Below are positions 1 to 64,000 of a stretch of 64,000 nucleotides of DNA, piece by piece. Position 1 is the first letter of the stretch. Each line of letters opens with the position of its first letter. The stretch comes from Bacteroidota bacterium. GTDB taxonomy: Bacteria > Bacteroidota > Ignavibacteria > Kapaibacteriales > UBA2268. A model generated the notes under the pieces. That model did no database searches, was not told the origin of the DNA, and was given only the letters and a program-made list of their open reading frames with translations. A program made the translations under genes and the position numbers. The DNA lies in assembly GCA_004322215.1 (NCBI GenBank), contig SCSM01000002.1:62001-126000 (forward strand). The letters are read 5' to 3'.

Positions 1-1728
1 CTAATTCTGATTGTTGCTTTAACAACGCTATTCATAGTCTTTTCTTATTATTCTGTCAGAGAACAATATCTCGAAACATTAACTAATCATCTTAAAAATT
101 TGAATTACTTGCTTAAAAGTAAAATTGTGCAAGACGTTGAAAATAAGAATTATTCGGTGTTGGATTATTACATAAAAAAACTGGGAAAAAATATTGAAGC
201 AAGAATAACAGTAATTCTTCCTGACGGATTAGTAATTGCAGATTCAGAGAGAGACCCTTCGAAAATGGAAAACCATGGTACTAGAACAGAGATTGTACAA
301 GCGATAAACAATGGATTTGGTTCATCACTCCGATACAGTCACACAATTCACGAAGATATGCTCTATGTTGCATTACCAATAATGAAAGAAGGAAAAATCA
401 TTGCTGTTTCAAGAGTCAGTATGCACACCAAAGACATTGACAAATTATACTCACAGCTGAGAAACAGTATTGTAACGATTGCTATTTTGTTGACACTGCT
501 TTCCCTGATAGGAATTTTATTATTCTCACTTAGCTTTACCAAACCAATTAAATCATTAGTAGAATCCTCAAAAAGAATTTCATCCGGAGATTTTGATACC
601 AAACTATTTCTTAAACGAAATGATGAGTTAAAAGTTCTTGCTGACAGTTTCAATGAAATGACAACAAAACTAAGTGCATCATTTAAAGAAATAAAAGAAC
701 AAAAGGAAGAATTAAGCCAGTTAATTGCCGGTTTGCAGGAAGGGCTGATTGTAATTGACAAACTCGGAAAAATTACCTTATCAAATAAAAGTTTTGAAAG
801 AATTATAGGGAAAGCGAATATTCTCGGTGTTGATTATTGGACTGTTCTGCAGGATACTAAAGTTGCAAAACTTATTAAACAATTAAAATCGCAATTTAGA
901 AGCATCACAAAAGAAATTAGAGTTGATGACGGATATTTCCTATGCAGTGGCAGCTACATCGAGCCCAAAGAAGAAATCATTTTGATTTTTTATAATATTA
1001 CAGACAGGAAAAATCTCGAACTGGTGAAAAAAGATTTCATTTCAAATGCATCACACGAGTTAAGAACTCCTTTGACATCAATAAAAGGTTACGTTGAGAC
1101 TTTGCAAACGGAAATTGACGAAAAGCATAAACCATTTCTCGATATTATTGAAAAAAATACTGATAGAATAATAAGAATAGTTGAGGATTTGACAATCCTA
1201 TCCGAATTGGAAGAAAAGAAGCAGGAACCTGAATTTCAGGAGGTTAATCTAATTGATATTTCAAAAAATATCATTAAAATATTCGAGCAATCAGCTTCAG
1301 CAAAAGGTTTGATTCTGCAATTCAACTACGACGAAAATCTTCCTCCGATTAAAGCAGACTCATTCAAAATTGAACAGTTATTAATAAACCTGATAGACAA
1401 TGCAATAAAATATACAAATGAAGGTACAATTCAATTAAATATCACAAATGAAGTAGAGGAAGGCTCACAACCTTCCCCAAAAGATAATGTTAATAATAAT
1501 ATAATTATTGAAATCAGCGACACAGGTATCGGAATACCCAAAGAACATCAATCCAGAATATTCGAAAGATTCTATACCGTAGATAAATCCCGTTCAAAAA
1601 AGCTTGGTGGCACCGGCTTGGGCTTATCTATTGTTAAGCACATAGTACAATTGCACAATGGGGAAATCAAGGTAGAGAGTGAGTTGGGCAAGGGGACAAG
1701 GTTTATTGTTTTATTGCCAGTTTCTTAG
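1..1728 (+). CDS. PhoR-like sensor histidine kinase (5' end outside window)
   Basis: Membrane-bound two-component sensor kinase. The frame is open from base 1, so the true start lies upstream; a TTG at 100 is not a credible start because a membrane segment is encoded before it. Visible order: TM segment (bases 1-57), extracytoplasmic sensor stretch, second TM (about 460-540), HAMP region, a PAS-like region (about 720-1000), HisKA with the phospho-His box SHELRTP (His codon 1054-1056), then HATPase_c with the N box (LLINLIDNAIKYT), DTGIGIP and GGTGLGLS. This domain order matches the PhoR/WalK class; the partner response regulator is probably upstream, outside the window. Its stop overlaps the stop of convergent mutS2 by 4 nt. 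Confidence 0.93.
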   Translation, partial: LILIVALTTLFIVFSYYSVREQYLETLTNHLKNLNYLLKSKIVQDVENKNYSVLDYYIKKLGKNIEARITVILPDGLVIADSERDPSKMENHGTRTEIVQAINNGFGSSLRYSHTIHEDMLYVALPIMKEGKIIAVSRVSMHTKDIDKLYSQLRNSIVTIAILLTLLSLIGILLFSLSFTKPIKSLVESSKRISSGDFDTKLFLKRNDELKVLADSFNEMTTKLSASFKEIKEQKEELSQLIAGLQEGLIVIDKLGKITLSNKSFERIIGKANILGVDYWTVLQDTKVAKLIKQLKSQFRSITKEIRVDDGYFLCSGSYIEPKEEIILIFYNITDRKNLELVKKDFISNASHELRTPLTSIKGYVETLQTEIDEKHKPFLDIIEKNTDRIIRIVEDLTILSELEEKKQEPEFQEVNLIDISKNIIKIFEQSASAKGLILQFNYDENLPPIKADSFKIEQLLINLIDNAIKYTNEGTIQLNITNEVEEGSQPSPKDNVNNNIIIEISDTGIGIPKEHQSRIFERFYTVDKSRSKKLGGTGLGLSIVKHIVQLHNGEIKVESELGKGTRFIVLLPVS

Positions 1729-4091
1729 AGTAGGTCTATAAAAGTCACTCCGGCTCCTCCTTCTACCAATGTTCCTTCTCTAAAACTAAGATTTGAAGGA
1801 TGATTAGCAAGAAACTCATGAATTGCCTGTCTTAATGCACCTGTGCCTTTACCATGAATAATTTGTATTGTGTTGATGTTCGACATAATTGCATTCGATA
1901 TAAATTCGTCCAACTCACGCAATGCCTCTGCGGCTCTTTTACCTCGTAAATCAATTGATGAACTGATGTCAAACCTGATATGCTCTGAAATTGTCGTTGA
2001 CTTTGTTGGTTTTGGTGCTTTAACAGGTATTAGATTTTTCAAGGGAAGTTTAAATTTTACACCATTGAAATTGCAGAGTGCCGTTTGATTTTCAGTATTT
2101 ATTTCTAATATAACTCCTGTAATATTAGAATCAGAAGATATAACATTTTCCCCGACATGGAATTCGTGTTGTGTTTCTTCGATTTCATATAATTGTTCGG
2201 ATTCTCTAATCTTTTTCTCAAGAGATTTTTTTGTCTTAGCAAATTCCTGTTTAATTTCAGTTACCTGCTTCTTTTCTTCCCTAATTTCCTTAATTGTATT
2301 TTCAATAAGGGCATTTGCAGAATCAATTATTTGGTAAGCTTCCTTATGAGCATTATCAATCAGAGACTGCCTCTTTTGCTTTATATCTTTTAGCTTTTCT
2401 TCATAGTTCAATCTAAGTTTTTCAGATTGTATTTTTTCATTTTCCGCTTTAATTCTTAGCTCTTCTGCCTCTGATTTGAATCTTTGCAAAATTGTAATGC
2501 TATCTTCAAGTTCTGATTGCTTATCGCCGAGATATTTTCTTCCCCTGTTGAGAACAATTGCAGGCAATCCCAAATTTTCAGCTAACTGGAATGCATAACT
2601 ATTCCCCGGAACTCCCTGTAAAAATTTGTAAGTCGGTTTTAATTGCTTATCATCAAATTCGAGAGAATCATTTTCGATTTCAGCCCTTGTCAGGGCATAG
2701 CTTTTTAATGATGACTGGTGAGTAGTTGCGACAAAAAAAGAATTAACTTCAAGAAAACTGTCCAATATTCCGGATGCAAGTGCTGTACCTTCCTGCGGGT
2801 CAGTACCTGAACCGATTTCATCAATCAGTACAAGAGCATTTCTATCGGTAAATGATAAAATGTTTTTCAACTGAATAATCTGTGAACTGAATGTACTCAA
2901 ATCATTTTGAATTGATTGATGGTCACCGATTGCAGAAAAAATCCATCTGAAATTAGTTTTGCAATAACCCAACGTATAAATCCCACTCAAAGCCATTGCA
3001 ATATTCAAGCCGATACTTTTCAAAGCAACAGTTTTACCTCCTGCATTAGGACCTGAAATCAAATGTCCCATTCTTGTTTTGTCAAATTCTATTGTCAGTG
3101 GTATTACTTTACCAGTTCCTTTGGATTGGACAAGAATCGGATGTCTTATATTACTTAAAAATATTTCATTCTCTTCCGTAATCACAGGTTTCATCCCGCT
3201 ATATTTAATTGCATATTTGGCTCTGGCACTTATTGAATCAATATGAGCAATTATATCAATTGATAAAAGGAACTGTTTTGCCTCATCACCAATTTCTGCC
3301 GTCAGGTTTGTCAGTATCCTGTGGATTTCCCTCTTTTCTTCATTAAAAAGAAGTGAAAGTTCATTATTCATTTCAATTACTTCAGCCGGCTCTATGAATA
3401 CAGTTGAGCCGGTTTGAGACATGCCATGTATAATTCCTGTCAGATGTCTCTTGTGCTCAACTTTAACAGGCAGGACAAATCTTCCTTCTCTTAATGAGAT
3501 GAAGTCTTCCTGAAGCAGTTCTTCATCGCTGACTTTTTTTAATATAGTTTGTAATCTGTTTCTTAGCTTACTCGATTTTGAAATTATCTCTTTCCTGACT
3601 CTTGCAAGCTCCTTTGTTGCATTGTCTTTAACTTCTCCCGTTTCTGATATTGTTTCCTCGATATGTTTTTCTAAAAGCCGGTTCTCGTGGAGATTATTTG
3701 ATTCTTCATTCAATTTAGGATATTTTTCATTTCTTTGAGCAAAAAAACTTTTTATTAATCTCGATGAACGAATTGTGGATATGACATCGAGTATTTCTTC
3801 CGGCAATAGTATGGCATTTTGAACAAGTGATTTATAAAGTTTTTGTCTGATATCCTTAAATCCTTCAAATGGTATCTTTTCATCTGCCATCTGAAGATTT
3901 ATGATTTCTTCTGTTAAATCGTGTTCTTTTCTGAGCCAATATGTTTCTTTAGTTGGTTTTAGTTTCAGTATTATTTCTTGTCCGGGTTCAGAAAAGCACA
4001 ATTTAGAAATAGTATCGAGTACGACCGGAAATTCAAGTTGGTCTAATGTATCATCTATTATTTTTTGTTCTTCTTCAATATTATTATTCAT
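1725..4091 (-). CDS. mutS2: Endonuclease MutS2
   Basis: 788 aa, normal family length. MutS-family ATPase without the mismatch-recognition domain, known to act on recombination intermediates and, in some species, on collided ribosomes. The MutS core and clamp come first, with Walker A GPNAGGKT at residues 347-354 and Walker B/D-loop LIDEIGSGTDP near 422-432. A long charged coiled coil (about 515-640) follows, then a C-terminal Smr nuclease domain (about 712-788) with DLRGKRAAEAL and the HGKGTGAL loop. The yqeY-like gene lies 43 nt upstream on the same strand, so the two may be cotranscribed. The 3' end overlaps the sensor kinase stop. Confidence 0.95.
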   Translation of the reverse strand: MNNNIEEEQKIIDDTLDQLEFPVVLDTISKLCFSEPGQEIILKLKPTKETYWLRKEHDLTEEIINLQMADEKIPFEGFKDIRQKLYKSLVQNAILLPEEILDVISTIRSSRLIKSFFAQRNEKYPKLNEESNNLHENRLLEKHIEETISETGEVKDNATKELARVRKEIISKSSKLRNRLQTILKKVSDEELLQEDFISLREGRFVLPVKVEHKRHLTGIIHGMSQTGSTVFIEPAEVIEMNNELSLLFNEEKREIHRILTNLTAEIGDEAKQFLLSIDIIAHIDSISARAKYAIKYSGMKPVITEENEIFLSNIRHPILVQSKGTGKVIPLTIEFDKTRMGHLISGPNAGGKTVALKSIGLNIAMALSGIYTLGYCKTNFRWIFSAIGDHQSIQNDLSTFSSQIIQLKNILSFTDRNALVLIDEIGSGTDPQEGTALASGILDSFLEVNSFFVATTHQSSLKSYALTRAEIENDSLEFDDKQLKPTYKFLQGVPGNSYAFQLAENLGLPAIVLNRGRKYLGDKQSELEDSITILQRFKSEAEELRIKAENEKIQSEKLRLNYEEKLKDIKQKRQSLIDNAHKEAYQIIDSANALIENTIKEIREEKKQVTEIKQEFAKTKKSLEKKIRESEQLYEIEETQHEFHVGENVISSDSNITGVILEINTENQTALCNFNGVKFKLPLKNLIPVKAPKPTKSTTISEHIRFDISSSIDLRGKRAAEALRELDEFISNAIMSNINTIQIIHGKGTGALRQAIHEFLANHPSNLSFREGTLVEGGAGVTFIDLL

Positions 4092-4134
4092 AATTTTACA
4101 TAGTTATACATTTTGCATTTTACATTCTATATTT

Positions 4135-4584
4135 TTAATTTGTTAGCATTTCCTTAACAAATTGCTGAACCTTAGCACCATCCGCTTTCCCCTTAAGTTC
4201 CTTCATTACAGGTCCCATCACTTTACCAAGGTCTTTAATGTCAGATGCCCCCACTTCATCTTTGATTTTCTTAATAATGGATTTTACTTCATCATCGGAA
4301 AGTTGTTTTGGCAGAAACTCCCCGATTATTGCCAGTTCCTGTTTCTCTTTATCTGCTAAATCAGTTCTGTTTCCCTGTTCATACAATGCAATTGCATCTT
4401 TCCTCTTTTTCGCGGCAGAATTTAATATTTTCAGACCGTCCTCTTCGTTCATTTCTCTACCGGCTCCGCTTTTATTGAATTCAATAATTGAAGCACGAAT
4501 TGAGCGAAGTGTTTCCATTCTGATTTTATCACCCGATTTGATTGAGTTTTTCAACTCCTCATTGATTTTTGCTTCAAGCGTCAT
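4135..4584 (-). CDS. GatB/YqeY domain protein
   Basis: 149 aa, the full length of the stand-alone YqeY family, related to the tail domain of the tRNA-dependent amidotransferase subunit GatB. It begins with the typical MTLEAKINEELKNSIKSGD, continues with the RMETLRSIRASI helix, and ends with the small helical domain (SDDEVKSIIKKI, LGKVMGPVMKELKGKADG). The function of stand-alone YqeY proteins is not established; a role in tRNA or translation quality control is inferred from homology to GatB. It is followed on the same strand by mutS2 after 43 nt. Confidence 0.92.
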   Translation of the reverse strand: MTLEAKINEELKNSIKSGDKIRMETLRSIRASIIEFNKSGAGREMNEEDGLKILNSAAKKRKDAIALYEQGNRTDLADKEKQELAIIGEFLPKQLSDDEVKSIIKKIKDEVGASDIKDLGKVMGPVMKELKGKADGAKVQQFVKEMLTN

Positions 4585-4705
4585 AATAACTCCAAAATAA
4601 GTTTAGATTTGTTTTTTATAACGAATTATTATAATTATTCATGTTGAAATCTCTCTTTATATTTCAATTATTTAATCAGATGCAATTCTACTTTTCTATG
4701 ATATT

Positions 4706-5818
4706 TCAATTCTTATTTAATTTTATATATTCTGCTTTATATTCTTCCAATAATGAATCAATGAGCTCTTTTACACTTATGATACGGTCAATTTTATAAA
4801 CGTTCGCACCTGCAAAAGAGAATCCATCTTCATAAATTCCTTTTTTGGCATTTATCAGTGCAAGAGCTATGCAATAAGGTGCAATTTTAAATTCACAGGT
4901 TTTCAGGCATTTCCATGGGCATGTAAATGGCTTCTTGAAACCACTTGTAACATCTTCAAGAAATTGATTTTTTATCGCCCTTCCGGGCAATCCAACAGGA
5001 CTTTCTATTATAACAATGTCATCCTTTTTGGATTTCACATACGTTTCTTTAAATTTAATCGAGGCATCACACTCATGAGTTGCGACAAACCTGGTTGCCA
5101 TTTGCACTCCATTAGCTCCCAGTTTCAAAAATTTATATATATCAGCTCCTGTGTAAATGCCGCCAGCCACGATTACTGAAATATGTTTATTAAATTGCTT
5201 CTCGAATGGTTTTATTACTGTAATAACTTCTGATAGCAATTTCTCTAAAGTGAAATCAGGGTTTTCAATCTGTTCTAATTTAAAGCCAAGGTGACCCCCA
5301 GCCAAAGGTCCTTCAATAACAATGGCATCCGGAACGAAATTATGTTCATTCACCCAATGTTGAAATAAAATCTTTGTTGCTCTTGCAGATGAAACTATCG
5401 GGACTATTTTGTTCGAATATTCCTTAAATTTATTTGGAAGGAACTGTTTGAGGATTCTAAGCGGAAGTCCTGCTCCTACGAAAACTAAATCCACTCCTTC
5501 TTCCAAAGCGATTAGCGTTAGTTCATCAAAATCAGAAAGAGCTAACATTATATTTGCACCAATTATCCCATTTGTTTTTTCCCTCGCTAATCTTATTTCT
5601 TTTCTAAGAGCCCTGTGGTTCGCCTTTTTTAAATTTTTAATATAATCCGGTTCAAGCATGCCGATTCCGGCAGTGCCTATGACTCCTATCCCACCTTCGT
5701 TTGCAACTGCCGAAGCCAAGCCGGATAATGATATTCCCACACTCATCCCTCCCTGAATGATTGGGGTTTTAACCTCGATTTCACCTATCCTTAGGCTTGG
5801 TATATTGATATTACTCAT
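4706..5818 (-). CDS. Nitronate monooxygenase-like FMN oxidoreductase
   Basis: 370-aa TIM-barrel flavoprotein of the NPD/nitronate monooxygenase family. The N-terminus has IIQGGMSVGISLSGLASAVA and the glycine-rich GGIGVIGTAG; the middle has VIEGPLAGGHLG and VIVAGGIYTGADI, the usual FMN phosphate-binding region. The C-terminal part carries closely spaced cysteines (CPWKCLKTCEFKIAPYC), a feature of one subgroup that includes enoyl-ACP-reductase-like members. The substrate cannot be decided from sequence. It is transcribed alone, divergently from the YfhO-like gene across about 240 bp. Confidence 0.85.
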   Translation of the reverse strand: MSNINIPSLRIGEIEVKTPIIQGGMSVGISLSGLASAVANEGGIGVIGTAGIGMLEPDYIKNLKKANHRALRKEIRLAREKTNGIIGANIMLALSDFDELTLIALEEGVDLVFVGAGLPLRILKQFLPNKFKEYSNKIVPIVSSARATKILFQHWVNEHNFVPDAIVIEGPLAGGHLGFKLEQIENPDFTLEKLLSEVITVIKPFEKQFNKHISVIVAGGIYTGADIYKFLKLGANGVQMATRFVATHECDASIKFKETYVKSKKDDIVIIESPVGLPGRAIKNQFLEDVTSGFKKPFTCPWKCLKTCEFKIAPYCIALALINAKKGIYEDGFSFAGANVYKIDRIISVKELIDSLLEEYKAEYIKLNKN

Positions 5819-5832
5819 AAATTTTCTTCGTT

Positions 5833-5983
5833 AAATTCTTTGTTCCACAAAATTTGAAAAATATCGGTTATTCTTTTTGATTATTTTATATTATGCATCA
5901 TTCGAGATTGAATAAAAGGAATGTGCGAATAAATAAATTCATTTATAAATTAAAATCAAAACGTCAAATTTAACAAAGAATTT
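5833..5983. repeat. Widely spaced 12-bp inverted repeat in a divergent intergenic region
   Basis: AAATTCTTTGTT at 5833-5844 is exactly inverted as AACAAAGAATTT at 5972-5983, between the divergent nitronate monooxygenase-like and YfhO-like genes. It could be a pair of regulator half-sites, or chance in very AT-rich DNA. Confidence 0.35.
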
Positions 5984-6059
5984 GTTTAATTTAATAGTCA
6001 TTCTTAAATTACAGAGAAAATATTTTCATCTGATTCATATTTATTAATTTGAGTTGTTA

Positions 6060-8408
6060 ATGGGAAAAATTCCAAAAAAGAGTATAAATAAGAAACTAAC
6101 GGAACTAAAACAGAAATCAAAAATATCTATAGTTCCACCTCCCCGAATTCAATTCTGGTTGATATTATTATTCTTTATAGGTACAACTTTGCTCTTTTTC
6201 TGGGACCAGTTAACTTCAAAAGCATTTTTCTGGGAGGATATAACAGAACTATGGTATCCGTTCCAAACTTTTGCAGCAAGAGAATTTTCTAAAGGTATTC
6301 TGCCGTTCTGGAACCCATATATATTTTCAGGTATGCCGTTTCTTGCAGATATCGAAGTCGGCTTTTTCTACCCGTTCAATAGATTATTATCTTTGTTTGT
6401 TGATTCAAACGGTCATGTAGCAATTTGGTTTATTCAATTTGCAATTATTCTACATTTCCTAATTGCTCAGCTTTCAATGTACTCATTAGCGCGATATTGG
6501 AAAATCAGTCATATTGGTTCTATGATAGCATCAGTTTCTTATGGCTTTTCATTAATTCTTGTTTGTCATGTCATTCACCCTATGATTCTCTTCCATTTTG
6601 CCTGGTTCCCGTTTATTTTGATGTTGTTCATAAAAGGTATTGAGCAAAGAAAAATCAAGTATTCGGTGCTTTCGGCATGGTTCCTTGCTATTTCTATGCT
6701 TGCGGGCCATCCCCAGTCAACATTGTATGAATCTATCATGCTTGGAATAGTTCTGCTATGGTATTATGCAGCAGGAATAAAAAATAAAGAATTAAAAGGG
6801 AGAACTAATCTTAAATTTATAATTTGCGGAGTAATACCTTTTGTCGTTTCCGTTGGAATATTTTCTATTCAATTACTTCCGTCACGTGAACTTGCTTCAC
6901 TCGCCCAAAGGCAGGATATATCTTATGAAAAAGCAACCGAGGGTTCATTAGAAATGAAGCAGATTTTCACATCGGTTGTTCCGAATTTATTCGGCTCGAT
7001 AGACGGAAAAAGTTTCAAGGATAGAAATTTCACTTATCATTTGGAAGATTCGGCTTATTACAATTATTGGGAAACAGCATATTATTTCGGTATAGCGGCT
7101 CTATTGCTCGGTTTCTTTGGCTTATTGCACAAATATAAAACCAAGGAAGGAATTTTATTTATTATTGTAATTATATTCAGTTTATTTTATTCATTCGGTA
7201 AAAACTTTTTCTTATTTGAATTATTCTATAGACTTCCTCTTTTTGAATATTTCAGGATGCCTGCAAGAATGATGTTCTATTTAGTGCTTGTGTTCTCGGT
7301 GCTGGCTGGCTTTGGTTTCGACGTCCTATGGAATTCACCAAAAGACTCTAAAACATTCAGGAAAATTATTTTAATATCTGCGATTCCACTTCTTATTGCT
7401 ATATTATCTGCGACAGGTGCTTTATCAGGTATGCTGGATACACCTGAACAATTCGAGGGTGTGGTTAAAAATTCCGGGTTAGTTTCACTCGCATTAATAG
7501 TTTCAGTTTTTGTCTTATCCTCGTTGATAAATCAACAGATTCTGAAGCCCGGAGTTGGTGGTGGATTAATAATTTTAGTAGCTGTCATTGATTTATTTGT
7601 TGCCGGCTCTTCGTTCAACAGGGGACCGGACAATCCTGAAAAATCATATTTAATTAATGCAGAAACTAAGAAATTGTTTGTTGCAAAACCCCCAAAGGAT
7701 TTATTCAGAGTTTCTATACGGCTCTACCAGGAAGGTGTTATTGCAATGACACGCAACCAGGGTATGATGGATAAAATTATGACTACCGACGGTTATAATC
7801 CTCTCGTTCTGAAAAGGGGAGGGGCTCCAGCACCCCGGCTCAAAACCGTACATGAATTCAATAATGTCCGATATGCGATTCTCAAAGATTCTGCAAACGG
7901 TGGTTATAGGTTTTTCGAGTATGGTCCCTATTTCCCGCGTGCCTGGGCTGTACATAAAGCAATCGTTATGAAATCCAATGATGTATTCAATGAAATGAAA
8001 TCCATTGAACATGATTACAAAAATGAAGTCATTCTCGAAGAATCACCATCAATTTCATTATCTGGAAATAAAATAGATAGCATACCGGAAAAAGTTCAAT
8101 GTGTCAGGTATGAAAACAATGATTTTGAGTATAAGGTAAGTTTGAAAGAACCCTCGATTGTATTTTTCAGTGAAATCTGGTATCCTGCATGGAAAGCTTA
8201 CCTCGATGGAAAACCTGTTAAGATATATCGTGCGAACTATTGCTTCCGTGCAGTCGCCGTTCCTGCGGGCAATCACATAATTGTAATGAAATACGAATCC
8301 GACACTTACTTTGCCGGAATGTACATATCCGCAATAACACTGCTTTTAAGCATAGTCACATTTATCATCAGCTTAATTGCAGAAAAGAAAAAAGAGAAGG
8401 AGAGTTGA
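6060..8408 (+). CDS. YfhO-family multispanning membrane protein
   Basis: 782 aa from the ATG at 6060; a TTG two codons earlier is less likely. A short basic N-terminus is followed by about a dozen hydrophobic segments (residues about 35-500), then a mostly soluble extracytoplasmic domain and a last TM near the C-terminus. The segments WYPFQTFAAREFSKGILPFWNP near the start and SEIWYPAWKAYLDGKPV near the end are typical of YfhO/GT-C-like proteins. YfhO in Firmicutes is involved in glycosylating lipoteichoic acid; in this group the role is unknown, and a lipid-linked sugar transferase of the envelope is an inference. Confidence 0.85.
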   Translation: MGKIPKKSINKKLTELKQKSKISIVPPPRIQFWLILLFFIGTTLLFFWDQLTSKAFFWEDITELWYPFQTFAAREFSKGILPFWNPYIFSGMPFLADIEVGFFYPFNRLLSLFVDSNGHVAIWFIQFAIILHFLIAQLSMYSLARYWKISHIGSMIASVSYGFSLILVCHVIHPMILFHFAWFPFILMLFIKGIEQRKIKYSVLSAWFLAISMLAGHPQSTLYESIMLGIVLLWYYAAGIKNKELKGRTNLKFIICGVIPFVVSVGIFSIQLLPSRELASLAQRQDISYEKATEGSLEMKQIFTSVVPNLFGSIDGKSFKDRNFTYHLEDSAYYNYWETAYYFGIAALLLGFFGLLHKYKTKEGILFIIVIIFSLFYSFGKNFFLFELFYRLPLFEYFRMPARMMFYLVLVFSVLAGFGFDVLWNSPKDSKTFRKIILISAIPLLIAILSATGALSGMLDTPEQFEGVVKNSGLVSLALIVSVFVLSSLINQQILKPGVGGGLIILVAVIDLFVAGSSFNRGPDNPEKSYLINAETKKLFVAKPPKDLFRVSIRLYQEGVIAMTRNQGMMDKIMTTDGYNPLVLKRGGAPAPRLKTVHEFNNVRYAILKDSANGGYRFFEYGPYFPRAWAVHKAIVMKSNDVFNEMKSIEHDYKNEVILEESPSISLSGNKIDSIPEKVQCVRYENNDFEYKVSLKEPSIVFFSEIWYPAWKAYLDGKPVKIYRANYCFRAVAVPAGNHIIVMKYESDTYFAGMYISAITLLLSIVTFIISLIAEKKKEKES

Positions 8409-8450
8409 ATAATTAGTAACTCGTGTTACGCAACATAAGGGTATTTGTAA

Positions 8451-8618
8451 ATGAATAGAATTTTCAATTTAATAATAGAACAGGATGAAGCTGGCTTTTA
8501 TGTCGGTAGTGTTCCTGAATTGAAAGGTTGCCACACTCAGGCAAAATCCCTCGATGAACTTCATGAACGAATAAAAGAAGTTATTGAACTTTGTCTTGAA
8601 GTTGAATACTATAATTAA
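8451..8618 (+). CDS. HicB-like antitoxin-fold protein, orphan
   Basis: 55 aa starting MNRIFNLIIEQDEAGFYV, with VPELKGCHTQAKSLDELHERIKE, the signature of the HicB/UPF0150 fold (a degenerate RNase-H-like fold). It starts 42 nt after the YfhO stop. HicB normally pairs with a HicA mRNA interferase of about 60-80 aa next to it and often carries a C-terminal DNA-binding domain. No HicA-like frame is visible on either side, and the C-terminal domain is absent. It is therefore an orphan or remnant of a toxin-antitoxin pair, or a free-standing UPF0150 protein. Confidence 0.8.
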   Translation: MNRIFNLIIEQDEAGFYVGSVPELKGCHTQAKSLDELHERIKEVIELCLEVEYYN

Positions 8619-8691
8619 CTTCTTTAATTTTATTTTTTCATTGAAAATTTTTATCATTCATAAAACAATTCAAAATTCTCTTTAATAAATA

Positions 8692-9153
8692 ATGGTAATA
8701 AAATTTGATGATAAAGTAATGGAAAAAATTGAACTAATAAATTCAGTTTTTGATAAATTAGGTATTCCCAGATTATTAGAAAATCCCGACTTTGTTCTTG
8801 GAGAATTTACCCGAGATTTAATAGCATTTTTTTGTTTTAATAAAGAAAATTGTATAGGAATGAATATTGATTGTGATAATGAAGGGATTTTATTTGGCTT
8901 AGATCCAGAATATGAGGCATACTATTTATCAAATGATTTTATTAACGAAAATAAAGAATTTTGTTTAGGACTTATTGAAGATATTTTCAAATGTACTATC
9001 AAACGAGAAGTATGCGGAAAAAAATATGTAAAATTCTACTTTTATAATGAAAATGGAGAATGTGTGAGAACAAAAAAAATTACAGGATTGTTTTATTTAA
9101 AAAGAAATTGCGTTATTGAAGAATTTCCTCCAATATATTTGCAATACAAGTGA
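8692..9153 (+). CDS. Hypothetical protein, 153 aa
   Basis: Not recognised. ATG start, soluble, no signal peptide or membrane segment. It is acidic at the N-terminus (IKFDDKVMEKIELI), has several cysteines (FFCFNKENC, NIDCDNEG, FKCTIKREVCG) and a beta-rich C-terminal half (VKFYFYNENGECVRT). The coding sequence is very AT-rich and rich in AAA, ATA and TTT codons, like other accessory genes here. It sits alone between the HicB-like ORF and a repeat-bearing spacer. A small immunity-type or accessory protein is possible but unsupported. Confidence 0.65.
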   Translation: MVIKFDDKVMEKIELINSVFDKLGIPRLLENPDFVLGEFTRDLIAFFCFNKENCIGMNIDCDNEGILFGLDPEYEAYYLSNDFINENKEFCLGLIEDIFKCTIKREVCGKKYVKFYFYNENGECVRTKKITGLFYLKRNCVIEEFPPIYLQYK

Positions 9154-9176
9154 TAATAAGCAATGATTAGGAATGG

Positions 9177-9197
9177 ATTCCGTGTCAAGCACGGAAT
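9177..9197. repeat. 8-bp stem hairpin (ATTCCGTG / CACGGAAT)
   Basis: Perfect inverted repeat with a 5-nt loop TCAAG, 24 nt after the stop at 9153. It resembles a common dispersed intergenic repeat; no U-tract follows, so it is not a classical intrinsic terminator. Confidence 0.6.
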
Positions 9198-9209
9198 GAC
9201 TGTCTGAGG

Positions 9210-9246
9210 CTTTGTGTCCTTTGTGTATAACTTTGTGAGCTTTGTG
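9210..9246. repeat. Four CTTTGTG heptamers
   Basis: CTTTGTG occurs at 9210, 9219, 9231 and 9240 (spacings 9, 12, 9), within noncoding DNA between the unknown 153-aa gene and the 3' end of the EEP lipoprotein gene. Confidence 0.7.
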
Positions 9247-9282
9247 GTAAAAAATTAATATAACCACAATTCATATTTTTTT

Positions 9283-10167
9283 TTAATCGTTGTCTTTCGA
9301 TTTTACCTCAAACTGAACAAGGATAGGGCAGTGGTCCGAAACTTTTTCAATTTCTGCTTCGGACATTGAACTATAAAAATCATAGAGGCGAAGACTTCCA
9401 GCCATATATCTATTTGATGCATCATCGGTAACAATTATATGGTCAATACCATTTAGGATGGGAAATTTACAACTTTTCAAATCCTGAGTAATGAAATTAA
9501 GTTGTGGATTTTCTGCAATTGATGTTAAAGTTGGGTTTGTTATTCTATTTGGATAATCGTTGAAATCACCTAGTATTATAATATCCTTTTCTGTTTTGAG
9601 TGAAATAATAGAATCAGCCCAGTAATTTATTAACTCTGCCTGTTGATTTCTTAATTCCCTGCTATACTGTTCTAATTCGGCAGTAGAATCATAACGGGAT
9701 GTGGATTTCAGATGTACAACAAGCATGATGAAATCGAAATTTCCTTTTCTAACTTTTGCAATGAGTCCGGGTCTTGTTTTGTTGGGTTCTACAATAAGAG
9801 GAGTATATTCACTTTCTTCAGAAACTTCAATGCCTTTTTTATATATTATGCAGAGATTCTGATTTCCACCATTAGTTCCTATGTAGAATTCATAATCAGG
9901 TAAATAATTCAGTAATTTATTTATTGCATCATCATTTTCTATTTCCTGCAAACCCATTATATCAGGATTAAGATTTGAAATTATTTCAGCAATTCTTTTG
10001 TAATCCTCATCAGTTCTTTGTATCTCATCATCAATTCCATCCCCAAGCCATGAGATATTAAATGTTGCTATTGAAATAGTATCGGTATTATTTGATGCTT
10101 TTCCGGCTTGCTCGCAAGAAGAAAAGAAAATTATTGGAAGTAGAATTATGTAAAATATAAGTTTCAT
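9283..10167 (-). CDS. Endonuclease/exonuclease/phosphatase-fold lipoprotein
   Basis: 294 aa. The N-terminus is a lipoprotein signal peptide (MKLIFYIILLPIIFFSSC). The mature part has EEP-superfamily blocks in order: IATFNISWLGDG, DIMGLQEIEND (catalytic Glu), LVVHLKST, ILGDFNDYP (catalytic Asp and Asn) and VSDHCPILVQF (catalytic His). It is therefore a metal-dependent phosphodiesterase-like hydrolase anchored on the periplasmic or outer face; whether it cuts DNA, phospholipid or sugar phosphates is not visible. It starts 56 nt downstream of the proline dehydrogenase gene on the same strand, with a strong hairpin (10196-10218) between. Confidence 0.87.
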   Translation of the reverse strand: MKLIFYIILLPIIFFSSCEQAGKASNNTDTISIATFNISWLGDGIDDEIQRTDEDYKRIAEIISNLNPDIMGLQEIENDDAINKLLNYLPDYEFYIGTNGGNQNLCIIYKKGIEVSEESEYTPLIVEPNKTRPGLIAKVRKGNFDFIMLVVHLKSTSRYDSTAELEQYSRELRNQQAELINYWADSIISLKTEKDIIILGDFNDYPNRITNPTLTSIAENPQLNFITQDLKSCKFPILNGIDHIIVTDDASNRYMAGSLRLYDFYSSMSEAEIEKVSDHCPILVQFEVKSKDND

Positions 10168-10195
10168 TTCAAACTAATTATTGGTTATATGAAAT

Positions 10196-10218
10196 GCGTC
10201 AGGAGTAACTCCTGACGC
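10196..10218. repeat. 10-bp perfect hairpin with TAA loop
   Basis: GCGTCAGGAG and CTCCTGACGC flank a 3-nt loop TAA, 5 bases beyond the proline dehydrogenase stop. No U-tract follows. It is homologous to the element at 38512-38528, with compensating base-pair changes. Confidence 0.85.
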
Positions 10219-10223
10219 GGTCT

Positions 10224-11123
10224 TTAGTTCTTAAAGAAAATAGCTTTGAAAATCATTCCTGCCATTTTTGGATTTTCTTTAAGCCGTCTCGTCGAATAGC
10301 CATACCAATCTTTTCCGAATGGAACATAGACTCTCAGCCGGTGGCCTTGTGCAAGAATTTCTTTTCTTTTCTCGTCACGAACTCCAAGTAACATCTGAAA
10401 TTCATAGTCCTCTTTTTTAAGATTGACTTTTTTTAAGTACTCACGTGCATCATTAATCAACGGTTCGTCATGAGTTGCAATTCCGATATAGAGTCCATTA
10501 TCAATTATTAGCCGAAGTAATTTTTTATAATTATTCCTTACATCTTCTTTTGTCTGAAAAGCAATTTCAGGGGATTCCCTGTAGATTCCCTTGCAGAGCC
10601 GGATTGATGGTTTATATTGCATTAAATCTTTGATATCCGTTTCGCTTCTGAATAGATATGCCTGGATAACAACACCCACATTATTCAAACCCTCAGCCCT
10701 CAATTTTTTATAAAGGTTTAAAGTTTTAGTCGTATAAGGAGAGTTTTCCATATCGAGGCGGACAAAGATATTATTCTCAGCTGCTTTTTTAATAATATTT
10801 GAAATATTTTCAAAAGCAAAATCCTCATCAACGGCTAATCCCAGAGAAGTCGGCTTCACAGATAAATAAGTCTTAAGATTATTTTCCTTGATTGCATCCA
10901 ACACTTTCGAGCTTTCCTCTTTTTCATGCATTGCTCTTTCCTTAGTCGTTACAAATTCACCAAGGACATCAACCGTAGTCATTGCACCGCCGTTTGACAG
11001 TAACTCTTTTGAAACTCTCACAGCATCGCTTAATTCATCACCTGCTATATATTTTTTTGCCACCTGATGTATAATGCCTTTTGGAACAATCGGCATCATC
11101 TTAACAATAATCTGATTTAACAT
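10224..11123 (-). CDS. Proline dehydrogenase
   Basis: 299-aa monofunctional FAD-dependent proline dehydrogenase, which oxidises L-proline to pyrroline-5-carboxylate and passes electrons to the quinone pool. Family blocks in order: YLSVKPTSLGL, VRLDMENSPY, VGVVIQAYLFR, IRLCKGIYRES, GIATHDEPLI, EFQMLLGVRD, and near the end RVYVPFGKDWYGYSTRRLKENP with the substrate-binding Arg pair. The length fits the short form without the P5C dehydrogenase domain; that partner gene is not in the window. It is followed by the EEP lipoprotein gene on the same strand. Confidence 0.95.
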   Translation of the reverse strand: MLNQIIVKMMPIVPKGIIHQVAKKYIAGDELSDAVRVSKELLSNGGAMTTVDVLGEFVTTKERAMHEKEESSKVLDAIKENNLKTYLSVKPTSLGLAVDEDFAFENISNIIKKAAENNIFVRLDMENSPYTTKTLNLYKKLRAEGLNNVGVVIQAYLFRSETDIKDLMQYKPSIRLCKGIYRESPEIAFQTKEDVRNNYKKLLRLIIDNGLYIGIATHDEPLINDAREYLKKVNLKKEDYEFQMLLGVRDEKRKEILAQGHRLRVYVPFGKDWYGYSTRRLKENPKMAGMIFKAIFFKN

Positions 11124-11164
11124 TTTAAATTCCTTCTTCTAAAATCTCTACTCAAACACTTTTT

Positions 11165-13675
11165 TTATCTTACTATCTTTATACTATGCACATCGTTTTG
11201 AATGCCTGAATTTGCTTTTATAAAGTAATTCCCCTGCGATAAATCCCCGAGCTTAATTTTTATGCTGATTTTCCCATGTTGTAAACTTTCATAATTTCCA
11301 ATATTCCGAACTTCCCTTCCGTTATTATCGAATAATATTAGTGAGAGTATATGTGAATTCGAGTAATAATTTAATGTTATTTCTGCTTCATCATTCACCG
11401 GATTAGGATTGACTTCCATTATTTTTATACCGGTAGTTATATAATCGTTTCCTATACCAGACTGACAAGAATCAATTGTAAATGCAGAATCGCTAACATC
11501 CAATATTAAATTTTTATCGAATTGCGGAAATATTCTCAAAATGCAACTATCTGAAATCCTGTTGGGGACTCTCCAATTATAATATCCTTTATTTGCATCT
11601 ATTAATCCAAGTGAAACTTTTCTCCATACGGTCCCATTATCAGTGGAATACTCGAGCCAGAAATTATTTATATAATCTGATTCCCATCGAATTTCAAAAT
11701 CGGCACCAACACAGAGTTTCTCGCCGCTACTTGGAGATATCAATTTTGCGCTTGATGTGCCGATACCAAAAAGACCGCTTTCAGAAATCAGTTTGTCTTC
11801 TGTTAATGACTCAACTTTTATCTTACAATTTGAACTGGAGATTTGTGGCACTTCCCATTCAAATTTTTTTCCTTTAATATTATTTGCAACTGTTGTCCAA
11901 TTTGTCCCACCGTTAGATGAAAAGAGTATATTTACAGTATCAATAAATAAAGTTTCCCAGGTAATATTATACTTTTCTTTTTGTCCGAATCGTTGTCCTT
12001 CGGTTGGACCGTTTATTTTTAGTATGGGAATACGAATAGAAAATGGTTTTAATACTGTGTCTGCAATTTCCGAATTACCTGTGTCATAAATAACGATTAT
12101 TACTTTGTCAGCATTTATATATGGAACTGTCCAGACAAAAGATTTGTCTGAGGCAGGTTTTCCTGAAGCAATATTATTCCAGCTCTTGCCATTATCAGAT
12201 GAGTACTTGATACTGACAAGATTAATTAATGTCGAAGTCCAAATAATTTCCTCTTTACTACCCGATTTCAATGATTTGTCACCGGATGGATTTAACAAAG
12301 CAATCACCGGTTCTTTGACTTCACTTATACAGTTGGCTTCATCCAATGCACTTCGCAATAAAGGTGTCATCCTGTCACCGAATATGTATTCGACAGTACG
12401 TGTGGAATTAGTCAAATGGCAATAACTCATTATCGTTCCCGGGTGGGGAATCGGCAATCCATCTTCGACACAACCATCTGATTCATTTGGTAAATGTGCA
12501 GTAATGCAGGTGTCAATCATATTCGGTTCAAAATAGCAACTATGCGTATGAGGACCTCCGCATGCATGGCCTATTTCATGAGCAGTTACACTAACATCTG
12601 TAACATAATTCATTGTTGGAAGGGCAGAGCTGCCGAGAATACCGAAAACGCAATACCCTCTCTGTTTGTCGCAAAGTGTATTAATCCCCATTGATATACC
12701 AGCGGTATAATAACTTCCATTTGGGTGTAATCCTGCAAACAAACAAGCTATCGTTCTTTGGATATTACTCCTATTCTTCCATGCATTTGGCATTCTCCAT
12801 AATTTTTGACCGACATCATCCCTGTTTGCATAAGGGTCCTTGCTTGCATCTTCGTATATCATTACATAAGGGATGTGAATTTTCACATTAAGCTGGTCAT
12901 AATATATCTTCGATACGATTGTCATGACTGCAGTCATATATGCAGATGCTTTTTCATAAGTTGCATGAAGCTGGAAATAATCATAAGCTCCCTCCAAGGC
13001 AATTTCGAGCTGAAGCATTTTATCTGACTGTAATTGATTTTTTAATTTATTTTTTATTTCGTTTTCTGTTGGTATGTTCGAATAATCTTTGGTAAAGCAG
13101 ATAAAAGGCATCAATTCGCTTTTTTCATAAATAATATTTGATGCAACCAATATATGCGGCTTTTCGGAATTGACCTCTTCAGGTAATGGATTTATATAAT
13201 ATTTTTCTCCGTTATCTCTTTCAATTATACAAAATAATTTTCCATCAGAATATCCGAAATATATTTTCGACTTATCTTCTCCTTCTATTTTTCCGCTATA
13301 GAAATTGAATTTTGGCGATTCGCCTTTTAATATTCCGGCTTTTGTATTCCTTAGCCAAATAGTGTTTTCGTCAACTGGTATAATATCTTTTTCCAATATT
13401 ACATTTTTAAGTATAGTTGGTGAGACAGGGAAATTCAGAATTTTAAATTCTTTCGTTTGATTGATACAAATTGATTCTATTATTTTGTGATTTATATTGA
13501 ATATAAACGACGTATCATCGCTTTGCAGGTTTTGTATTACTTCTTTGTTTTTTAGCTCAATTTTTTCAATTTTTTCTATTAACGATTTAGCATCAATTGT
13601 AACAATATTATTTGTCTGCGATAATAATATTGTATTGAGAACAATCACAAGCAATATTTTAAAAATCATTTTCAT
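11165..13675 (-). CDS. Secreted reprolysin-like metalloprotease with T9SS C-terminal domain
   Basis: 836 aa. Signal peptide (MKMIFKILLVIVLNTILLS; the ATG two codons in is equally possible), a prodomain-like region, then a metzincin catalytic domain with zinc motif HEIGHACGGPH and Met-turn TIMSYC, typical of M12-type (reprolysin-like) proteases. It is followed by three repeats of about 95 aa with the pattern G..E.IIW.S..I..V.I.YSSDNGKSW, an Ig/fibronectin-like type. The last about 85 aa have VNPNPVNDEAEI and GNYFIKAN, a type A T9SS sorting domain, predicting export and cell-surface attachment or release. Substrate unknown. Confidence 0.92.
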   Translation of the reverse strand: MKMIFKILLVIVLNTILLSQTNNIVTIDAKSLIEKIEKIELKNKEVIQNLQSDDTSFIFNINHKIIESICINQTKEFKILNFPVSPTILKNVILEKDIIPVDENTIWLRNTKAGILKGESPKFNFYSGKIEGEDKSKIYFGYSDGKLFCIIERDNGEKYYINPLPEEVNSEKPHILVASNIIYEKSELMPFICFTKDYSNIPTENEIKNKLKNQLQSDKMLQLEIALEGAYDYFQLHATYEKASAYMTAVMTIVSKIYYDQLNVKIHIPYVMIYEDASKDPYANRDDVGQKLWRMPNAWKNRSNIQRTIACLFAGLHPNGSYYTAGISMGINTLCDKQRGYCVFGILGSSALPTMNYVTDVSVTAHEIGHACGGPHTHSCYFEPNMIDTCITAHLPNESDGCVEDGLPIPHPGTIMSYCHLTNSTRTVEYIFGDRMTPLLRSALDEANCISEVKEPVIALLNPSGDKSLKSGSKEEIIWTSTLINLVSIKYSSDNGKSWNNIASGKPASDKSFVWTVPYINADKVIIVIYDTGNSEIADTVLKPFSIRIPILKINGPTEGQRFGQKEKYNITWETLFIDTVNILFSSNGGTNWTTVANNIKGKKFEWEVPQISSSNCKIKVESLTEDKLISESGLFGIGTSSAKLISPSSGEKLCVGADFEIRWESDYINNFWLEYSTDNGTVWRKVSLGLIDANKGYYNWRVPNRISDSCILRIFPQFDKNLILDVSDSAFTIDSCQSGIGNDYITTGIKIMEVNPNPVNDEAEITLNYYSNSHILSLILFDNNGREVRNIGNYESLQHGKISIKIKLGDLSQGNYFIKANSGIQNDVHSIKIVR

Positions 13676-13716
13676 AAATCCTCTGGCATATTTTTCTGTT
13701 TTAGCTGAAATTAAAA

Positions 13717-14322
13717 TTAATATATTAAATTAATCATTTTATCCATTATTGTTTTGAATATTTCACCAATAGGTTTTGTGCCGTCAATATTAACAATCCT
13801 TTCCGGTTCTTCCCCGGCTATTTTCTTGTATCCATCAATAACTCTTGTGAAAAATTCATCACCCGATTTTTCGATTTTATCTAATTTCCTATGGTTTGAA
13901 CGTTGGTATGATAATTCAAGAGGAATGTCGAGAAAGAAAGTAATATCGGGTTTCAAATTTTTTGATGCAAGATGATTAGATGCATTGACTACATTTAAAT
14001 CAATTTGCCTTCCATATCCCTGGTAAGCAGTCGTGGAATCATAAAACCTGTCGAGAATAACAATTGTCCCTTTTTCCAATTCCGGTTTGATTATTTTTTC
14101 TACGAGGTCAGCTCTTGCAGATTCAAAAAGGAATAACTCACTCTGAGCTGTTAGCTTATCTTTTGAATGAAGGAGTAAATCACGGATTTTTTCCGAAAAT
14201 TCTGTTCCACCCGGCTCCCGTAATGTTAAGACTTCTTTTCCATTTTCCCTCAAATAAGACGACAGTAGTCCTATCTGAGTGGTTTTACCGCAGCCGTCTA
14301 TTCCTTCAAAAGTTATAAGCAT
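13717..14322 (-). CDS. tmk: Thymidylate kinase
   Basis: 201 aa, normal length. Phosphorylates dTMP to dTDP in the cytoplasm for DNA synthesis. P-loop FEGIDGCGKTTQ at residues 4-15, LREPGGTEFSEKIR, the DR motif LDRFYDSTTAYQGYGR, and a LID region. The start MLITFEGIDG leaves the usual very short N-terminus before the P-loop. It is the middle member of a minus-strand run but is separated from rsmI by 103 bp and from the protease by 41 bp. Confidence 0.97.
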   Translation of the reverse strand: MLITFEGIDGCGKTTQIGLLSSYLRENGKEVLTLREPGGTEFSEKIRDLLLHSKDKLTAQSELFLFESARADLVEKIIKPELEKGTIVILDRFYDSTTAYQGYGRQIDLNVVNASNHLASKNLKPDITFFLDIPLELSYQRSNHRKLDKIEKSGDEFFTRVIDGYKKIAGEEPERIVNIDGTKPIGEIFKTIMDKMINLIY

Positions 14323-14425
14323 AATTCATTAATCAAGCAATAATCAAACTACAAAGTTATGATTTTTTTCAGAGATAATTGATATGAAAAGTACTTGTAT
14401 GTTTAATAATTTGTTAAATATTTAT

Positions 14426-15142
14426 TTATTTGGTTCTACTTAGAATTATAACAAATTCACCTTTAATTGCAGTCTTACTTTGCAGTATCTGCTTACATTC
14501 TTCCAATGTCCCTCTTATGTACTCTTCAAAAACCTTGCTGATTTCACGAGCTATACAAATCTGTCGGTCTGAGCCGCAAAACTCAATTAATTCTTCTATG
14601 AGTTTCAGGATTTTGTAAGGTGATTCGTACAGAATTGAAGTTGATTTTTGTTTTGCTACTTCTTGTAAAAAGGTTTTCCTTCCTTTCTTTGCAGGTGGAA
14701 ATCCAAAGAAATGAAATTCATTAACAGGCAATCCGCTGGCTACTAATGCAGGTATGAAAGCTGTTGGACCGGGAAGTGAAATAATCTTAATATTATTTTC
14801 GATGGCTTTTCTTATTAATCTGAATCCCGGGTCTGAAATGCCGGGGGTGCCTGCATCTGTTACAAGTGCGACAGACTTTCTGGAAAGAATCTCATTGACA
14901 AGAAAAGAAGACTTCTGCTCCTCATTGTGTTCATGGTAGCTTTCCAGCTTTTTGTGAGGGATGTTCAGAGCTTTAAGCATTGTACCTGTATGTCTGGTAT
15001 CCTCACTGGCGATAATATTAGCAGAAGAAAGGATTTTCATAGCACGAATTGTAATGTCATCCAGATTTCCAATCGGAGTTGGTACGATATATAATGCAAC
15101 TTCCAATTTCTCCATTCCCCAATCCTCAATCCCCATACTCAT
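14426..15142 (-). CDS. rsmI: 16S rRNA (cytidine(1402)-2'-O)-methyltransferase RsmI
   Basis: SAM-dependent methyltransferase of the tetrapyrrole-methylase fold that modifies C1402 in the ribosomal P site. Hallmarks are ALYIVPTPIGNLDDITIRA, IASEDTRHTG, LVTDAGTPGISDPG, SLPGPTAFIPALVASGLP, FFGFPPAKKGRK and ILYESPYKI. The first ATG at 15142 lies one base after the tadA stop, suggesting translational coupling. A second in-frame ATG at 15115 would remove nine residues encoded by a GGGGATTGAGGATTGGGG-type low-complexity stretch; either start keeps the whole domain. Confidence 0.96.
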   Translation of the reverse strand: MSMGIEDWGMEKLEVALYIVPTPIGNLDDITIRAMKILSSANIIASEDTRHTGTMLKALNIPHKKLESYHEHNEEQKSSFLVNEILSRKSVALVTDAGTPGISDPGFRLIRKAIENNIKIISLPGPTAFIPALVASGLPVNEFHFFGFPPAKKGRKTFLQEVAKQKSTSILYESPYKILKLIEELIEFCGSDRQICIAREISKVFEEYIRGTLEECKQILQSKTAIKGEFVIILSRTK

Positions 15143-15143
15143 T

Positions 15144-15644
15144 TTATTTCTTTCTTAATTGTTTAAAGAAATCCTTTAATAAATCCGAACATTCCATTCC
15201 CATTACACCTTTTATAACCTCACACAAATGATTAAGCCGATTATCTTCAATTATATTATACAGTGAACCACCGGCACCTGCTTTTGGGTCAGAACAACCA
15301 TAAACGACAGTTTTTATTCTGGCTAATACAATGGAACCAGAGCACATAGAGCATGGTTCTAATGTGACATATAAAATTGCATTTAATAAATGCTTGTAAT
15401 TTATATGTTTAATTGCCTTTTTTATTGCAATTATTTCCGCATGAGCCGTTGAATCATTTAATTTCTCGACCTGATTATATCCTCTTCCTATTATTTTATT
15501 TTCGAGAACAACGACAGCACCAATTGGAACATCCTCAAACTTGGAGCATTTCCTTGCTTCCTTCAATGCTTCTTTCATGTAGAAAATATGTTGTTCTTTT
15601 CGATTCAAAAAACCCCCTAAATCCCCCATTGAAAAAGGGGGCAT
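15144..15644 (-). CDS. tadA: tRNA-specific adenosine deaminase TadA
   Basis: Deaminates A34 to inosine in the tRNA-Arg(ACG) anticodon. Zinc and catalytic motifs HAEIIAIKKA and TLEPCSMCSGSIVLARI are intact. The N-terminus is uncertain: the first ATG (15644) sits on the edge of a CCCCC/GGGGG repeat (15613-15641) that would encode MPPFSMGDLGGF, which is not TadA-like. By comparison with the family, translation more likely starts at TTG 15608 (154 aa) or ATG 15578 (144 aa, MKEALKEARK). The gene follows the aminotransferase by one base at most and is followed by rsmI after one base, so the three are probably cotranscribed. Confidence 0.93.
   Translation of the reverse strand: MPPFSMGDLGGFLNRKEQHIFYMKEALKEARKCSKFEDVPIGAVVVLENKIIGRGYNQVEKLNDSTAHAEIIAIKKAIKHINYKHLLNAILYVTLEPCSMCSGSIVLARIKTVVYGCSDPKAGAGGSLYNIIEDNRLNHLCEVIKGVMGMECSDLLKDFFKQLRKK
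15613..15641. repeat. CCCCC...CCCCC...GGGGG dispersed-type repeat at the tadA start
   Basis: CCCCCTAAATCCCCC followed by ATTGAAAAA and GGGGG can fold with a 9-nt loop. Repeats of this shape are common dispersed intergenic elements; here it supplies the first ATG of tadA on the minus strand. Confidence 0.6.
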
Positions 15645-15645
15645 A

Positions 15646-16809
15646 TTAAATTTTGAACTTTCTTAAATTTTCTGCACCTGCAATCAGTGTTTCATTGCTT
15701 TTTGCAAAGCAGAGACGCAACATCTTTTTCCCTTCATCCGATTTACCATAAAATACCGAAGGAGGAATCGTTGCGATTTTATAATTTTTTACAAGCTCGA
15801 TAGCAATTTTTTCATCATTTAATTTAACCAATTCAGGAATATCAACCATCATAAAATAACTTCCTTCCGGGATATGAGCATTGAAAGATGTTGTTCTTAA
15901 TTCATTCAATAATAAATTTCTCCTTTCGAGATATTCATTCCGAAATCCCGGGAGATATTCGTTCAATTTTGTAAAAGCATAAGCGATTGCGTGCTGACCA
16001 GGTGTATTAACAGCGAAAGTTGTCCACTGATGTACCTTCCTAATTGCATCGGTCAATTGTTCGCTTGCGATAGCCCAACCGATTTTCCACCCGGTCATGC
16101 TGAACGTTTTTCCAGCAGATGAAATTGTTATTGTCCTGTCCTTCATCCCCGGTAATGAAGCAATTGGTATATGCTTTGCATTATCGAATGTAAGAAACTC
16201 ATACACTTCATCGCTGACAACAAGCAAATTGTGTTTAATGGCTAAATGAGATATAAATTTCAACTCATCAATCGAATAAACTTTCCCGGTCGGATTATGA
16301 GGTGTATTTATTACTATGAATTTTGTTTTATCTGATATTGCCTGTTCAAGCTCATTAATATCAAAGTTAAAATCCGGCTTTTTGAGTGTAACATATTTCA
16401 GAATTCCTCCTGCAAGCACCACATCTGCCTGGTATGAATCATAGAATGGTTCGAACATAATTACTTCATCCCCTTCATTAATCAGTGCTTGAAAAGTTGA
16501 GTAAAGTGATTCAGTTGCACCGGCAGTAATAGTAATTTCATTATCAGGATTCCATTCGAGAGCATAATATTTTTTTTGCATTTCGGAAATTGCTTTTCTC
16601 AAAGATAGAATTCCCTGGGTAGGAGCATATTGATTTTTTCCTTCTTTCATACATTTATATGCTTCATCTATTAACCATTGAGGACCATCGAAATCGGGGT
16701 ATCCCTGTCCGAGATTGATTGCTTTATTCTCGAAAGCAAGCCGGCTCATTGTTGAGAAAATAGATGTTCCCATCACTTTTATTCTATTTGCTGAGAAATC
16801 TGATATCAT
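15646..16809 (-). CDS. Class I/II PLP aminotransferase (methionine/kynurenine aminotransferase type)
   Basis: 387 aa fold-type I aminotransferase. Motifs: INLGQGYPDFDGP at the N-terminus, YAPTQGILSLRKAI, VINTPHNPTGKVY (PLP ring and pyridine contacts), VVSDEVYEFLTF, SSAGKTFSMTGWKIGW with the Schiff-base lysine, and LRLCFAKSNE with the substrate carboxylate Arg. The GQGYPDF start and the GKTF.MTGWKIG block point to the YbdL/kynurenine-oxoglutarate transaminase group, which transaminates methionine, glutamine or aromatic amino acids; the substrate is not certain. First gene of the aminotransferase-tadA-rsmI run. Confidence 0.92.
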   Translation of the reverse strand: MISDFSANRIKVMGTSIFSTMSRLAFENKAINLGQGYPDFDGPQWLIDEAYKCMKEGKNQYAPTQGILSLRKAISEMQKKYYALEWNPDNEITITAGATESLYSTFQALINEGDEVIMFEPFYDSYQADVVLAGGILKYVTLKKPDFNFDINELEQAISDKTKFIVINTPHNPTGKVYSIDELKFISHLAIKHNLLVVSDEVYEFLTFDNAKHIPIASLPGMKDRTITISSAGKTFSMTGWKIGWAIASEQLTDAIRKVHQWTTFAVNTPGQHAIAYAFTKLNEYLPGFRNEYLERRNLLLNELRTTSFNAHIPEGSYFMMVDIPELVKLNDEKIAIELVKNYKIATIPPSVFYGKSDEGKKMLRLCFAKSNETLIAGAENLRKFKI

Positions 16810-16940
16810 ATTTTTAAAATGTTTTGAAATAAATAAAAAGCTAAATTAAAGAAATCCTGAACAAGGATAAAACCAGATGATAAATATCACTTTGAAATGA
16901 TAAAAATAATTGCAATATTTGGGTATAAATTCATTAACTA

Positions 16941-18149
16941 ATGGTGTCGGTTGTGAAAATAATTTATTATAAATTGGTTATTATATTTATATTGACTTGT
17001 CTGCTATATTCATGCGACGAAACAACCGGTTCAACAAAGACAAAAAAAAGATACATATATTATTCTCTAAGTGAATCTGATAGTGTTCCAGCTTCTGATG
17101 CGGGTTTGTATAGATATGATGTGAATAATGGTGAAATAAAAAGATTGGCAAATAATTCGGTTATTTTTATATCAGCCGGTTCTAAGGATGCTACAATTGG
17201 ATTTGAATATAGAGGTTTGGAACAAATTCACTGGATTTACAGTCCCCAAAAAGGGAATATTCCTTTGCCTTATCCTATTTCGACTGAAGAAAAATATTAC
17301 TATTGGATTTATGATATACCATATATTTCTCAAAATTATAATGGTAATAAGTTCGCTTATTTTGTAGGTTACAGAAAAAAAAATACATCTGATATATATA
17401 AGGATAAACCCAAACTTATCATTATGGATTTTTTGAATTCTTCAACAAAAATTATCGAAATAGATGAAATCTGTAAATCCTTAATTAAAGATACATCTAT
17501 TGAAGGTGTTCAACCATTTAGTGATTATATATTATCAAGTAATGATGGTAAGAAGGTATGGTTTTTAATGAATAGTTTTGATATTTCAGGTCATAGTGAC
17601 GTTGTCAATATTGCAATAAGTGATTTTATGCTTTTAGAGTATTATAATGATAAAATTATTCCTTTTATCAAACCTGATTATAGAATAAAACAAATATTGG
17701 GAGCTGATTATTCTAACGACAGAATTTTTGTTATGATAGTTTCATTGGTGGATTCTACGATATATGCTTATAATAATATTGATTCTATTCCTGTTAATAT
17801 CCCTTATGAAAATTTCAGCAATCCCGAACAATTCGCTAAGGAAAAATCCGAGATGGTAGGATGGAGCGATTATGGAATTTCTATTTATGATTTATCAACT
17901 ATGTCAGTTAAACAAAATGTTATTTCCTGGGGAAAGATAGATGAATTTTATCCTGGTTTATCTCATAAGAAGAATAAGAGACTTTCTTTCTCACCTGACG
18001 CTGAATATATAACCTTTGCTTTACAGTCAAAGTATTCAAATTATAATTATGATTTATTTGTTATCAAAAGAGATGGTACTGAATTCAAGAGGATTTCAAA
18101 GAATGCTCCCGTTGGAATACCTGTAGTGTCAAGTGTGATTCAGGATTGA
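16941..18149 (+). CDS. Hypothetical lipoprotein, TolB-like propeller
   Basis: 402 aa. The N-terminus has a lipoprotein signal peptide ending LLYSCDE. The rest looks beta-rich with repeated short segments of the type GLYRYDVNNGEIKRLANN, KLIIMDFLNSSTKIIEI and LSFSPDAEYITFALQ, resembling TolB/WD40-like (DPP-IV N-terminal-like) propeller blades. No enzyme motif is seen. Binding or scaffolding at the envelope is an inference. The stop is at the start of the 5' leader of the beta-helix gene (44 nt before its likely ATG), so the two may be cotranscribed. Confidence 0.7.
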   Translation: MVSVVKIIYYKLVIIFILTCLLYSCDETTGSTKTKKRYIYYSLSESDSVPASDAGLYRYDVNNGEIKRLANNSVIFISAGSKDATIGFEYRGLEQIHWIYSPQKGNIPLPYPISTEEKYYYWIYDIPYISQNYNGNKFAYFVGYRKKNTSDIYKDKPKLIIMDFLNSSTKIIEIDEICKSLIKDTSIEGVQPFSDYILSSNDGKKVWFLMNSFDISGHSDVVNIAISDFMLLEYYNDKIIPFIKPDYRIKQILGADYSNDRIFVMIVSLVDSTIYAYNNIDSIPVNIPYENFSNPEQFAKEKSEMVGWSDYGISIYDLSTMSVKQNVISWGKIDEFYPGLSHKKNKRLSFSPDAEYITFALQSKYSNYNYDLFVIKRDGTEFKRISKNAPVGIPVVSSVIQD

Positions 18150-18193
18150 AAATGAATTATGAAAATTATAAGATTACTAATTTTGGAGAAATA

Positions 18194-19705
18194 ATGAGAA
18201 TTATCTTATACTGTTTTTTGTTAATTTCAATTAATAATATTCTTGCGGCTAAAGTTCTAAATGTCGGAGCTGATAGTACCTATTCAACATTATCTGAAGC
18301 TGCTCTCGTTGCTCAACCTGGTGATACAATCATGGTAAATGATGTTGTAGAGGAAGGTACGCAATGGATTTCCGAATTGAAAGGGAATCAGGATAATTGG
18401 ATATACATTCTTGCAACAGACCAACAGGATATTGTTTATAGTGGAAATGTTGAAGCATGGCATCTAAGCGATTGCGCGTATATTTATATAAAGGGATTTA
18501 AATTTGAAGGACAGTCTGGAAATGGTGTCAACATTGACGATGCCGGAACATTCGATACTCCTTCTCATAATATAAATATTGAAAATTGCGAATGGAGAAT
18601 TATGAATGCGAGTGGCAACAATGACCAGTTAAAAATGTCTGGGGTTGATGATTTTATTATCAGGAATTGCAATTTTTCAAAAGGGTCCGAAGGTGGAAGC
18701 ATGGTTGATTTGGTCGGTTGCCACAACGGATTATTCGATTTTAATTTTTTCAATGATGCAGGTGCGAATGCCATACAGGCAAAAGGCGGCTCAAAGGATA
18801 TTTGGATTGAAAGAAATTTATTTACAGATGCAGGAGAGCGTGCAGTAAATATTGGTGGTTCGACTGATTCTGCATATTTCAGACCTCAAGGTATAAATTA
18901 TGAAGCTTCCAATATTTATGTTCATTCAAATGTGTTTGTTGGTTCTACTGCTCCCATTGCCTTTGTCGGGACTGTCAATTCCGAAGTTGTTAATAATACA
19001 ATAGTGAATCCGGGGAAGTGGGCAATACGCATTTTACAGGAAAACACAGACGGAATGCTCCAATGTTCCAATAATATTTTCAAAAATAATATTGTTTATA
19101 TTCAGGATTATGCTGCTTACCCGACCTTAAATATAGGCCCTAACACATTGCCGGAGACTTTTGAATTCAGTAATAATCTGTGGTATAATTGGCAGGACAT
19201 GAATTGGACTGGACCAAACCTGCCGGTAACAGAAACAGACGGAATATTAGGGAAAGACCCACTTTTCAAAGATTATGCACATTACGGATATGAATTGCAA
19301 CCGGGTTCTCCTGCAATAGGAAAAGGGAAAGGTCCTGTTGCATGGAAAGACAGGCATTTCAATGATTATAAAAATCCTCCTTCAATAGGTGCTTATGAAG
19401 ACACTTCTGCAACGAATGTAGATGAATTTTCAAATAATATTTTTGACTTGTCAATTAATCCGAATCCAAGCTATAATTCATTCAGAATAACATTTAATTT
19501 GATTTATGATGAAAATGTAAAAATATCATTATATAATATTCAGGGAGAACAAGTAATTGAATTGTGTAATAAAAATTTTAAAACCGGCGAAAATGTAATA
19601 GAATCCGGTACTTCTCAATTAGATATTTTATCAAATGGAATTTATTATATTAAATTCAATTTTGGTAAATGCGTTAGAATAGAAAAAGTGATTTTGTTGA
19701 GATGA
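18194..19705 (+). CDS. Secreted right-handed beta-helix protein with T9SS C-terminal domain
   Basis: 503 aa from the ATG at 18194, chosen because TTGGAGAA precedes it and a clean signal peptide follows (MRIILYCFLLISINNILA); an upstream in-frame ATG at 18146 would bury the signal peptide. The mature part is a parallel beta-helix: successive rungs such as YIYIKGFKFEGQSGNGV, IIRNCNFSKGSEGGS and DIWIERNLFTDAGERAV, then VVNNTIVNPGKWAIRI. The C-terminal about 85 aa (SINPNPSYNSFRITF ... NGIYYIKFNFG) form a type A T9SS domain. Such proteins are often polysaccharide lyases or hydrolases, but no catalytic residues can be assigned. Confidence 0.87.
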   Translation: MRIILYCFLLISINNILAAKVLNVGADSTYSTLSEAALVAQPGDTIMVNDVVEEGTQWISELKGNQDNWIYILATDQQDIVYSGNVEAWHLSDCAYIYIKGFKFEGQSGNGVNIDDAGTFDTPSHNINIENCEWRIMNASGNNDQLKMSGVDDFIIRNCNFSKGSEGGSMVDLVGCHNGLFDFNFFNDAGANAIQAKGGSKDIWIERNLFTDAGERAVNIGGSTDSAYFRPQGINYEASNIYVHSNVFVGSTAPIAFVGTVNSEVVNNTIVNPGKWAIRILQENTDGMLQCSNNIFKNNIVYIQDYAAYPTLNIGPNTLPETFEFSNNLWYNWQDMNWTGPNLPVTETDGILGKDPLFKDYAHYGYELQPGSPAIGKGKGPVAWKDRHFNDYKNPPSIGAYEDTSATNVDEFSNNIFDLSINPNPSYNSFRITFNLIYDENVKISLYNIQGEQVIELCNKNFKTGENVIESGTSQLDILSNGIYYIKFNFGKCVRIEKVILLR

Positions 19706-19746
19706 TTTATCAAAAAAAAATGTTGATTAAGGAATAGGTTACCTGG

Positions 19747-19832
19747 TATTGGAATGATATTCTTCGTAATTGTTGCTGAATTAATTCCACACTTGAACTA
19801 TAAGCTGATTAGTTTTAAGTGCAATTCCAATA
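19747..19832. repeat. Inverted-repeat structure upstream of purL
   Basis: TATTGGAAT (19747-19755) is inverted as ATTCCAATA (19824-19832). Inside, CACTTGAACTA and TAGTTTTAAGTG form an imperfect inner stem. The structure lies about 160 nt before purL, in the 285-bp gap after the beta-helix gene. It may be a terminator of the upstream gene or a leader; it does not match the conserved core of the purine riboswitch. Confidence 0.4.
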
Positions 19833-19945
19833 TTGATACAAGTACATTAATTCAAAATGTTTAAAACTTGATTATCAATAAACATAAATACAATAGTTAA
19901 ATAACCAAAATTTTCAACACTCACAACTTTAACAAGAAAAAACCG

Positions 19946-19953
19946 TAATTTTG
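19946..19953 (+). promoter_or_regulatory. Candidate Bacteroidota-type -7 element before purL
   Basis: TAATTTTG fits TAnnTTTG and sits 38 bp before the purL ATG within CCGTAATTTTGTT. The same context recurs upstream of the tRNA-Ala gene. No clear -33 element is seen, so this is a weak call. Confidence 0.3.
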
Positions 19954-19990
19954 TTATCGGGTTTTATTCATTTATAAAAAATTAATACTG

Positions 19991-22216
19991 ATGGGTTTAT
20001 TTTCGGAATTAGAAGTATCATTACAAACTGCATACGAAGTCGGATTAACAGAGGAAGAATATAATAAAGTAATAGAATTTTTAGGAAGAATCCCTACTTA
20101 TACCGAGCTTGGAGTGTATGGGGTTATGTGGAGCGAACATTGCTCTTATAAAAACTCAATTAAGCAATTAAAGACATTGCCGCGTTCAGGTGGGAGATTG
20201 CTTGTCGAAGCTGGAGCTGAAAATGCAGGGCTTATTGATATCGGAGATGGATATGCTATTTGCTTCAAAATCGAAAGCCACAATCACCCTTCGGCAATAG
20301 AACCGTTTCAGGGTGCTGCTACAGGTGTCGGCGGAATACTCAGGGATATTTTTTCGATGGGTGCAAGACCTATTGCATCTTTAAATTCATTAAGATTCGG
20401 GGAGCTCAATTCAGACAGGACAAAGTATTTGTTGAGAGGTGTTGTCGGCGGTATTGGTCATTATGGAAATTCTTTTGGAGTACCAACGGTAGCAGGTGAA
20501 ATATACTTCGATGACTGTTATTTCGATAATCCATTAGTCAATGCAATGGCTGTCGGAATTGTTAAAGTCGGCAGAACCGCTTCTGCAACGGCGTCCGGAG
20601 TTGGCAATCCTGTATTCATAGTCGGTAGCAGCACGGGGCGTGATGGAATTCACGGTGCTTCACTTTTGGCTTCGCGTGAATTTGATGAAGAAACAGATAA
20701 TATGAGGCCAACTGTTCAGGTTGGCGACCCATTTGCTGAGAAATTATTATTAGAGGCAACACTTGAATTGATTAAATCCGGTTCGGTTGTTGGAGTTCAG
20801 GATATGGGTGCGGCAGGTATATGTTGTTCCACATCTGAAATGAGTGCAAGAGGGGCTGTCGGAATGTTTGTCGATTTGGATAAAGTTCCTCTGCGTGAAC
20901 CGGGTATGAGTGCTTATGAAATAATGCTCTCAGAATCTCAGGAAAGAATGTTATTTATTATTGATAAAAATAAGGTTGAAATTGCAAAAGATATTTGCAA
21001 AAAATGGGATGTTCCGATTACTCAAATTGGTGTTATAACCGATGATGGTTTATTAAAAGTATATCGCGACGGGAAGCAAGTTTGTGAATTAAATGCAGAT
21101 TCATTAGTATTGGGAGGAGGAGCCCCGCAGAATGATTTACCTGCTTCAAAACCAGCTTATTTAGATATTGTTAATAATGTAAATGTTGATACCCTTGATT
21201 TAAATATACCTTTTAACGAAGCATTCACAAAAATTCTGACTTCTTCGACAATTGCATCAAAGAGATGGATATTTGAACAATACGATTCACAAGTCAGAAC
21301 CAACACTGTAAGTATAAAAGGTGATGCAGCAGTTATGCGGTTAAAGGAATTGCCAAATAAAGGAATTGCAACTTGTACTGATTGTAACGGAAGATACGTT
21401 TACCTGGACCCATACAAAGGAGCAATGATTGCTGTAGCAGAAGCAGCGAGAAATGTGGTTTGTGTCGGGGCTGAGCCGCTGGCTATAACAAATTGCCTCA
21501 ATTTCGGTAATCCATTTGACCCGGAAGTGTATTGGACATTCAAGCAAGCAGTAGGTGGGATGGGCGATGCATGCAGGGCATTAAATACTCCTGTTACAGG
21601 AGGAAATGTCAGCTTTCATAATGAATCGAGGGAAAGGGCTGTATTCCCTACACCAACAATCGGTATGCTCGGATTAATTGAAGACCTGAATAAAATTTGC
21701 AGTGCAGGTTTCAAAAATGAAAATGATACGATTTATCTTCTTGGTAATAACAGACAAGAACTCGGCGGCTCAGAATATATCAAATTATTTTATGGAGATG
21801 TTGTCGGTAAATGTCCTGAACTTTATATTGATGATGAAATTAAAATACAAAAAGTTGTTCTAACGGGAATTAGAAAAGGGCTTATTAAAAATGCGCACGA
21901 TTGCAGCGAGGGAGGTATAGCTATTTGCCTTGCAGAAATGTCCATTTTGTCGGAATTGAATATCGCCTGTAATATTAATCTTCCCTGGGAACTAACTCCC
22001 GGAATATTGTTCGGCGAATCACAGTCGAGGATTATTGTGTGTGTTAATCAAAATGATGAAATGAGACTTGAAGAACTTTGCAATAAAGAAAATGTTGAAT
22101 GCTTCAAAATCGGCAAAACTCATAAAGTTCAATTTAATATCAATGATAAAATTTCATTTACCGTTGATGAGCTGAGAAATGTGTATGTGCAAGCAATTCC
22201 GTCTATTATGAAGTAA
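19991..22216 (+). CDS. purL: Phosphoribosylformylglycinamidine synthase subunit PurL
   Basis: 741 aa, the small-form PurL that works with separate PurQ (glutaminase) and PurS. It converts FGAR to FGAM with ATP in purine synthesis. Family blocks: [12 protein letters not shown] with the catalytic His, [60 protein letters not shown], then the second AIRS-like half with [18 protein letters not shown] and [14 protein letters not shown]. There is no glutamine amidotransferase domain, consistent with the short form. purQ and purS are not in the window. An inverted-repeat structure precedes it. Confidence 0.97.
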
Positions 22217-22261
22217 GTGATAAAAGTGTTAAATGATAAGTGTTAAGAGTAAATAGTCAGT

Positions 22262-22295
22262 AGTCATAAGTCGAGAGTTATTTACACTTATGACT
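22262..22295. repeat. 10-bp inverted repeat after purL
   Basis: AGTCATAAGT (22262-22271) is inverted as ACTTATGACT (22286-22295) with a 14-nt loop, 45 nt beyond the purL stop. No U-tract follows; it is probably a dispersed intergenic repeat rather than a terminator. Confidence 0.6.
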
Positions 22296-22356
22296 AAGGA
22301 CTTCTGGCTGAGACTGTAAAATAGTTAATTGTGAATTATTAATTTTTTAATTGAAT

Positions 22357-22920
22357 ATGGTTATTCCAATTTATAGTTGTTTTCACCCGATTTTGAGAAA
22401 AAAAACATCAGCAGTAATAAAAATTGATGATGATATAAAAAAATTGGTTGAAAATATGTTTGAGACAATGTATAAAGCAGATGGAATCGGTTTGGCAGCC
22501 AACCAGGTTGGTCAGGATAAATCTTTAATCGTTATTGATATAAATGCAAGTAAAGATAAACACAAAAGCGAGCCGCCGATTACGCTGATAAATCCCGTGA
22601 TTGAACAATTTTCGGATAATGATGTGGAATATGAGGAAGGTTGTCTCAGCATACCGAAATTTTATGAAAAAGTGATGCGCCCCGAGATAATACAAATCAA
22701 GTACCTGGACCTTGATATGAAAGAACACGTTGTCGAAGCGGGAAATTTACTTTCAAGGGTAATGCAGCATGAAGTTGACCATTTGAACGGAATAATTTTC
22801 ACAGAAAGACTGTCTCCAATCAACAGGACTTTAGCAAAAAGCAAGTTGAGAAAAATTCAGAAGGGACAGGTTATTCCCGATTATCCTTATATTGATTCGA
22901 ATGGAAATCCATTGAAGTAA
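22357..22920 (+). CDS. def: Peptide deformylase
   Basis: 187 aa from the ATG at 22357; a TTG two codons earlier is less likely. Removes the formyl group from nascent proteins. All three motifs are intact: GIGLAANQVG (motif 1), EEGCLSIP (motif 2, with the metal-binding Cys) and HEVDHLNGIIF (motif 3, HExxH). N-terminal VIPIYSCFHPILRKK is typical. It lies 140 bp after purL, with repeat-like noncoding DNA between, so it is probably transcribed separately. Confidence 0.97.
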   Translation: MVIPIYSCFHPILRKKTSAVIKIDDDIKKLVENMFETMYKADGIGLAANQVGQDKSLIVIDINASKDKHKSEPPITLINPVIEQFSDNDVEYEEGCLSIPKFYEKVMRPEIIQIKYLDLDMKEHVVEAGNLLSRVMQHEVDHLNGIIFTERLSPINRTLAKSKLRKIQKGQVIPDYPYIDSNGNPLK

Positions 22921-23068
22921 TTATGAATTTAGAATGTTTAATTTTAAATGAAATGCAGATATTTTGGTGTTTGAATTTTGGATAATATGGTAAAAAGCTA
23001 ATAGTAAGAGGATAGTTAACTAAATAGTTTAATTATTAATTGTGATTTGTTAATTATGAATTTAAGAG

Positions 23069-23719
23069 ATGGAACCGGATAAATTAAAAGAATTGATACT
23101 GGCAGGTGAAAGCTCGAGGATTGAATTTAAAAGGAAATTCACTACACCGGAAAAAATTGCGAAAGAAATTTCTGCATTTGCTAATACAGTAGGCGGATAT
23201 TTGATTTTCGGAGTAGAGGATGATGGAAAAATCACAGGAGTTGAAAGCGAAAAGGGAGAAATTGATTTAATTGAAAATGCTTGCAAATTTTACTTAGAAC
23301 CACCGGTTGTACCTCAGATATATATCGTAGATATGAATGGCAAGGATGTAGTTGTGATATATATAAATAAGAGTAGTATTAGACCACATTGTGTATTGTC
23401 TAATCCGGATGATAGGAAGCCGGATAGGACGGCATACATAAGGGTTGGTGAAGAATCAGTTGCTGCAAGTAGTGAAATGACGAGAGTACTTTCTGCTCAA
23501 AATACAGAAAATCCATTAAAATTAATCATCGGAGACAAAGAAAAAAGACTTTTTGCTTATCTGCAAAATCATCAGAAAGTAACTGTTATGGATTTTGCAA
23601 ATCTTGTAAACATTTCGCGCAGAAGGGCAGAAAGATTGCTTGTCAGATTAGTAAGAGCGAGTGTTTTACAAATACACCAGGATTCAAACTCGGATTATTT
23701 TACATTAACAGGGAATTAA
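23069..23719 (+). CDS. AlbA_2 (Schlafen-type) domain protein with C-terminal winged helix
   Basis: 216 aa. An N-terminal AlbA_2 domain (about 1-125) with ESSRIEFKRKF, KEISAFANTVGGYLIFGVEDDGKI and DRTAYIRVGEES; then a short linker and a winged-helix-like C-terminus (VTVMDFANLVNISRRRAERLLVRLVRASVLQI). Bacterial AlbA_2 proteins are usually annotated as ATP-binding or transcriptional regulators; some are linked to defence or RNA cleavage. No neighbouring target gene is evident. It converges with the heme-motif lipoprotein gene across a strong hairpin at 23747-23771. Confidence 0.88.
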   Translation: MEPDKLKELILAGESSRIEFKRKFTTPEKIAKEISAFANTVGGYLIFGVEDDGKITGVESEKGEIDLIENACKFYLEPPVVPQIYIVDMNGKDVVVIYINKSSIRPHCVLSNPDDRKPDRTAYIRVGEESVAASSEMTRVLSAQNTENPLKLIIGDKEKRLFAYLQNHQKVTVMDFANLVNISRRRAERLLVRLVRASVLQIHQDSNSDYFTLTGN

Positions 23720-23746
23720 AAAATAATTAAGAAATAAATCCTGATT

Positions 23747-23771
23747 AGAGACAAGCCGGGGGCTTGTCTCT
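23747..23771. terminator. 11-bp perfect hairpin between convergent genes
   Basis: AGAGACAAGCC and GGCTTGTCTCT flank a GGG loop. It lies 27 nt after the AlbA_2 stop and 15 nt beyond the stop of the convergent lipoprotein gene, so it could stop transcription from both sides, though neither side has a U-tract. It resembles a dispersed repeat. Confidence 0.55.
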
Positions 23772-23786
23772 CCATACAAATATTTT

Positions 23787-24782
23787 CTAATTATTCGGTG
23801 CGCCGTTCTGCACCCAAATTTCAAGTTGTCTCAAATTACAATCTGACAAACGCATATTATTATCGGGCATAGGTACATATCCTTTTTTGTGTTGAATTGC
23901 ACCGAGAAATTTACCATTATCAATATATTTTTTTACGTTTGAATACCCTTCAAGAGTGACATTTCCCTGCGGCTGAACGCTGGTATGGCAGCCGAGGCAA
24001 TTCAATTCCAAAACAGGAACAATTGTTTTGCTATATGTAACAGTTGTAGTATCGCAGCCGCCGATTGGCGTGTCAGAACAATCTTTGTCCATCGCACCTT
24101 CGGCAATCCATCTTGCGATTAATGAAATCTGTTCTGAAGTCAAACGTTTTTTTGGTGGAGGAGGCATCCTGTCGTCTTCTTCATTGCTTTGGTTCGTTAT
24201 CATTTTATAAATTTTACTGCTATTCGGGTTCCCGGGTTTAATACCTTTTCTCATAATATTTTGGTATGAATCCAAAATATATCCTTCTTTTGATGTACCT
24301 TTATTATGGCATCCGCTGATTGCACAATTTGAATTGAATATGGGGAGAATGTCCCTTCTGAAACAAATACCTGTGTCAATAGTAGGGGCATCCTGTTGTA
24401 TGTTTATTACCACATATCTTTGATGCCGAACGTCAATCCTCGGAAATGCTTTAATGATTGCAGTAATTTTTTGCTGAGGTAAATTTGTTATTGACTGATA
24501 AACAACACTGTCACCGCTAACTGTAGATAAAGTTCCGCCACCCATTATAATTTGCCAAATCACAGTTTTATCGTATAGTGGCTTGTCACTGATTACGGAT
24601 AAAACAGTGTCATTTATAAATGCCTTTAACACAGTTGCTTCACCGGCTAAAATATTTACTGTATCCGGTGTTACATCAAAAATTATACTGTGTGTGTCTT
24701 TATTCGGTCCCTGTACATCTTCGCTACAGGATATAAGTATAGTTGCTGCTGCTATACTTAATAAAAGAATTATATATTTCAT
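23787..24782 (-). CDS. Lipoprotein with two c-type-heme-like motifs
   Basis: 331 aa. Lipoprotein signal MKYIILLLSIAAATILISC. After an Ig-like N-terminal half come two cytochrome-like modules: FRRDILPIFNSNCAISGCHNKG with EGYILDSYQNIMRKG and RMPPPPKKRLTSEQISLIARWIAEGA, then VPVLELNCLGCHTS with VTLEGYSNVKKY and VPMPDNNMRLSDCNLRQLEIWVQNGA. The second is a standard CxxCH; the first is CAISGCH, a four-residue spacing. The LPIF..NC..CH and ARWI..GA pattern is that of PSCyt-like cytochrome domains. Divergent from the redox operon starting at 24885. Confidence 0.82.
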   Translation of the reverse strand: MKYIILLLSIAAATILISCSEDVQGPNKDTHSIIFDVTPDTVNILAGEATVLKAFINDTVLSVISDKPLYDKTVIWQIIMGGGTLSTVSGDSVVYQSITNLPQQKITAIIKAFPRIDVRHQRYVVINIQQDAPTIDTGICFRRDILPIFNSNCAISGCHNKGTSKEGYILDSYQNIMRKGIKPGNPNSSKIYKMITNQSNEEDDRMPPPPKKRLTSEQISLIARWIAEGAMDKDCSDTPIGGCDTTTVTYSKTIVPVLELNCLGCHTSVQPQGNVTLEGYSNVKKYIDNGKFLGAIQHKKGYVPMPDNNMRLSDCNLRQLEIWVQNGAPNN

Positions 24783-24884
24783 TTTTAATTAAATCCATGA
24801 CTAAAAAAAATATTTATTTTTGTGAAAGCTAATTTTATATTATTTCCGTTTATACTAATGAATATCAAATCAATATTTTATTTT

Positions 24885-25223
24885 ATGCAAAAAAATTTTT
24901 TTATATATTTCTTGTATATTTCTGTATTAATGATGTTGTCTTGTGAGGACGGATTTCCTACAGAAAATAAAAAGAATTTACCCGAAGGGCATACAAAATT
25001 AATAGGCATTGCTTTTCATAAAAAGGGGTATAAGGAACCATTTGCTTATGATATGTCACGGGGTGAGGCAAACTGTGCAGGAGCAAAGTGCCACCACAGT
25101 GATTTGAGAGGTGGTATGGCTGAATCTGATGGAATGAAATTAATTTCTCCGTCATGTTTTCAATGCCACGGAGATTTATGGAATGAAATTGATACATCAA
25201 TAAAAACAATTACGAATTATTAA
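24885..25223 (+). CDS. Small lipoprotein with CX4CH and CXXCH motifs
   Basis: 112 aa from the ATG at 24885, chosen because it gives a normal lipoprotein signal (MQKNFFIYFLYISVLMMLSC); an in-frame ATG at 24858 and a GTG at 24822 are alternatives. The mature protein has CAGAKCHHSDL and, 30 residues on, CFQCHGDLW, suggesting one or two covalent hemes. First gene of a plus-strand run with a TlpA-like thioredoxin, DUF4266, DUF3570, NusG-II-like and ApbE proteins, and divergent from a lipoprotein with the same mixed heme spacing. Confidence 0.75.
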   Translation: MQKNFFIYFLYISVLMMLSCEDGFPTENKKNLPEGHTKLIGIAFHKKGYKEPFAYDMSRGEANCAGAKCHHSDLRGGMAESDGMKLISPSCFQCHGDLWNEIDTSIKTITNY

Positions 25224-25254
25224 TTTGGAATTACTTATTAAATTTAGGAATTTT

Positions 25255-25770
25255 ATGAAAAAATCAATTATAATAATTTTAATAATAATATTATTTGGAA
25301 AATTAAATCAACTTTCGGTTCTTGCCGAAGATAATGACATTAAAGTTGGAAATTCAGCACCGGATTTCAGTGGAGTAACCATTGACGGCAGAGAAATGAA
25401 ATTATCTGAATTTAAGGGCAGAGTGATTTTACTTGATTTTTGGGCAAGCTGGTGTGCACCATGTCAAAAAGAATTACCATATCTCATGCAATTATTTGAT
25501 GATAATGATGACAAGAACTTTATGATTATTGCAGTTAATATAGACAAGAAAATCGAGCAGGCACAGAAGTTTTTGGATAAACTTAAAGAGAAAGCACATT
25601 TTCCGATAATTTGGGACAGTAAATCGGTTATTCCGGCATTATATAAAATCGAATCAATGCCGACTACAATTTTTATTGATAAAACCGGTGTAATTAGGTA
25701 TATTCATACAGGTTTTACCGATTCTTCAAAAGAAATTTTAAAGCAGGAACTTGAAGAGCTTTTAAAATAA
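25255..25770 (+). CDS. TlpA-like periplasmic thioredoxin
   Basis: 171 aa from the ATG at 25255 (MKKSIIIILIIILFGKLNQ, a signal peptide); a TTG ten codons upstream is less likely. Thioredoxin fold with KVGNSAPDFSGVTIDGREMKLSEFKG, VILLDFWASWCAPCQKELPYL (active-site CAPC) and a cis-Pro region IESMPTTIFIDKTG. Members of this family reduce disulfides for cytochrome c maturation or other exported proteins. The position directly after a CxxCH lipoprotein fits a heme-attachment or thiol-redox role. The gap to the preceding stop is 31 nt. Confidence 0.9.
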   Translation: MKKSIIIILIIILFGKLNQLSVLAEDNDIKVGNSAPDFSGVTIDGREMKLSEFKGRVILLDFWASWCAPCQKELPYLMQLFDDNDDKNFMIIAVNIDKKIEQAQKFLDKLKEKAHFPIIWDSKSVIPALYKIESMPTTIFIDKTGVIRYIHTGFTDSSKEILKQELEELLK

Positions 25771-25799
25771 TTATTGATTTCAATTTATAATTTAATAGC

Positions 25800-26015
25800 A
25801 TGAAACTAATAAAATATATATTATTAATTTTAATAATTGGTTTATGTCTTGGATGCACTACAGTTGAACCATGGGAAAGAGAAGGGCTTTCGAGTCCGAT
25901 TATGATATTCGATAAGAATCCGATCGAAAAAGGAATAAAGATACATCATATAGAATTCCGGGAAGGTTCGGCAGGAGCAACCGGCTCTCAAAGCGGCGGC
26001 TGCGGCTGCGGGTAA
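25800..26015 (+). CDS. DUF4266 small lipoprotein
   Basis: 71 aa. Lipoprotein signal with LCLGC (lipid Cys 19), then VEPWEREGLSSPIMIFD, the DUF4266 core, and a Gly/Cys-rich tail ending GGCGCG. Residues 58-61 read A-G-A-T just before the tail, close to the [S/T]-G-A-[S/T] sequence that ApbE flavinylates, though the first position is Ala. The gene lies upstream of DUF3570 and two genes upstream of the NusG-II/apbE pair, the arrangement in which this family is usually found. Function unknown. Confidence 0.88.
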   Translation: MKLIKYILLILIIGLCLGCTTVEPWEREGLSSPIMIFDKNPIEKGIKIHHIEFREGSAGATGSQSGGCGCG

Positions 26016-26058
26016 AATAAATTACGATTTACGTTTTATGAATTATTAATAACGAACT

Positions 26059-27270
26059 GTGGTTAAGAATTTAGGTTTTAGATTGTTATTTATAAAACTT
26101 TTACTTTTTGTTATTTTCATTGTTTTTCAATATTCGATGTTGATTGCTCAGCAATTACCGGCGAATGAAATACAGGTGGATTTCAATTCTTACTTCGATA
26201 ATTACGGTGTTGAAATTATTTATCCTGAAGTTTCTTTTTCAAAATCTGTATCTGAAAATACGAGTATTAACGGCAGGGTACTTGTGGATGTTATTACGAC
26301 TGCATCGATGAAAAGTCATTTTGACAGTGTTTACTCATTTGCAAATACGAGCAAGGGTCTGGATGCATTTACTTCGGCAAGCAAAAGAACTCACGGGGGA
26401 AGCGATAACAATCCGGATGAGCTTAGAGGAGAATTTGGGATAGGTGTAGTACAACTTTTCGATGAAGTTAATGTCTCGTTAACTAATCTGTATAGTATTG
26501 AACACGATTATTCTTCGGAAACGATAGCCGGCAGTATATCTGTTCCAATGGCAAAGAAAAATACGACTATTCAATTGGGATTGGTAAAAAGCTGGGATAA
26601 AATTTTCCCTCAAACAAGAACATGGATAGAAGATAAATCTGTTATTTCTTCAACTTTGACTTTATCACAAATTTTCAGTACGGGCTTTATTGGGCAAATT
26701 GAGTTGTTTTACAGTAACTTATCGGGATTTCTTTCTGACCCGTACCAGGTAGTTACAGTTGTGAATTTTGATTCTGCATTTTTTCAAAAATATGAAAATA
26801 TATATCCTGATTACCGAAACAGGGGGGCAGCGGGATTAAGAACTATAATCAGATTAAATGATGTTTCATCGTTACAGTTAGCGTATAGGTATTATCTTGA
26901 TGACTGGGAAGTTAAATCTCATACAATTTCAGCGTTATATGAGCATCTTTTTTTTGATGAAAAATTATTATTCGGAGCAGGTATCAGGTCATATTTTCAG
27001 ACAAAAGCAAAATTCTTTAAGGCGGAATATAATAAGCTGGAAGAATATATGAGTGTTGACCCGAAACTGAACGGGATGATATCGAATGAACTGGAATTTA
27101 ATTTTTCTTTAAATGGTTCGTTAATACCGATTATAGAAAATGAGAAACTGGAATTTAACGGGAGATTTAATTTTTATATAAGGAAAACAGATTCACCTGA
27201 CTGGCATTCGAGGTATGATGTGCTGTATGCGTATTTGATGAGTGCCGGATTCAGATTTCTTTTTGATTAA
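26059..27270 (+). CDS. DUF3570 outer-membrane beta-barrel protein
   Basis: 403 aa. Start is GTG/TTG-like at 26059 (the codon order MVKNLGFRLLFIKLL gives a signal peptide). After the signal, the protein is an alternating-hydrophobic beta-barrel sequence: QVDFNSYFDNYGVEIIYPEVSF, SGFLSDPYQVVTVVNFD, FPQTRTWIEDKSVISSTLTLSQIF, YRYYLDDWEVKSHTISALYEHL. This is the DUF3570 pattern, including SDPYQ and the final SAGFRFLFD strand ending in an aromatic-acidic terminus. A role as an outer-membrane channel or redox partner is inferred from its operon with DUF4266 and apbE. Confidence 0.88.
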   Translation: MVKNLGFRLLFIKLLLFVIFIVFQYSMLIAQQLPANEIQVDFNSYFDNYGVEIIYPEVSFSKSVSENTSINGRVLVDVITTASMKSHFDSVYSFANTSKGLDAFTSASKRTHGGSDNNPDELRGEFGIGVVQLFDEVNVSLTNLYSIEHDYSSETIAGSISVPMAKKNTTIQLGLVKSWDKIFPQTRTWIEDKSVISSTLTLSQIFSTGFIGQIELFYSNLSGFLSDPYQVVTVVNFDSAFFQKYENIYPDYRNRGAAGLRTIIRLNDVSSLQLAYRYYLDDWEVKSHTISALYEHLFFDEKLLFGAGIRSYFQTKAKFFKAEYNKLEEYMSVDPKLNGMISNELEFNFSLNGSLIPIIENEKLEFNGRFNFYIRKTDSPDWHSRYDVLYAYLMSAGFRFLFD

Positions 27271-27283
27271 TAGGGGAGGATAT

Positions 27284-27973
27284 ATGAACAGGAGACAATT
27301 TGTCGAAGGGAGCATCTTTGCTGCAGGTGGTATGGTAGCTACAGGAAGATTATTAGCCAAAAACAGCAATAAAATAAATTCAACTAATTTATATACAAAT
27401 AAAAATACAATAGATTTGGAATTGCTATGTGATGATTCGGGCATTGCATTTGATTCCATATCTTCATTTCTGAAACTGTTGAATGTTTCGAATGTGAAAA
27501 TTGAAGAGCATCAGCTCATTGGTGATTACATAGGCGATGTTGTATTTATTTATAATAATTGCCTTGTGAATTATAAATCTGATAATACCAAGCATGGACA
27601 TATTATCAGAAATATCAGCGAGACATTGAAATTGCCGAGGAAGATTAAAAATCCGACTCTGATAAAGGCGATTTCGGTAAATAAAGATTCTTTTCCTAAA
27701 TATGTTAATGTATTCAGTGATAATAAAATTACTGAAAGATATAAAATCTCCGAGGAAAAGAAGGATATTCATATAAAAGCAGAAAAAGGTGAGTTAGTAT
27801 TTTCAATAACAAATAATTCTGTATTTGCGACTCATAGTTCCTGCAAGCATAAGAATTGCATTCATACGGGAGCAATCAGAAAAGCAGGGCAGAATATTAT
27901 TTGTATTCCGAATAATATTAGAATTGCACTCGACGGGAATCATCGAAGAGATATTGATAGCATTACATTTTGA
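27284..27973 (+). CDS. NusG-domain-II-like exported protein
   Basis: 229 aa from the ATG at 27284, which has a strong ribosome site (GGGGAGGA) 13 nt after the DUF3570 stop; an upstream in-frame ATG at 27242 would overlap that gene. The N-terminus MNRRQFVEGSIFAAGGMVA is a Tat-like or Sec signal with a twin Arg. The C-terminal 60 residues (HIKAEKGELVFSITNNS, SSCKHKNCIHTG, IICIPNNIRIALDG) match NusG domain II, a small beta domain found next to ApbE and Rnf-type systems. The three Cys could bind a cofactor. Followed closely by apbE (11 nt). Confidence 0.8.
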   Translation: MNRRQFVEGSIFAAGGMVATGRLLAKNSNKINSTNLYTNKNTIDLELLCDDSGIAFDSISSFLKLLNVSNVKIEEHQLIGDYIGDVVFIYNNCLVNYKSDNTKHGHIIRNISETLKLPRKIKNPTLIKAISVNKDSFPKYVNVFSDNKITERYKISEEKKDIHIKAEKGELVFSITNNSVFATHSSCKHKNCIHTGAIRKAGQNIICIPNNIRIALDGNHRRDIDSITF

Positions 27974-27984
27974 AATTCTGAATT

Positions 27985-29019
27985 ATGGTAAATGTGTTTT
28001 ATATCCTATTTTGTATTTTAATACTTTTACCATATTCTTTATCTGCAAAGCAGGATTCAAGTTCAAAAAAAATGTATGAAGTGAATGTGTCCAAAAATCT
28101 TTTAGGCACAGTCATAGAAGCAAAAGTAATAAGCGAGGATATTAATAAGGCAAAATATTCACTTTTAAAAGCTTTCAAAGAGATTGAAAGAATAGACAGC
28201 GTTTATAATTTTTATCATATTGGCAGCCCTGTCTATCTGATAAATCTTAATGCAGGTATCAAGAGTCAGAAAGTTTCCGATGAAACATTCCAATTAATTA
28301 AACGGGCAATTGAATATTCCAAAAAATATGAGCATTTGTTCGATATTACAATCGGACCAATAATCGATTTGTGGGGCTTCAATACTGATAAAGAGATAAA
28401 AATCCCTTCGCAATCATCACTTGATTCGTTACTAAAACTCGTTGACTACCGTAATATTATTCTCGATGAAAAAGATACATCTGTTGAACTTAAAAATAAA
28501 GGAATGATGCTCGATTTAGGAGGAATTGCAAAAGGTTTCGCAGTTGACAGAGCTGCTTCAATTTTGAAAGAAGAAGGTATTAACAATTTTCTCTTAAATG
28601 CAGGAGGAGATATATGTGTTTCAGGAAAAAACGACAAAAATGAATCCTGGTCAATCGGTATTAAACACCCAAGGAAACCAAATGAAATTCTTGCATCATT
28701 CAAAGCAACAAACACCTGCATTGCCACGAGTGGCGATTACGAAAGATATGCAGACATCATCGGGAAACGCTATCATCATATTATCGAACCATCAACAGGT
28801 ATGCCCGGTGTATTAAGTCAAAGCGTTACTGTAATGTTCAACACAACTGAAGAAGCAACAGTTATTGGGAAATATATTTTCCTTATAGGGTATGAAAAAT
28901 TTGAACAACTTAAAGGAGCTAAGAATATAAAATACTTCATTGTTGACAGTGAAGGAAAAATTCATTATAATCGAAAACTACTAAAACAAAATTCTCTTAA
29001 AATAATTGGGGAAAAATAA
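27985..29019 (+). CDS. apbE: FAD:protein FMN transferase ApbE
   Basis: 344 aa with an N-terminal signal peptide (MVNVFYILFCILILLPYSLSA), so it acts outside the cytoplasm. It attaches FMN covalently to Ser/Thr of redox proteins, using FAD and Mg. Family motifs: FDITIGPIIDLWGF, MMLDLGGIAKGFAVDRA, FLLNAGGDICVSG, CIATSGDYERYA and HHIIEPSTGMPG. Last gene of the plus-strand redox run. No classical acceptor (NqrC/RnfG FMN-binding domain) is in the window; candidate acceptors are discussed in the findings. Confidence 0.95.
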   Translation: MVNVFYILFCILILLPYSLSAKQDSSSKKMYEVNVSKNLLGTVIEAKVISEDINKAKYSLLKAFKEIERIDSVYNFYHIGSPVYLINLNAGIKSQKVSDETFQLIKRAIEYSKKYEHLFDITIGPIIDLWGFNTDKEIKIPSQSSLDSLLKLVDYRNIILDEKDTSVELKNKGMMLDLGGIAKGFAVDRAASILKEEGINNFLLNAGGDICVSGKNDKNESWSIGIKHPRKPNEILASFKATNTCIATSGDYERYADIIGKRYHHIIEPSTGMPGVLSQSVTVMFNTTEEATVIGKYIFLIGYEKFEQLKGAKNIKYFIVDSEGKIHYNRKLLKQNSLKIIGEK

Positions 29020-29071
29020 TTAATTTCATAGCTAATTTTGAATTCATATTTTACAAATTATGAGATAATTC

Positions 29072-29091
29072 CCCCCTCTTTTTAGAGGGGG
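29072..29091. terminator. 8-bp GC hairpin between convergent apbE and nuoF
   Basis: CCCCCTCT and AGAGGGGG flank a TTTT loop, 52 nt after the apbE stop and 6 nt beyond the nuoF stop. It may serve as a bidirectional terminator, but neither flank has a U-tract longer than three, and it looks like a member of a C-tract/G-tract repeat family. Confidence 0.5.
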
Positions 29092-29097
29092 AAATAA

Positions 29098-30426
29098 TTA
29101 CGACGCTTGTGATAAGGTCTCCGCTGAATTTCTTTTCCCATGTACAATATTTGGTGCTATATAAGTTCTTTTTTCTTTCACTGCTTTTTCAAATTCATTC
29201 CTGAATTTTGTGACAAAACCTCTCACTGGCCAGGCAGCAGCATCACCTAAGGCACAAATTGTATTTCCTTCGATATTATTAGCAATTGAAACGAGTAAAT
29301 CCAAATCTTTTGAAGTGGCATCGCCTTTTTCAATTCTGTGTAATACATTTTCCATCCAGCCGCAACCTTCACGGCATGGTGTGCATTGTCCGCATGATTC
29401 GTGATGATAAAAATGTGCAATTCTCAATGTCGTTTTTACAATATCGGTATCTTCATCCATTACTATTATTCCACCGGTGCCAATATGAGTGCCGAGAACT
29501 TTTAAGGAATCCTCATCCATTTTAACGCCTTCGATTTCATTACCTCGCAATGGTGGCATTGAAGAACCACCGGGAATGACTGCTTTTATTTTCTTGTTAT
29601 TTCTTACTCCACCGCAGTAATTGTAAATAATATCTGTCAACAAAGTACCGGTAGGTAGTTCATGTACGCCGGGTTTATTGACGTGACCGCTAACACCGAA
29701 CAACAGTGTTCCGGGATGCCCCGGTGCTCCAATTTTTGCAAAATTATCCCCGCCCATTTTTAAAATTGGAACAACGGTCGTAATTGTTTCAACATTATTT
29801 ACTGTTGTGGGCATATCCCAAAGTCCTCTTTGTGCCGGGAAAGGCGGTTTATATCTCGGGTAACCCCTGTCACCTTCGATTGATGTCATTAGTGAAGTTT
29901 CTTCGCCACAGATATACGCACCCGCACCTTTGTGTATAAATATATCGAGCCAATAATTATTACCGAAAATTTCTTTCATTTTTTGTCCGACAAATCCTTT
30001 TGAGTAGGCATCATCGAGTGCTTTTTGCATTAAATTCACCCATTTATGATATTCACCCCGGATATAAATGTATGCGGCATTAATACCCATTGCATAACCG
30101 GCAATCAAAATACCTTCGATTAATTGATGAGGATTACGTTCAAATATTTGCCTGTCTTTGAACGAACCGGGTTCTGATTCATCGCCGTTTACTGCAAGAT
30201 ATTTCGGCTTGTCTGACCCCTTGGGCATAAATGTCCACTTTAAACCTGTCGGAAATGCGGCACCACCTCTGCCACGAAGTCCTGACTTTTTCACTTCATT
30301 TGTAACTTCATCCGGTTTCATCCTAATAGCTTTTTTGTATGTCTCATAACCACCATTAGCTATGTAAACCTCAATTTTATGATAATCAGGTATATCGTGC
30401 AATATCAATTTCGGTAAATCACTCAT
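29098..30426 (-). CDS. nuoF: NADH-quinone oxidoreductase subunit F (NuoF-like)
   Basis: 442 aa. Flavoprotein of complex I that takes electrons from NADH to FMN. NADH/FMN motifs: GLRGRGGAAFPTG (49-61), KYLAVNGDESEPG, HKGAGAYICGEETSLMTSIEG, then an SLBB domain. The N3 [4Fe-4S] ligands are Cys345, 348 and 351 (CGQCTPC) and Cys391. No nuoE, nuoG or membrane subunits lie in the window; valS is upstream on the same strand after 91 bp. It could be a displaced complex I subunit, or the diaphorase subunit of another NAD-linked enzyme such as a hydrogenase or formate dehydrogenase. Confidence 0.93.
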   Translation of the reverse strand: MSDLPKLILHDIPDYHKIEVYIANGGYETYKKAIRMKPDEVTNEVKKSGLRGRGGAAFPTGLKWTFMPKGSDKPKYLAVNGDESEPGSFKDRQIFERNPHQLIEGILIAGYAMGINAAYIYIRGEYHKWVNLMQKALDDAYSKGFVGQKMKEIFGNNYWLDIFIHKGAGAYICGEETSLMTSIEGDRGYPRYKPPFPAQRGLWDMPTTVNNVETITTVVPILKMGGDNFAKIGAPGHPGTLLFGVSGHVNKPGVHELPTGTLLTDIIYNYCGGVRNNKKIKAVIPGGSSMPPLRGNEIEGVKMDEDSLKVLGTHIGTGGIIVMDEDTDIVKTTLRIAHFYHHESCGQCTPCREGCGWMENVLHRIEKGDATSKDLDLLVSIANNIEGNTICALGDAAAWPVRGFVTKFRNEFEKAVKEKRTYIAPNIVHGKRNSAETLSQAS

Positions 30427-30517
30427 TCTTCTTTATCCATTTAAAATACAATCTTCAAAATTAATTTTTTTCTACACAATAATAAAATTCCGTAAAGATT
30501 TTCTATTAATTCAGAAT

Positions 30518-33229
30518 TCACATCAGCCCCTCTAAATTAATAATTACTTTCTTAAGGGATTCCTTCATGCTATTCAGTTTCTCCCTTTCATAAAGAACGA
30601 CCTCTTCCGGGGCATTACCGACAAATTTTTCATTAGATAATTTCTTTTCGGAGCCGTCTATATTTCTTTTAAGTCTATCAATTTCCTTGTTCAGCCGTTT
30701 TCTCTCTTTGTCAAGGTCAATTGATTCATCGAGTAATAGAAATACTTCAGTTTCCCTAATGACTGAGCCAATTGAGTTATCGGGTTTAGAAATATTTTTC
30801 TCAATCTTAACTGCTTCACATTTTGCCAATGTTTCTATTAAGATTTTATCAGTATTCAGCATTTCATAAATAAAATGATTATGAGCTGAAATTGTAACTT
30901 TTGTCTTTTGTTGAGGAGGAATATTCAACAATGACCTCAGTTTCCTTATTTCCTCGACAATTGATTGTAAAAATTCAAAATCTTCTTCGAGTTTTAAATC
31001 AATCAATGATTCACTTGTTTCAGGCATTCTTTGCAAACTAATGCTTTCTACTTCAGGGTGTTCATAAAGCAAATGCCATATTTCTTCTGTAATGAATGGC
31101 ATTATAGGATGCAACAGCTTTAATATACCTTCATATAATATAATTACAAATTTGATAAATGATTGATTGTAACTGCTATCTGTACTCCCATTTAATTGTA
31201 CTTTTATTATTTCGACATACCAATCGCAGAAATCCCTCCAAATAAAATCATATAGGATTTTTGTATAATCATTGACTCTGTAATTATCTAATGCGTCATT
31301 AACATTTTTTATAGTTGAATTGAATCTTGAAATAATCCATTTATCAGATAGAGAGAATTCAAATGAATTATTATTTATCATTTTGTCAGTAGCTGGGGAA
31401 TCTCCGTTTACCTGTTCCTGCTTCATCAAAATAAATCTTCCGGCATTCCAGATTTTATTTGCAAAATTTCTTCCGATTTCCATTGATGGAATGTCCTGAT
31501 GTTCTACATCTACATCCATCTTTACATCCTGACCGAGTGGTGACAAATACAGTGAAGTAAATCTAACTGCATCTGTGCCGTATTTATCAATAATATTAAG
31601 CGGGTCCGGTGAATTCCCAAGCGATTTGGATAACTTTCTGCCTAATCCATCCCTGATTGTGCTTGTGAAATAAACATCTTTGTATGGAATTTCTTTCTTG
31701 AATTTCATTGTTGCCATTATCATCCTCGCCACCCAGAAGAAGATAATGTCCGGTGCTGTTACGAGTAAATCAGTCGGAAGAAATTTTTCAAGTTCCTTTG
31801 TATTTTCGGATTTGCCGTCATGGAGCCAATTCATTGTTGTCAGGGGCCAGAGCCAGGAAGAAAACCAGGTATCCAATACATCTTCATCTTGTCTCAATTG
31901 CTCATTATTGCTGATACCAAGTTTCTTTCTCGCCTCATCGGGTGAATTTGCTGCAGTATATTTTCCATCTTCAGTATAATAAACGGGAATTCTATGTCCC
32001 CACCAAAGCTGTCGCGATATGCACCAGTCCCGTATGTTTGTCATCCAATGCTCATAAGTCTTCACCCAGTGATTGGGAAAAAACCGGACTTGTCCGTCCA
32101 TTACAACTTTTAGTGCATCTTCGGCAAGCGGTTTCATTTTGACAAACCATTGGTCAGACAAATATGGCTCGACAGCTTCCTTCCCCCTATAGGAGAAGCC
32201 GACATTATGAGTGTAATCTTCAATTTTCTCGATTAAATCTTTTTCTTTCAATTTTTCAAGTATTTTTTTCCGGGCAACGAATCTATCCATTCCGTTAAAT
32301 TCACCTGTGAGTTCATTCAATGTTCCATCCGGATTGAATGTATTCGGCATTTCGAGATTGTGCCTCAATCCAACTTCAAAGTCATTAGCATCGTGTGCCG
32401 GTGTGATTTTTACACAACCGGTTCCAAATGTCGGGTCTGCATAATCATCTGCAATTAATTTTATTTCTCTTCCGACGATAGGTACAATCACGGTTTTTCC
32501 GATTAAATGTTTATATCTTTCATCTTTGGGATTGACAGCAACAGCGACATCACCGAATAATGTTTCAGGTCTAACTGTAGCAACCTTCAGATATTCATTG
32601 CTATCGGGGAAATAATATCTTATTGTATATAAATGCTCTTTAACTTCTTTAAACTCGACTTCCTCATCAGATAAAGCCGTCTGCGAGAGAGGAGACCAGT
32701 TAATTATTCTCTTTCCTTTATAAATCAAACCATCATCAAACAATTTTATGAATACCTGCTGTACAGCATTCGAGGCGGATTCGTCCATAGTGAATAGTGT
32801 TCTGTTCCAATCGCAGGAAATACCGAGTTCTCTCAATTGTTTAAGTATTATACCGCCGTATTTTTCTTTCCATTGCCATACCCTCTCAAGAAATTTTTCT
32901 CTGCCAATATCATATCTTGTAAGTCCTTCATCCCTCAACTCGGCTTCTACTTTGGCATGAGTTGCTATTCCTGCATGGTCATATCCCGGAAACCAGCAAA
33001 CTTCGTAACCCAACATTCTTTTGTACCTTATATACAAATCCTGTAACGAAATATTAAGCACGTGTCCAAAATGAAGGATACCTGTAACATTAGGCGGTGG
33101 CATTAATATGCTGTATGTAGGTTTATCAGTTTCAGTTGAAGCGGAATAAATATTATTTTTCTGCCAAATCTCGTACCATTTTTTATCAACCGATTGTGGT
33201 TCGTAAGCTTTTGGAAAATTTTCAATCAT
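30518..33229 (-). CDS. valS: Valyl-tRNA synthetase
   Basis: 903 aa, full length, class I. HIGH-type motif PPPNVTGILHFGHVLN near residue 46, editing domain (about 195-350), GRKLSKSLGNSPDP as the KMSKS loop, anticodon-binding domain, and the C-terminal coiled coil (ESIDLDKERKRLNKEIDRLKRN) that contacts the tRNA in ValRS. Charges tRNA-Val. The start MIENFPKAYEPQSVDKKWYE is typical. Upstream is a 413-bp divergent intergenic region holding a perfect palindrome. Confidence 0.98.
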   Translation of the reverse strand: MIENFPKAYEPQSVDKKWYEIWQKNNIYSASTETDKPTYSILMPPPNVTGILHFGHVLNISLQDLYIRYKRMLGYEVCWFPGYDHAGIATHAKVEAELRDEGLTRYDIGREKFLERVWQWKEKYGGIILKQLRELGISCDWNRTLFTMDESASNAVQQVFIKLFDDGLIYKGKRIINWSPLSQTALSDEEVEFKEVKEHLYTIRYYFPDSNEYLKVATVRPETLFGDVAVAVNPKDERYKHLIGKTVIVPIVGREIKLIADDYADPTFGTGCVKITPAHDANDFEVGLRHNLEMPNTFNPDGTLNELTGEFNGMDRFVARKKILEKLKEKDLIEKIEDYTHNVGFSYRGKEAVEPYLSDQWFVKMKPLAEDALKVVMDGQVRFFPNHWVKTYEHWMTNIRDWCISRQLWWGHRIPVYYTEDGKYTAANSPDEARKKLGISNNEQLRQDEDVLDTWFSSWLWPLTTMNWLHDGKSENTKELEKFLPTDLLVTAPDIIFFWVARMIMATMKFKKEIPYKDVYFTSTIRDGLGRKLSKSLGNSPDPLNIIDKYGTDAVRFTSLYLSPLGQDVKMDVDVEHQDIPSMEIGRNFANKIWNAGRFILMKQEQVNGDSPATDKMINNNSFEFSLSDKWIISRFNSTIKNVNDALDNYRVNDYTKILYDFIWRDFCDWYVEIIKVQLNGSTDSSYNQSFIKFVIILYEGILKLLHPIMPFITEEIWHLLYEHPEVESISLQRMPETSESLIDLKLEEDFEFLQSIVEEIRKLRSLLNIPPQQKTKVTISAHNHFIYEMLNTDKILIETLAKCEAVKIEKNISKPDNSIGSVIRETEVFLLLDESIDLDKERKRLNKEIDRLKRNIDGSEKKLSNEKFVGNAPEEVVLYEREKLNSMKESLKKVIINLEGLM

Positions 33230-33642
33230 TTTATTAAAGTATTAATATAATTTTATACAAACTTCAAAATTATGAATTTTTAAGGTTTTATTATTTTAAA
33301 TTTTCGGTTAATCTTCAAATTGATTTAACCGGATTGTTATTAATAAAAAAAAATAGTTAAATTGGTTTATAATAAATGAAAAAAATTAAATTATTTAATT
33401 GGAATATAAAATAAAATTGCATTTAGTTGCAACTAAATGCCAAGTTTTGTGTTTTTCATATAAAATCACTTTGAAATTCGGAAATAATTCGAGAAGTTTG
33501 GAATATCAATTAAAAATTAGTTTTGATAAAAGATTTTTACGATATTTGCCGTAATGAAAAAGGGTTGCAAATTACTAATTACTAATAAAATCGGATAAAG
33601 TGATATTTACTACATTTTTTGTTATTTAATCATGGAGGTATT
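33230..33642. other. 413-bp divergent intergenic region
   Basis: No coding frame seen. It contains a 7-bp hairpin (CGGTTAA 33305-33311, TTAACCG 33325-33331), a perfect 22-bp palindrome (33419-33440) and an AATTACTAATTACTAAT repeat near 33570. Very AT-rich; it presumably holds the promoters of valS and of the coiled-coil lipoprotein operon. Confidence 0.6.
33419..33440. promoter_or_regulatory. Perfect 22-bp palindrome, candidate operator
   Basis: GCATTTAGTTG is followed directly by its own reverse complement, with no spacer. It lies 190 bp upstream of valS and about 200 bp upstream of the coiled-coil lipoprotein. A zero-spacer palindrome suits a dimeric repressor better than an RNA hairpin. 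The cognate regulator is unknown. Confidence 0.5.
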
Positions 33643-33957
33643 ATGAAATTTCGGAGATTTATCTCTGGGCTAAGTATGACTTTTGTAATTGCTTCGACTG
33701 TATTTGTTATGAGCAGTTGTACGCCTAAAATTACAGAAGAACAGATGACGCAGTTGAAGGAGCTTCGTAATAAGGAAAAGAGCTTGACTGAAATGATAGC
33801 TCGCAAGAAGCAAGAGAAGAAGAACCTTGAAGCAGAAGTTAATGCAAGAAAAGCAGAATTGAAGAAATGCCAGGACGACAAGGCATTTGTTACAGAAAAA
33901 CTATCGCAGTGGCCAAATTGCTGGCCTGATTACACACCGGGCAGCGAAGTGAAGTGA
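33643..33957 (+). CDS. Small coiled-coil lipoprotein
   Basis: 104 aa from the ATG at 33643, preceded by GGAGG at the right distance; an in-frame upstream ATG is less likely. Lipoprotein signal MKFRRFISGLSMTFVIAS ending VMSSC, then a heptad-rich charged helix (QLKELRNKEKSLTEMIARKKQEKKN) of about 55 residues, a Cys, and a short Trp/Pro-rich tail (WPNCWPDYTPG). The shape recalls Lpp-like or OmpA-linked envelope spacers. The next gene, a LysM protein with a similar coiled coil, follows after 52 nt, and the two probably act together at the cell wall. Confidence 0.8.
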   Translation: MKFRRFISGLSMTFVIASTVFVMSSCTPKITEEQMTQLKELRNKEKSLTEMIARKKQEKKNLEAEVNARKAELKKCQDDKAFVTEKLSQWPNCWPDYTPGSEVK

Positions 33958-34009
33958 TTTGCCTGCTTTGAAAGTATTATGTTTAACAAATGAATTGATG
34001 GAGACAATT

Positions 34010-34798
34010 ATGTATAAAAAAATTAGCTTATTTATAGCATTGCTTGTTATAGCAATTCTTGCTTCCGGTCCGGTTCTTGCTCAAATGCAGTCCAAACCAG
34101 ATGAAGAACTGACTAAGGAGGAAGCTGAAAAACTGATTCAGGAATGGCAGTCAAAAGTTAATGTACTCGACGACCAACTGAAGAATCTCGATGCTGATAT
34201 TGAATTTCTTAAGAAAGAAATGGAAGATACTAAAAAACAGCTTGCCGACTGTAATGACGCTATCTACAAAATGCTCGGTTTGACACCCGCTGAAGTAGAA
34301 GCTTTCAAACAACAGCTTGGGCTTCTTGAAGGAAAAGTCAGGGATATGAAACGATTCAATGATGACCAACTTGCCGAAAAAACAGATGAAATTAAGGCAT
34401 TGGAGAATGAATTGAATCTGTTACGTGGCAACAAAGCATCGTTGATTCCCGAACACTATAATAAAATTGTTTCGCTTGCCAGGGAAATTAAGGGTTTATA
34501 CCGTGAAAAGAAAATAAAATCCTATACAGTTGGAACCTGGGCAAAAGATAAGGATTGTTTGTGGAACATTGCCGGTAAAATTGATATTTACGGTGACCCG
34601 TTCCTTTGGCCCAAAATATGGCAGTTTAATACCGATGCAATCAGGAATCCGGATATTATTTTCCCGGGACAGGTTCTTCAATTACCACCTGCGGGCCCAA
34701 AAACCAGCGATGAGTTGAAAGCCGAAAGAAAATACTGGAGAATGAAACGTGCTGCAGCCGAAGAACAAAAGCCCGAAGCAGCAAAGCAACCTGAATAG
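34010..34798 (+). CDS. LysM-domain periplasmic protein with coiled coil
   Basis: 262 aa from the ATG at 34010, which has GGAG upstream. Signal peptide MYKKISLFIALLVIAILASGPVLA. Then a long coiled coil (KVNVLDDQLKNLDADIEFLKKEMEDTKKQLADC and more to about residue 150), a loop, and a LysM-like module near the C-terminus: YTVGTWAKDKDCLWNIAGKIDIYGDPFLWPKIWQFN and PDIIFPGQVLQLPP. It would bind peptidoglycan. The short charged Ala/Glu/Pro-rich tail is not recognised. Same operon as the small lipoprotein before it, and the two coiled coils might pair. Confidence 0.88.
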   Translation: MYKKISLFIALLVIAILASGPVLAQMQSKPDEELTKEEAEKLIQEWQSKVNVLDDQLKNLDADIEFLKKEMEDTKKQLADCNDAIYKMLGLTPAEVEAFKQQLGLLEGKVRDMKRFNDDQLAEKTDEIKALENELNLLRGNKASLIPEHYNKIVSLAREIKGLYREKKIKSYTVGTWAKDKDCLWNIAGKIDIYGDPFLWPKIWQFNTDAIRNPDIIFPGQVLQLPPAGPKTSDELKAERKYWRMKRAAAEEQKPEAAKQPE

Positions 34799-34924
34799 TT
34801 AATTACTATTGGCTAATTAATAATTAATTTTGAAAATATTTTGAATTATGATTTTTGATGATTATTAATTAGAAATTGATAATATTAATGGAAATTTAAT
34901 GAAGACATTAAATGTTTAAAGAAT

Positions 34925-34967
34925 AGCCCCATTCTCGTTTAGAGGGAAGAGGGGCTTTTTTTATTTT
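34925..34967 (+). terminator. Rho-independent terminator after the LysM gene
   Basis: AGCCCC and GGGGCT pair around a 20-nt loop and are followed at once by TTTTTTTATTTT, the clearest intrinsic terminator in the window. A weaker AT hairpin (ATTTAATG / CATTAAAT, 34894-34913) precedes it. Confidence 0.8.
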
Positions 34968-35036
34968 AAAAAATTTATGATGACAACTGTCTTGAAAAAT
35001 TATCGATTTTCAATAATCGCACTTTAATATTTTTTT

Positions 35037-36017
35037 ATGGATATACACGAGAAGAAAATTACATTTGATGATTCCGAAGTCCTGTCAATATTTTCTTATA
35101 ATGAAAATTTACTGACTTTGATTGAAAATAAATTCAGCACTGCACTTACGATTCGTGGGAACAACCTTGTTTTGAAGGGTAACCCATCGGAAATTAGAAT
35201 AATTGAATCGCTTTTTAATGAACTTAAATATATTTTTAAAAAACAGGGAACATTCAATGCACAGGATATATTGACTATAATTGAATTGTTAGAATCCGGC
35301 AGACAAACAAATGAAACGACCGTTACAAACGGCAATGGTGAAAGTGTAATATATCACGGTTACAGGGATGTTATAAAAACAAGAAGTGAAGCTCAATTAG
35401 ACTATTTCAGAAAAGTTCAGAAGAATGACCTGGTATTTGCTATTGGCCCTGCCGGAACGGGAAAGACTTTTCTCGCAGTTGCAATGGCACTTGCTTCATT
35501 GAAGAATAATGAAGTGAGTAAGATTATTCTTTCACGACCGGCTGTGGAAGCAGGGGAGTCGCTTGGATTTTTACCCGGTGATTTGAGTGAAAAACTCGAC
35601 CCGTATATAAAGCCGCTGACTGATGCTTTGTTTTATATGTTAAGCCCGGATAAAATGAAGAGTATGCTCGAAAAAAACATAATTGAGATTACTCCGTTAG
35701 CTTATATGAGAGGCAGGACTTTGAATAGTTCCTTTATTATACTTGATGAGGCACAGAATGCTACTTCAATGCAAATGAAAATGTTTTTGACAAGGATGAG
35801 CTCAAATTCAAAAGCGATTGTAACAGGAGATGTTACTCAAATTGATCTGGCTGATAAAAGCAATTCCGGTTTGATAGAAGCAAACAGATTGCTGAAAAAA
35901 ATTAAAGGAATTGAATTTGTTTATTTTTCAGAAAAAGATATTGTAAGACATAGACTGGTTGCTGAAATTGTGAAGGCATATAATTCTGAAGACAAGAATC
36001 ATAAAACAAGGAAATAA
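35037..36017 (+). CDS. PhoH family ATPase
   Basis: 326 aa, the YbeZ/PhoH-like type. N-terminal domain with GNPSEIRIIESLFNEL, then P-loop ATPase: AIGPAGTGKTFLAVAMALA, RPAVEAGESLGFLPGDLSEKLDPY, ITPLAYMRGRTL, FIILDEAQNATSMQMKMFLTRM, VTGDVTQIDL. It acts in the cytoplasm; the E. coli homologue partners with YbeY in rRNA handling. The start is an ATG after a canonical terminator, and the gene is followed by cdaA after 130 bp. Confidence 0.95.
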   Translation: MDIHEKKITFDDSEVLSIFSYNENLLTLIENKFSTALTIRGNNLVLKGNPSEIRIIESLFNELKYIFKKQGTFNAQDILTIIELLESGRQTNETTVTNGNGESVIYHGYRDVIKTRSEAQLDYFRKVQKNDLVFAIGPAGTGKTFLAVAMALASLKNNEVSKIILSRPAVEAGESLGFLPGDLSEKLDPYIKPLTDALFYMLSPDKMKSMLEKNIIEITPLAYMRGRTLNSSFIILDEAQNATSMQMKMFLTRMSSNSKAIVTGDVTQIDLADKSNSGLIEANRLLKKIKGIEFVYFSEKDIVRHRLVAEIVKAYNSEDKNHKTRK

Positions 36018-36147
36018 CTTAAATTTATAATGTATAATTGATAAATAATTTTTAGTTAAAATAATATCGCTCTGAACGAAGATGAAAATTCGTTATTCCA
36101 AAAAAAATAAATTAATACAAATCTTTTAGATTTATTTTTGTAATGAA

Positions 36148-36921
36148 ATGATTGAGATAATTAAAATTGGATTCCTGAATTTAACGCTTGTTGACATTAT
36201 TGATATAGCAATAGTAGCCGTATTGATTTTTTGGCTTTACCGGGCATTGAGGGAAACCGTCGCAGTTCAGATTTTAGTCGGCTTGGTTATTATCATTGCA
36301 TTATCATTTATCACAGAGGCAATTAACTTGAAAGCTGTGAATTGGATTTTAAGAACCATATCTGATATCTGGCTTCTTGCATTTATCATTCTTTTTCAAC
36401 CTGAACTAAGACGATTATTATTGATGATAACAAGAAATCCTTTTTTCAGATTGTTTGTGCGTTCTAAGTATTCGGAAACAATCGGTGAAGTTGTCGAAAC
36501 TGTTATTGAATTATCAGAAAAACATATCGGGGCATTAATTGTATTTACACGCACTCAAAATGTTGAGATGACTGTTGATACCGGAATTCCTATGAATGCA
36601 ATTGTGTCGCAGGAATTGCTTGTCTCGGTATTTAATACAAAATCACCCCTGCATGATGGCGCCGTAATTATTGATAATCAGATTGTATTGGCTGCAAGAT
36701 GTATTTTACCATTATCATCAGCAACAAAATTCAACGGGAAAAATTTAGGTACAAGACACAGAGCGGGATTAGGACTTTCTGAGCAGGTTGATGCAATTGT
36801 CATTATTGTTTCCGAAGAAACAGGTTCCATATCTATTGCCGAAGGAGGAGAGCTTACATTGAATATACCTAAAGAAAAAATATCTTCTCATATTCGTTCA
36901 AAATTATCGGAGAAAAAATAA
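36148..36921 (+). CDS. cdaA: Diadenylate cyclase CdaA
   Basis: 257 aa. Three N-terminal TM helices (residues about 14-90) followed by a DAC domain that makes c-di-AMP from two ATP, with DGA at 170-172 and RHR at 203-205. c-di-AMP controls potassium and osmolyte balance and cell-wall homeostasis. The start is the ATG at 36148; TATTTTTG (36133-36140) fits a -7 element close upstream. A pcm gene follows after 10 nt, so the pair is probably cotranscribed, followed by miaA. Confidence 0.96.
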   Translation: MIEIIKIGFLNLTLVDIIDIAIVAVLIFWLYRALRETVAVQILVGLVIIIALSFITEAINLKAVNWILRTISDIWLLAFIILFQPELRRLLLMITRNPFFRLFVRSKYSETIGEVVETVIELSEKHIGALIVFTRTQNVEMTVDTGIPMNAIVSQELLVSVFNTKSPLHDGAVIIDNQIVLAARCILPLSSATKFNGKNLGTRHRAGLGLSEQVDAIVIIVSEETGSISIAEGGELTLNIPKEKISSHIRSKLSEKK

Positions 36922-36931
36922 TCAGGAACCG

Positions 36932-37591
36932 ATGATAAAGAATAATAATAATGCTTTTAATGAAAGAAGAAGATTACTGATTGAATCGCTTAAAAGAAGA
37001 GGAAATTTATCCGAAAATGTTCTCGATGCCATGCTGAAAATTCCCAGGGAAAAATTTCTTGACTCATCTTTTCATTTTCGGGCTTATGAAGATACAGCTC
37101 TTCCGATTGATGCAAATCAGACAATCAGTCAGCCGTACACTGTCGCTTATATGACGACACTTCTTGAAGTAAAAGAAGGAGATAAAATTTTAGAAATCGG
37201 AACCGGAAGCGGTTACCAGGCATGCTTGCTCGCTTTGCTGGGTGCCAAAGTTTATACTATTGAAAGGATACCCGATTTAGTCGAAAAGGCAAAAAAGGTT
37301 TTTAATGAATTTGGGTTGAAAATTAATACAAGGATAGGGGATGGAACTATCGGCTGGAGTGAATTTGCCCCTTACCAGGGAATCATAGTAACTGCAGCTG
37401 CACCTGATGTGCCCGACAGCTTAATGGAACAACTTGCCATTGGCGGAAGGATGGTAATCCCTGTTGGTACAAAGTCCTATCAGAGTATGTATTTAATAGA
37501 TAGAATATCTGATAATGACGTCAAAAGACATGTTACCGATAGCTTTAAATTTGTTCCCCTAATTGGAAAAGAGGGTTGGAAAACAGGGTAA
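36932..37591 (+). CDS. pcm: Protein-L-isoaspartate O-methyltransferase
   Basis: 219 aa, SAM-dependent repair methyltransferase that marks isoaspartyl residues for repair in aged proteins. Class I MTase fold: NQTISQPYTVAYMTTLLE, ILEIGTGSGYQACLLALLGA (motif I), VYTIERIPDL, GDGTIGWSEFAPYQGIIVTAAAP, and GGRMVIPVG. AGGA before the ATG. It sits 10 nt after cdaA, and its TAA overlaps the miaA ATG by one base (TAATG). Confidence 0.96.
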   Translation: MIKNNNNAFNERRRLLIESLKRRGNLSENVLDAMLKIPREKFLDSSFHFRAYEDTALPIDANQTISQPYTVAYMTTLLEVKEGDKILEIGTGSGYQACLLALLGAKVYTIERIPDLVEKAKKVFNEFGLKINTRIGDGTIGWSEFAPYQGIIVTAAAPDVPDSLMEQLAIGGRMVIPVGTKSYQSMYLIDRISDNDVKRHVTDSFKFVPLIGKEGWKTG

Positions 37592-38541
37592 TGAATACGA
37601 ATATGACTAAAGTAATAATAATATTGGGACCTACAGCGTCAGGGAAAACAGAAGCTTCTGTTGAATTATCTAAATTAATTGATTGTGAAGTGATTTCTGC
37701 TGATTCAAGGCAAATATACCGCTTTCTTGATATTGGTACAGCCAAGCCAACAAAGGAAGCACAGAAGCAGGTTAAACATCATTTTATTGATATTCTGAAT
37801 CCTGATGAATATTACAGTGCCGGCCTTTTTGGGAGTCAGGCAGAATCAGTTATAAGTGATTTATCTGGTAAAAAAAAAATTCCTTTAATTGTCGGTGGCT
37901 CGGGTTTATATATCAAAGCATTATGTGAGGGTTTGTTCCGTGAGGATTTAAAAAATAATACTTCGGATATAAGGAAGAATATAACGAATAAATTAGAATT
38001 ATTTGGAATTGATGTATTATACGATGAATTGAAAAAAATAGATGTTGAATCTACAAATCTTTATTTTGATAGAAATCCGAGAAGAATCCTTAGAGCTTTA
38101 GAATATTTTTATTCCACTGGGTTTCCGATATCAAAAGCACATAAAGAAAAAAAGGATAGGAAAACCTTCAAAACTCTGTATTTTGGTATTCATTTTGAAA
38201 GAGAAGAACTTTATAAAAGAATTAACACAAGAGCAGAATTGATGTGGGAGAATGGACTCGAATCGGAAACTCGAAAGGTTCTTAAAATTGGCTATACTCC
38301 TGAACTGAACTCATTAAATACGGTCGGTTATAAAGAATGTATCGCCTATTTAAATAGTGACATTTCAAGAGAAAGAGCTATCGAATTGACTAAACAAAAC
38401 ACAAGACGATATGCAAAAAGACAAATGACCTGGTTTAGAAAAATTAATGATATTAAATGGCTTAATGGCGGAGACAGTAAAAAAATTGCCGAACAAATTT
38501 TATCTTATGTATCAGGAATAATTCCTGACACGGTTACTTAA
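37591..38541 (+). CDS. miaA: tRNA dimethylallyltransferase MiaA
   Basis: 316 aa from the ATG at 37591, which overlaps the pcm stop by one base; the longer frame from TTG 37576 is less likely. Adds a dimethylallyl group to A37 of tRNAs reading U-starting codons. P-loop ILGPTASGKTEASVELSK, then ISADSRQIYRFLDIGTAKPT and HHFIDILNPDEYYSAGLF, GGSGLYIKALCEGLF, and YAKRQMTWFRK. The last nine residues (SGIIPDTVT) are encoded by a small inverted-repeat element (38512-38528) related to the hairpin at 10196. Confidence 0.97.
   Translation: MNTNMTKVIIILGPTASGKTEASVELSKLIDCEVISADSRQIYRFLDIGTAKPTKEAQKQVKHHFIDILNPDEYYSAGLFGSQAESVISDLSGKKKIPLIVGGSGLYIKALCEGLFREDLKNNTSDIRKNITNKLELFGIDVLYDELKKIDVESTNLYFDRNPRRILRALEYFYSTGFPISKAHKEKKDRKTFKTLYFGIHFEREELYKRINTRAELMWENGLESETRKVLKIGYTPELNSLNTVGYKECIAYLNSDISRERAIELTKQNTRRYAKRQMTWFRKINDIKWLNGGDSKKIAEQILSYVSGIIPDTVT
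38512..38528. repeat. 7-bp hairpin inside the 3' end of miaA
   Basis: TCAGGAA and TTCCTGA around a TAA loop, flanked by ACACGGT. It matches the element at 10197-10220 except where one stem pair (G:C there, A:T here) has changed on both sides, and it overlaps the miaA stop region. Confidence 0.7.
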
Positions 38542-38585
38542 AAAGTAAAATTCCATTAGTAATTTGTAATTCATAAGAGGTTGTT

Positions 38586-39650
38586 ATGAAAATGAGAATA
38601 CCAAAAAATATTAAGCTTGTTGGTCTTCCACCAGGGACAGCAGTCTTTAAGGGTGAAAGAAAAACAGAGAAAATTCAAATTAAAAAATTAGAGTATAATG
38701 AAGAATTTTATGATGAGGTTCTTTGTTCGGTTGATGATGTTGAGAAAGTTGACCTCAGTGATAATAAATTAAAATGGATTATAATTAATGGATTGCACGA
38801 AGCCGAAATTATCGAACGTTTATGCAATGTGTTCAGAATAAAACAATTGATAATTGAAGATATTCTCGATACCGAGCATCAGCCAAAGATTGATTTCTTC
38901 GATGATTTCATTTTTATTACACTTAAAATTATTGATTACAATTCACCTGGGAAAGGTGCTCACACAGAGCATCTAAGCTTGGTCTTCGGTAAGAATTTCT
39001 CTTTGACTTTTCTCGAAAGCGGTGTTCATTATTTTGAGAAAATTGAAGACAGAATTTTGAATAAATCAGGTAAATTATCCAAGCTCGGTACAGATTATCT
39101 AAATTATGCAATTCTCGATTTTGTTATTGATAATTATTATATTCTGATTGACAAACTTGGCTACGAAATAGATAAACTCGAAGAAGCTATAATCAATGAA
39201 CCCAAAAAGGAACATTTGGGTTTAATACATAAATTCAAAAGTGAATTGATTTTCCTGAATAAAAATATTAAACCGATGAGGGATATTATTAGGAGGATGG
39301 AGACAGAAAAAAGCCATTTAATTGCAAGTTCAACTTATGAATATTTGAGAGATTTATTTGACCATATAGTTCAAATTAACGATACTTTAGATTCCTACCG
39401 GGAAACATTAACCGTATTACTCGATATTTACATAACAAATCAGGGTAATAAATTGAATGAAGTAATGAAAGTTTTAACAATCATTGCAACCATTTTTATT
39501 CCATTGACTTTCATTGCCGGTGTTTATGGAATGAATTTCAAAAATATGCCCGAAGTAGAATGGCACTACGGATATTACTTTTCTTTGGCATTAATGTTGA
39601 TTGTAGGGCTTGGTATGCTTTTGTTTTTTAAACGAAAAAAATGGTTCTGA
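38586..39650 (+). CDS. corA: CorA family Mg2+/Co2+ transporter
   Basis: 354 aa. Large cytoplasmic N-terminal domain (about 1-280) with the long helix (ILIDKLGYEIDKLEEAI), then two C-terminal TM helices. The first ends with the signature loop YGMNF; the second is ALMLIVGLGMLLFF, ending in a Lys-rich tail. Pentameric inner-membrane divalent cation channel. GAGG before the ATG. It follows miaA by 44 nt and precedes dacB by 25 nt, so it could be in the same run. Confidence 0.96.
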   Translation: MKMRIPKNIKLVGLPPGTAVFKGERKTEKIQIKKLEYNEEFYDEVLCSVDDVEKVDLSDNKLKWIIINGLHEAEIIERLCNVFRIKQLIIEDILDTEHQPKIDFFDDFIFITLKIIDYNSPGKGAHTEHLSLVFGKNFSLTFLESGVHYFEKIEDRILNKSGKLSKLGTDYLNYAILDFVIDNYYILIDKLGYEIDKLEEAIINEPKKEHLGLIHKFKSELIFLNKNIKPMRDIIRRMETEKSHLIASSTYEYLRDLFDHIVQINDTLDSYRETLTVLLDIYITNQGNKLNEVMKVLTIIATIFIPLTFIAGVYGMNFKNMPEVEWHYGYYFSLALMLIVGLGMLLFFKRKKWF

Positions 39651-39675
39651 TTTAATTACTAATTACTAATTTATA

Positions 39676-41478
39676 ATGACAGATAAATATACTAACAGAT
39701 ATGTAAAGAAAACAATAGATTTATTATTTTTTAATTTTATTGGAATTTTAATTGGTTTAATTTTTTTTTCTGACTATTCTTATTCTAATGAGAATAATGA
39801 AAACAAACCTTCAATCAAATTAACTGCTAATGATAGTCTTAAAGCATTAAACAAGTTTAAAGCCGATATTGATAATGTCCTTTCTGTCGGACTATTGAAA
39901 AGGGCTAAATATGGAGTTGCCGTTTATTCGATCACAAATAAGAAATATATTTATTCAAAAAACCTTACCAATGAAGTTACACCTGCCTCTAATACCAAGT
40001 TATTTACTACCTTTAATGCATTCAATACAATGGGACCTGATTATAGGATAGAAACTACGGTTTTTACTGATGGCAATATCAAAGATAGTGTGTTGGATGG
40101 AAATCTGTATATTGTCGGGAAGGGAGATGCATTATTGACTGTTACCGATATCGAATACCTGGCTGATGCTATTATTGAAAAAGGTATAAAAAAAATAAAC
40201 GGTAATATATATGCCGACGGGTCTTTTTATGACACAATGACTCAGAGAGTGAGTTATAGCGGCGATAAAGATATAGTAGAGCCATTGCAGCCGATTACTG
40301 CACTTACGCTCAATCAAAACATTGCTGCAATATTAATTCATTCGGGAAGTACACCCGGGAAACCGGTATCAGTTCAGCTTGTTCCTCCTTCTGAAGCATT
40401 TATAATTCAAAACTATGCAACTATTGCAGGTGTAAAAAAAACTCTCAAACAATCAGGCAAAAAAATAATAAAAACTAAAAAGAATTATGACAAGAAAAAT
40501 CATATAAAACAAAAAATAAAAATCAATTCTAATAAACATAAAATAACGGTCAGGAAATCAAAGAAAACAACTTATAATTACCAATACATCGAGCAAAGGT
40601 TTGGAGATGTTCCGCCTGTACCTTCACCAGCATCGAGAAGAAGACCAAGAATAACAGTTTCAACAAAAATTGATTCATCAGGATTACAAAAATTCATTAT
40701 AAATGGTTCTTTAACGGCAGGAATGAATTATTCTTACAGATACTTTATTCAAAATCCTAATCTTGTTGTTGCAGGTACATTAAAAAACCGTCTTGAATCG
40801 GGAGGTGTCAAAATAACAGGTAAAATAGGATTGGGTTTATTGCAATCTGTCAGGACAAAAACCGGTCTATTGGCTGAAATTAATCGCCCATTAATGGATT
40901 TGATTTATTTAACTAATAAAAACAGTGACAATTATCTTGCTGAAACAATTTTCAAGATGACGGGTGCCTATTCCGGTAATCATATAAATAATAGTATGCA
41001 ATCGAAAGAAAAATTGTTTGAGGCAATAAAAAGATATAATATCCCCTGCACTGATTGTGTAATAAATGACGGTTCAGGATTATCGAGAAGAAACCGAGTT
41101 ACGGTTGATGCAATTTTGCATTTACTTATTGAATCCAAAAAATTGAATTTCGGGAATAAATATGATTCATCTCTGACAATCGCAGGAATTGACGGAACTT
41201 TGGTTAACAGGATGAAAAATACTTTAGCTGAAAATAATCTTAGAGCAAAAACCGGCACACTAAATAACACATCAGCACTATCGGGATTTGTTAATACACA
41301 GGATGGTGAGCTTTTTGCATTTTCTTTTGTCTTCAATGGCGGTTCAGTATCATCTTACAAGCAAATAGAGAACAAACTTGGTGTGTTGTTAGCAAACTTC
41401 AAATATTCATCAATTATTGAGAACGATAAGAAAAGTGAAGAAAAGAAAGTTGTTAAATCAAAGCAGAAAAGAAAATAA
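39676..41478 (+). CDS. dacB: D-Ala-D-Ala carboxypeptidase/endopeptidase (PBP4 type), Lys-rich insertion
   Basis: 600 aa. Signal/anchor region near residues 12-40. PBP4 motifs: SxxK as S105-N-T-K108, SxN as S417-D-N419, KTG at 525-527, with DGSGLSRRN nearby. Cleaves D-Ala from peptidoglycan stem peptides and cross-bridges in the periplasm. Odd features: a very Lys-rich segment at residues 254-298 (KKTLKQSGKKIIKTKK and on), inside the region where PBP4 proteins carry extra domains, and a Lys-rich tail (584-600). These may bind anionic cell-wall or membrane components, or may be low-complexity expansion. Last gene of its run before the tRNAs. Confidence 0.93.
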   Translation: MTDKYTNRYVKKTIDLLFFNFIGILIGLIFFSDYSYSNENNENKPSIKLTANDSLKALNKFKADIDNVLSVGLLKRAKYGVAVYSITNKKYIYSKNLTNEVTPASNTKLFTTFNAFNTMGPDYRIETTVFTDGNIKDSVLDGNLYIVGKGDALLTVTDIEYLADAIIEKGIKKINGNIYADGSFYDTMTQRVSYSGDKDIVEPLQPITALTLNQNIAAILIHSGSTPGKPVSVQLVPPSEAFIIQNYATIAGVKKTLKQSGKKIIKTKKNYDKKNHIKQKIKINSNKHKITVRKSKKTTYNYQYIEQRFGDVPPVPSPASRRRPRITVSTKIDSSGLQKFIINGSLTAGMNYSYRYFIQNPNLVVAGTLKNRLESGGVKITGKIGLGLLQSVRTKTGLLAEINRPLMDLIYLTNKNSDNYLAETIFKMTGAYSGNHINNSMQSKEKLFEAIKRYNIPCTDCVINDGSGLSRRNRVTVDAILHLLIESKKLNFGNKYDSSLTIAGIDGTLVNRMKNTLAENNLRAKTGTLNNTSALSGFVNTQDGELFAFSFVFNGGSVSSYKQIENKLGVLLANFKYSSIIENDKKSEEKKVVKSKQKRK

Positions 41479-41520
41479 CAAAATAGATAAATCAAATTTA
41501 AAATAATTTTTTTTAGTATT

Positions 41521-41672
41521 GGGGGACCTCTTGGCTCGAACCCACGACCTACCTGGTACTTATCGGAAGCTTTAAATTCGGATGAATTTTGTTTGCGGGG
41601 AACCGACGATGCTTGAATTCACGACCTACCTGGTACTTATCGGAAGCTTTAAATTCGGATGAATTTTGTTTG
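41521..41672 (-). repeat. Two tandem degenerate copies of the tRNA-Asp 3' end
   Basis: A 58-bp segment at 41543-41600 is repeated identically at 41620-41677, a 77-bp period; the second copy ends in the 3' end of the true tRNA-Asp gene. Each copy consists of a decayed T-arm/3' acceptor resembling tRNA-Asp (unit 2 GGGGAACCGACGATGCTTG versus true GGGGCCGACGAGTCTCG) followed by a spacer (GGTACTTATCGGAAGC...). The T-loop core TTCGAGCC is kept in unit 1 and lost in unit 2. They are tRNA fragments, not functional genes. Confidence 0.85.
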
Positions 41673-41747
41673 CGGGGCCGACGAGTCTCGAACTCGCGAC
41701 CTCCAGTGTGACAGACTGGCGCTCTAACCAAACTGAGCTACGACCCC
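41673..41747 (-). tRNA. tRNA-Asp (GTC)
   Basis: 75 nt on the minus strand. Acceptor GGGGTCG pairs with CGGCCCC (one G:U), D-arm AGCTCAGTTTGGTTAGAGC, anticodon stem CCAGT/ACTGG with loop CTGTCAC (anticodon GTC), T-arm GCGAGTTCGAGACTCG, discriminator G. CCA is not encoded. Lies 30 nt downstream of tRNA-Ala on the same strand, so probably one transcript. Confidence 0.96.
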
Positions 41748-41777
41748 ATACTTTTCTAAATTCTTTTAAAGAACTTG

Positions 41778-41851
41778 TGGACCCAAGGAGGATCGAACTC
41801 CTGACCTCCTGAATGCCATTCAGGCGCTCTCCCAAACTGAGCTATGGGCCC
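41778..41851 (-). tRNA. tRNA-Ala (GGC)
   Basis: 74 nt on the minus strand. Acceptor GGGCCCA pairs with TGGGTCC, anticodon stem CCTGA/TCAGG with loop ATGGCAT (anticodon GGC), T-arm AGGAGTTCGATCCTCCT, discriminator A. CCA not encoded. Its 5' leader contains an AT hairpin and a candidate promoter element. Confidence 0.96.
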
Positions 41852-41871
41852 CTGAAATTTTTTCAGGAAAA

Positions 41872-41879
41872 CAAAATTA
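41872..41879 (-). promoter_or_regulatory. Candidate Bacteroidota-type -7 element for the tRNA operon
   Basis: On the minus strand this reads TAATTTTG within CCGTAATTTTGTT, 20 nt upstream of tRNA-Ala; the same 13-base context precedes purL (19943-19955). A 7-bp hairpin CCTGAAA/TTTCAGG (41851-41867) lies between it and the tRNA. No clear -33 box. Confidence 0.35.
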
Positions 41880-41957
41880 CGGTTTTTTTTCATAATTAAA
41901 AAATTTCAATTATTTTGTTATTATTCAATTTTCTAATTTTATTTTATTAGGTGTACA

Positions 41958-42578
41958 ATGAAAACTTTTTCCATTTTATTTTTAATTTTTATACTGAATA
42001 TTCTGAATTCACAATCGCAGATTCCTCAGGGAAATAGATTATTGGGACTTGGTATTTCAGCAAGGTTTGATTTGCAGGAAAATTTAAACTCTGGTAATAG
42101 TCATAATAATTACCAATCCTTTTCATTAATTCCATCCTATGGTTATTTTATTTCGGTAAACAAATTAATTGGCTTAGAATTATCACTATCATATTCCCAT
42201 AATGATAATGTTCTTGATAATATTATTTATGGAATGAATGTAGATAACCAAATTTATTCAATTTCAATTTCACCATATTATCAATCCTTTTATATTTTAG
42301 CTAATCAATTATATTTTTTCGGGAAATTTGGAATTAATATTGGATATGATAATAATTTAAATAAAAACGGCGGTAATGAAAACAAATCCGAAACTTTAAA
42401 TGCCGGGTTTTATTTTATTCCGGGTTTGAGCTATTTAATTAACGCACATCTCATGGTAAATGCAGGATTAGGTAGTTTTAGCTTTGCATATTCATCTAAC
42501 AAAAATATAAAAAGAAAAAACTTTCAAATGTATTTTCTACCTTCAAATCTTAGCATCGGACTTAATTACTTATGGTAA
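41958..42578 (+). CDS. Outer-membrane beta-barrel protein
   Basis: 206 aa. Signal peptide MKTFSILFLIFILNILNSQSQ. The mature part has alternating-hydrophobic strands (FSLIPSYGYFISVNKLIGLELSLSYS, YFFGKFGINIGYD, FYFIPGLSYLINAHLMVNAGLG) typical of an eight-stranded OmpA-like or porin-family barrel, with a final strand ending in an aromatic residue (SIGLNYLW). No close functional match can be named. It lies about 100 bp after the tRNAs on the opposite strand and converges with the subtilisin gene. Confidence 0.78.
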   Translation: MKTFSILFLIFILNILNSQSQIPQGNRLLGLGISARFDLQENLNSGNSHNNYQSFSLIPSYGYFISVNKLIGLELSLSYSHNDNVLDNIIYGMNVDNQIYSISISPYYQSFYILANQLYFFGKFGINIGYDNNLNKNGGNENKSETLNAGFYFIPGLSYLINAHLMVNAGLGSFSFAYSSNKNIKRKNFQMYFLPSNLSIGLNYLW

Positions 42579-42613
42579 TATTTTAAATATTATTTATTCA
42601 AATTAATTTATTA

Positions 42614-44665
42614 TTATCTAAGAATTATGAATGGTATTGTTGTCATTATGTCCGAAGTTGGTAAATAAACATTCAGAAAATAAGAACCGTTGCTCAGATT
42701 CTGAATTGAAACAGAGTATGAAGCAATTCCTGGTTCTCTTTCTGCAAAGTATTTTGAATGAACCCGTTTACCTAATAAATCGTATAAATCTAATTTAACA
42801 TCAGACTTTACTGTGAGAGGTACTATCAATTCAATTTCATTTCTTGAATCTTCGACTACTGAGGGATACAAATAGGCATTAAAATTGTCTTTTGCGAACA
42901 TCTCTGTTTGTGAAGCCGGAATACCGCATTGAATATGACTTGAGTGTGGCTCAATAGTTACAAAATCATTTTCATAAAATGGCATTCTCCTTTTTTTGTC
43001 CAAATCTTCAGCTACCACATAACATTCAGCATTATCATTATTGAAATTGATTAATGGAATGTCAGATGTATATTGATACTTGAATACGGTAGGGTATAAC
43101 AGATACTTTTCAAATACCTGGGAATCCGAAAATTTAATATAAAATTCTGTATTAATTAATTTTGATGAAGACGCAATATAAACTATTACTCTCTGATACT
43201 GATTTAATTTGTATGTTGAAATCGGAGAAATTATTATTCCTGTTTTCATCATTGCATCGAAAATATTTGGTACACCGTACCCAAGGGTATCGTCAGGAGA
43301 TTGATTCAAAGATGAAGTTGATTCTATCACTGACCTCACTTCCCATGGCTTCAATTCAGGAAATTCCTGCATCAATAGACCGACTGCGCCCGATACCAGT
43401 GGAGTTGCAAAGGAAGTCCCTCCACCGAAACCGAAAGTATAAGGGTCTGAGGCATTTGCTGCAAATACTTCAGTTCCCATTCCTGATAAATCAGGTTTAA
43501 TCCTGCCATCAACTCTTGGTCCCCTCGATGTAAATGCCGCGGGTGTTACTCCATCAGGAGTAACTGCTCCAACTGTAATAGCGCTGTCAGCATCACCCGG
43601 TGATACAATTGTCCCCGGATTTGGGCCACTGTTTCCGGCTGCTGTTATACAAACAACTCCTCTTTTTACTGCATTATTCACTGCCTGAGCGACAATTGTT
43701 GTTTTCCCGTTTAATTCATTATATGTATAATTTGAATCTGTTGAATCGAATCTCATATATCCGACGGATGAACTTGTTATATCAACACCCTGTGATTCCA
43801 TCCATTCTATTGCAGCAGCATAGTTATCTTCTTCCAAATGATGTTCACCAAGTAAATTCTCTGTTTTTGATAGTATAAAATCAGCATTAGGAGCTATTCC
43901 TATCAAATTCCCGGGTGAAAATCCTGCAGCTAATGACAATACGGCTGTACCGTGTTTATCATGGTCTGCAGGGTCACTATCCTCATTTCCGGTTATCGTA
44001 TCATTATTTACAAAATCATATTCTGCAAGAACTGAAGCATTTATCAATGATGAATGGTTTTTCCACCTGAATCCTGTATCGAGAAAACCGATTAATACTC
44101 CTTTACCATTTATGCCTAAACTGTGCAATATCGGGATATTCATTATTTGTGCCTGCCTGAAAGATGGTCCGTAATCATAATTATCACAATTTTCATAATA
44201 TTGAGCTTGATTATTGTCATTAACAAAAATTGAATTTGTACTTGATAAATTCTGAAATTCGAGTTTAATCAATTTACTTGCTGTGGGTTGAACTTCTTTA
44301 ATAAAACTAATTTGTTTTAAAGCTTCGGCAATAATCGAATCACAAATCACAACAATATAATTTTTCCATCTCAATTTAAGTTTTAATTCTGAACCAAGTG
44401 ATATGCAGGAATCAATATATGGCTTGTATATTGTTGCATCATCATAATTTATTAAGGAATCGGCAGGTAAGACTTTACCCCTTCTTTTTATAGCCCTATC
44501 ATTTAATAATTTTAATGTAGAATTATATAAAGATGTACCTTGCCTGAATTCAACAGGACCCTTATCCTTAAAAAATACCCTGTATGTTCCTGTCTGTGAA
44601 CAAAGGGGTTGAACCATGCAAAGAAAAATTATAATCAGATATTTATATAAACTGCTTTTAATCAT
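42614..44665 (-). CDS. Subtilisin-like (S8) serine protease with T9SS C-terminal domain
   Basis: 683 aa. Signal peptide MIKSSLYKYLIIIFLCMVQPLCS, an N-terminal propeptide-like region, then an S8 catalytic domain with Asp196 (GFLDTGF), His238 (DHDKHGTAVLS), oxyanion Asn345 (AAGNSG) and Ser418 (GGTSFATPLVSG). The C-terminal about 80 aa (KSDVKLDLYDLLGKRVHSK, NGSYFLNVYL) are a type A T9SS domain. Predicted to be exported across both membranes as a cell-surface or released protease. Single gene; it converges with the beta-barrel gene across 35 bp. Confidence 0.94.
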   Translation of the reverse strand: MIKSSLYKYLIIIFLCMVQPLCSQTGTYRVFFKDKGPVEFRQGTSLYNSTLKLLNDRAIKRRGKVLPADSLINYDDATIYKPYIDSCISLGSELKLKLRWKNYIVVICDSIIAEALKQISFIKEVQPTASKLIKLEFQNLSSTNSIFVNDNNQAQYYENCDNYDYGPSFRQAQIMNIPILHSLGINGKGVLIGFLDTGFRWKNHSSLINASVLAEYDFVNNDTITGNEDSDPADHDKHGTAVLSLAAGFSPGNLIGIAPNADFILSKTENLLGEHHLEEDNYAAAIEWMESQGVDITSSSVGYMRFDSTDSNYTYNELNGKTTIVAQAVNNAVKRGVVCITAAGNSGPNPGTIVSPGDADSAITVGAVTPDGVTPAAFTSRGPRVDGRIKPDLSGMGTEVFAANASDPYTFGFGGGTSFATPLVSGAVGLLMQEFPELKPWEVRSVIESTSSLNQSPDDTLGYGVPNIFDAMMKTGIIISPISTYKLNQYQRVIVYIASSSKLINTEFYIKFSDSQVFEKYLLYPTVFKYQYTSDIPLINFNNDNAECYVVAEDLDKKRRMPFYENDFVTIEPHSSHIQCGIPASQTEMFAKDNFNAYLYPSVVEDSRNEIELIVPLTVKSDVKLDLYDLLGKRVHSKYFAEREPGIASYSVSIQNLSNGSYFLNVYLPTSDIMTTIPFIILR

Positions 44666-44796
44666 TACATTATTTATTACAATTGTTTTTCCCTGCTGTA
44701 TTTAAATAAAAATTCTAATTAAATTGTTAAATTATCGTTACTGAAATAATCAAGAATTGCAAAATAAGAATTTTGATTTATCTGTTAACTGAAATT

Positions 44797-45516
44797 ATGA
44801 GTATTGTATTAATAACAGGGAGTGGACGTAGGATTGGAAGAGGTCTGGCAATTCGTTTTGCAGAAAAGGGCTGGGATGTCATTATACATTACAATTCATC
44901 CGATAAAAAAGCCGATGAAACCGGAAAATTAATAAAAGAAATCGGAGTCAGGACTATTACAGTTAAAGCCGATGTCAGAAATCAGGGCGAAATACAGAAT
45001 GTTTTTACTAAAGCAGTTGAACAGGTCGGGATACCCGATGTATTAATTAATAATGCCGGTATTTATCCTCTTCCTGTACAATTGAATGATATAAGCGATG
45101 AATTATGGAATGATACTTTAAACATTAATTTGAGAGGTGAATTTTACTTTTCAAAAGTTTATGCTGAAAAGGCAAAAGAAGGCAGAATCATTAATTTTGC
45201 ATCTCTTGGTGGATTGGAAGTCTGGAATCACAGAATTCCCTACAATGTTTCTAAAGCAGCTGCCATCCAGCTTACTAAAGCTTTAGCAAAGGAACTTGCT
45301 CCTGGTTTTTCTGTGAATTGTATATGTCCCGGAACGATTGAAATTCCAGATGAGCCCCCTTCGGAAAAAATTCGTATTAATCCCGATAAAATTCCAATGA
45401 AAAGAAATGGAAATGTTGATGATATTTTTGATGCTGTATTTTTCTTTTCGACCTGTTCAAAATATATCACAGGACAGGTTTTGTGTGTGGATGGTGGTTA
45501 TCATATTTCAAGATGA
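44797..45516 (+). CDS. Short-chain dehydrogenase/reductase (FolM/PTR1-like)
   Basis: 239 aa from the ATG at 44797 (MSIVLITGSGRRIGRGLA). Rossmann fold with TGSGRRIGRGLAI, LINNAGIYPLP, SLGGLEVWNHRIPYNVSKAA (catalytic Tyr-x3-Lys) and VNCICPGTIEIPDEPP. The TGxxRRIG start and the Asn-Ser after the second strand (HYNSSDKKA) favour NADP and pteridine reductase-like members, but other SDRs share this. Substrate unknown. A LOG-family gene follows 34 nt later on the same strand. Confidence 0.88.
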   Translation: MSIVLITGSGRRIGRGLAIRFAEKGWDVIIHYNSSDKKADETGKLIKEIGVRTITVKADVRNQGEIQNVFTKAVEQVGIPDVLINNAGIYPLPVQLNDISDELWNDTLNINLRGEFYFSKVYAEKAKEGRIINFASLGGLEVWNHRIPYNVSKAAAIQLTKALAKELAPGFSVNCICPGTIEIPDEPPSEKIRINPDKIPMKRNGNVDDIFDAVFFFSTCSKYITGQVLCVDGGYHISR

Positions 45517-45550
45517 ATTTAATTAACAATTAATATTGACAATAAAAAAA

Positions 45551-46342
45551 ATGAAAAAAAACGATGTAGAGGCAGATTCCAAATTTTCCCATTTTGAAAA
45601 ATCAATTGATAAAAAGGGTATAAAAAGAGCACCGAAGGGCTATGATAATTATGAGTTTATTCATAGCAAGGATGGTCGTGTCATCAGGTTACTTGCAGAA
45701 TATCTTTATCCGAAACAAGTTATGGATAAAAATAATGTTAAGAAAGGAATCATTTTCTTCGGTTCTGCAAGGGTTAAACCGAATGATAAAAATGGAGACA
45801 ATGCAGGTTATTATAATGATGCAAGAATCCTTGCAAAATTGTTGACCGATTGGTCTAATACTTTACCTAAAGAAAAAAGTTTTAACATTGTTACTGGAGG
45901 AGGACCCGGGATTATGGAAGCTGCTAACCGTGGCTCTTATGATGCTGGTCGAAAATCTGTGGGCTTAAATATCAGTCTTCCTTTTGAACAAATGCCAAAC
46001 CAATATATATCAGAAGTTCTGAATTTTGAGTTTCATTACTTTTTTATGAGGAAATTCTGGTTTGTATATCTTGCTAATGCTATGGTTGTTTTCCCGGGTG
46101 GATTCGGCACACTCGACGAATTAATGGAAATTTTAACTCTTAGACAGACAAAAAAAGTAACTAAGCCGCTTCCTATAATTTTATATGGTCAGAATTATTG
46201 GCAAAAGCTGATTAATTTTGATTTTCTTATTGAAATGGGTATGATTAATAAAGAGGATGTTGAATTATTTTCTTATGCTAATACTCCGGACGAAGCATTT
46301 AAAAAATTGAAATCTGAATTATCTAAAATTCATAAACTATAA
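45551..46342 (+). CDS. LOG family (YgdH-like) nucleotide hydrolase
   Basis: 263 aa from the ATG at 45551. LOG/TIGR00730 motifs: IIFFGSARVKPND, NIVTGGGPGIMEAANRGSYDAG and VFPGGFGTLDELMEILTLRQT (PGGxGTxxE). This fold cleaves AMP or cytokinin ribotides. The 60-aa N-terminal extension, rich in Lys and Asp, is typical of the longer YgdH-type subgroup. Role in this organism is unknown. It lies 34 nt after the SDR gene and about 40 nt before the TPR-thioredoxin gene. Confidence 0.88.
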   Translation: MKKNDVEADSKFSHFEKSIDKKGIKRAPKGYDNYEFIHSKDGRVIRLLAEYLYPKQVMDKNNVKKGIIFFGSARVKPNDKNGDNAGYYNDARILAKLLTDWSNTLPKEKSFNIVTGGGPGIMEAANRGSYDAGRKSVGLNISLPFEQMPNQYISEVLNFEFHYFFMRKFWFVYLANAMVVFPGGFGTLDELMEILTLRQTKKVTKPLPIILYGQNYWQKLINFDFLIEMGMINKEDVELFSYANTPDEAFKKLKSELSKIHKL

Positions 46343-46384
46343 ATAATTATTAATTACGAATTTCTAATTACTAATGAAATTATT

Positions 46385-48292
46385 ATGAAATCAAGAATAT
46401 TTATGACTTTATTATTCCTTTTTGTTTGTGCTTATTCGGTAACAGCAGGTGAACTTACTTTTTCATCTGAGAAACCCCAAAAAGGAACAATTGTAACAAT
46501 TAATTACAAATCCGAAGGTGAATTTCAGAAGAACGAACAATTGAATGTTTACATTTGTTGTTTTTATAGCGGTGAGAAAACAATAGAGGGTTTTGATGCA
46601 CCTATGACTTTTGATAATTCAAAATTTAAATTTGAAGCTACATTCCAAATTCCGGTCAAAACTAATTTTGTATTATTTAAAGTAGGAAATGGGAAAAGAT
46701 TTGATACTAAACATTCGGAATTTTGGCAATTATTTTTATATGGAACAGATGGTAAACCTGTTCGGGGTGCTAATTTGAATTGTGCTGTATCTTATATGGG
46801 AATGTTACCTCAAAATGCCGGAAGAATAGTAAATTTTACCAATGCAATTGAATATTTCCAAAAAGAGATTGCATTATATCCCGATAATATCCAGGCACAA
46901 ATTGGATATTCATCATTGAATTTCGATATGAGAAAAATCTCCAAAGATGAATTCGATGAATCATTAAAGAAAATTATTAAATCGGGATTTAATGAAAATG
47001 ACGAAGGAGAATTGCGTGCTGTAGTGAGGGCTTTGCGTACACTTGATAAAAGCGATAAAGCACAGGAACTGGAGCATAAATTCGTTGAGAATCACTTGCA
47101 GAGTGATTTGGCTGAAGAACTTGCTATGGCAAAACTCGCAAAGTCAGACAACTTGAAAGAATTTTCAAGTGATGTCCAAAAATATATTAAATTATTTCCC
47201 GAATCTCCGAATCGTGAAAGAGTATTTTCTGCCCTTGTTTCAGGTTATCTTCAGGATAATAGGTATGATGAAATTTTTACACTCTTGAATTCATATACTG
47301 ACGTTCCTTCCTCTGCTTATGCTAAACTCGCTATGGCATATCTCGAAAATTCTGAGAAACTAACAGAAAAGCAAATAAAGAGAAATATTGGCAAAGCACT
47401 CGATATATTAAAATATGCCATTGACGAAGCAAGAAAACTTGACTATCATTATAAACCGAAACACTTATCCGATTCAGAATGGAAATTATCGAAAATTTAT
47501 GAATATGCTGACATCCTGAAAATTTATGGACAGGTAAATCATTTGGCAGGAAATAATGATGATGCAATTAAAGTATTGAATGAATCTAAAAAAATATTTG
47601 ATGGATCAACCCCGCCGGATTTATATCTTGAATTGATTGAAACATATATTGAAACTTATAGGGATTCCATTGCTTATAATCTGGCAACTGAAGCTATTAT
47701 AGAATCAAAGAACAGTAAGGAGACCGACAATTATCATAAAATTCTGTTTGACACTTTAAAAATTGAAGGTGAATACAAACAAGTTTATGATTCTCTTTCT
47801 TCAATTGCAAAGAGTAAAAGGTTAATAGAATTGGCTGATGAACAGCTTAATATCCCTGTCAATTTAGGATCAGTAACAAGTTTGCTGGGTAAAGAACTAA
47901 AATATGGCAGCTTAAAAGGCAAAGTGATTGTCATTGATTTGTGGTCAACCTGGTGCGGACCTTGCAAAGAGTCATTACCTGCTATGGATAATTTATATAG
48001 TTTGTATAAAGATAGTTCGGATGTGGTTTTTACTTCAATAAATGTGTGGGAAAAAGAAGCCGGAAAAGAAAGATTGGATATTATTAAAAAATTCTTCGGT
48101 AAATCCGATTATGACCTTCCGATATATATCGATAATACGAATTTATTACCATATACTCTCGGTGTTACTGGTTTACCTACTACTATTTATATTGATAAGA
48201 AAGGAATTATAAGGTTTAAAGATATTGGTTATGTAAGTGCTGATTTTTTAATGAATACAAGCGATAAAATTGATTTTTTATTAAAAAAGTAG
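46385..48292 (+). CDS. Periplasmic thioredoxin-domain protein with TPR-like region
   Basis: 635 aa. Signal peptide MKSRIFMTLLFLFVCAYSVTAG, an Ig-like N-terminal domain (to about 140), a helical TPR-like middle (AIEYFQKEIALYPDNIQAQ, AKLAMAYLENSEKL, VNHLAGNNDDAIKVLNESKK), and a TlpA-like thioredoxin domain at the end (VIDLWSTWCGPCKESLPAMD, CGPC, then GLPTTIYIDKKG). Probably a periplasmic disulfide reductase or assembly factor. A 9-bp hairpin begins one base past the stop. Confidence 0.88.
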   Translation: MKSRIFMTLLFLFVCAYSVTAGELTFSSEKPQKGTIVTINYKSEGEFQKNEQLNVYICCFYSGEKTIEGFDAPMTFDNSKFKFEATFQIPVKTNFVLFKVGNGKRFDTKHSEFWQLFLYGTDGKPVRGANLNCAVSYMGMLPQNAGRIVNFTNAIEYFQKEIALYPDNIQAQIGYSSLNFDMRKISKDEFDESLKKIIKSGFNENDEGELRAVVRALRTLDKSDKAQELEHKFVENHLQSDLAEELAMAKLAKSDNLKEFSSDVQKYIKLFPESPNRERVFSALVSGYLQDNRYDEIFTLLNSYTDVPSSAYAKLAMAYLENSEKLTEKQIKRNIGKALDILKYAIDEARKLDYHYKPKHLSDSEWKLSKIYEYADILKIYGQVNHLAGNNDDAIKVLNESKKIFDGSTPPDLYLELIETYIETYRDSIAYNLATEAIIESKNSKETDNYHKILFDTLKIEGEYKQVYDSLSSIAKSKRLIELADEQLNIPVNLGSVTSLLGKELKYGSLKGKVIVIDLWSTWCGPCKESLPAMDNLYSLYKDSSDVVFTSINVWEKEAGKERLDIIKKFFGKSDYDLPIYIDNTNLLPYTLGVTGLPTTIYIDKKGIIRFKDIGYVSADFLMNTSDKIDFLLKK

Positions 48293-48313
48293 GGGCAGAT
48301 TATTAATCTGCCC
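48293..48313. terminator. 9-bp perfect hairpin after the TPR-thioredoxin gene
   Basis: GGGCAGATT and AATCTGCCC flank an ATT loop, starting right after the stop at 48290-48292. No U-tract longer than three follows. It belongs to the stop-proximal hairpin set and lies 24 nt before the tag gene. Confidence 0.55.
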
Positions 48314-48336
48314 ATATTATATTTAAATGGAGGAAA

Positions 48337-48915
48337 ATGAAAAAGAAAAGCTGTACCTGGCCCGGAACTGATACATTAATGCTGGACTATCACGATAATG
48401 AGTGGGGGGTACCTCTACACGATGATACTAAATTGTTCGAGTTTATGGTTCTGGATGCTTTCCAGGCAGGTTTAAGCTGGGCTATTGTACTTAAGAAACG
48501 TGATGCATTCAGAAAAGCATTTAGTAATTATAATATTAAGAAAATTACAAAGTACGATGACAAAAAAGTATCTGAACTTCTAAATAATGAGGATATTATT
48601 AGAAACAGAATGAAAATCAATGCCGCTATAAAAAATGCACAAGCTTTTCTAAAAATTCAAAAAGAATTCGGAACATTCGATAAATATATCTGGAAATTCA
48701 CTAATTATAAACCCATTGTCAATAAATGGAAAAAGATGGGAACCATCCCTGCTAAAACAGAAATATCCGATGAAATGAGCAAAGACCTGAAGAAAAGAGG
48801 TTTCAGTTTTGTCGGTTCGACTATTTGCTATTCATTTATGCAGGCAGCGGGAATGGTTAATGACCACGTTATTGAGTGTTTCAGGTATAAGGAAGTTCAA
48901 AGAATTGATAATTGA
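48337..48915 (+). CDS. tag: DNA-3-methyladenine glycosylase I
   Basis: 192 aa, full-length Tag. Removes 3-methyladenine from alkylated DNA. Features: CTWPGTDTLMLDYHDNEWGVPLHDD with zinc ligands Cys6 and His19, the QAGLSWAIVLKKRDAFRKAF helix-hairpin, VGSTICYSFMQAAGMVNDH with the remaining His-x3-Cys zinc pair near the C-terminus (HVIEC). GGAGG sits before the ATG. Alone in its unit; the hairpin at 48293 separates it from the previous gene. Confidence 0.96.
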   Translation: MKKKSCTWPGTDTLMLDYHDNEWGVPLHDDTKLFEFMVLDAFQAGLSWAIVLKKRDAFRKAFSNYNIKKITKYDDKKVSELLNNEDIIRNRMKINAAIKNAQAFLKIQKEFGTFDKYIWKFTNYKPIVNKWKKMGTIPAKTEISDEMSKDLKKRGFSFVGSTICYSFMQAAGMVNDHVIECFRYKEVQRIDN

Positions 48916-48955
48916 AAATTGATAATTGATAATTCTAATATTTTATTTTGATATT

Positions 48956-49315
48956 ATGAGTTTAAAACTTTTTGGAATAATAATTATTTTGGGTTCATTC
49001 AGTATTATTACATCTTGTAATCCTGATACTTGTTACTTAGATGATTGTTCTGATAAAGAAAAAATGAAGGTATCATTGTTAAATGTTTTTGGGCATCATA
49101 TTCTTGAAGAATATAGATATGTTGATTCACTTGATTGGTATTTTAGCGAAAGTGATTCCGTTTATGATGTAGAATTTTTTTTAAAGAAAGAAATAGTTAA
49201 AAGAAAAAATATAATACAGGATGGTTTTCATATTATCATTTTAAAAAAGAATTGTAAAGCAACTTATTATGAATATAAGTATAGATATAGGGATGGAAAA
49301 TACGAAAGATATTAA
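48956..49315 (+). CDS. Hypothetical small lipoprotein
   Basis: 119 aa from the ATG at 48956; the TTG-started frame ten codons upstream is less likely. Lipoprotein signal MSLKLFGIIIILGSFSIITSC, then a Cys-rich start (NPDTCYLDDCSDKEK) and a charged, aromatic-rich tail (YYEYKYRYRDGKYERY). Not recognised. It precedes the DUF4258/DUF2283 pair by 33 nt. It has the AT-rich, low-complexity composition of accessory genes. Confidence 0.65.
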   Translation: MSLKLFGIIIILGSFSIITSCNPDTCYLDDCSDKEKMKVSLLNVFGHHILEEYRYVDSLDWYFSESDSVYDVEFFLKKEIVKRKNIIQDGFHIIILKKNCKATYYEYKYRYRDGKYERY

Positions 49316-49348
49316 ATAAATAATAATTTATTATTAAGAAAATTATTT

Positions 49349-49597
49349 ATGAATTATATTTTAACTGAACACGCTTCTAAAAAAATTAAAAAGAGGAAAA
49401 TTTCTTTGAATTTAATTGAAGAAGTTATTCAAAATCCTCAACAAATTTTATATCAGGATGATTTATTAATTTATCAATCTATTGTTGTGTTTAATAACAA
49501 AGAATATCTTTTAAAGATTTACGTTAATCAAAATGTTGGACCAAATAAAATTGTAACAGTTTATATGACAAGTAAAATTAAGAAATATATGGTGTAA
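49349..49597 (+). CDS. DUF4258 protein (toxin-like)
   Basis: 82 aa. MNYILTEHASKKIKKRKISLNLIEEVIQNPQQI and IVVFNNKEYLLKIYVNQN match DUF4258, a compact RelE/BrnT-related fold seen as the toxin-like half of a pair. The ORF is followed one base later by DUF2283, the usual partner. Toxicity is a family inference; no experimental link is visible here. Confidence 0.82.
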   Translation: MNYILTEHASKKIKKRKISLNLIEEVIQNPQQILYQDDLLIYQSIVVFNNKEYLLKIYVNQNVGPNKIVTVYMTSKIKKYMV

Positions 49598-49598
49598 T

Positions 49599-49793
49599 AT
49601 GAAAATAAAATATGATAAAGAAGTTGATGTGATCAATATACAATTCAGTGAGGCGGAAATTGTAGAAACTGATGAAAACAAACCGGGTGTTATTATTGAT
49701 TATGATAAAGACGGCAAAATAGTTGAAATTGAAATTCTCAATGCTTCAAAACATACTTCACAACCTGCTAAAGTCGAATACGAATTTGCATAG
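49599..49793 (+). CDS. DUF2283 protein (antitoxin-like)
   Basis: 64 aa. MKIKYDKEVDVINIQFSEAEIVETDENKPGVIIDYDKDGKIVEIEILNASK is the DUF2283 pattern. The ATG comes one base after the DUF4258 stop, so the pair is translationally coupled. Members are often the antitoxin-like half next to DUF4258. It ends 18 nt before the SemiSWEET start. Confidence 0.85.
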   Translation: MKIKYDKEVDVINIQFSEAEIVETDENKPGVIIDYDKDGKIVEIEILNASKHTSQPAKVEYEFA

Positions 49794-49811
49794 GAAATAT
49801 ATATTTAATAA

Positions 49812-50066
49812 TTGGATTTAAACACAATAATTGGTTTTCTCGCTGCCTTTTGCACTACATTTGCATTCATTCCACAATTAATCAAAGTCTGGAAGAATAA
49901 ACACGCAAAAGACATATCACTCCGTATGTACATTATTTTCATTATTGGTATTGCCCTTTGGCTTGTTTATGGTATTATCATTAATAATCTGCCCATCATC
50001 GCTGCAAACACAGTAACAATAATTCTTGCTGGAATTATATTGATATTCAAAATAAAATATAGGTAA
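49812..50066 (+). CDS. SemiSWEET sugar transporter (PQ-loop)
   Basis: 84 aa from a TTG at 49812 (LDLNTIIGFLAAFCTTFAFIPQLIKVWKNK), since no ATG lies near. Three TM helices with the PQ motif (FIPQLIKVW) in the first and a second-helix segment IIFIIGIALWLVYGI. Half-transporters of this family dimerise to move sugars across the inner membrane. Substrate unknown. Confidence 0.88.
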   Translation: MDLNTIIGFLAAFCTTFAFIPQLIKVWKNKHAKDISLRMYIIFIIGIALWLVYGIIINNLPIIAANTVTIILAGIILIFKIKYR

Positions 50067-50138
50067 TTTCAATTAACAATTCTTAAATAATAAGTCATTT
50101 TGTTAACACTTTGTTGATATACTATTCTCTGAAATTAC

Positions 50139-50146
50139 TATGTTTG
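50139..50146 (+). promoter_or_regulatory. Candidate Bacteroidota-type promoter before dnaE
   Basis: TATGTTTG fits TAnnTTTG, 50 bp before the dnaE ATG. A TTGTTG at 50111-50116 could be the -33 box, but the gap of 22 bp is slightly long. Confidence 0.3.
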
Positions 50147-50195
50147 CATTGCAAAAATATTATGATTTGTTTGAATATTATTATTAAATATAAAG

Positions 50196-53100
50196 ATGGA
50201 TTTTGTCCATTTACATAATCATACACATTATTCATTGCTGGATGCACTTTGCACTCCCGATGAATTGATTAAAGCTGCTGTGGAAGATGGTCAGAAAGCT
50301 CTTGCACTCACCGACCACGGGGTAATGTTCGGCTGTTATGAGTTCTATAGAAAAGCAAAAGCCGCAGGAATCAAACCGATTATTGGCTTTGAAGCTTATG
50401 TTTCTAACGGAAGCAGATTCGATAAAACAGCAGGTAAGCAGAAAACCAAAAAGAAAAATTATTATCATCTTGTTCTTCTTGCAAAAAATCAAACAGGATA
50501 TCAAAATTTATTGAAACTCACTTCGCTTGCTCATACCGAAGGATTTTATTATAAGCCGAGAATAGATAAAGAACTTTTGGAGAAATACAGCGAAGGAATT
50601 GTAGCTTCATCCGCCTGTATTGCCGGTGTAATCAGCTATCACCTAATCAACAATGATTATGAACGGGCTTATGATGAAGCGAAATATTATAAGGATTTAT
50701 TCGGTGATGATTTCTACATTGAATTACAAAGTCATTTTCTGACTGATGATGAGATTATATTGCGTGAAGCACCAATAATAGCTAAGAAGCTCGGATTAAA
50801 GCTCATTGCAACGAATGATATTCATTACCTTAAAGGCGACCACGCTATTGCTCATAATATTTTACTCAACATCAAGGATGTTACAGCAGCTACTTCCGGT
50901 CAGGTGGATATATATAAATTGAGATACCGCACACCCGAAATGTATTTCAAGACAAAAGAAGAAATGTCCAAGCTTTTCATTGATTTCCCGGATGCCATTG
51001 AAAATACATTGGAAGTAGCAGATAAATGCAATGTTAATCTCGATACCGGACTTCACATGCCGGAATTTCCTTTGCCAAATGATAAAAAACACTTATCTAA
51101 TGCAGAATACCTTGAGGAATTGACTTTTGAAGGACTAAAGAAAAGATATAATATTATCACTGATGAAATCTCTGAAAGGGCAAAGTTTGAACTGAATGTA
51201 ATTAATAAAATGAATTTTCCGAGTTATTTTCTGATTGTCAGTGATTTCATTAATGCTGCAAAAGGATTGGGTGTTACTGTCGGTCCCGGTAGGGGTTCGG
51301 CAGCCGGCAGTATTGTCGCTTTTGCACTTGGTATTACAAACATTGACCCTTTGCCTTATGATTTGCTCTTTGAACGATTTCTGAATCCTGACAGAATCTC
51401 GATGCCTGATATTGATATTGATTTCAACGATGAAACAAGAGAAAGAGTCATCGAATATGTCCGTCAAAAATATGGCGAAGAATGTGTCGCGCAGATTATA
51501 ACATTCGGCAAATTATCCAGCAGGGCTGTTCTTACAGATGTTGGAAGAGTGCTTGGTGTCGAGCTTCAAAAAATCAAAGAAATCACATCGAAAATACCTG
51601 TTATTCAGGGTAAAGTAACTGATTTAAAAGATGCTCTCGAATTATCAGAATTAAAATGGGTGAAGAATTCAGATGACCCCAAAATAAAAGAGTTAATCAA
51701 TTACTCACTCCTTCTGGAAAATAAATTCAGAAACAGCGGAATCCACGCCGCCGGTGTGGTTATAGCTCCCAAAGACATCAGGGAATTTGTACCCGTTTTC
51801 CATGCAAGCAAAGCAAAAGGTGGAGCAGCTGAGATTGCTACCCAATACTCTATGAATGAGCTTGAAAGTGCCGGATTGCTCAAAATGGATTTTCTCGGTT
51901 TACGCACTTTATCAATCATTGACAGAACTATTGAGATGATTAAAATCAATCATGGGGTGGAAATTAATATTGATGAAATTGATTTCAAAGACGAGAAAAC
52001 TTATGATTTGATTTCCAATGGCGATACACTTGCCGTATTCCAGTTTGAATCCCAGGGAATGCAGGATTATCTTCGTCAACTGAAACCAAAAGACCTCGAA
52101 GAACTAACTGCTATGAATGCCCTCTATCGTCCGGGTCCGATGGCTAACATACCCGATTTCATTGACAGGAAACACAGCAGGAAACCAATCCAATACCTGC
52201 ATCATTTGATGGAAAAATCACTGAAAAATACTTATGGTATTATTGTCTATCAGGAACAGGTTATGCAGTTGGCAAGGGATATAGCCGGCTTCACTCTTGC
52301 TCAGGCAGATATTTTACGACGCGCTATGGGTAAGAAAAAGAAATCCGAAATGGATAAGTTAATGCCTGCGTTTATCGAAGGTGCCGGGAAAAACGGATTA
52401 AATGAAAAACTTGCAACCGAGGTCTATGACTTAATCGAAAAATTTTCCAGCTATGGTTTCAATAAATCACATTCTCTTGCCTATTCATATCTTGCTTTTC
52501 AGACTGCATGGCTAAAAACTCATTACCCTGCTGAATTCCTTGCTGCTAATATGTCGGCAGAATTGAACAACCAGGATAAAATCGTTCAGTTAATCGAAGA
52601 AGCAAAAAAGTTTAATATAAAAGTTCTGCCACCAGATGTAAATAAGTCTTACGCCGGATTTACACCAATCGAGAATTCAATCTTATTTGGATTAGCCGGT
52701 ATAAAGAATGTTGGGAAAACTGCGGTCGAAAGTATAATTAAAGCACGTGAAGAAAAACCATTCCAGTCATTCTTTGATTTCACGGCAAGAGTAGATACAA
52801 AATTAATAAACAAACGCTCCCTCGAAGCTCTGATTTGTTCAGGCGCATTTGATTCAATGCACTGCGGCCATAGAGCCGCATTATTGAATTCGATTGAATC
52901 AGCACTCGAATACGCTAAAGCATATCACGAAGCAAAAAACAGTGCCGTAGAAAGCTTGTTCGGGGGTGGTAGTGAAGTGCATCTTGTAGAGCCGTCTGTT
53001 AAAGACACCGATGAATGGACTGAAAAAGTACGTCTCGACAAAGAAAAGGAAGTGTTGAATTTTTATGTGAGCGGCAACCCTCTCGACAGGTTTTTCCCTT

Positions 53101-53660
53101 ATATTGATTCCTTACCAACACTACATCTCGGTGATAAGGATAGTAAACTTATCGGTGAACAGGTGCGTGTCTGCGGAATCATATCAAATGTCAAAACCCG
53201 GTATGACCGTTATCAAAATCCGATTGCATTCGTCCAACTCGAAGATTTAACCGGCAGGGCAGAATGCATTATTCGCAGTAAACCTTATGCAATATTCAAA
53301 GACAAATTAATTCCCGATGAAATTGTTATGTTTCTCGGCAAATCGGAACTAACCGGTGAAGAATTGAAAATTATAGTAGATGAAGTCCTGAGATTTGACG
53401 AAGCTTCTGCAAGGTATGCAAAAGGTTACAGTATATGGATTGATATTGAGAAAAACGGCAACGGCACTGTCAGTCAAATCAAAAATCTATGTACAGATGT
53501 AGATAAATCAAGCACATTAATATTTAATTTATACAACAAATCAAACAAAAACGTATCCAGGTACGTGTCTTATGATGTTCATATTCCTGTGTCTTTCAAT
53601 GTAGTTAATAAATTGATTGACCTTGTCGGAAAACATAATGTAAAATTTGTTCTCGAATAA
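50196..53660 (+). CDS. dnaE: DNA polymerase III alpha subunit DnaE
   Basis: 1154 aa, full length. Replicative polymerase. N-terminal PHP domain (FVHLHNHTHYSLLDA, TDHG), then palm catalytic block GPGRGSAAGSIVAF and MPDIDIDFND with catalytic Asp405 and Asp407, the LYRPGPM and QAD..RAMGKKK blocks, helix-hairpin-helix, and a C-terminal OB domain (VRVCGIISNVKTRYDRYQN). The gene is monocistronic or leads the following DUF454 gene, which starts 17 nt after the stop. Confidence 0.97.
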   Translation: MDFVHLHNHTHYSLLDALCTPDELIKAAVEDGQKALALTDHGVMFGCYEFYRKAKAAGIKPIIGFEAYVSNGSRFDKTAGKQKTKKKNYYHLVLLAKNQTGYQNLLKLTSLAHTEGFYYKPRIDKELLEKYSEGIVASSACIAGVISYHLINNDYERAYDEAKYYKDLFGDDFYIELQSHFLTDDEIILREAPIIAKKLGLKLIATNDIHYLKGDHAIAHNILLNIKDVTAATSGQVDIYKLRYRTPEMYFKTKEEMSKLFIDFPDAIENTLEVADKCNVNLDTGLHMPEFPLPNDKKHLSNAEYLEELTFEGLKKRYNIITDEISERAKFELNVINKMNFPSYFLIVSDFINAAKGLGVTVGPGRGSAAGSIVAFALGITNIDPLPYDLLFERFLNPDRISMPDIDIDFNDETRERVIEYVRQKYGEECVAQIITFGKLSSRAVLTDVGRVLGVELQKIKEITSKIPVIQGKVTDLKDALELSELKWVKNSDDPKIKELINYSLLLENKFRNSGIHAAGVVIAPKDIREFVPVFHASKAKGGAAEIATQYSMNELESAGLLKMDFLGLRTLSIIDRTIEMIKINHGVEINIDEIDFKDEKTYDLISNGDTLAVFQFESQGMQDYLRQLKPKDLEELTAMNALYRPGPMANIPDFIDRKHSRKPIQYLHHLMEKSLKNTYGIIVYQEQVMQLARDIAGFTLAQADILRRAMGKKKKSEMDKLMPAFIEGAGKNGLNEKLATEVYDLIEKFSSYGFNKSHSLAYSYLAFQTAWLKTHYPAEFLAANMSAELNNQDKIVQLIEEAKKFNIKVLPPDVNKSYAGFTPIENSILFGLAGIKNVGKTAVESIIKAREEKPFQSFFDFTARVDTKLINKRSLEALICSGAFDSMHCGHRAALLNSIESALEYAKAYHEAKNSAVESLFGGGSEVHLVEPSVKDTDEWTEKVRLDKEKEVLNFYVSGNPLDRFFPYIDSLPTLHLGDKDSKLIGEQVRVCGIISNVKTRYDRYQNPIAFVQLEDLTGRAECIIRSKPYAIFKDKLIPDEIVMFLGKSELTGEELKIIVDEVLRFDEASARYAKGYSIWIDIEKNGNGTVSQIKNLCTDVDKSSTLIFNLYNKSNKNVSRYVSYDVHIPVSFNVVNKLIDLVGKHNVKFVLE

Positions 53661-53677
53661 TATAGTATAATCAAAAA

Positions 53678-54058
53678 ATGGTTAAAAGCCCCGTCATACG
53701 CTGGATTCTGATTATATCCGGTTTTCTGAGTATAATTGTAGCAATCATTGGTATATTTTTACCCTTGGTACCGACAACTCCTTTGCTATTATTAGCTGCA
53801 GCTTGCTTTGCAAAAAGTTCTCAAAGGTTTTACAACTGGCTAATCAACAACAGATACCTCGGCAGTTTCATCAGGAACTATCGTGAAAGAAAAGGTGTGC
53901 ATTTCAAAATCAAAGCCGGTGCATTGACATTGATGTGGGCTGTTATGATTTATACTGCACTCTTTGTAATAAAAATATTATTTATCAAAATAATTTTAAT
54001 TATTATTGCAATTGTTGTTACTATACATCTTATAAGAATCAAAACTCTTTATGATTAA
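53678..54058 (+). CDS. DUF454 (YbaN) family membrane protein
   Basis: 126 aa. Typical YbaN block: GIFLPLVPTTPLLLLAAACFAKSSQRFYNWLINNRYLGSFIRNYRERKGV, in a protein with about four TM segments (residues 8-45 and 85-120). Small inner-membrane protein of unknown function. It follows dnaE after 17 nt and precedes rmuC by 97 bp; the spacer contains short GTGAACA-type repeats. Confidence 0.88.
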   Translation: MVKSPVIRWILIISGFLSIIVAIIGIFLPLVPTTPLLLLAAACFAKSSQRFYNWLINNRYLGSFIRNYRERKGVHFKIKAGALTLMWAVMIYTALFVIKILFIKIILIIIAIVVTIHLIRIKTLYD

Positions 54059-54155
54059 TTAGTGAATAATGAACAGTGAACAGTGAATAATTGAGGATGA
54101 AAAATTTCATTTTTCAATTTTATTTTTTTCTAAATTAACCCTAAAAATAATTAAT

Positions 54156-55505
54156 ATGGAAGCACTTTTTATTGTTATTGGTTTAGTTGTCGGTTTCATT
54201 ATTGCATGGTTTATTTTTAATAGAGATAAATCCAAAATAAAATCAGAGAATGAGAAACTAAATCAACAGCAAAATGAACTCATTGCCGCTAATAAATTCC
54301 TCGATGAAAAAATTAGGGATTTGAAAAATTCAATTTCTAATTATGAAAATGAAATCAAGCAAAAAACAGAAGATATAATTGAACTTACCCGGCAGTTATC
54401 AAAGAAGGATTCCGATTTCATTAATCTTGAGACAAGGTTAAAAGAAAATAAAGTTGAACTCGAGCATCTTCAGGAACAATTCTCTACCACTTTCAAAAAT
54501 CTTGCTAATGAAATTCTAGAAGAAAAAACCAAAAAGTTCACCGAACTGAATAAATCAAATCTTGATGATTTACTTAAACCACTCGGTGAAAGAATCAAAG
54601 ATTTTGAAAAGAAAGTTGATGATGTTTATGATAAAGAATCTCAACAGCGTTACTCACTCAAAATTGAAATTAAGAACCTGATTGAACAAACCCAGATGGT
54701 CAGCAAGGAAGCCAGTAATCTGACTAAAGCACTTAAGGGAGAAGCCAAAACTCAGGGCAACTGGGGAGAGATGATTCTCGAAAGCATTCTCGAAAAATCA
54801 GGTCTTGTTAAAAACCGGGAGTATTTCGTTCAGCAGTCTTTTGCAAAAGAAGACAGCGAAAAGGGTCGGCTTCAACCTGATGTTGTTGTCACATTGCCCG
54901 GGAACAGGAATGTTGTAATTGATTCTAAAGTCTCTCTCGTCGCTTATGACAGGTATTGTTCGTTTGATAACAAAGATGAGCAGGATTTAGCTCTAAAAGA
55001 ACATATTCGCTCAATCAAAAGCCATATTGATAATCTCTCGTCAAAGAAATATCCCGATATTCAGCTTGAAACACTCGATTTCGTGATGATGTTCATCCCT
55101 GTCGAGCCGGCATATTTAATTGCTATTCAATACGACAATACACTTTGGAATTATGCATATCAAAAACGAATATTGTTAATCAGCCCGACAAATTTAATTG
55201 CTGTCCTTAAGATGGCGGCTAACCTTTGGCGTCAGGAATACCAAAGCAGGAATGCATTTGAAATTGCAAAGAAAAGCGGTGAGCTATACGATAAATTTGT
55301 CGGCTTGATTGACGACCTCATCGAAATAGGCAAACGGCTCGAAGGAGCAAAATCCTATTATGACGAATCAATGAAAAAGCTATACACAGGCAGAGGCAAC
55401 CTCGTCAAAAGGGCAGAGGACATCAAAGAACTCGGAGCAAAAACCACAAAATCAATCCCACAGATTCTGATTGACAGAATTGTTGAAGAAGAAAATAATG
55501 AATAA
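54156..55505 (+). CDS. rmuC: DNA recombination protein RmuC
   Basis: 449 aa. Single N-terminal TM (MEALFIVIGLVVGFIIAWFIF), then a coiled coil (about 22-150), and the RmuC domain with GNWGEMILESILEKSGLV, RLQPDVVVTLPGNRNVVIDSKVSLVAYDRY (PD-(D/E)XK-like core) and MMFIPVEPAYLIA. The family is implicated in limiting inversions at short inverted repeats. The gene ends at 55505, followed by a 655-bp repeat-rich noncoding stretch. Confidence 0.95.
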   Translation: MEALFIVIGLVVGFIIAWFIFNRDKSKIKSENEKLNQQQNELIAANKFLDEKIRDLKNSISNYENEIKQKTEDIIELTRQLSKKDSDFINLETRLKENKVELEHLQEQFSTTFKNLANEILEEKTKKFTELNKSNLDDLLKPLGERIKDFEKKVDDVYDKESQQRYSLKIEIKNLIEQTQMVSKEASNLTKALKGEAKTQGNWGEMILESILEKSGLVKNREYFVQQSFAKEDSEKGRLQPDVVVTLPGNRNVVIDSKVSLVAYDRYCSFDNKDEQDLALKEHIRSIKSHIDNLSSKKYPDIQLETLDFVMMFIPVEPAYLIAIQYDNTLWNYAYQKRILLISPTNLIAVLKMAANLWRQEYQSRNAFEIAKKSGELYDKFVGLIDDLIEIGKRLEGAKSYYDESMKKLYTGRGNLVKRAEDIKELGAKTTKSIPQILIDRIVEEENNE

Positions 55506-55616
55506 TTGAAAATGGATTATGTCAATCCTGCGAAAGTAGTAATCCAAATTATTCTTCCTTCTATGTGTGGGATTAAGGGGTGTGTAAATTCAATTATGAA
55601 TTACGAATAGGGAATA

Positions 55617-55780
55617 TTTGTCACATTTTGTCATAGTTTGTCTCACTTTTTTTTATTTTTCATTACTCTTTAGAAATAAAATTGATTTGTAAGGAGTTAT
55701 AATATTACGAACATGGAATATTTGTCCTGTTTTGTCCGTTTTTGTCTCATCTTGTCCTATTGATGTCCTATTTGGAATGG
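55617..55780. repeat. TTTGTC-type repeats in two blocks
   Basis: GAATATTTGTC begins each of two blocks, at 55613 and near 55716. The first continues TTTTGTCATAGTTTGTCTCA; the second has TTTTGTCCG, TTTTTGTCTCAT, CTTGTCCTATTG and ATGTCCTATTT. The units recur about every 9-12 bases. Confidence 0.65.
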
Positions 55781-55831
55781 CATTTTGAGACAATAAGTGA
55801 CTAAAGTCGAGAGGTTCATGTAATCCAATCT

Positions 55832-55851
55832 CCACTATTTAAAAATAGTGG
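55832..55851. repeat. 9-bp hairpin (CCACTATTT / AAATAGTGG)
   Basis: Near-perfect inverted repeat with a 2-nt spacer in the noncoding stretch after rmuC. Function unknown; no U-tract. Confidence 0.6.
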
Positions 55852-56160
55852 CTATTCAACCCAGAATATCAAAGAACGAGCAGAGCAAAGATAGTTCATC
55901 AATTTGATATAAAAAGAAAACGGTTTTAAAATGGTTTTAAAAATAATTAATAATTTATTAATGAAGAAGAATGTAGGGTTGGAACCGATAACAATTATAT
56001 TTAGTATTAATTCATGATTTTTAATCCCGCATGGTAAGCCACAAAGATCGACCCGATTGATGCGTTGAGGTATGAATAGAATCAATTACGAATTTCAAAT
56101 TACGAATTACGAATATCGGTTAAATTTTTTTTATTTTATATTTTTAATTAAATTAGTTTT

Positions 56161-56451
56161 ATGAATATTAAAGAACAGATATCGGACATAATTAAAGCTA
56201 ATAAGAATTATCTGAAAGATAAATACCATCTCAAAGATATTGGCTTATTCGGTTCAATATGCAGAGATGATTTTAAGGATTCAAGTGATGTTGATATATT
56301 AGTTGATTTCAATCAACCTGTCGGTGTAGAATTTATAGACCTTGCCGATGAACTCGAGTCACTACTAAACCGGAAAGTTGATTTAGTATCCAAAAATGGA
56401 ATAAAACCAAAATATTTCTCCGAAATTGAAAGAGATTTAGTCTATGTCTGA
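56161..56451 (+). CDS. MNT-type minimal nucleotidyltransferase
   Basis: 96 aa. Nucleotidyltransferase core GLFGSICRDDFKDSSDVDILVDF (GSxxR..D, SDxDxLV) with the third acidic position in the KVDLVSKNG strand. MNT proteins usually act as antitoxin by AMPylating the HepT/HEPN RNase encoded next to them, with overlapping ends. Here the next frame overlaps by 8 nt but is broken (see pseudogene), so the protein may be an orphan. The upstream DNA is the repeat-rich noncoding stretch. Confidence 0.9.
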   Translation: MNIKEQISDIIKANKNYLKDKYHLKDIGLFGSICRDDFKDSSDVDILVDFNQPVGVEFIDLADELESLLNRKVDLVSKNGIKPKYFSEIERDLVYV

Positions 56452-56518
56452 AAGATAAGCTAAAATTTTTATCTGAATTCATGATTTATTATCAAATATA
56501 TATTTTTTAATTTGTTCA
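56444..56518 (+). pseudogene. Remnant of a HepT-like partner of the MNT gene
   Basis: An ATG at 56444 overlaps the MNT stop by 8 nt, the usual MNT-HepT arrangement, and encodes MSER before a TAA. Reading on after a one-base shift gives KLKFLSEFMIYYQ before further stops; MSERDKLKFL resembles HepT N-termini. No longer HEPN frame (RxxxxH) follows. The inference rests on a short match. Confidence 0.5.
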
Positions 56519-56572
56519 ATGTTTATAATTAAATTAAAATCATAATTAATTTTTTAAATTCTTACTATTTTT

Positions 56573-57055
56573 ATGTGTGATAATACATCTTTAAATTGGA
56601 CTGAGATAATAATTAGTGGATTATTTGGTGTATTTCTTGGTATAATAGCAAGCTATTTAACAACTTATATAAATGAAAAAATTAAGAGAAAAAGAATTGA
56701 AAAGAGTTATTCTAAAATTCAAGGGGATGATTACATCTGTCCAACATCAGAATACCCCGTAAATGTTGCTGATGCTTCAATTAATTTAATTGCAAAAAAT
56801 AAACTCAAAATTATTGTAAAGACTTATGTTGATATTGGTTCCAATACAATATTAGATGATAAACATATCTGGGAAGGTGAGATATATATGCAAACTCAAA
56901 AATTCGGTACTCTAATATGGTATTATACTTACCCACAAAGTAAAGTTGGTGAAAATGGATTTAAAAGAATAATAATTCACGAGCATTTCAAAGGATTTAC
57001 ATTAATCGGAGAAATGGATAAGGGATTTGGTGATCAGAAATTTATTAGGAAATAA
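56573..57055 (+). CDS. Hypothetical single-TM protein with beta-rich C-terminus
   Basis: 160 aa. One N-terminal TM (IIISGLFGVFLGIIASYLTTYI), a basic stop-transfer segment (EKIKRKRIEK) and a beta-rich soluble domain (DDYICPTSEYPVNV, IIVKTYVDIGSN, WEGEIYMQTQKFGTLIWYYTYP, KGFTLIGEMDKGFG) on the cytoplasmic side. Not recognised. The TM-plus-beta-domain architecture recalls small membrane effectors in some defence systems, which is only analogy. It precedes the 574-aa gene by 74 nt in an accessory island. Confidence 0.7.
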   Translation: MCDNTSLNWTEIIISGLFGVFLGIIASYLTTYINEKIKRKRIEKSYSKIQGDDYICPTSEYPVNVADASINLIAKNKLKIIVKTYVDIGSNTILDDKHIWEGEIYMQTQKFGTLIWYYTYPQSKVGENGFKRIIIHEHFKGFTLIGEMDKGFGDQKFIRK

Positions 57056-57129
57056 TTAAGAATTAAAAACAAATTTATTAAACAGCTAGAATTTAATTTA
57101 AAATTCTTTTAACATTTCGACTTATAAAA

Positions 57130-58854
57130 ATGGGTTATAAAATTGGAGATTTAAACATTTATTTAATATTAGGTTATTCTGAGTTTTTCAATGACTTTGA
57201 TTCTGTGAATTTAAATGAGTTTTTAAATAATATACCATCAAAATTAATTTTAGAAATTATTGCTCACACTGATGCGCAATACCATTTAAGTGAAACCAAA
57301 CAAAATAAACAGTTTGAAATATTAAACGCATGGACGAGTAGATTTCCCTATTATATAATAGAAAAAATTAATGAAAAATTACATTTCTTTAATAAAACAA
57401 ATATTATATTCTTTAATAATATTACATCATTGAAACTTACCCAACATGTCCTAAAATATTTTAATGATTCTGAAAGAACTGAGTTAACAAAAGAAGAAGA
57501 ATTAAATTTATTTAAAGCTTATCTTTATATTTCTGAAGAATGGGTTTCAAAATATAATAAAATCAAATTACCAAATTTAGTTACAGAAGAAAACTTTATT
57601 CAAGTTATGCTTCCAATGCGTATCGTTTATCATGATTTATTTTGGCATAGTGACTTAATTATTCAATTTATCAAATCTGATTATTTTTTTTCATTTTGTG
57701 AAATTGATAAAAATTTTAAAGTATATTTAGAAGTATTTCTTAAGGAAATGAAAATAAGTAGTTGGAAAGATTATTTGAAACATATAATTCAAATTTATGT
57801 AAAGAATATTCAAAACATATCAAGACCAACTGCAGTTATTATTGAAACTAAGGATGAAAAAATATTCGATTTTTTTAATAGTTTATGTCTAAATAATCTT
57901 GATTTTGAGATTGATGAAGACTTTATTCCATTAAGGAATTATCCGATTATCAAATTAGATGAAAAAAAATATCTTATAATAAATTATAATTTATTTATTG
58001 ATAAGATTTATAATAATTTAAAGTATTTTTTCGCAGATTTGATATTAAAAAACGAATGTAATTTTAATGATAGAAGAATAAAAAACAGAATTGATTTTTT
58101 ATCTCTTTATTCAAAAAATTTTTCAGAAAATAAATTATTTTTTCCTGTTTTCAATTATTTATTTTTTAGGGTTAATACAAAAGTAAAATTAAATGGAAAT
58201 GAATTACTTGATTTACTAGGTCAAGGTGTACCTGACTATTATATGCAAATTTTTAATGATGTTTATATTTTTGAGTTTAAAGATATTTCTTTAAGTTTCA
58301 AAACAAAACTATCATATGATTTTGAAGTTATAAAAGATGAGTTAATAAATAAATTTGTTCATGATAAAGAGGGTAACGCAACTGGTATTATGCAAATCAT
58401 TAATTATTTAAATAGAATAGTCGAAGGTGAATTTGATAAAATAAATAATTCCAGTTTTAAAAATTTAAAATTTTTTCCGATCATAGTAGTAACAGATTAT
58501 TCCTTTAATTTTACTGGTATCAATTATTTTCTTAACAATTTATTTAGAGAAGAGTTAAAGAAACATAATATAGAAAAAAACCTAGTTGTAAATGACCTAA
58601 TAATAATAAATTTAAATACCTTATTAAAATATCAGGATATGATTAATGGTAAATCATCATTATTATTGAAATCATTTAAAGAATATATTTATTTTATTCA
58701 AGATTCTAAAGATTTTATGAAAAAAGTGATTACGTTTGATGATTTTTTCATTGAAAAATTTAATAAAACTCATTCTAAAATGCCGAGAAAATTTATTGAA
58801 ATAGCTAAAAAATATTTCCCCAAAACAGAAAAACAAATATTAATAAACAAATAA
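57130..58854 (+). CDS. Hypothetical protein with PD-(D/E)XK-like motif
   Basis: 574 aa, not recognised as a whole. Residues 1-330 are mostly helical and very AT-rich in coding. A likely restriction-endonuclease-like core follows: P368-D369 (GVPDYYMQIF), then E382-F-K384 (VYIFEFKD), with Q422 in the next helix (TGIMQIINYL), the usual order of PD, ExK and Q. A further strand IIVVTDYSFNF and a helical tail follow. No TM or signal. It resembles cytoplasmic nucleases of defence or repair. The coding sequence is unusually AT-rich even for this genome, suggesting recent transfer. Confidence 0.75.
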   Translation: MGYKIGDLNIYLILGYSEFFNDFDSVNLNEFLNNIPSKLILEIIAHTDAQYHLSETKQNKQFEILNAWTSRFPYYIIEKINEKLHFFNKTNIIFFNNITSLKLTQHVLKYFNDSERTELTKEEELNLFKAYLYISEEWVSKYNKIKLPNLVTEENFIQVMLPMRIVYHDLFWHSDLIIQFIKSDYFFSFCEIDKNFKVYLEVFLKEMKISSWKDYLKHIIQIYVKNIQNISRPTAVIIETKDEKIFDFFNSLCLNNLDFEIDEDFIPLRNYPIIKLDEKKYLIINYNLFIDKIYNNLKYFFADLILKNECNFNDRRIKNRIDFLSLYSKNFSENKLFFPVFNYLFFRVNTKVKLNGNELLDLLGQGVPDYYMQIFNDVYIFEFKDISLSFKTKLSYDFEVIKDELINKFVHDKEGNATGIMQIINYLNRIVEGEFDKINNSSFKNLKFFPIIVVTDYSFNFTGINYFLNNLFREELKKHNIEKNLVVNDLIIINLNTLLKYQDMINGKSSLLLKSFKEYIYFIQDSKDFMKKVITFDDFFIEKFNKTHSKMPRKFIEIAKKYFPKTEKQILINK

Positions 58855-58929
58855 TATTTTTTTCACATATAAATTTCCCATTTCTCCTGATATTTGTAAC
58901 AATTATTTTTTAACATTTAATTTTATTTA

Positions 58930-60261
58930 ATGTCAGAAACTAAACTAAGCACAAGAAAAGAGAGAATTGGCTGGTATTTTTATGACTGGGCTAATTCGGT
59001 TTTCTATACAACTGTAATCACGGTTTTTCTCGGTCCTTACCTTACCTCGATTACCAAGCATGGAACCGATGCACAGGGCTTTGTGCATATACTCGGTGTG
59101 CCGATACATTCAGGCTCATTCTTTCCTTATGTTGTTTCTGCTTCTGTTCTTTTGCAGGTTCTTGTTTTACCACTTCTTGGAGCAATAGCAGATTATACTC
59201 ATAAGAAAAAGTTTATGCTCGGATTGTTTGCCTATATCGGTTCGATTTCGACAATGGGTTTGTTTTTTCTGCATGGTAATAACTATTTACTTGGTGCTTT
59301 GCTCTTCATAATAGCAAATATCAGCTTTGGTGCTTCGGCAGTAATGTACAATGCATATTTGAATGACATAGCAGAGCCGGACAGAAGAGATGCAGTTTCC
59401 TCAATTGGCTGGGCATTCGGTTATCTTGGAGGGGGAGTACTTCTGGCATTAAATCTTGCTTTCTATTTGAACGCCGGTAAGATGGGATTGACATCAGAAA
59501 TGGCTGTGAGAATAAATCTGGTATCTGCAGGTATCTGGTGGGCATTATTCACAATCATTCCAATGATGACACTCAAAATCAGGCAACCTGCAAAGCAAAA
59601 GCAAACGGGGGATAGTTTAGTTTCAATCGGGTTCAAAGAATTATTCAAAACGATAAAGGATTCGTTTAAATATCCGAAAACAATCCTCTTCATTATTGCC
59701 TATTTGCTGTACAATGACGGAGTGCAAACGGTAATAACAATCTCGGCTGTATTCGGACAGGAAGAATTGGGATTGTCAATGTCAACATTGACCTCAGTAA
59801 TCCTAATGGTGCAGTTTATGGCATTCTTCGGGGCATTATTATTCAAATACCTTGCAAACGCAATAGGCACGAAACGTGCCTTATTAATCTCTCTTGTAAT
59901 TTGGACCGGTTGCGTATTTTACGCATTTCAATATCTTCATTCTGAAACCGGGTTTTATTTATTGGGAGGATTAATAGCAATCGTGTTAGGAGCAACCCAG
60001 GCATTGAGCCGTTCAATGTATTCTCATCTGATACCAAAGAACAAAGAAGCAGAATATTTCAGCTTATATGAAATCAGCGACAAGGGTACAAGCTGGATTG
60101 GTCCTCTTGCTTTTGGATTAGCTTTGCAATTCAGCGGTTCATACAGGTGGGCGATATTATCGTTGGCATTGTTTTTTATAGCCGGATATGTAATATTATT
60201 GAGTTTAAATGTAAAAGAAGCTATTAAGGAAGTAGGAAATGAAATACCAAACAAAATCTGA
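58930..60261 (+). CDS. UMF1-type MFS transporter
   Basis: 443 aa. MFS protein of the UMF1/Atg22-like family, with the signature RKERIGWYFYDWANSVFYTTVITVFLGPYL, then IADYTHKKKFMLGLFAYIG and about 11-12 TM segments. GATQALSRSMYSHLIPKNKEAEYFSLYEISDKGTSWIGPLAF is the family C-terminal block. The substrate is unknown; fungal relatives export amino acids from the vacuole. Confidence 0.92.
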   Translation: MSETKLSTRKERIGWYFYDWANSVFYTTVITVFLGPYLTSITKHGTDAQGFVHILGVPIHSGSFFPYVVSASVLLQVLVLPLLGAIADYTHKKKFMLGLFAYIGSISTMGLFFLHGNNYLLGALLFIIANISFGASAVMYNAYLNDIAEPDRRDAVSSIGWAFGYLGGGVLLALNLAFYLNAGKMGLTSEMAVRINLVSAGIWWALFTIIPMMTLKIRQPAKQKQTGDSLVSIGFKELFKTIKDSFKYPKTILFIIAYLLYNDGVQTVITISAVFGQEELGLSMSTLTSVILMVQFMAFFGALLFKYLANAIGTKRALLISLVIWTGCVFYAFQYLHSETGFYLLGGLIAIVLGATQALSRSMYSHLIPKNKEAEYFSLYEISDKGTSWIGPLAFGLALQFSGSYRWAILSLALFFIAGYVILLSLNVKEAIKEVGNEIPNKI

Positions 60262-60477
60262 ACACGGATTAAACGGATTATTGGATTTCACTGATTTTTT
60301 GTCTGAATTAAGAATAAAAAAATGATAGACATTAGATTTAATGAATTTGTTAATTATTTATAATATAAATAAGATGAAGAATTTAGTTGAAGTAATATGT
60401 AAAATGAATAAATTAATTAATAATATTGATAATCATATAATCTTTAAATCCTATAAATCCTAGTAAAGACAGTTATT

Positions 60478-61770
60478 ATGAAAGTACAAGAGCATATTGG
60501 AAAAATATCCTGGTCAATAGCTGACAAATTCCTGTATATATTATATGGACTTGTCTTGATATTCCAAATGAAATATCTCGACCCGAAGGACCTCGGATTA
60601 TACGGACTTTTGATTAATCTTCATACCTGGATTTTCATAGTAGCAGATGCTTACCTGACAAACCTGATTCAATTCGGAATGAATAAAGATAACGTCAAGC
60701 TTGTAAATACTTATTCATTGTTTGTTCATATAATAATAGCGTTAGGAGCATCGCTGATTTTCTTTACAATTCAAACTCCATTATCAAGTGTTTTCAATGA
60801 ACCGAGAATTCACGAAATTGCAAATTATCTGCCCCTGCTTTGTCTCGTGTTCATTCCACGAACATTTTGCATAAAATTGCTTTTACGAGACCATAAAATG
60901 CAAAAGTTGTTCTGGGTTGACCTTTCTTTTTTCGGCACTATGGCTATTATGACAGTATATTATCTATTTTCACTACATAAATTGAATTTCAATCTAATGC
61001 TTGTGATTTATTTTGCCGGCTCGATAATAAGTATGCTGCTATCAATACTTCTTACAATGAATGTACTTGAATTTGGATTTTCCGGTGGAATTAGATTGAA
61101 GAAATTATTATCTTTCGGATTCCCATTGATGTTGACAAGTGCTTTTAATGCTTTGCCCAAGCAATTAGATATTTATATGGTACAGTTTTTCTTTTCAACA
61201 TCAGTCGTCGGAATTTATTATTCAGCAAAAACACTTTTCCGTTTCTTCGAGGAAACAGCGAATGCAGCAATTGCTCTTGTTTATCCTGCTGCAGTGCGTG
61301 CATTGGAAAGCAAGAATTATAAAGGATTGAACGACCTGATGACAAAAGCATCATCGTTCATTTTTGTTGCTTTCTTGTTTATTATTATCATAATGGAACT
61401 TGGTTTGAGCCGTTTGCTAATCGAGTGGTTCCTGCCTGTTAAATACCATCTTGCCGTTGACCATTTTAATGTATTGATGTATGCGGCACTGGGTTTGCCG
61501 TTTGTAATTTTATCAACAATAATTAATGCCGCACAGAAACCGTACACAGTGTTTTTCTATGTAGTTATTTCTGTTATTTTATCATTTACTACATATTATT
61601 TTGTCGGATTAAGCGGTAATCAATATCTGATTCCTGTTGGAGTTATTGTGTATTTGATTTCACTTGGAATTTTGTGTTTCATTTATGTCAACAGGCATTA
61701 CGATTTTAAATTCAATCAAATTTTCAGAGCAGTAGGTGATAGTTATTATTATTTTAGAAAAGGTTCATAA
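60478..61770 (+). CDS. Polysaccharide/oligosaccharide flippase (Wzx-like)
   Basis: 430 aa. About 12 TM segments of the MATE/Wzx type; typical first helix block KISWSIADKFLYILYGLVLIFQMKYLDPKDLGLYGLLI and SFGFPLMLTSAFNALPKQLDIYMVQFFFSTSVVGIYYSAKTLF. It would move lipid-linked sugar units across the inner membrane. No glycosyltransferase gene lies in the window. It is preceded by 216 bp of noncoding DNA and followed by the truncated T9SS protein. Confidence 0.9.
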   Translation: MKVQEHIGKISWSIADKFLYILYGLVLIFQMKYLDPKDLGLYGLLINLHTWIFIVADAYLTNLIQFGMNKDNVKLVNTYSLFVHIIIALGASLIFFTIQTPLSSVFNEPRIHEIANYLPLLCLVFIPRTFCIKLLLRDHKMQKLFWVDLSFFGTMAIMTVYYLFSLHKLNFNLMLVIYFAGSIISMLLSILLTMNVLEFGFSGGIRLKKLLSFGFPLMLTSAFNALPKQLDIYMVQFFFSTSVVGIYYSAKTLFRFFEETANAAIALVYPAAVRALESKNYKGLNDLMTKASSFIFVAFLFIIIIMELGLSRLLIEWFLPVKYHLAVDHFNVLMYAALGLPFVILSTIINAAQKPYTVFFYVVISVILSFTTYYFVGLSGNQYLIPVGVIVYLISLGILCFIYVNRHYDFKFNQIFRAVGDSYYYFRKGS

Positions 61771-61870
61771 AAAATCTCCTAATATTTTGAAAGTAAATGT
61801 AACTTTTTTATCATTTCTTGTGTTATAGTATAAATAACATAGCAAATTTTACAACTTTTATGAGGTAATT

Positions 61871-64000
61871 ATGTTAAAAACGGTACTTATTGTCATTTTA
61901 TGTTGTATTTCAACATTATCAATTCTTTCTGAAGACAAATTCGAAAAAATTCTTTACAAGCCGGAAAATTTAGTGCTCAATAGCGTTGATATATTGAATT
62001 CTCAGATTGCTGTTACAGTCGGTGAGTTTGGAGTAGTCAGATACACAAGAGATAGCTCTAAAACATGGCAAAGTACTATACTTCCAGAGAAAATAAATCT
62101 AAATGCAGTTACATTTATAGATGAAAATAATGTTTTATGTGTTGGAAATGAAGGTATTATATATCGTAGTACAAATCAGGGGATTGATTGGGAAAAAATA
62201 TCATCCAATACAAATAAAGATTTATTATCAGTTGAATTTTATGATAATTTATCAGGTGTTATTACCGGAAAAGAAGGAACGATTCTAATTACAAATGACG
62301 GCGGATTGAACTGGACACAAATAGATAGTAAAACTAATAATGATTTGCTTGCAGTTTCTTTTGGTACAAAAGATACTGTATTTATTGCTGGAATATTTGC
62401 AACAATTTTGAAATCTATTGATGGTGGTAATAGTTGGGAATTACTAAATTCTCCTGTAAGTACAACATTTGAACATATCAAAGCTTTTGGAAATAAGGTA
62501 TATGTTATGGGAGATTCAATTACAGTACTTGTTTCTTACGATGGTGGTGAAAACTGGAAAAAGCAATTAGTTGAAATTGATTTTGAAAATAAATATTATA
62601 ATCCGAGAATTGTCGGTTTCTTTTTCTTTGATAGTCTTAATGCAATGCTTAGAGTGTCTGATATGTATGCTTTTTCACATTATGTATATTTTACTACAGA
62701 CGGTGGAGATTATTGGTTTTCACAAGATTTGATTTATTCAGGAAATGCTGATATACCTGTAAATGATTATGATTTCTATTCCCAGGATTATGGATTAAGT
62801 GTTGCAGCAACAGGTGATATTTATTTACTGAAAATTTTAAATGGCAGATTAGCCATAAGGCAAATAACTGAAAATATTTCAGTAGATTTTAAAAAGATTG
62901 AGGCAATTAATTCAAATTCTATTGTTGCAAGTTATACCGGTGGTTCACCCTCAAGAATAATATTATCCTCCGATTCAGGTAATAAATGGAAGGAAACAAC
63001 CAGGTTTGATACAATTGGCTGGTCCAGAGGTATTTCCCGATACTCAGATTTTGCCTATCCCGGGACTAATACTTTACTTGTTGCTATGAATAATCAACGT
63101 GACTCAATTTATAAGAACGGTGACACTACCTACTACTATACTTTCTATTATGGATTTATTTTGAAATCAACTGATTTTGGAAATACCTGGTCAGAATTTA
63201 TTATTCCCGATAGTAGTCAGGCTCTAAAATTTGATATGGCAAATCAAAGTTATGGAATACTTCAAACTAATTATTTGCATTATATGCTAACAACTGATGC
63301 CGGTAGCACATGGGAGCGAAAACCAATACCTGATACAAGCATTTTTTATATTAATAATGTTTATTGTCCTAAACCAAATTTACATATTGTCATTGGTACC
63401 ATGAGAGATAAAAGCAAAAAATTTTATATCAGCTATGATGCAGGTATTTCATGGGATTCTATTATTACTTTTCCATCGGAAATATCCTCCCTTTTATATT
63501 TGGATACAAATAAAATTTTTGGATTTGGTTCTGTTAAATTCGGGAATACAAACAATTATATTGATGTAATTAAATTATCAAACGATTTCGGGAAGAATTG
63601 GGATGATATGTTAATTCCTGATACATCATATATGAAAGGATGTAGAAATTTTAAGAAACTTGATGATAGTAATTTCGCAGTTACATCAAAAGGCAAGTAT
63701 TTTTATAAGACAAGGGATGTAGGTACAACTTGGGAAAAGATTAATGTACCGATGTTAGAAGATAATGAATCAATTATTGATTTAGCATACATATCACCTG
63801 ATGAGTTAATTTTAATAAGCACTATGGGAACAATGATTAGATTTAAAAACGGTGTTTTATCCGTAGAATATAAACCGGAAATCAAGTTGAATTGTATTAC
63901 GCTTTATCCAAATCCCTTTGAAAACAATCTTAATTTATTAATTAATTCAGAGTTTGATTCGCATTGTAATATTGAAGTAATTGATTTAAAAGGCACAATT
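61871..64000 (+). CDS. Secreted BNR/YCF48-like protein, T9SS type, 3' end outside window
   Basis: At least 710 aa; the frame runs off the window. ATG at 61871 with TGAGGTAATT before it, and signal peptide MLKTVLIVILCCISTLSILS. The mature part has repeated BNR-like units with the SxDGGxxW signature: STNQGIDWEKI, TNDGGLNWTQI, SIDGGNSWELL, SYDGGENWKKQ, TTDAGSTWERK, SYDAGISWDSI and others, a sialidase/YCF48-type propeller. Just before the edge, ITLYPNPFENNLNLLI starts a type A T9SS C-terminal domain, so only about 50-60 residues are missing. Adhesion or ligand binding is inferred. Confidence 0.85.
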   Translation, partial: MLKTVLIVILCCISTLSILSEDKFEKILYKPENLVLNSVDILNSQIAVTVGEFGVVRYTRDSSKTWQSTILPEKINLNAVTFIDENNVLCVGNEGIIYRSTNQGIDWEKISSNTNKDLLSVEFYDNLSGVITGKEGTILITNDGGLNWTQIDSKTNNDLLAVSFGTKDTVFIAGIFATILKSIDGGNSWELLNSPVSTTFEHIKAFGNKVYVMGDSITVLVSYDGGENWKKQLVEIDFENKYYNPRIVGFFFFDSLNAMLRVSDMYAFSHYVYFTTDGGDYWFSQDLIYSGNADIPVNDYDFYSQDYGLSVAATGDIYLLKILNGRLAIRQITENISVDFKKIEAINSNSIVASYTGGSPSRIILSSDSGNKWKETTRFDTIGWSRGISRYSDFAYPGTNTLLVAMNNQRDSIYKNGDTTYYYTFYYGFILKSTDFGNTWSEFIIPDSSQALKFDMANQSYGILQTNYLHYMLTTDAGSTWERKPIPDTSIFYINNVYCPKPNLHIVIGTMRDKSKKFYISYDAGISWDSIITFPSEISSLLYLDTNKIFGFGSVKFGNTNNYIDVIKLSNDFGKNWDDMLIPDTSYMKGCRNFKKLDDSNFAVTSKGKYFYKTRDVGTTWEKINVPMLEDNESIIDLAYISPDELILISTMGTMIRFKNGVLSVEYKPEIKLNCITLYPNPFENNLNLLINSEFDSHCNIEVIDLKGTI

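Follow-up and report, generated by a model that had tools for sequence, protein, structure and literature searches.

Shedu is encoded by a stand-alone gene in which a variable N-terminal part precedes a C-terminal PD-(D/E)XK nuclease (PMC12904381). In one member, EcSduA, the N-terminal clamp binds DNA ends and the bound DNA is nicked, as summarized in the same review (PMC12904381). Upx occurs in defence hotspots (PMC12629846, PMC12824646). For Nt.BspD6I, the D456A and E418A variants were found to be catalytically deficient (PMC6261011).

The gene described here was found in a stretch of Bacteroidota DNA of 64,000 nucleotides, referred to as the window, and encodes a protein of 574 aa that is almost certainly a PD-(D/E)XK nuclease for which cleavage of DNA is predicted. 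Taken as a whole, it is likely to represent a PD-(D/E)XK nuclease that acts in defence as a single gene, without a methylase, and would be regulated through its helical N-terminal part. The best reading is that it works like Shedu or Upx, and its sequence places it in neither. The features annotated at the locus are provided in the table.

Table. Features of the nuclease gene and its insertion spot (positions in the window)
Feature	Position	Strand	Basis
Segment that varies between conserved flanks and has other cargo in genomes of the same genus	55514..58871	.	blastn against G001 and G003
ABC-permease C-terminus relic, left border of the insertion spot	56026..56079	+	reads PAW*ATKIDPIDALRYE*
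Orphan MntA-like nucleotidyltransferase, toxin-antitoxin debris	56161..56451	+	Pfam NTP_transf_2, 4.9e-12
ORF of 160 aa, hydrophobic N-terminus, 27.7% GC	56573..57055	+	no convincing family match
Whole nuclease gene, 574 aa, stop codon included	57130..58854	+	intact ORF, alignments A1 and A3, AlphaFold2 model
N-terminal region, residues 1-329, putative sensor/regulator	57130..58116	+	model secondary structure, conservation
PD-(D/E)XK nuclease domain core, residues 330-500	58117..58629	+	model topology, fold matches, most conserved region
E333, invariant acidic residue, first core helix	58126..58128	+	A1, A3, model
P368-D369, PD of the motif	58231..58236	+	A1 conservation
E382-F383-K384, ExK of the motif	58273..58281	+	A1 and A3 conservation
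Q422, invariant glutamine, next helix	58393..58395	+	A1, A3, model

The preliminary description of this DNA had reported a 574-aa frame with P368-D369, E382-F383-K384 and Q422 in unusually AT-rich coding DNA. All these residues were found where it had placed them, the frame is intact, and the gene, at 20.6% GC where the median is 34.7%, is the most AT-rich among the 48 ORFs of at least 100 aa in the window. The protein had also been called unrecognised, and no convincing match to it was found in Pfam, NCBIfam, PADLOC, PHROGs or the PDB sequences. Neither PADLOC nor the DUF4263 profile (at E <=1) matched the protein or any of 12 relatives. These 13 members thereby differ from Shedu, and the Shedu/DUF4263 profile search that had been suggested gives no placement there. 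A single weak match (2.7e-4) was observed between one relative and L_protein_N of Pfam, a viral L protein family that includes a PD-(D/E)XK endonuclease.

Conservation was followed in two alignments that differ in how their members were collected. Alignment A1 contains the members from a whole-protein search, taken without motif selection, and has ten invariant columns (D264, P272, E333, P368, D369, Y371, E382, K384, Q422 and P450). Five residues had been named in the preliminary description as following the order of a restriction-endonuclease-like fold, and all five are among these ten out of 574 columns, for which the probability by chance is 5e-10. Alignment A3 consists of 66 sequences from loci gathered by a pattern that includes PDYY; P368, D369, Y370 and Y371 are biased in A3 because of this pattern, while E333, E382, K384 and Q422 are unbiased. 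The motif residues stay invariant in A3, with a spacing of 13 between D369 and E382 in 66 of 66 sequences. The spacing between E333 and D369 is 31-39 across the family, a range that includes the 38 positions between E418 and D456 of Nt.BspD6I. Both alignments thus contain PD...(D/E)xK and, in the helix ahead of it, an acidic residue, the combination by which the superfamily is recognized. Ahead of the core, residues 264-283 (57919-57978), a segment with the invariant D264 and P272 and a predicted short beta hairpin, are conserved to a degree equal to the active site.

The structure of the protein was predicted by AlphaFold2 with A3 as the alignment (66 sequences; pLDDT 85.9, pTM 0.89). A single-sequence model with a pLDDT of 33 was discarded. 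Over residues 320-494 a helix containing E333 is followed by three strands, of which the second starts with PD and the third ends with ExK, then by two helices, the second of which contains Q422, and finally by a strand, a helix and a strand. In the model, this order is the PD-(D/E)XK arrangement, with the alpha-beta-beta-beta-alpha-beta core present. Judging by this topology and by their invariance, E333, D369, E382, K384 and Q422 would cluster in space. Structure prediction and fold search, both proposed in the preliminary description, thus found the alpha/beta core on which its assignment depended, and the PD-(D/E)XK core is borne out by residue invariance, a confident model and fold matches alike. 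The other structural claim, that the first 330 or so residues are a separate helical region, stands with one refinement. The region is separate and mostly helical, with mainly helices to about residue 235, but these are followed by a conserved alpha/beta segment (residues 236-283) with the invariant D264 and P272.

The two fold comparisons gave different leading matches. Upx (PDB 9wuf) is the best Foldseek match (E 1.2e-3, prob 1.00), and the highest VIA-align Z was found for N.BspD6I (10.2; 3.7 A over 172 residues), followed by R.BspD6I2 (8.3), FokI (7.7) and Upx (6.9). Lower matches to Cdn1, Can2, McrC and Shedu have Z of about 4.6-6.8, and no match at E <=0.001 was found in the viral fold library. 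The alignment with Upx covers 380 residues, pairing positions 14-516 of the model with 733-1272 of Upx, and thus extends over parts of the N-terminal region as well as the nuclease, although at an rmsd of 9.5 A and with an Upx chain of 1212 residues compared with 574 here. The A3 profile had no match among the PDB sequences, and PADLOC gave none to the family proteins either, sets that may themselves lack the Upx chain or model. With Shedu the likeness is in the stand-alone gene layout, an N-terminal part joined to a C-terminal PD-(D/E)XK nuclease, whereas the fold scores (SduA, Z 5.2; the Bacillus cereus Shedu nuclease, Z 4.6) are no better than those of many other PD-(D/E)XK enzymes. Can2 and Cdn1, the CARF-gated CRISPR ancillary nucleases, fall within the common range (Z about 5.7-6.8) and share the logic of a gated nuclease, but no CARF profile match was found in the protein or its 12 relatives. 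The alignments with N.BspD6I and FokI cover the cleavage domain only, at 7-13% identity, and these enzymes differ from the present family, whose gene is not accompanied by a methylase or a paired subunit when it moves.

Relatives were found by whole-protein search in 13 other genomes of the 395 Bacteroidota genomes sampled, where they occur in a scattered manner; the family proteins are mostly 570-600 aa long and most relatives are 23-30% identical. A profile search found the family in 16 of 395 genomes of the phylum and 4 of 391 genomes of the same class, the genome of the window being included in both counts. Confinement of the family to Bacteroidota is suggested by a pattern-plus-tblastn contig scan of 84,980 species, built from a further alignment (A2), in which each of the 67 loci recovered is titled Bacteroidota. 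Scans of genome contigs and viral contigs with the single protein as the query returned no relatives. A role in housekeeping or DNA repair would agree with the strong purifying selection described below, yet such a role is very improbable for a gene that is so patchy in the phylum and the class, is absent from the same-genus genomes and has moved between families.

This movement was observed at the DNA level among Chitinophagaceae, Sphingobacteriaceae, Reichenbachiellaceae, Marivirgaceae and Cyclobacteriaceae. Between relatives of different families, the DNA of 74-86% identity reaches from a point no more than about 140 bp away from the start codon to one no more than about 170 bp away from the stop codon. 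Since the shared DNA stops near the ends of the ORF, the transferred unit is a single gene, with Aequorivita as the exception. Identical proteins were found in Aquimarina, Zeaxanthinibacter and Maribacter, and the pairwise Ka/Ks of 0.05-0.17 shows that the protein function was maintained during movement. These observations bear on the possibility that the protein is a restriction endonuclease with sequence specificity, of type IIS or like a nickase, in which the N-terminal region reads a site and the methylase lies elsewhere or the site is absent. The ranking of N.BspD6I, R.BspD6I2 and FokI at the top by Z fits such an enzyme, as do the few relatives that adjoin type I or type IIL restriction-modification genes. 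We nevertheless consider it unlikely, as the shared DNA ends at the ORF, no methylase was found among the ORFs adjoining the nuclease gene in the window, and identical genes in several genera would require a methylase in each host. A type II restriction-modification pair is likewise not what is observed, because the gene moves without a methylase.

In the window, the nuclease gene occupies a spot where the DNA has only short matches within its own genus (blastn against the G001 and G003 regions). The ABC-permease C-terminus that remains as a relic at one border is intact in the same-genus loci L112 and L114, the other border is an ATG22-type transporter (58930), and both borders recur in G003 and G001. 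Between them, a type IIG restriction-modification enzyme (PADLOC 2e-201) is encoded in G003, and a weak YafQ-like/HTH toxin-antitoxin-like pair, among other genes, in G001. As the contents of all three differ, one spot holds three accessory cargoes in three related genomes. The view that the gene belongs to an accessory island with a likely defence role is therefore supported by this comparison as well as by conservation, the model and the fold matches, and the toxin-antitoxin debris said to lie alongside was identified as the orphan MntA-like nucleotidyltransferase. The latter has further matches to NCBIfam MntA (1.9e-11, under its cutoff) and PADLOC PDC-S09 (1.6e-26), with no HEPN gene adjoining it among the window ORFs. 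Nothing to account for the insertion came up in scans for Rfam families and tRNAs.

Decay of the window copy into an inactive remnant of such a nuclease was also considered. The window protein forms a long branch (1.98) in the family tree, where its placement is unsure, and the extreme AT content, the debris alongside and a stop codon within the matched stretch of one same-class relative could be read in the same direction. Set against an intact frame, the retention of all invariant residues and a model that is confident over nearly the full length, this reading has hardly any probability. The 160-aa ORF upstream was ruled out as a conserved partner, as a search of 197 other Bacteroidota genomes returned no relatives of it. 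The spot between the ABC permease and the ATG22-type transporter is itself a candidate defence hotspot of the genus.

The neighbours of the relatives include type I restriction-modification, DRT8, Tmn (with a gap of 11 bp), Fic, MmeI, Piwi, AbiE-type and mobilisation genes, and certain other relatives adjoin metal-resistance or ordinary genes; this survey is a listing without a matched control and gives no enrichment figure. In locus L133 (genome G404, 3296-11100), a relative lies between a PrrC-like AAA ATPase gene and hsdM- and hsdS-like genes of type I restriction-modification, all on one strand. Eight Hymenobacter plasmids were found by tblastn to carry the family, a further viral-contig scan returned one relative on a contig with conjugation genes and tyrosine integrases (a conjugative transposon), and tblastn of phage records found no relatives. 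The repeated occurrence on plasmids and on conjugative or mobilisable elements would agree with a nuclease that serves its mobile element, for example by keeping out or destroying plasmids or elements that compete with it, phage defence being secondary. Such service appears quite improbable, as the window copy and several relatives are in chromosomal islands with no transfer genes nearby, and defence genes also commonly ride on such elements. Its spread as a single gene, together with its position at a site of anti-virus gene exchange, argues that the protein is probably one more phage-defence nuclease, and a role in defence is accordingly the one we favour as likely.

For this defence nuclease, residues of about 290-545 (core 330-500) would form a metal-dependent endonuclease domain of the type found as the cleavage domain in FokI and N.BspD6I. 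The putative catalytic set is E333, D369, E382 and K384, and Q422 would be a supporting residue. The N-terminal region may restrain the nuclease and release it once some characteristic of infection or of invading DNA is encountered, whereupon the C-terminal domain would cut, DNA being the predicted substrate. No methylase or obligatory helper would be needed, and with methylase-free action the discrimination between self and non-self must come from the N-terminal sensing step. The specific mechanism of gating, with autoinhibition by the N-terminal region, has about an even chance of being correct. By analogy, the proposed logic of sensing and then cutting resembles that of EcSduA.

The family is a mobile, intact and strongly conserved one that is present in about 3-4% of the sampled genomes of Bacteroidota, to which major bacteria of the gut and the environment belong. 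Its nuclease is recognizable by shape and not by sequence, and as no model for it exists in the four libraries searched (Pfam, NCBIfam, PADLOC and PHROGs), defence-annotation pipelines built on these would miss the family. If phage protection is its true function, the family extends the immune nucleases by a stand-alone, methylase-free member whose sensor domain is unexplained, and provides a small structural counterpart to Upx.

No partner gene common to the family was found among the neighbours of the relatives, where only clade-specific followers occur. In Aequorivita (L048-L053; L048:11769-12566), a 265-aa gene lies 10 bp downstream of the nuclease gene and inside the same block of DNA homology, and the nuclease is therefore not always alone. 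The product of this gene starts with FIDILGF and has no Pfam or PADLOC match. The Flavobacterium copies have a conserved follower of about 340 aa (L100:11652-12680, L101:11652-12680, and also in L022 and L023) whose gene end overlaps that of the nuclease; the follower is 61% identical between L022 and L023 and has nothing above the cutoff of Pfam. A bolder and rather doubtful proposal is that the proteins make up a new Bacteroidota-wide family of single-gene immune nucleases, that the helical N-terminus is a new type of sensor of infection or invading DNA and that, in a variant found in Aequorivita, the adjacent co-travelling protein modulates the nuclease.

A relative of the Aequorivita follower adjoins the nuclease of L055 in reverse orientation, and the follower is very weakly similar (E 0.016) to L112:13611-14456, which lies beside the type IIG restriction-modification enzyme in G003. 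On the conjugative transposon, a DUF2441 gene (1.6e-8; L016:8384-8959) is located 13 bp ahead of the nuclease gene and was not observed beside other relatives.
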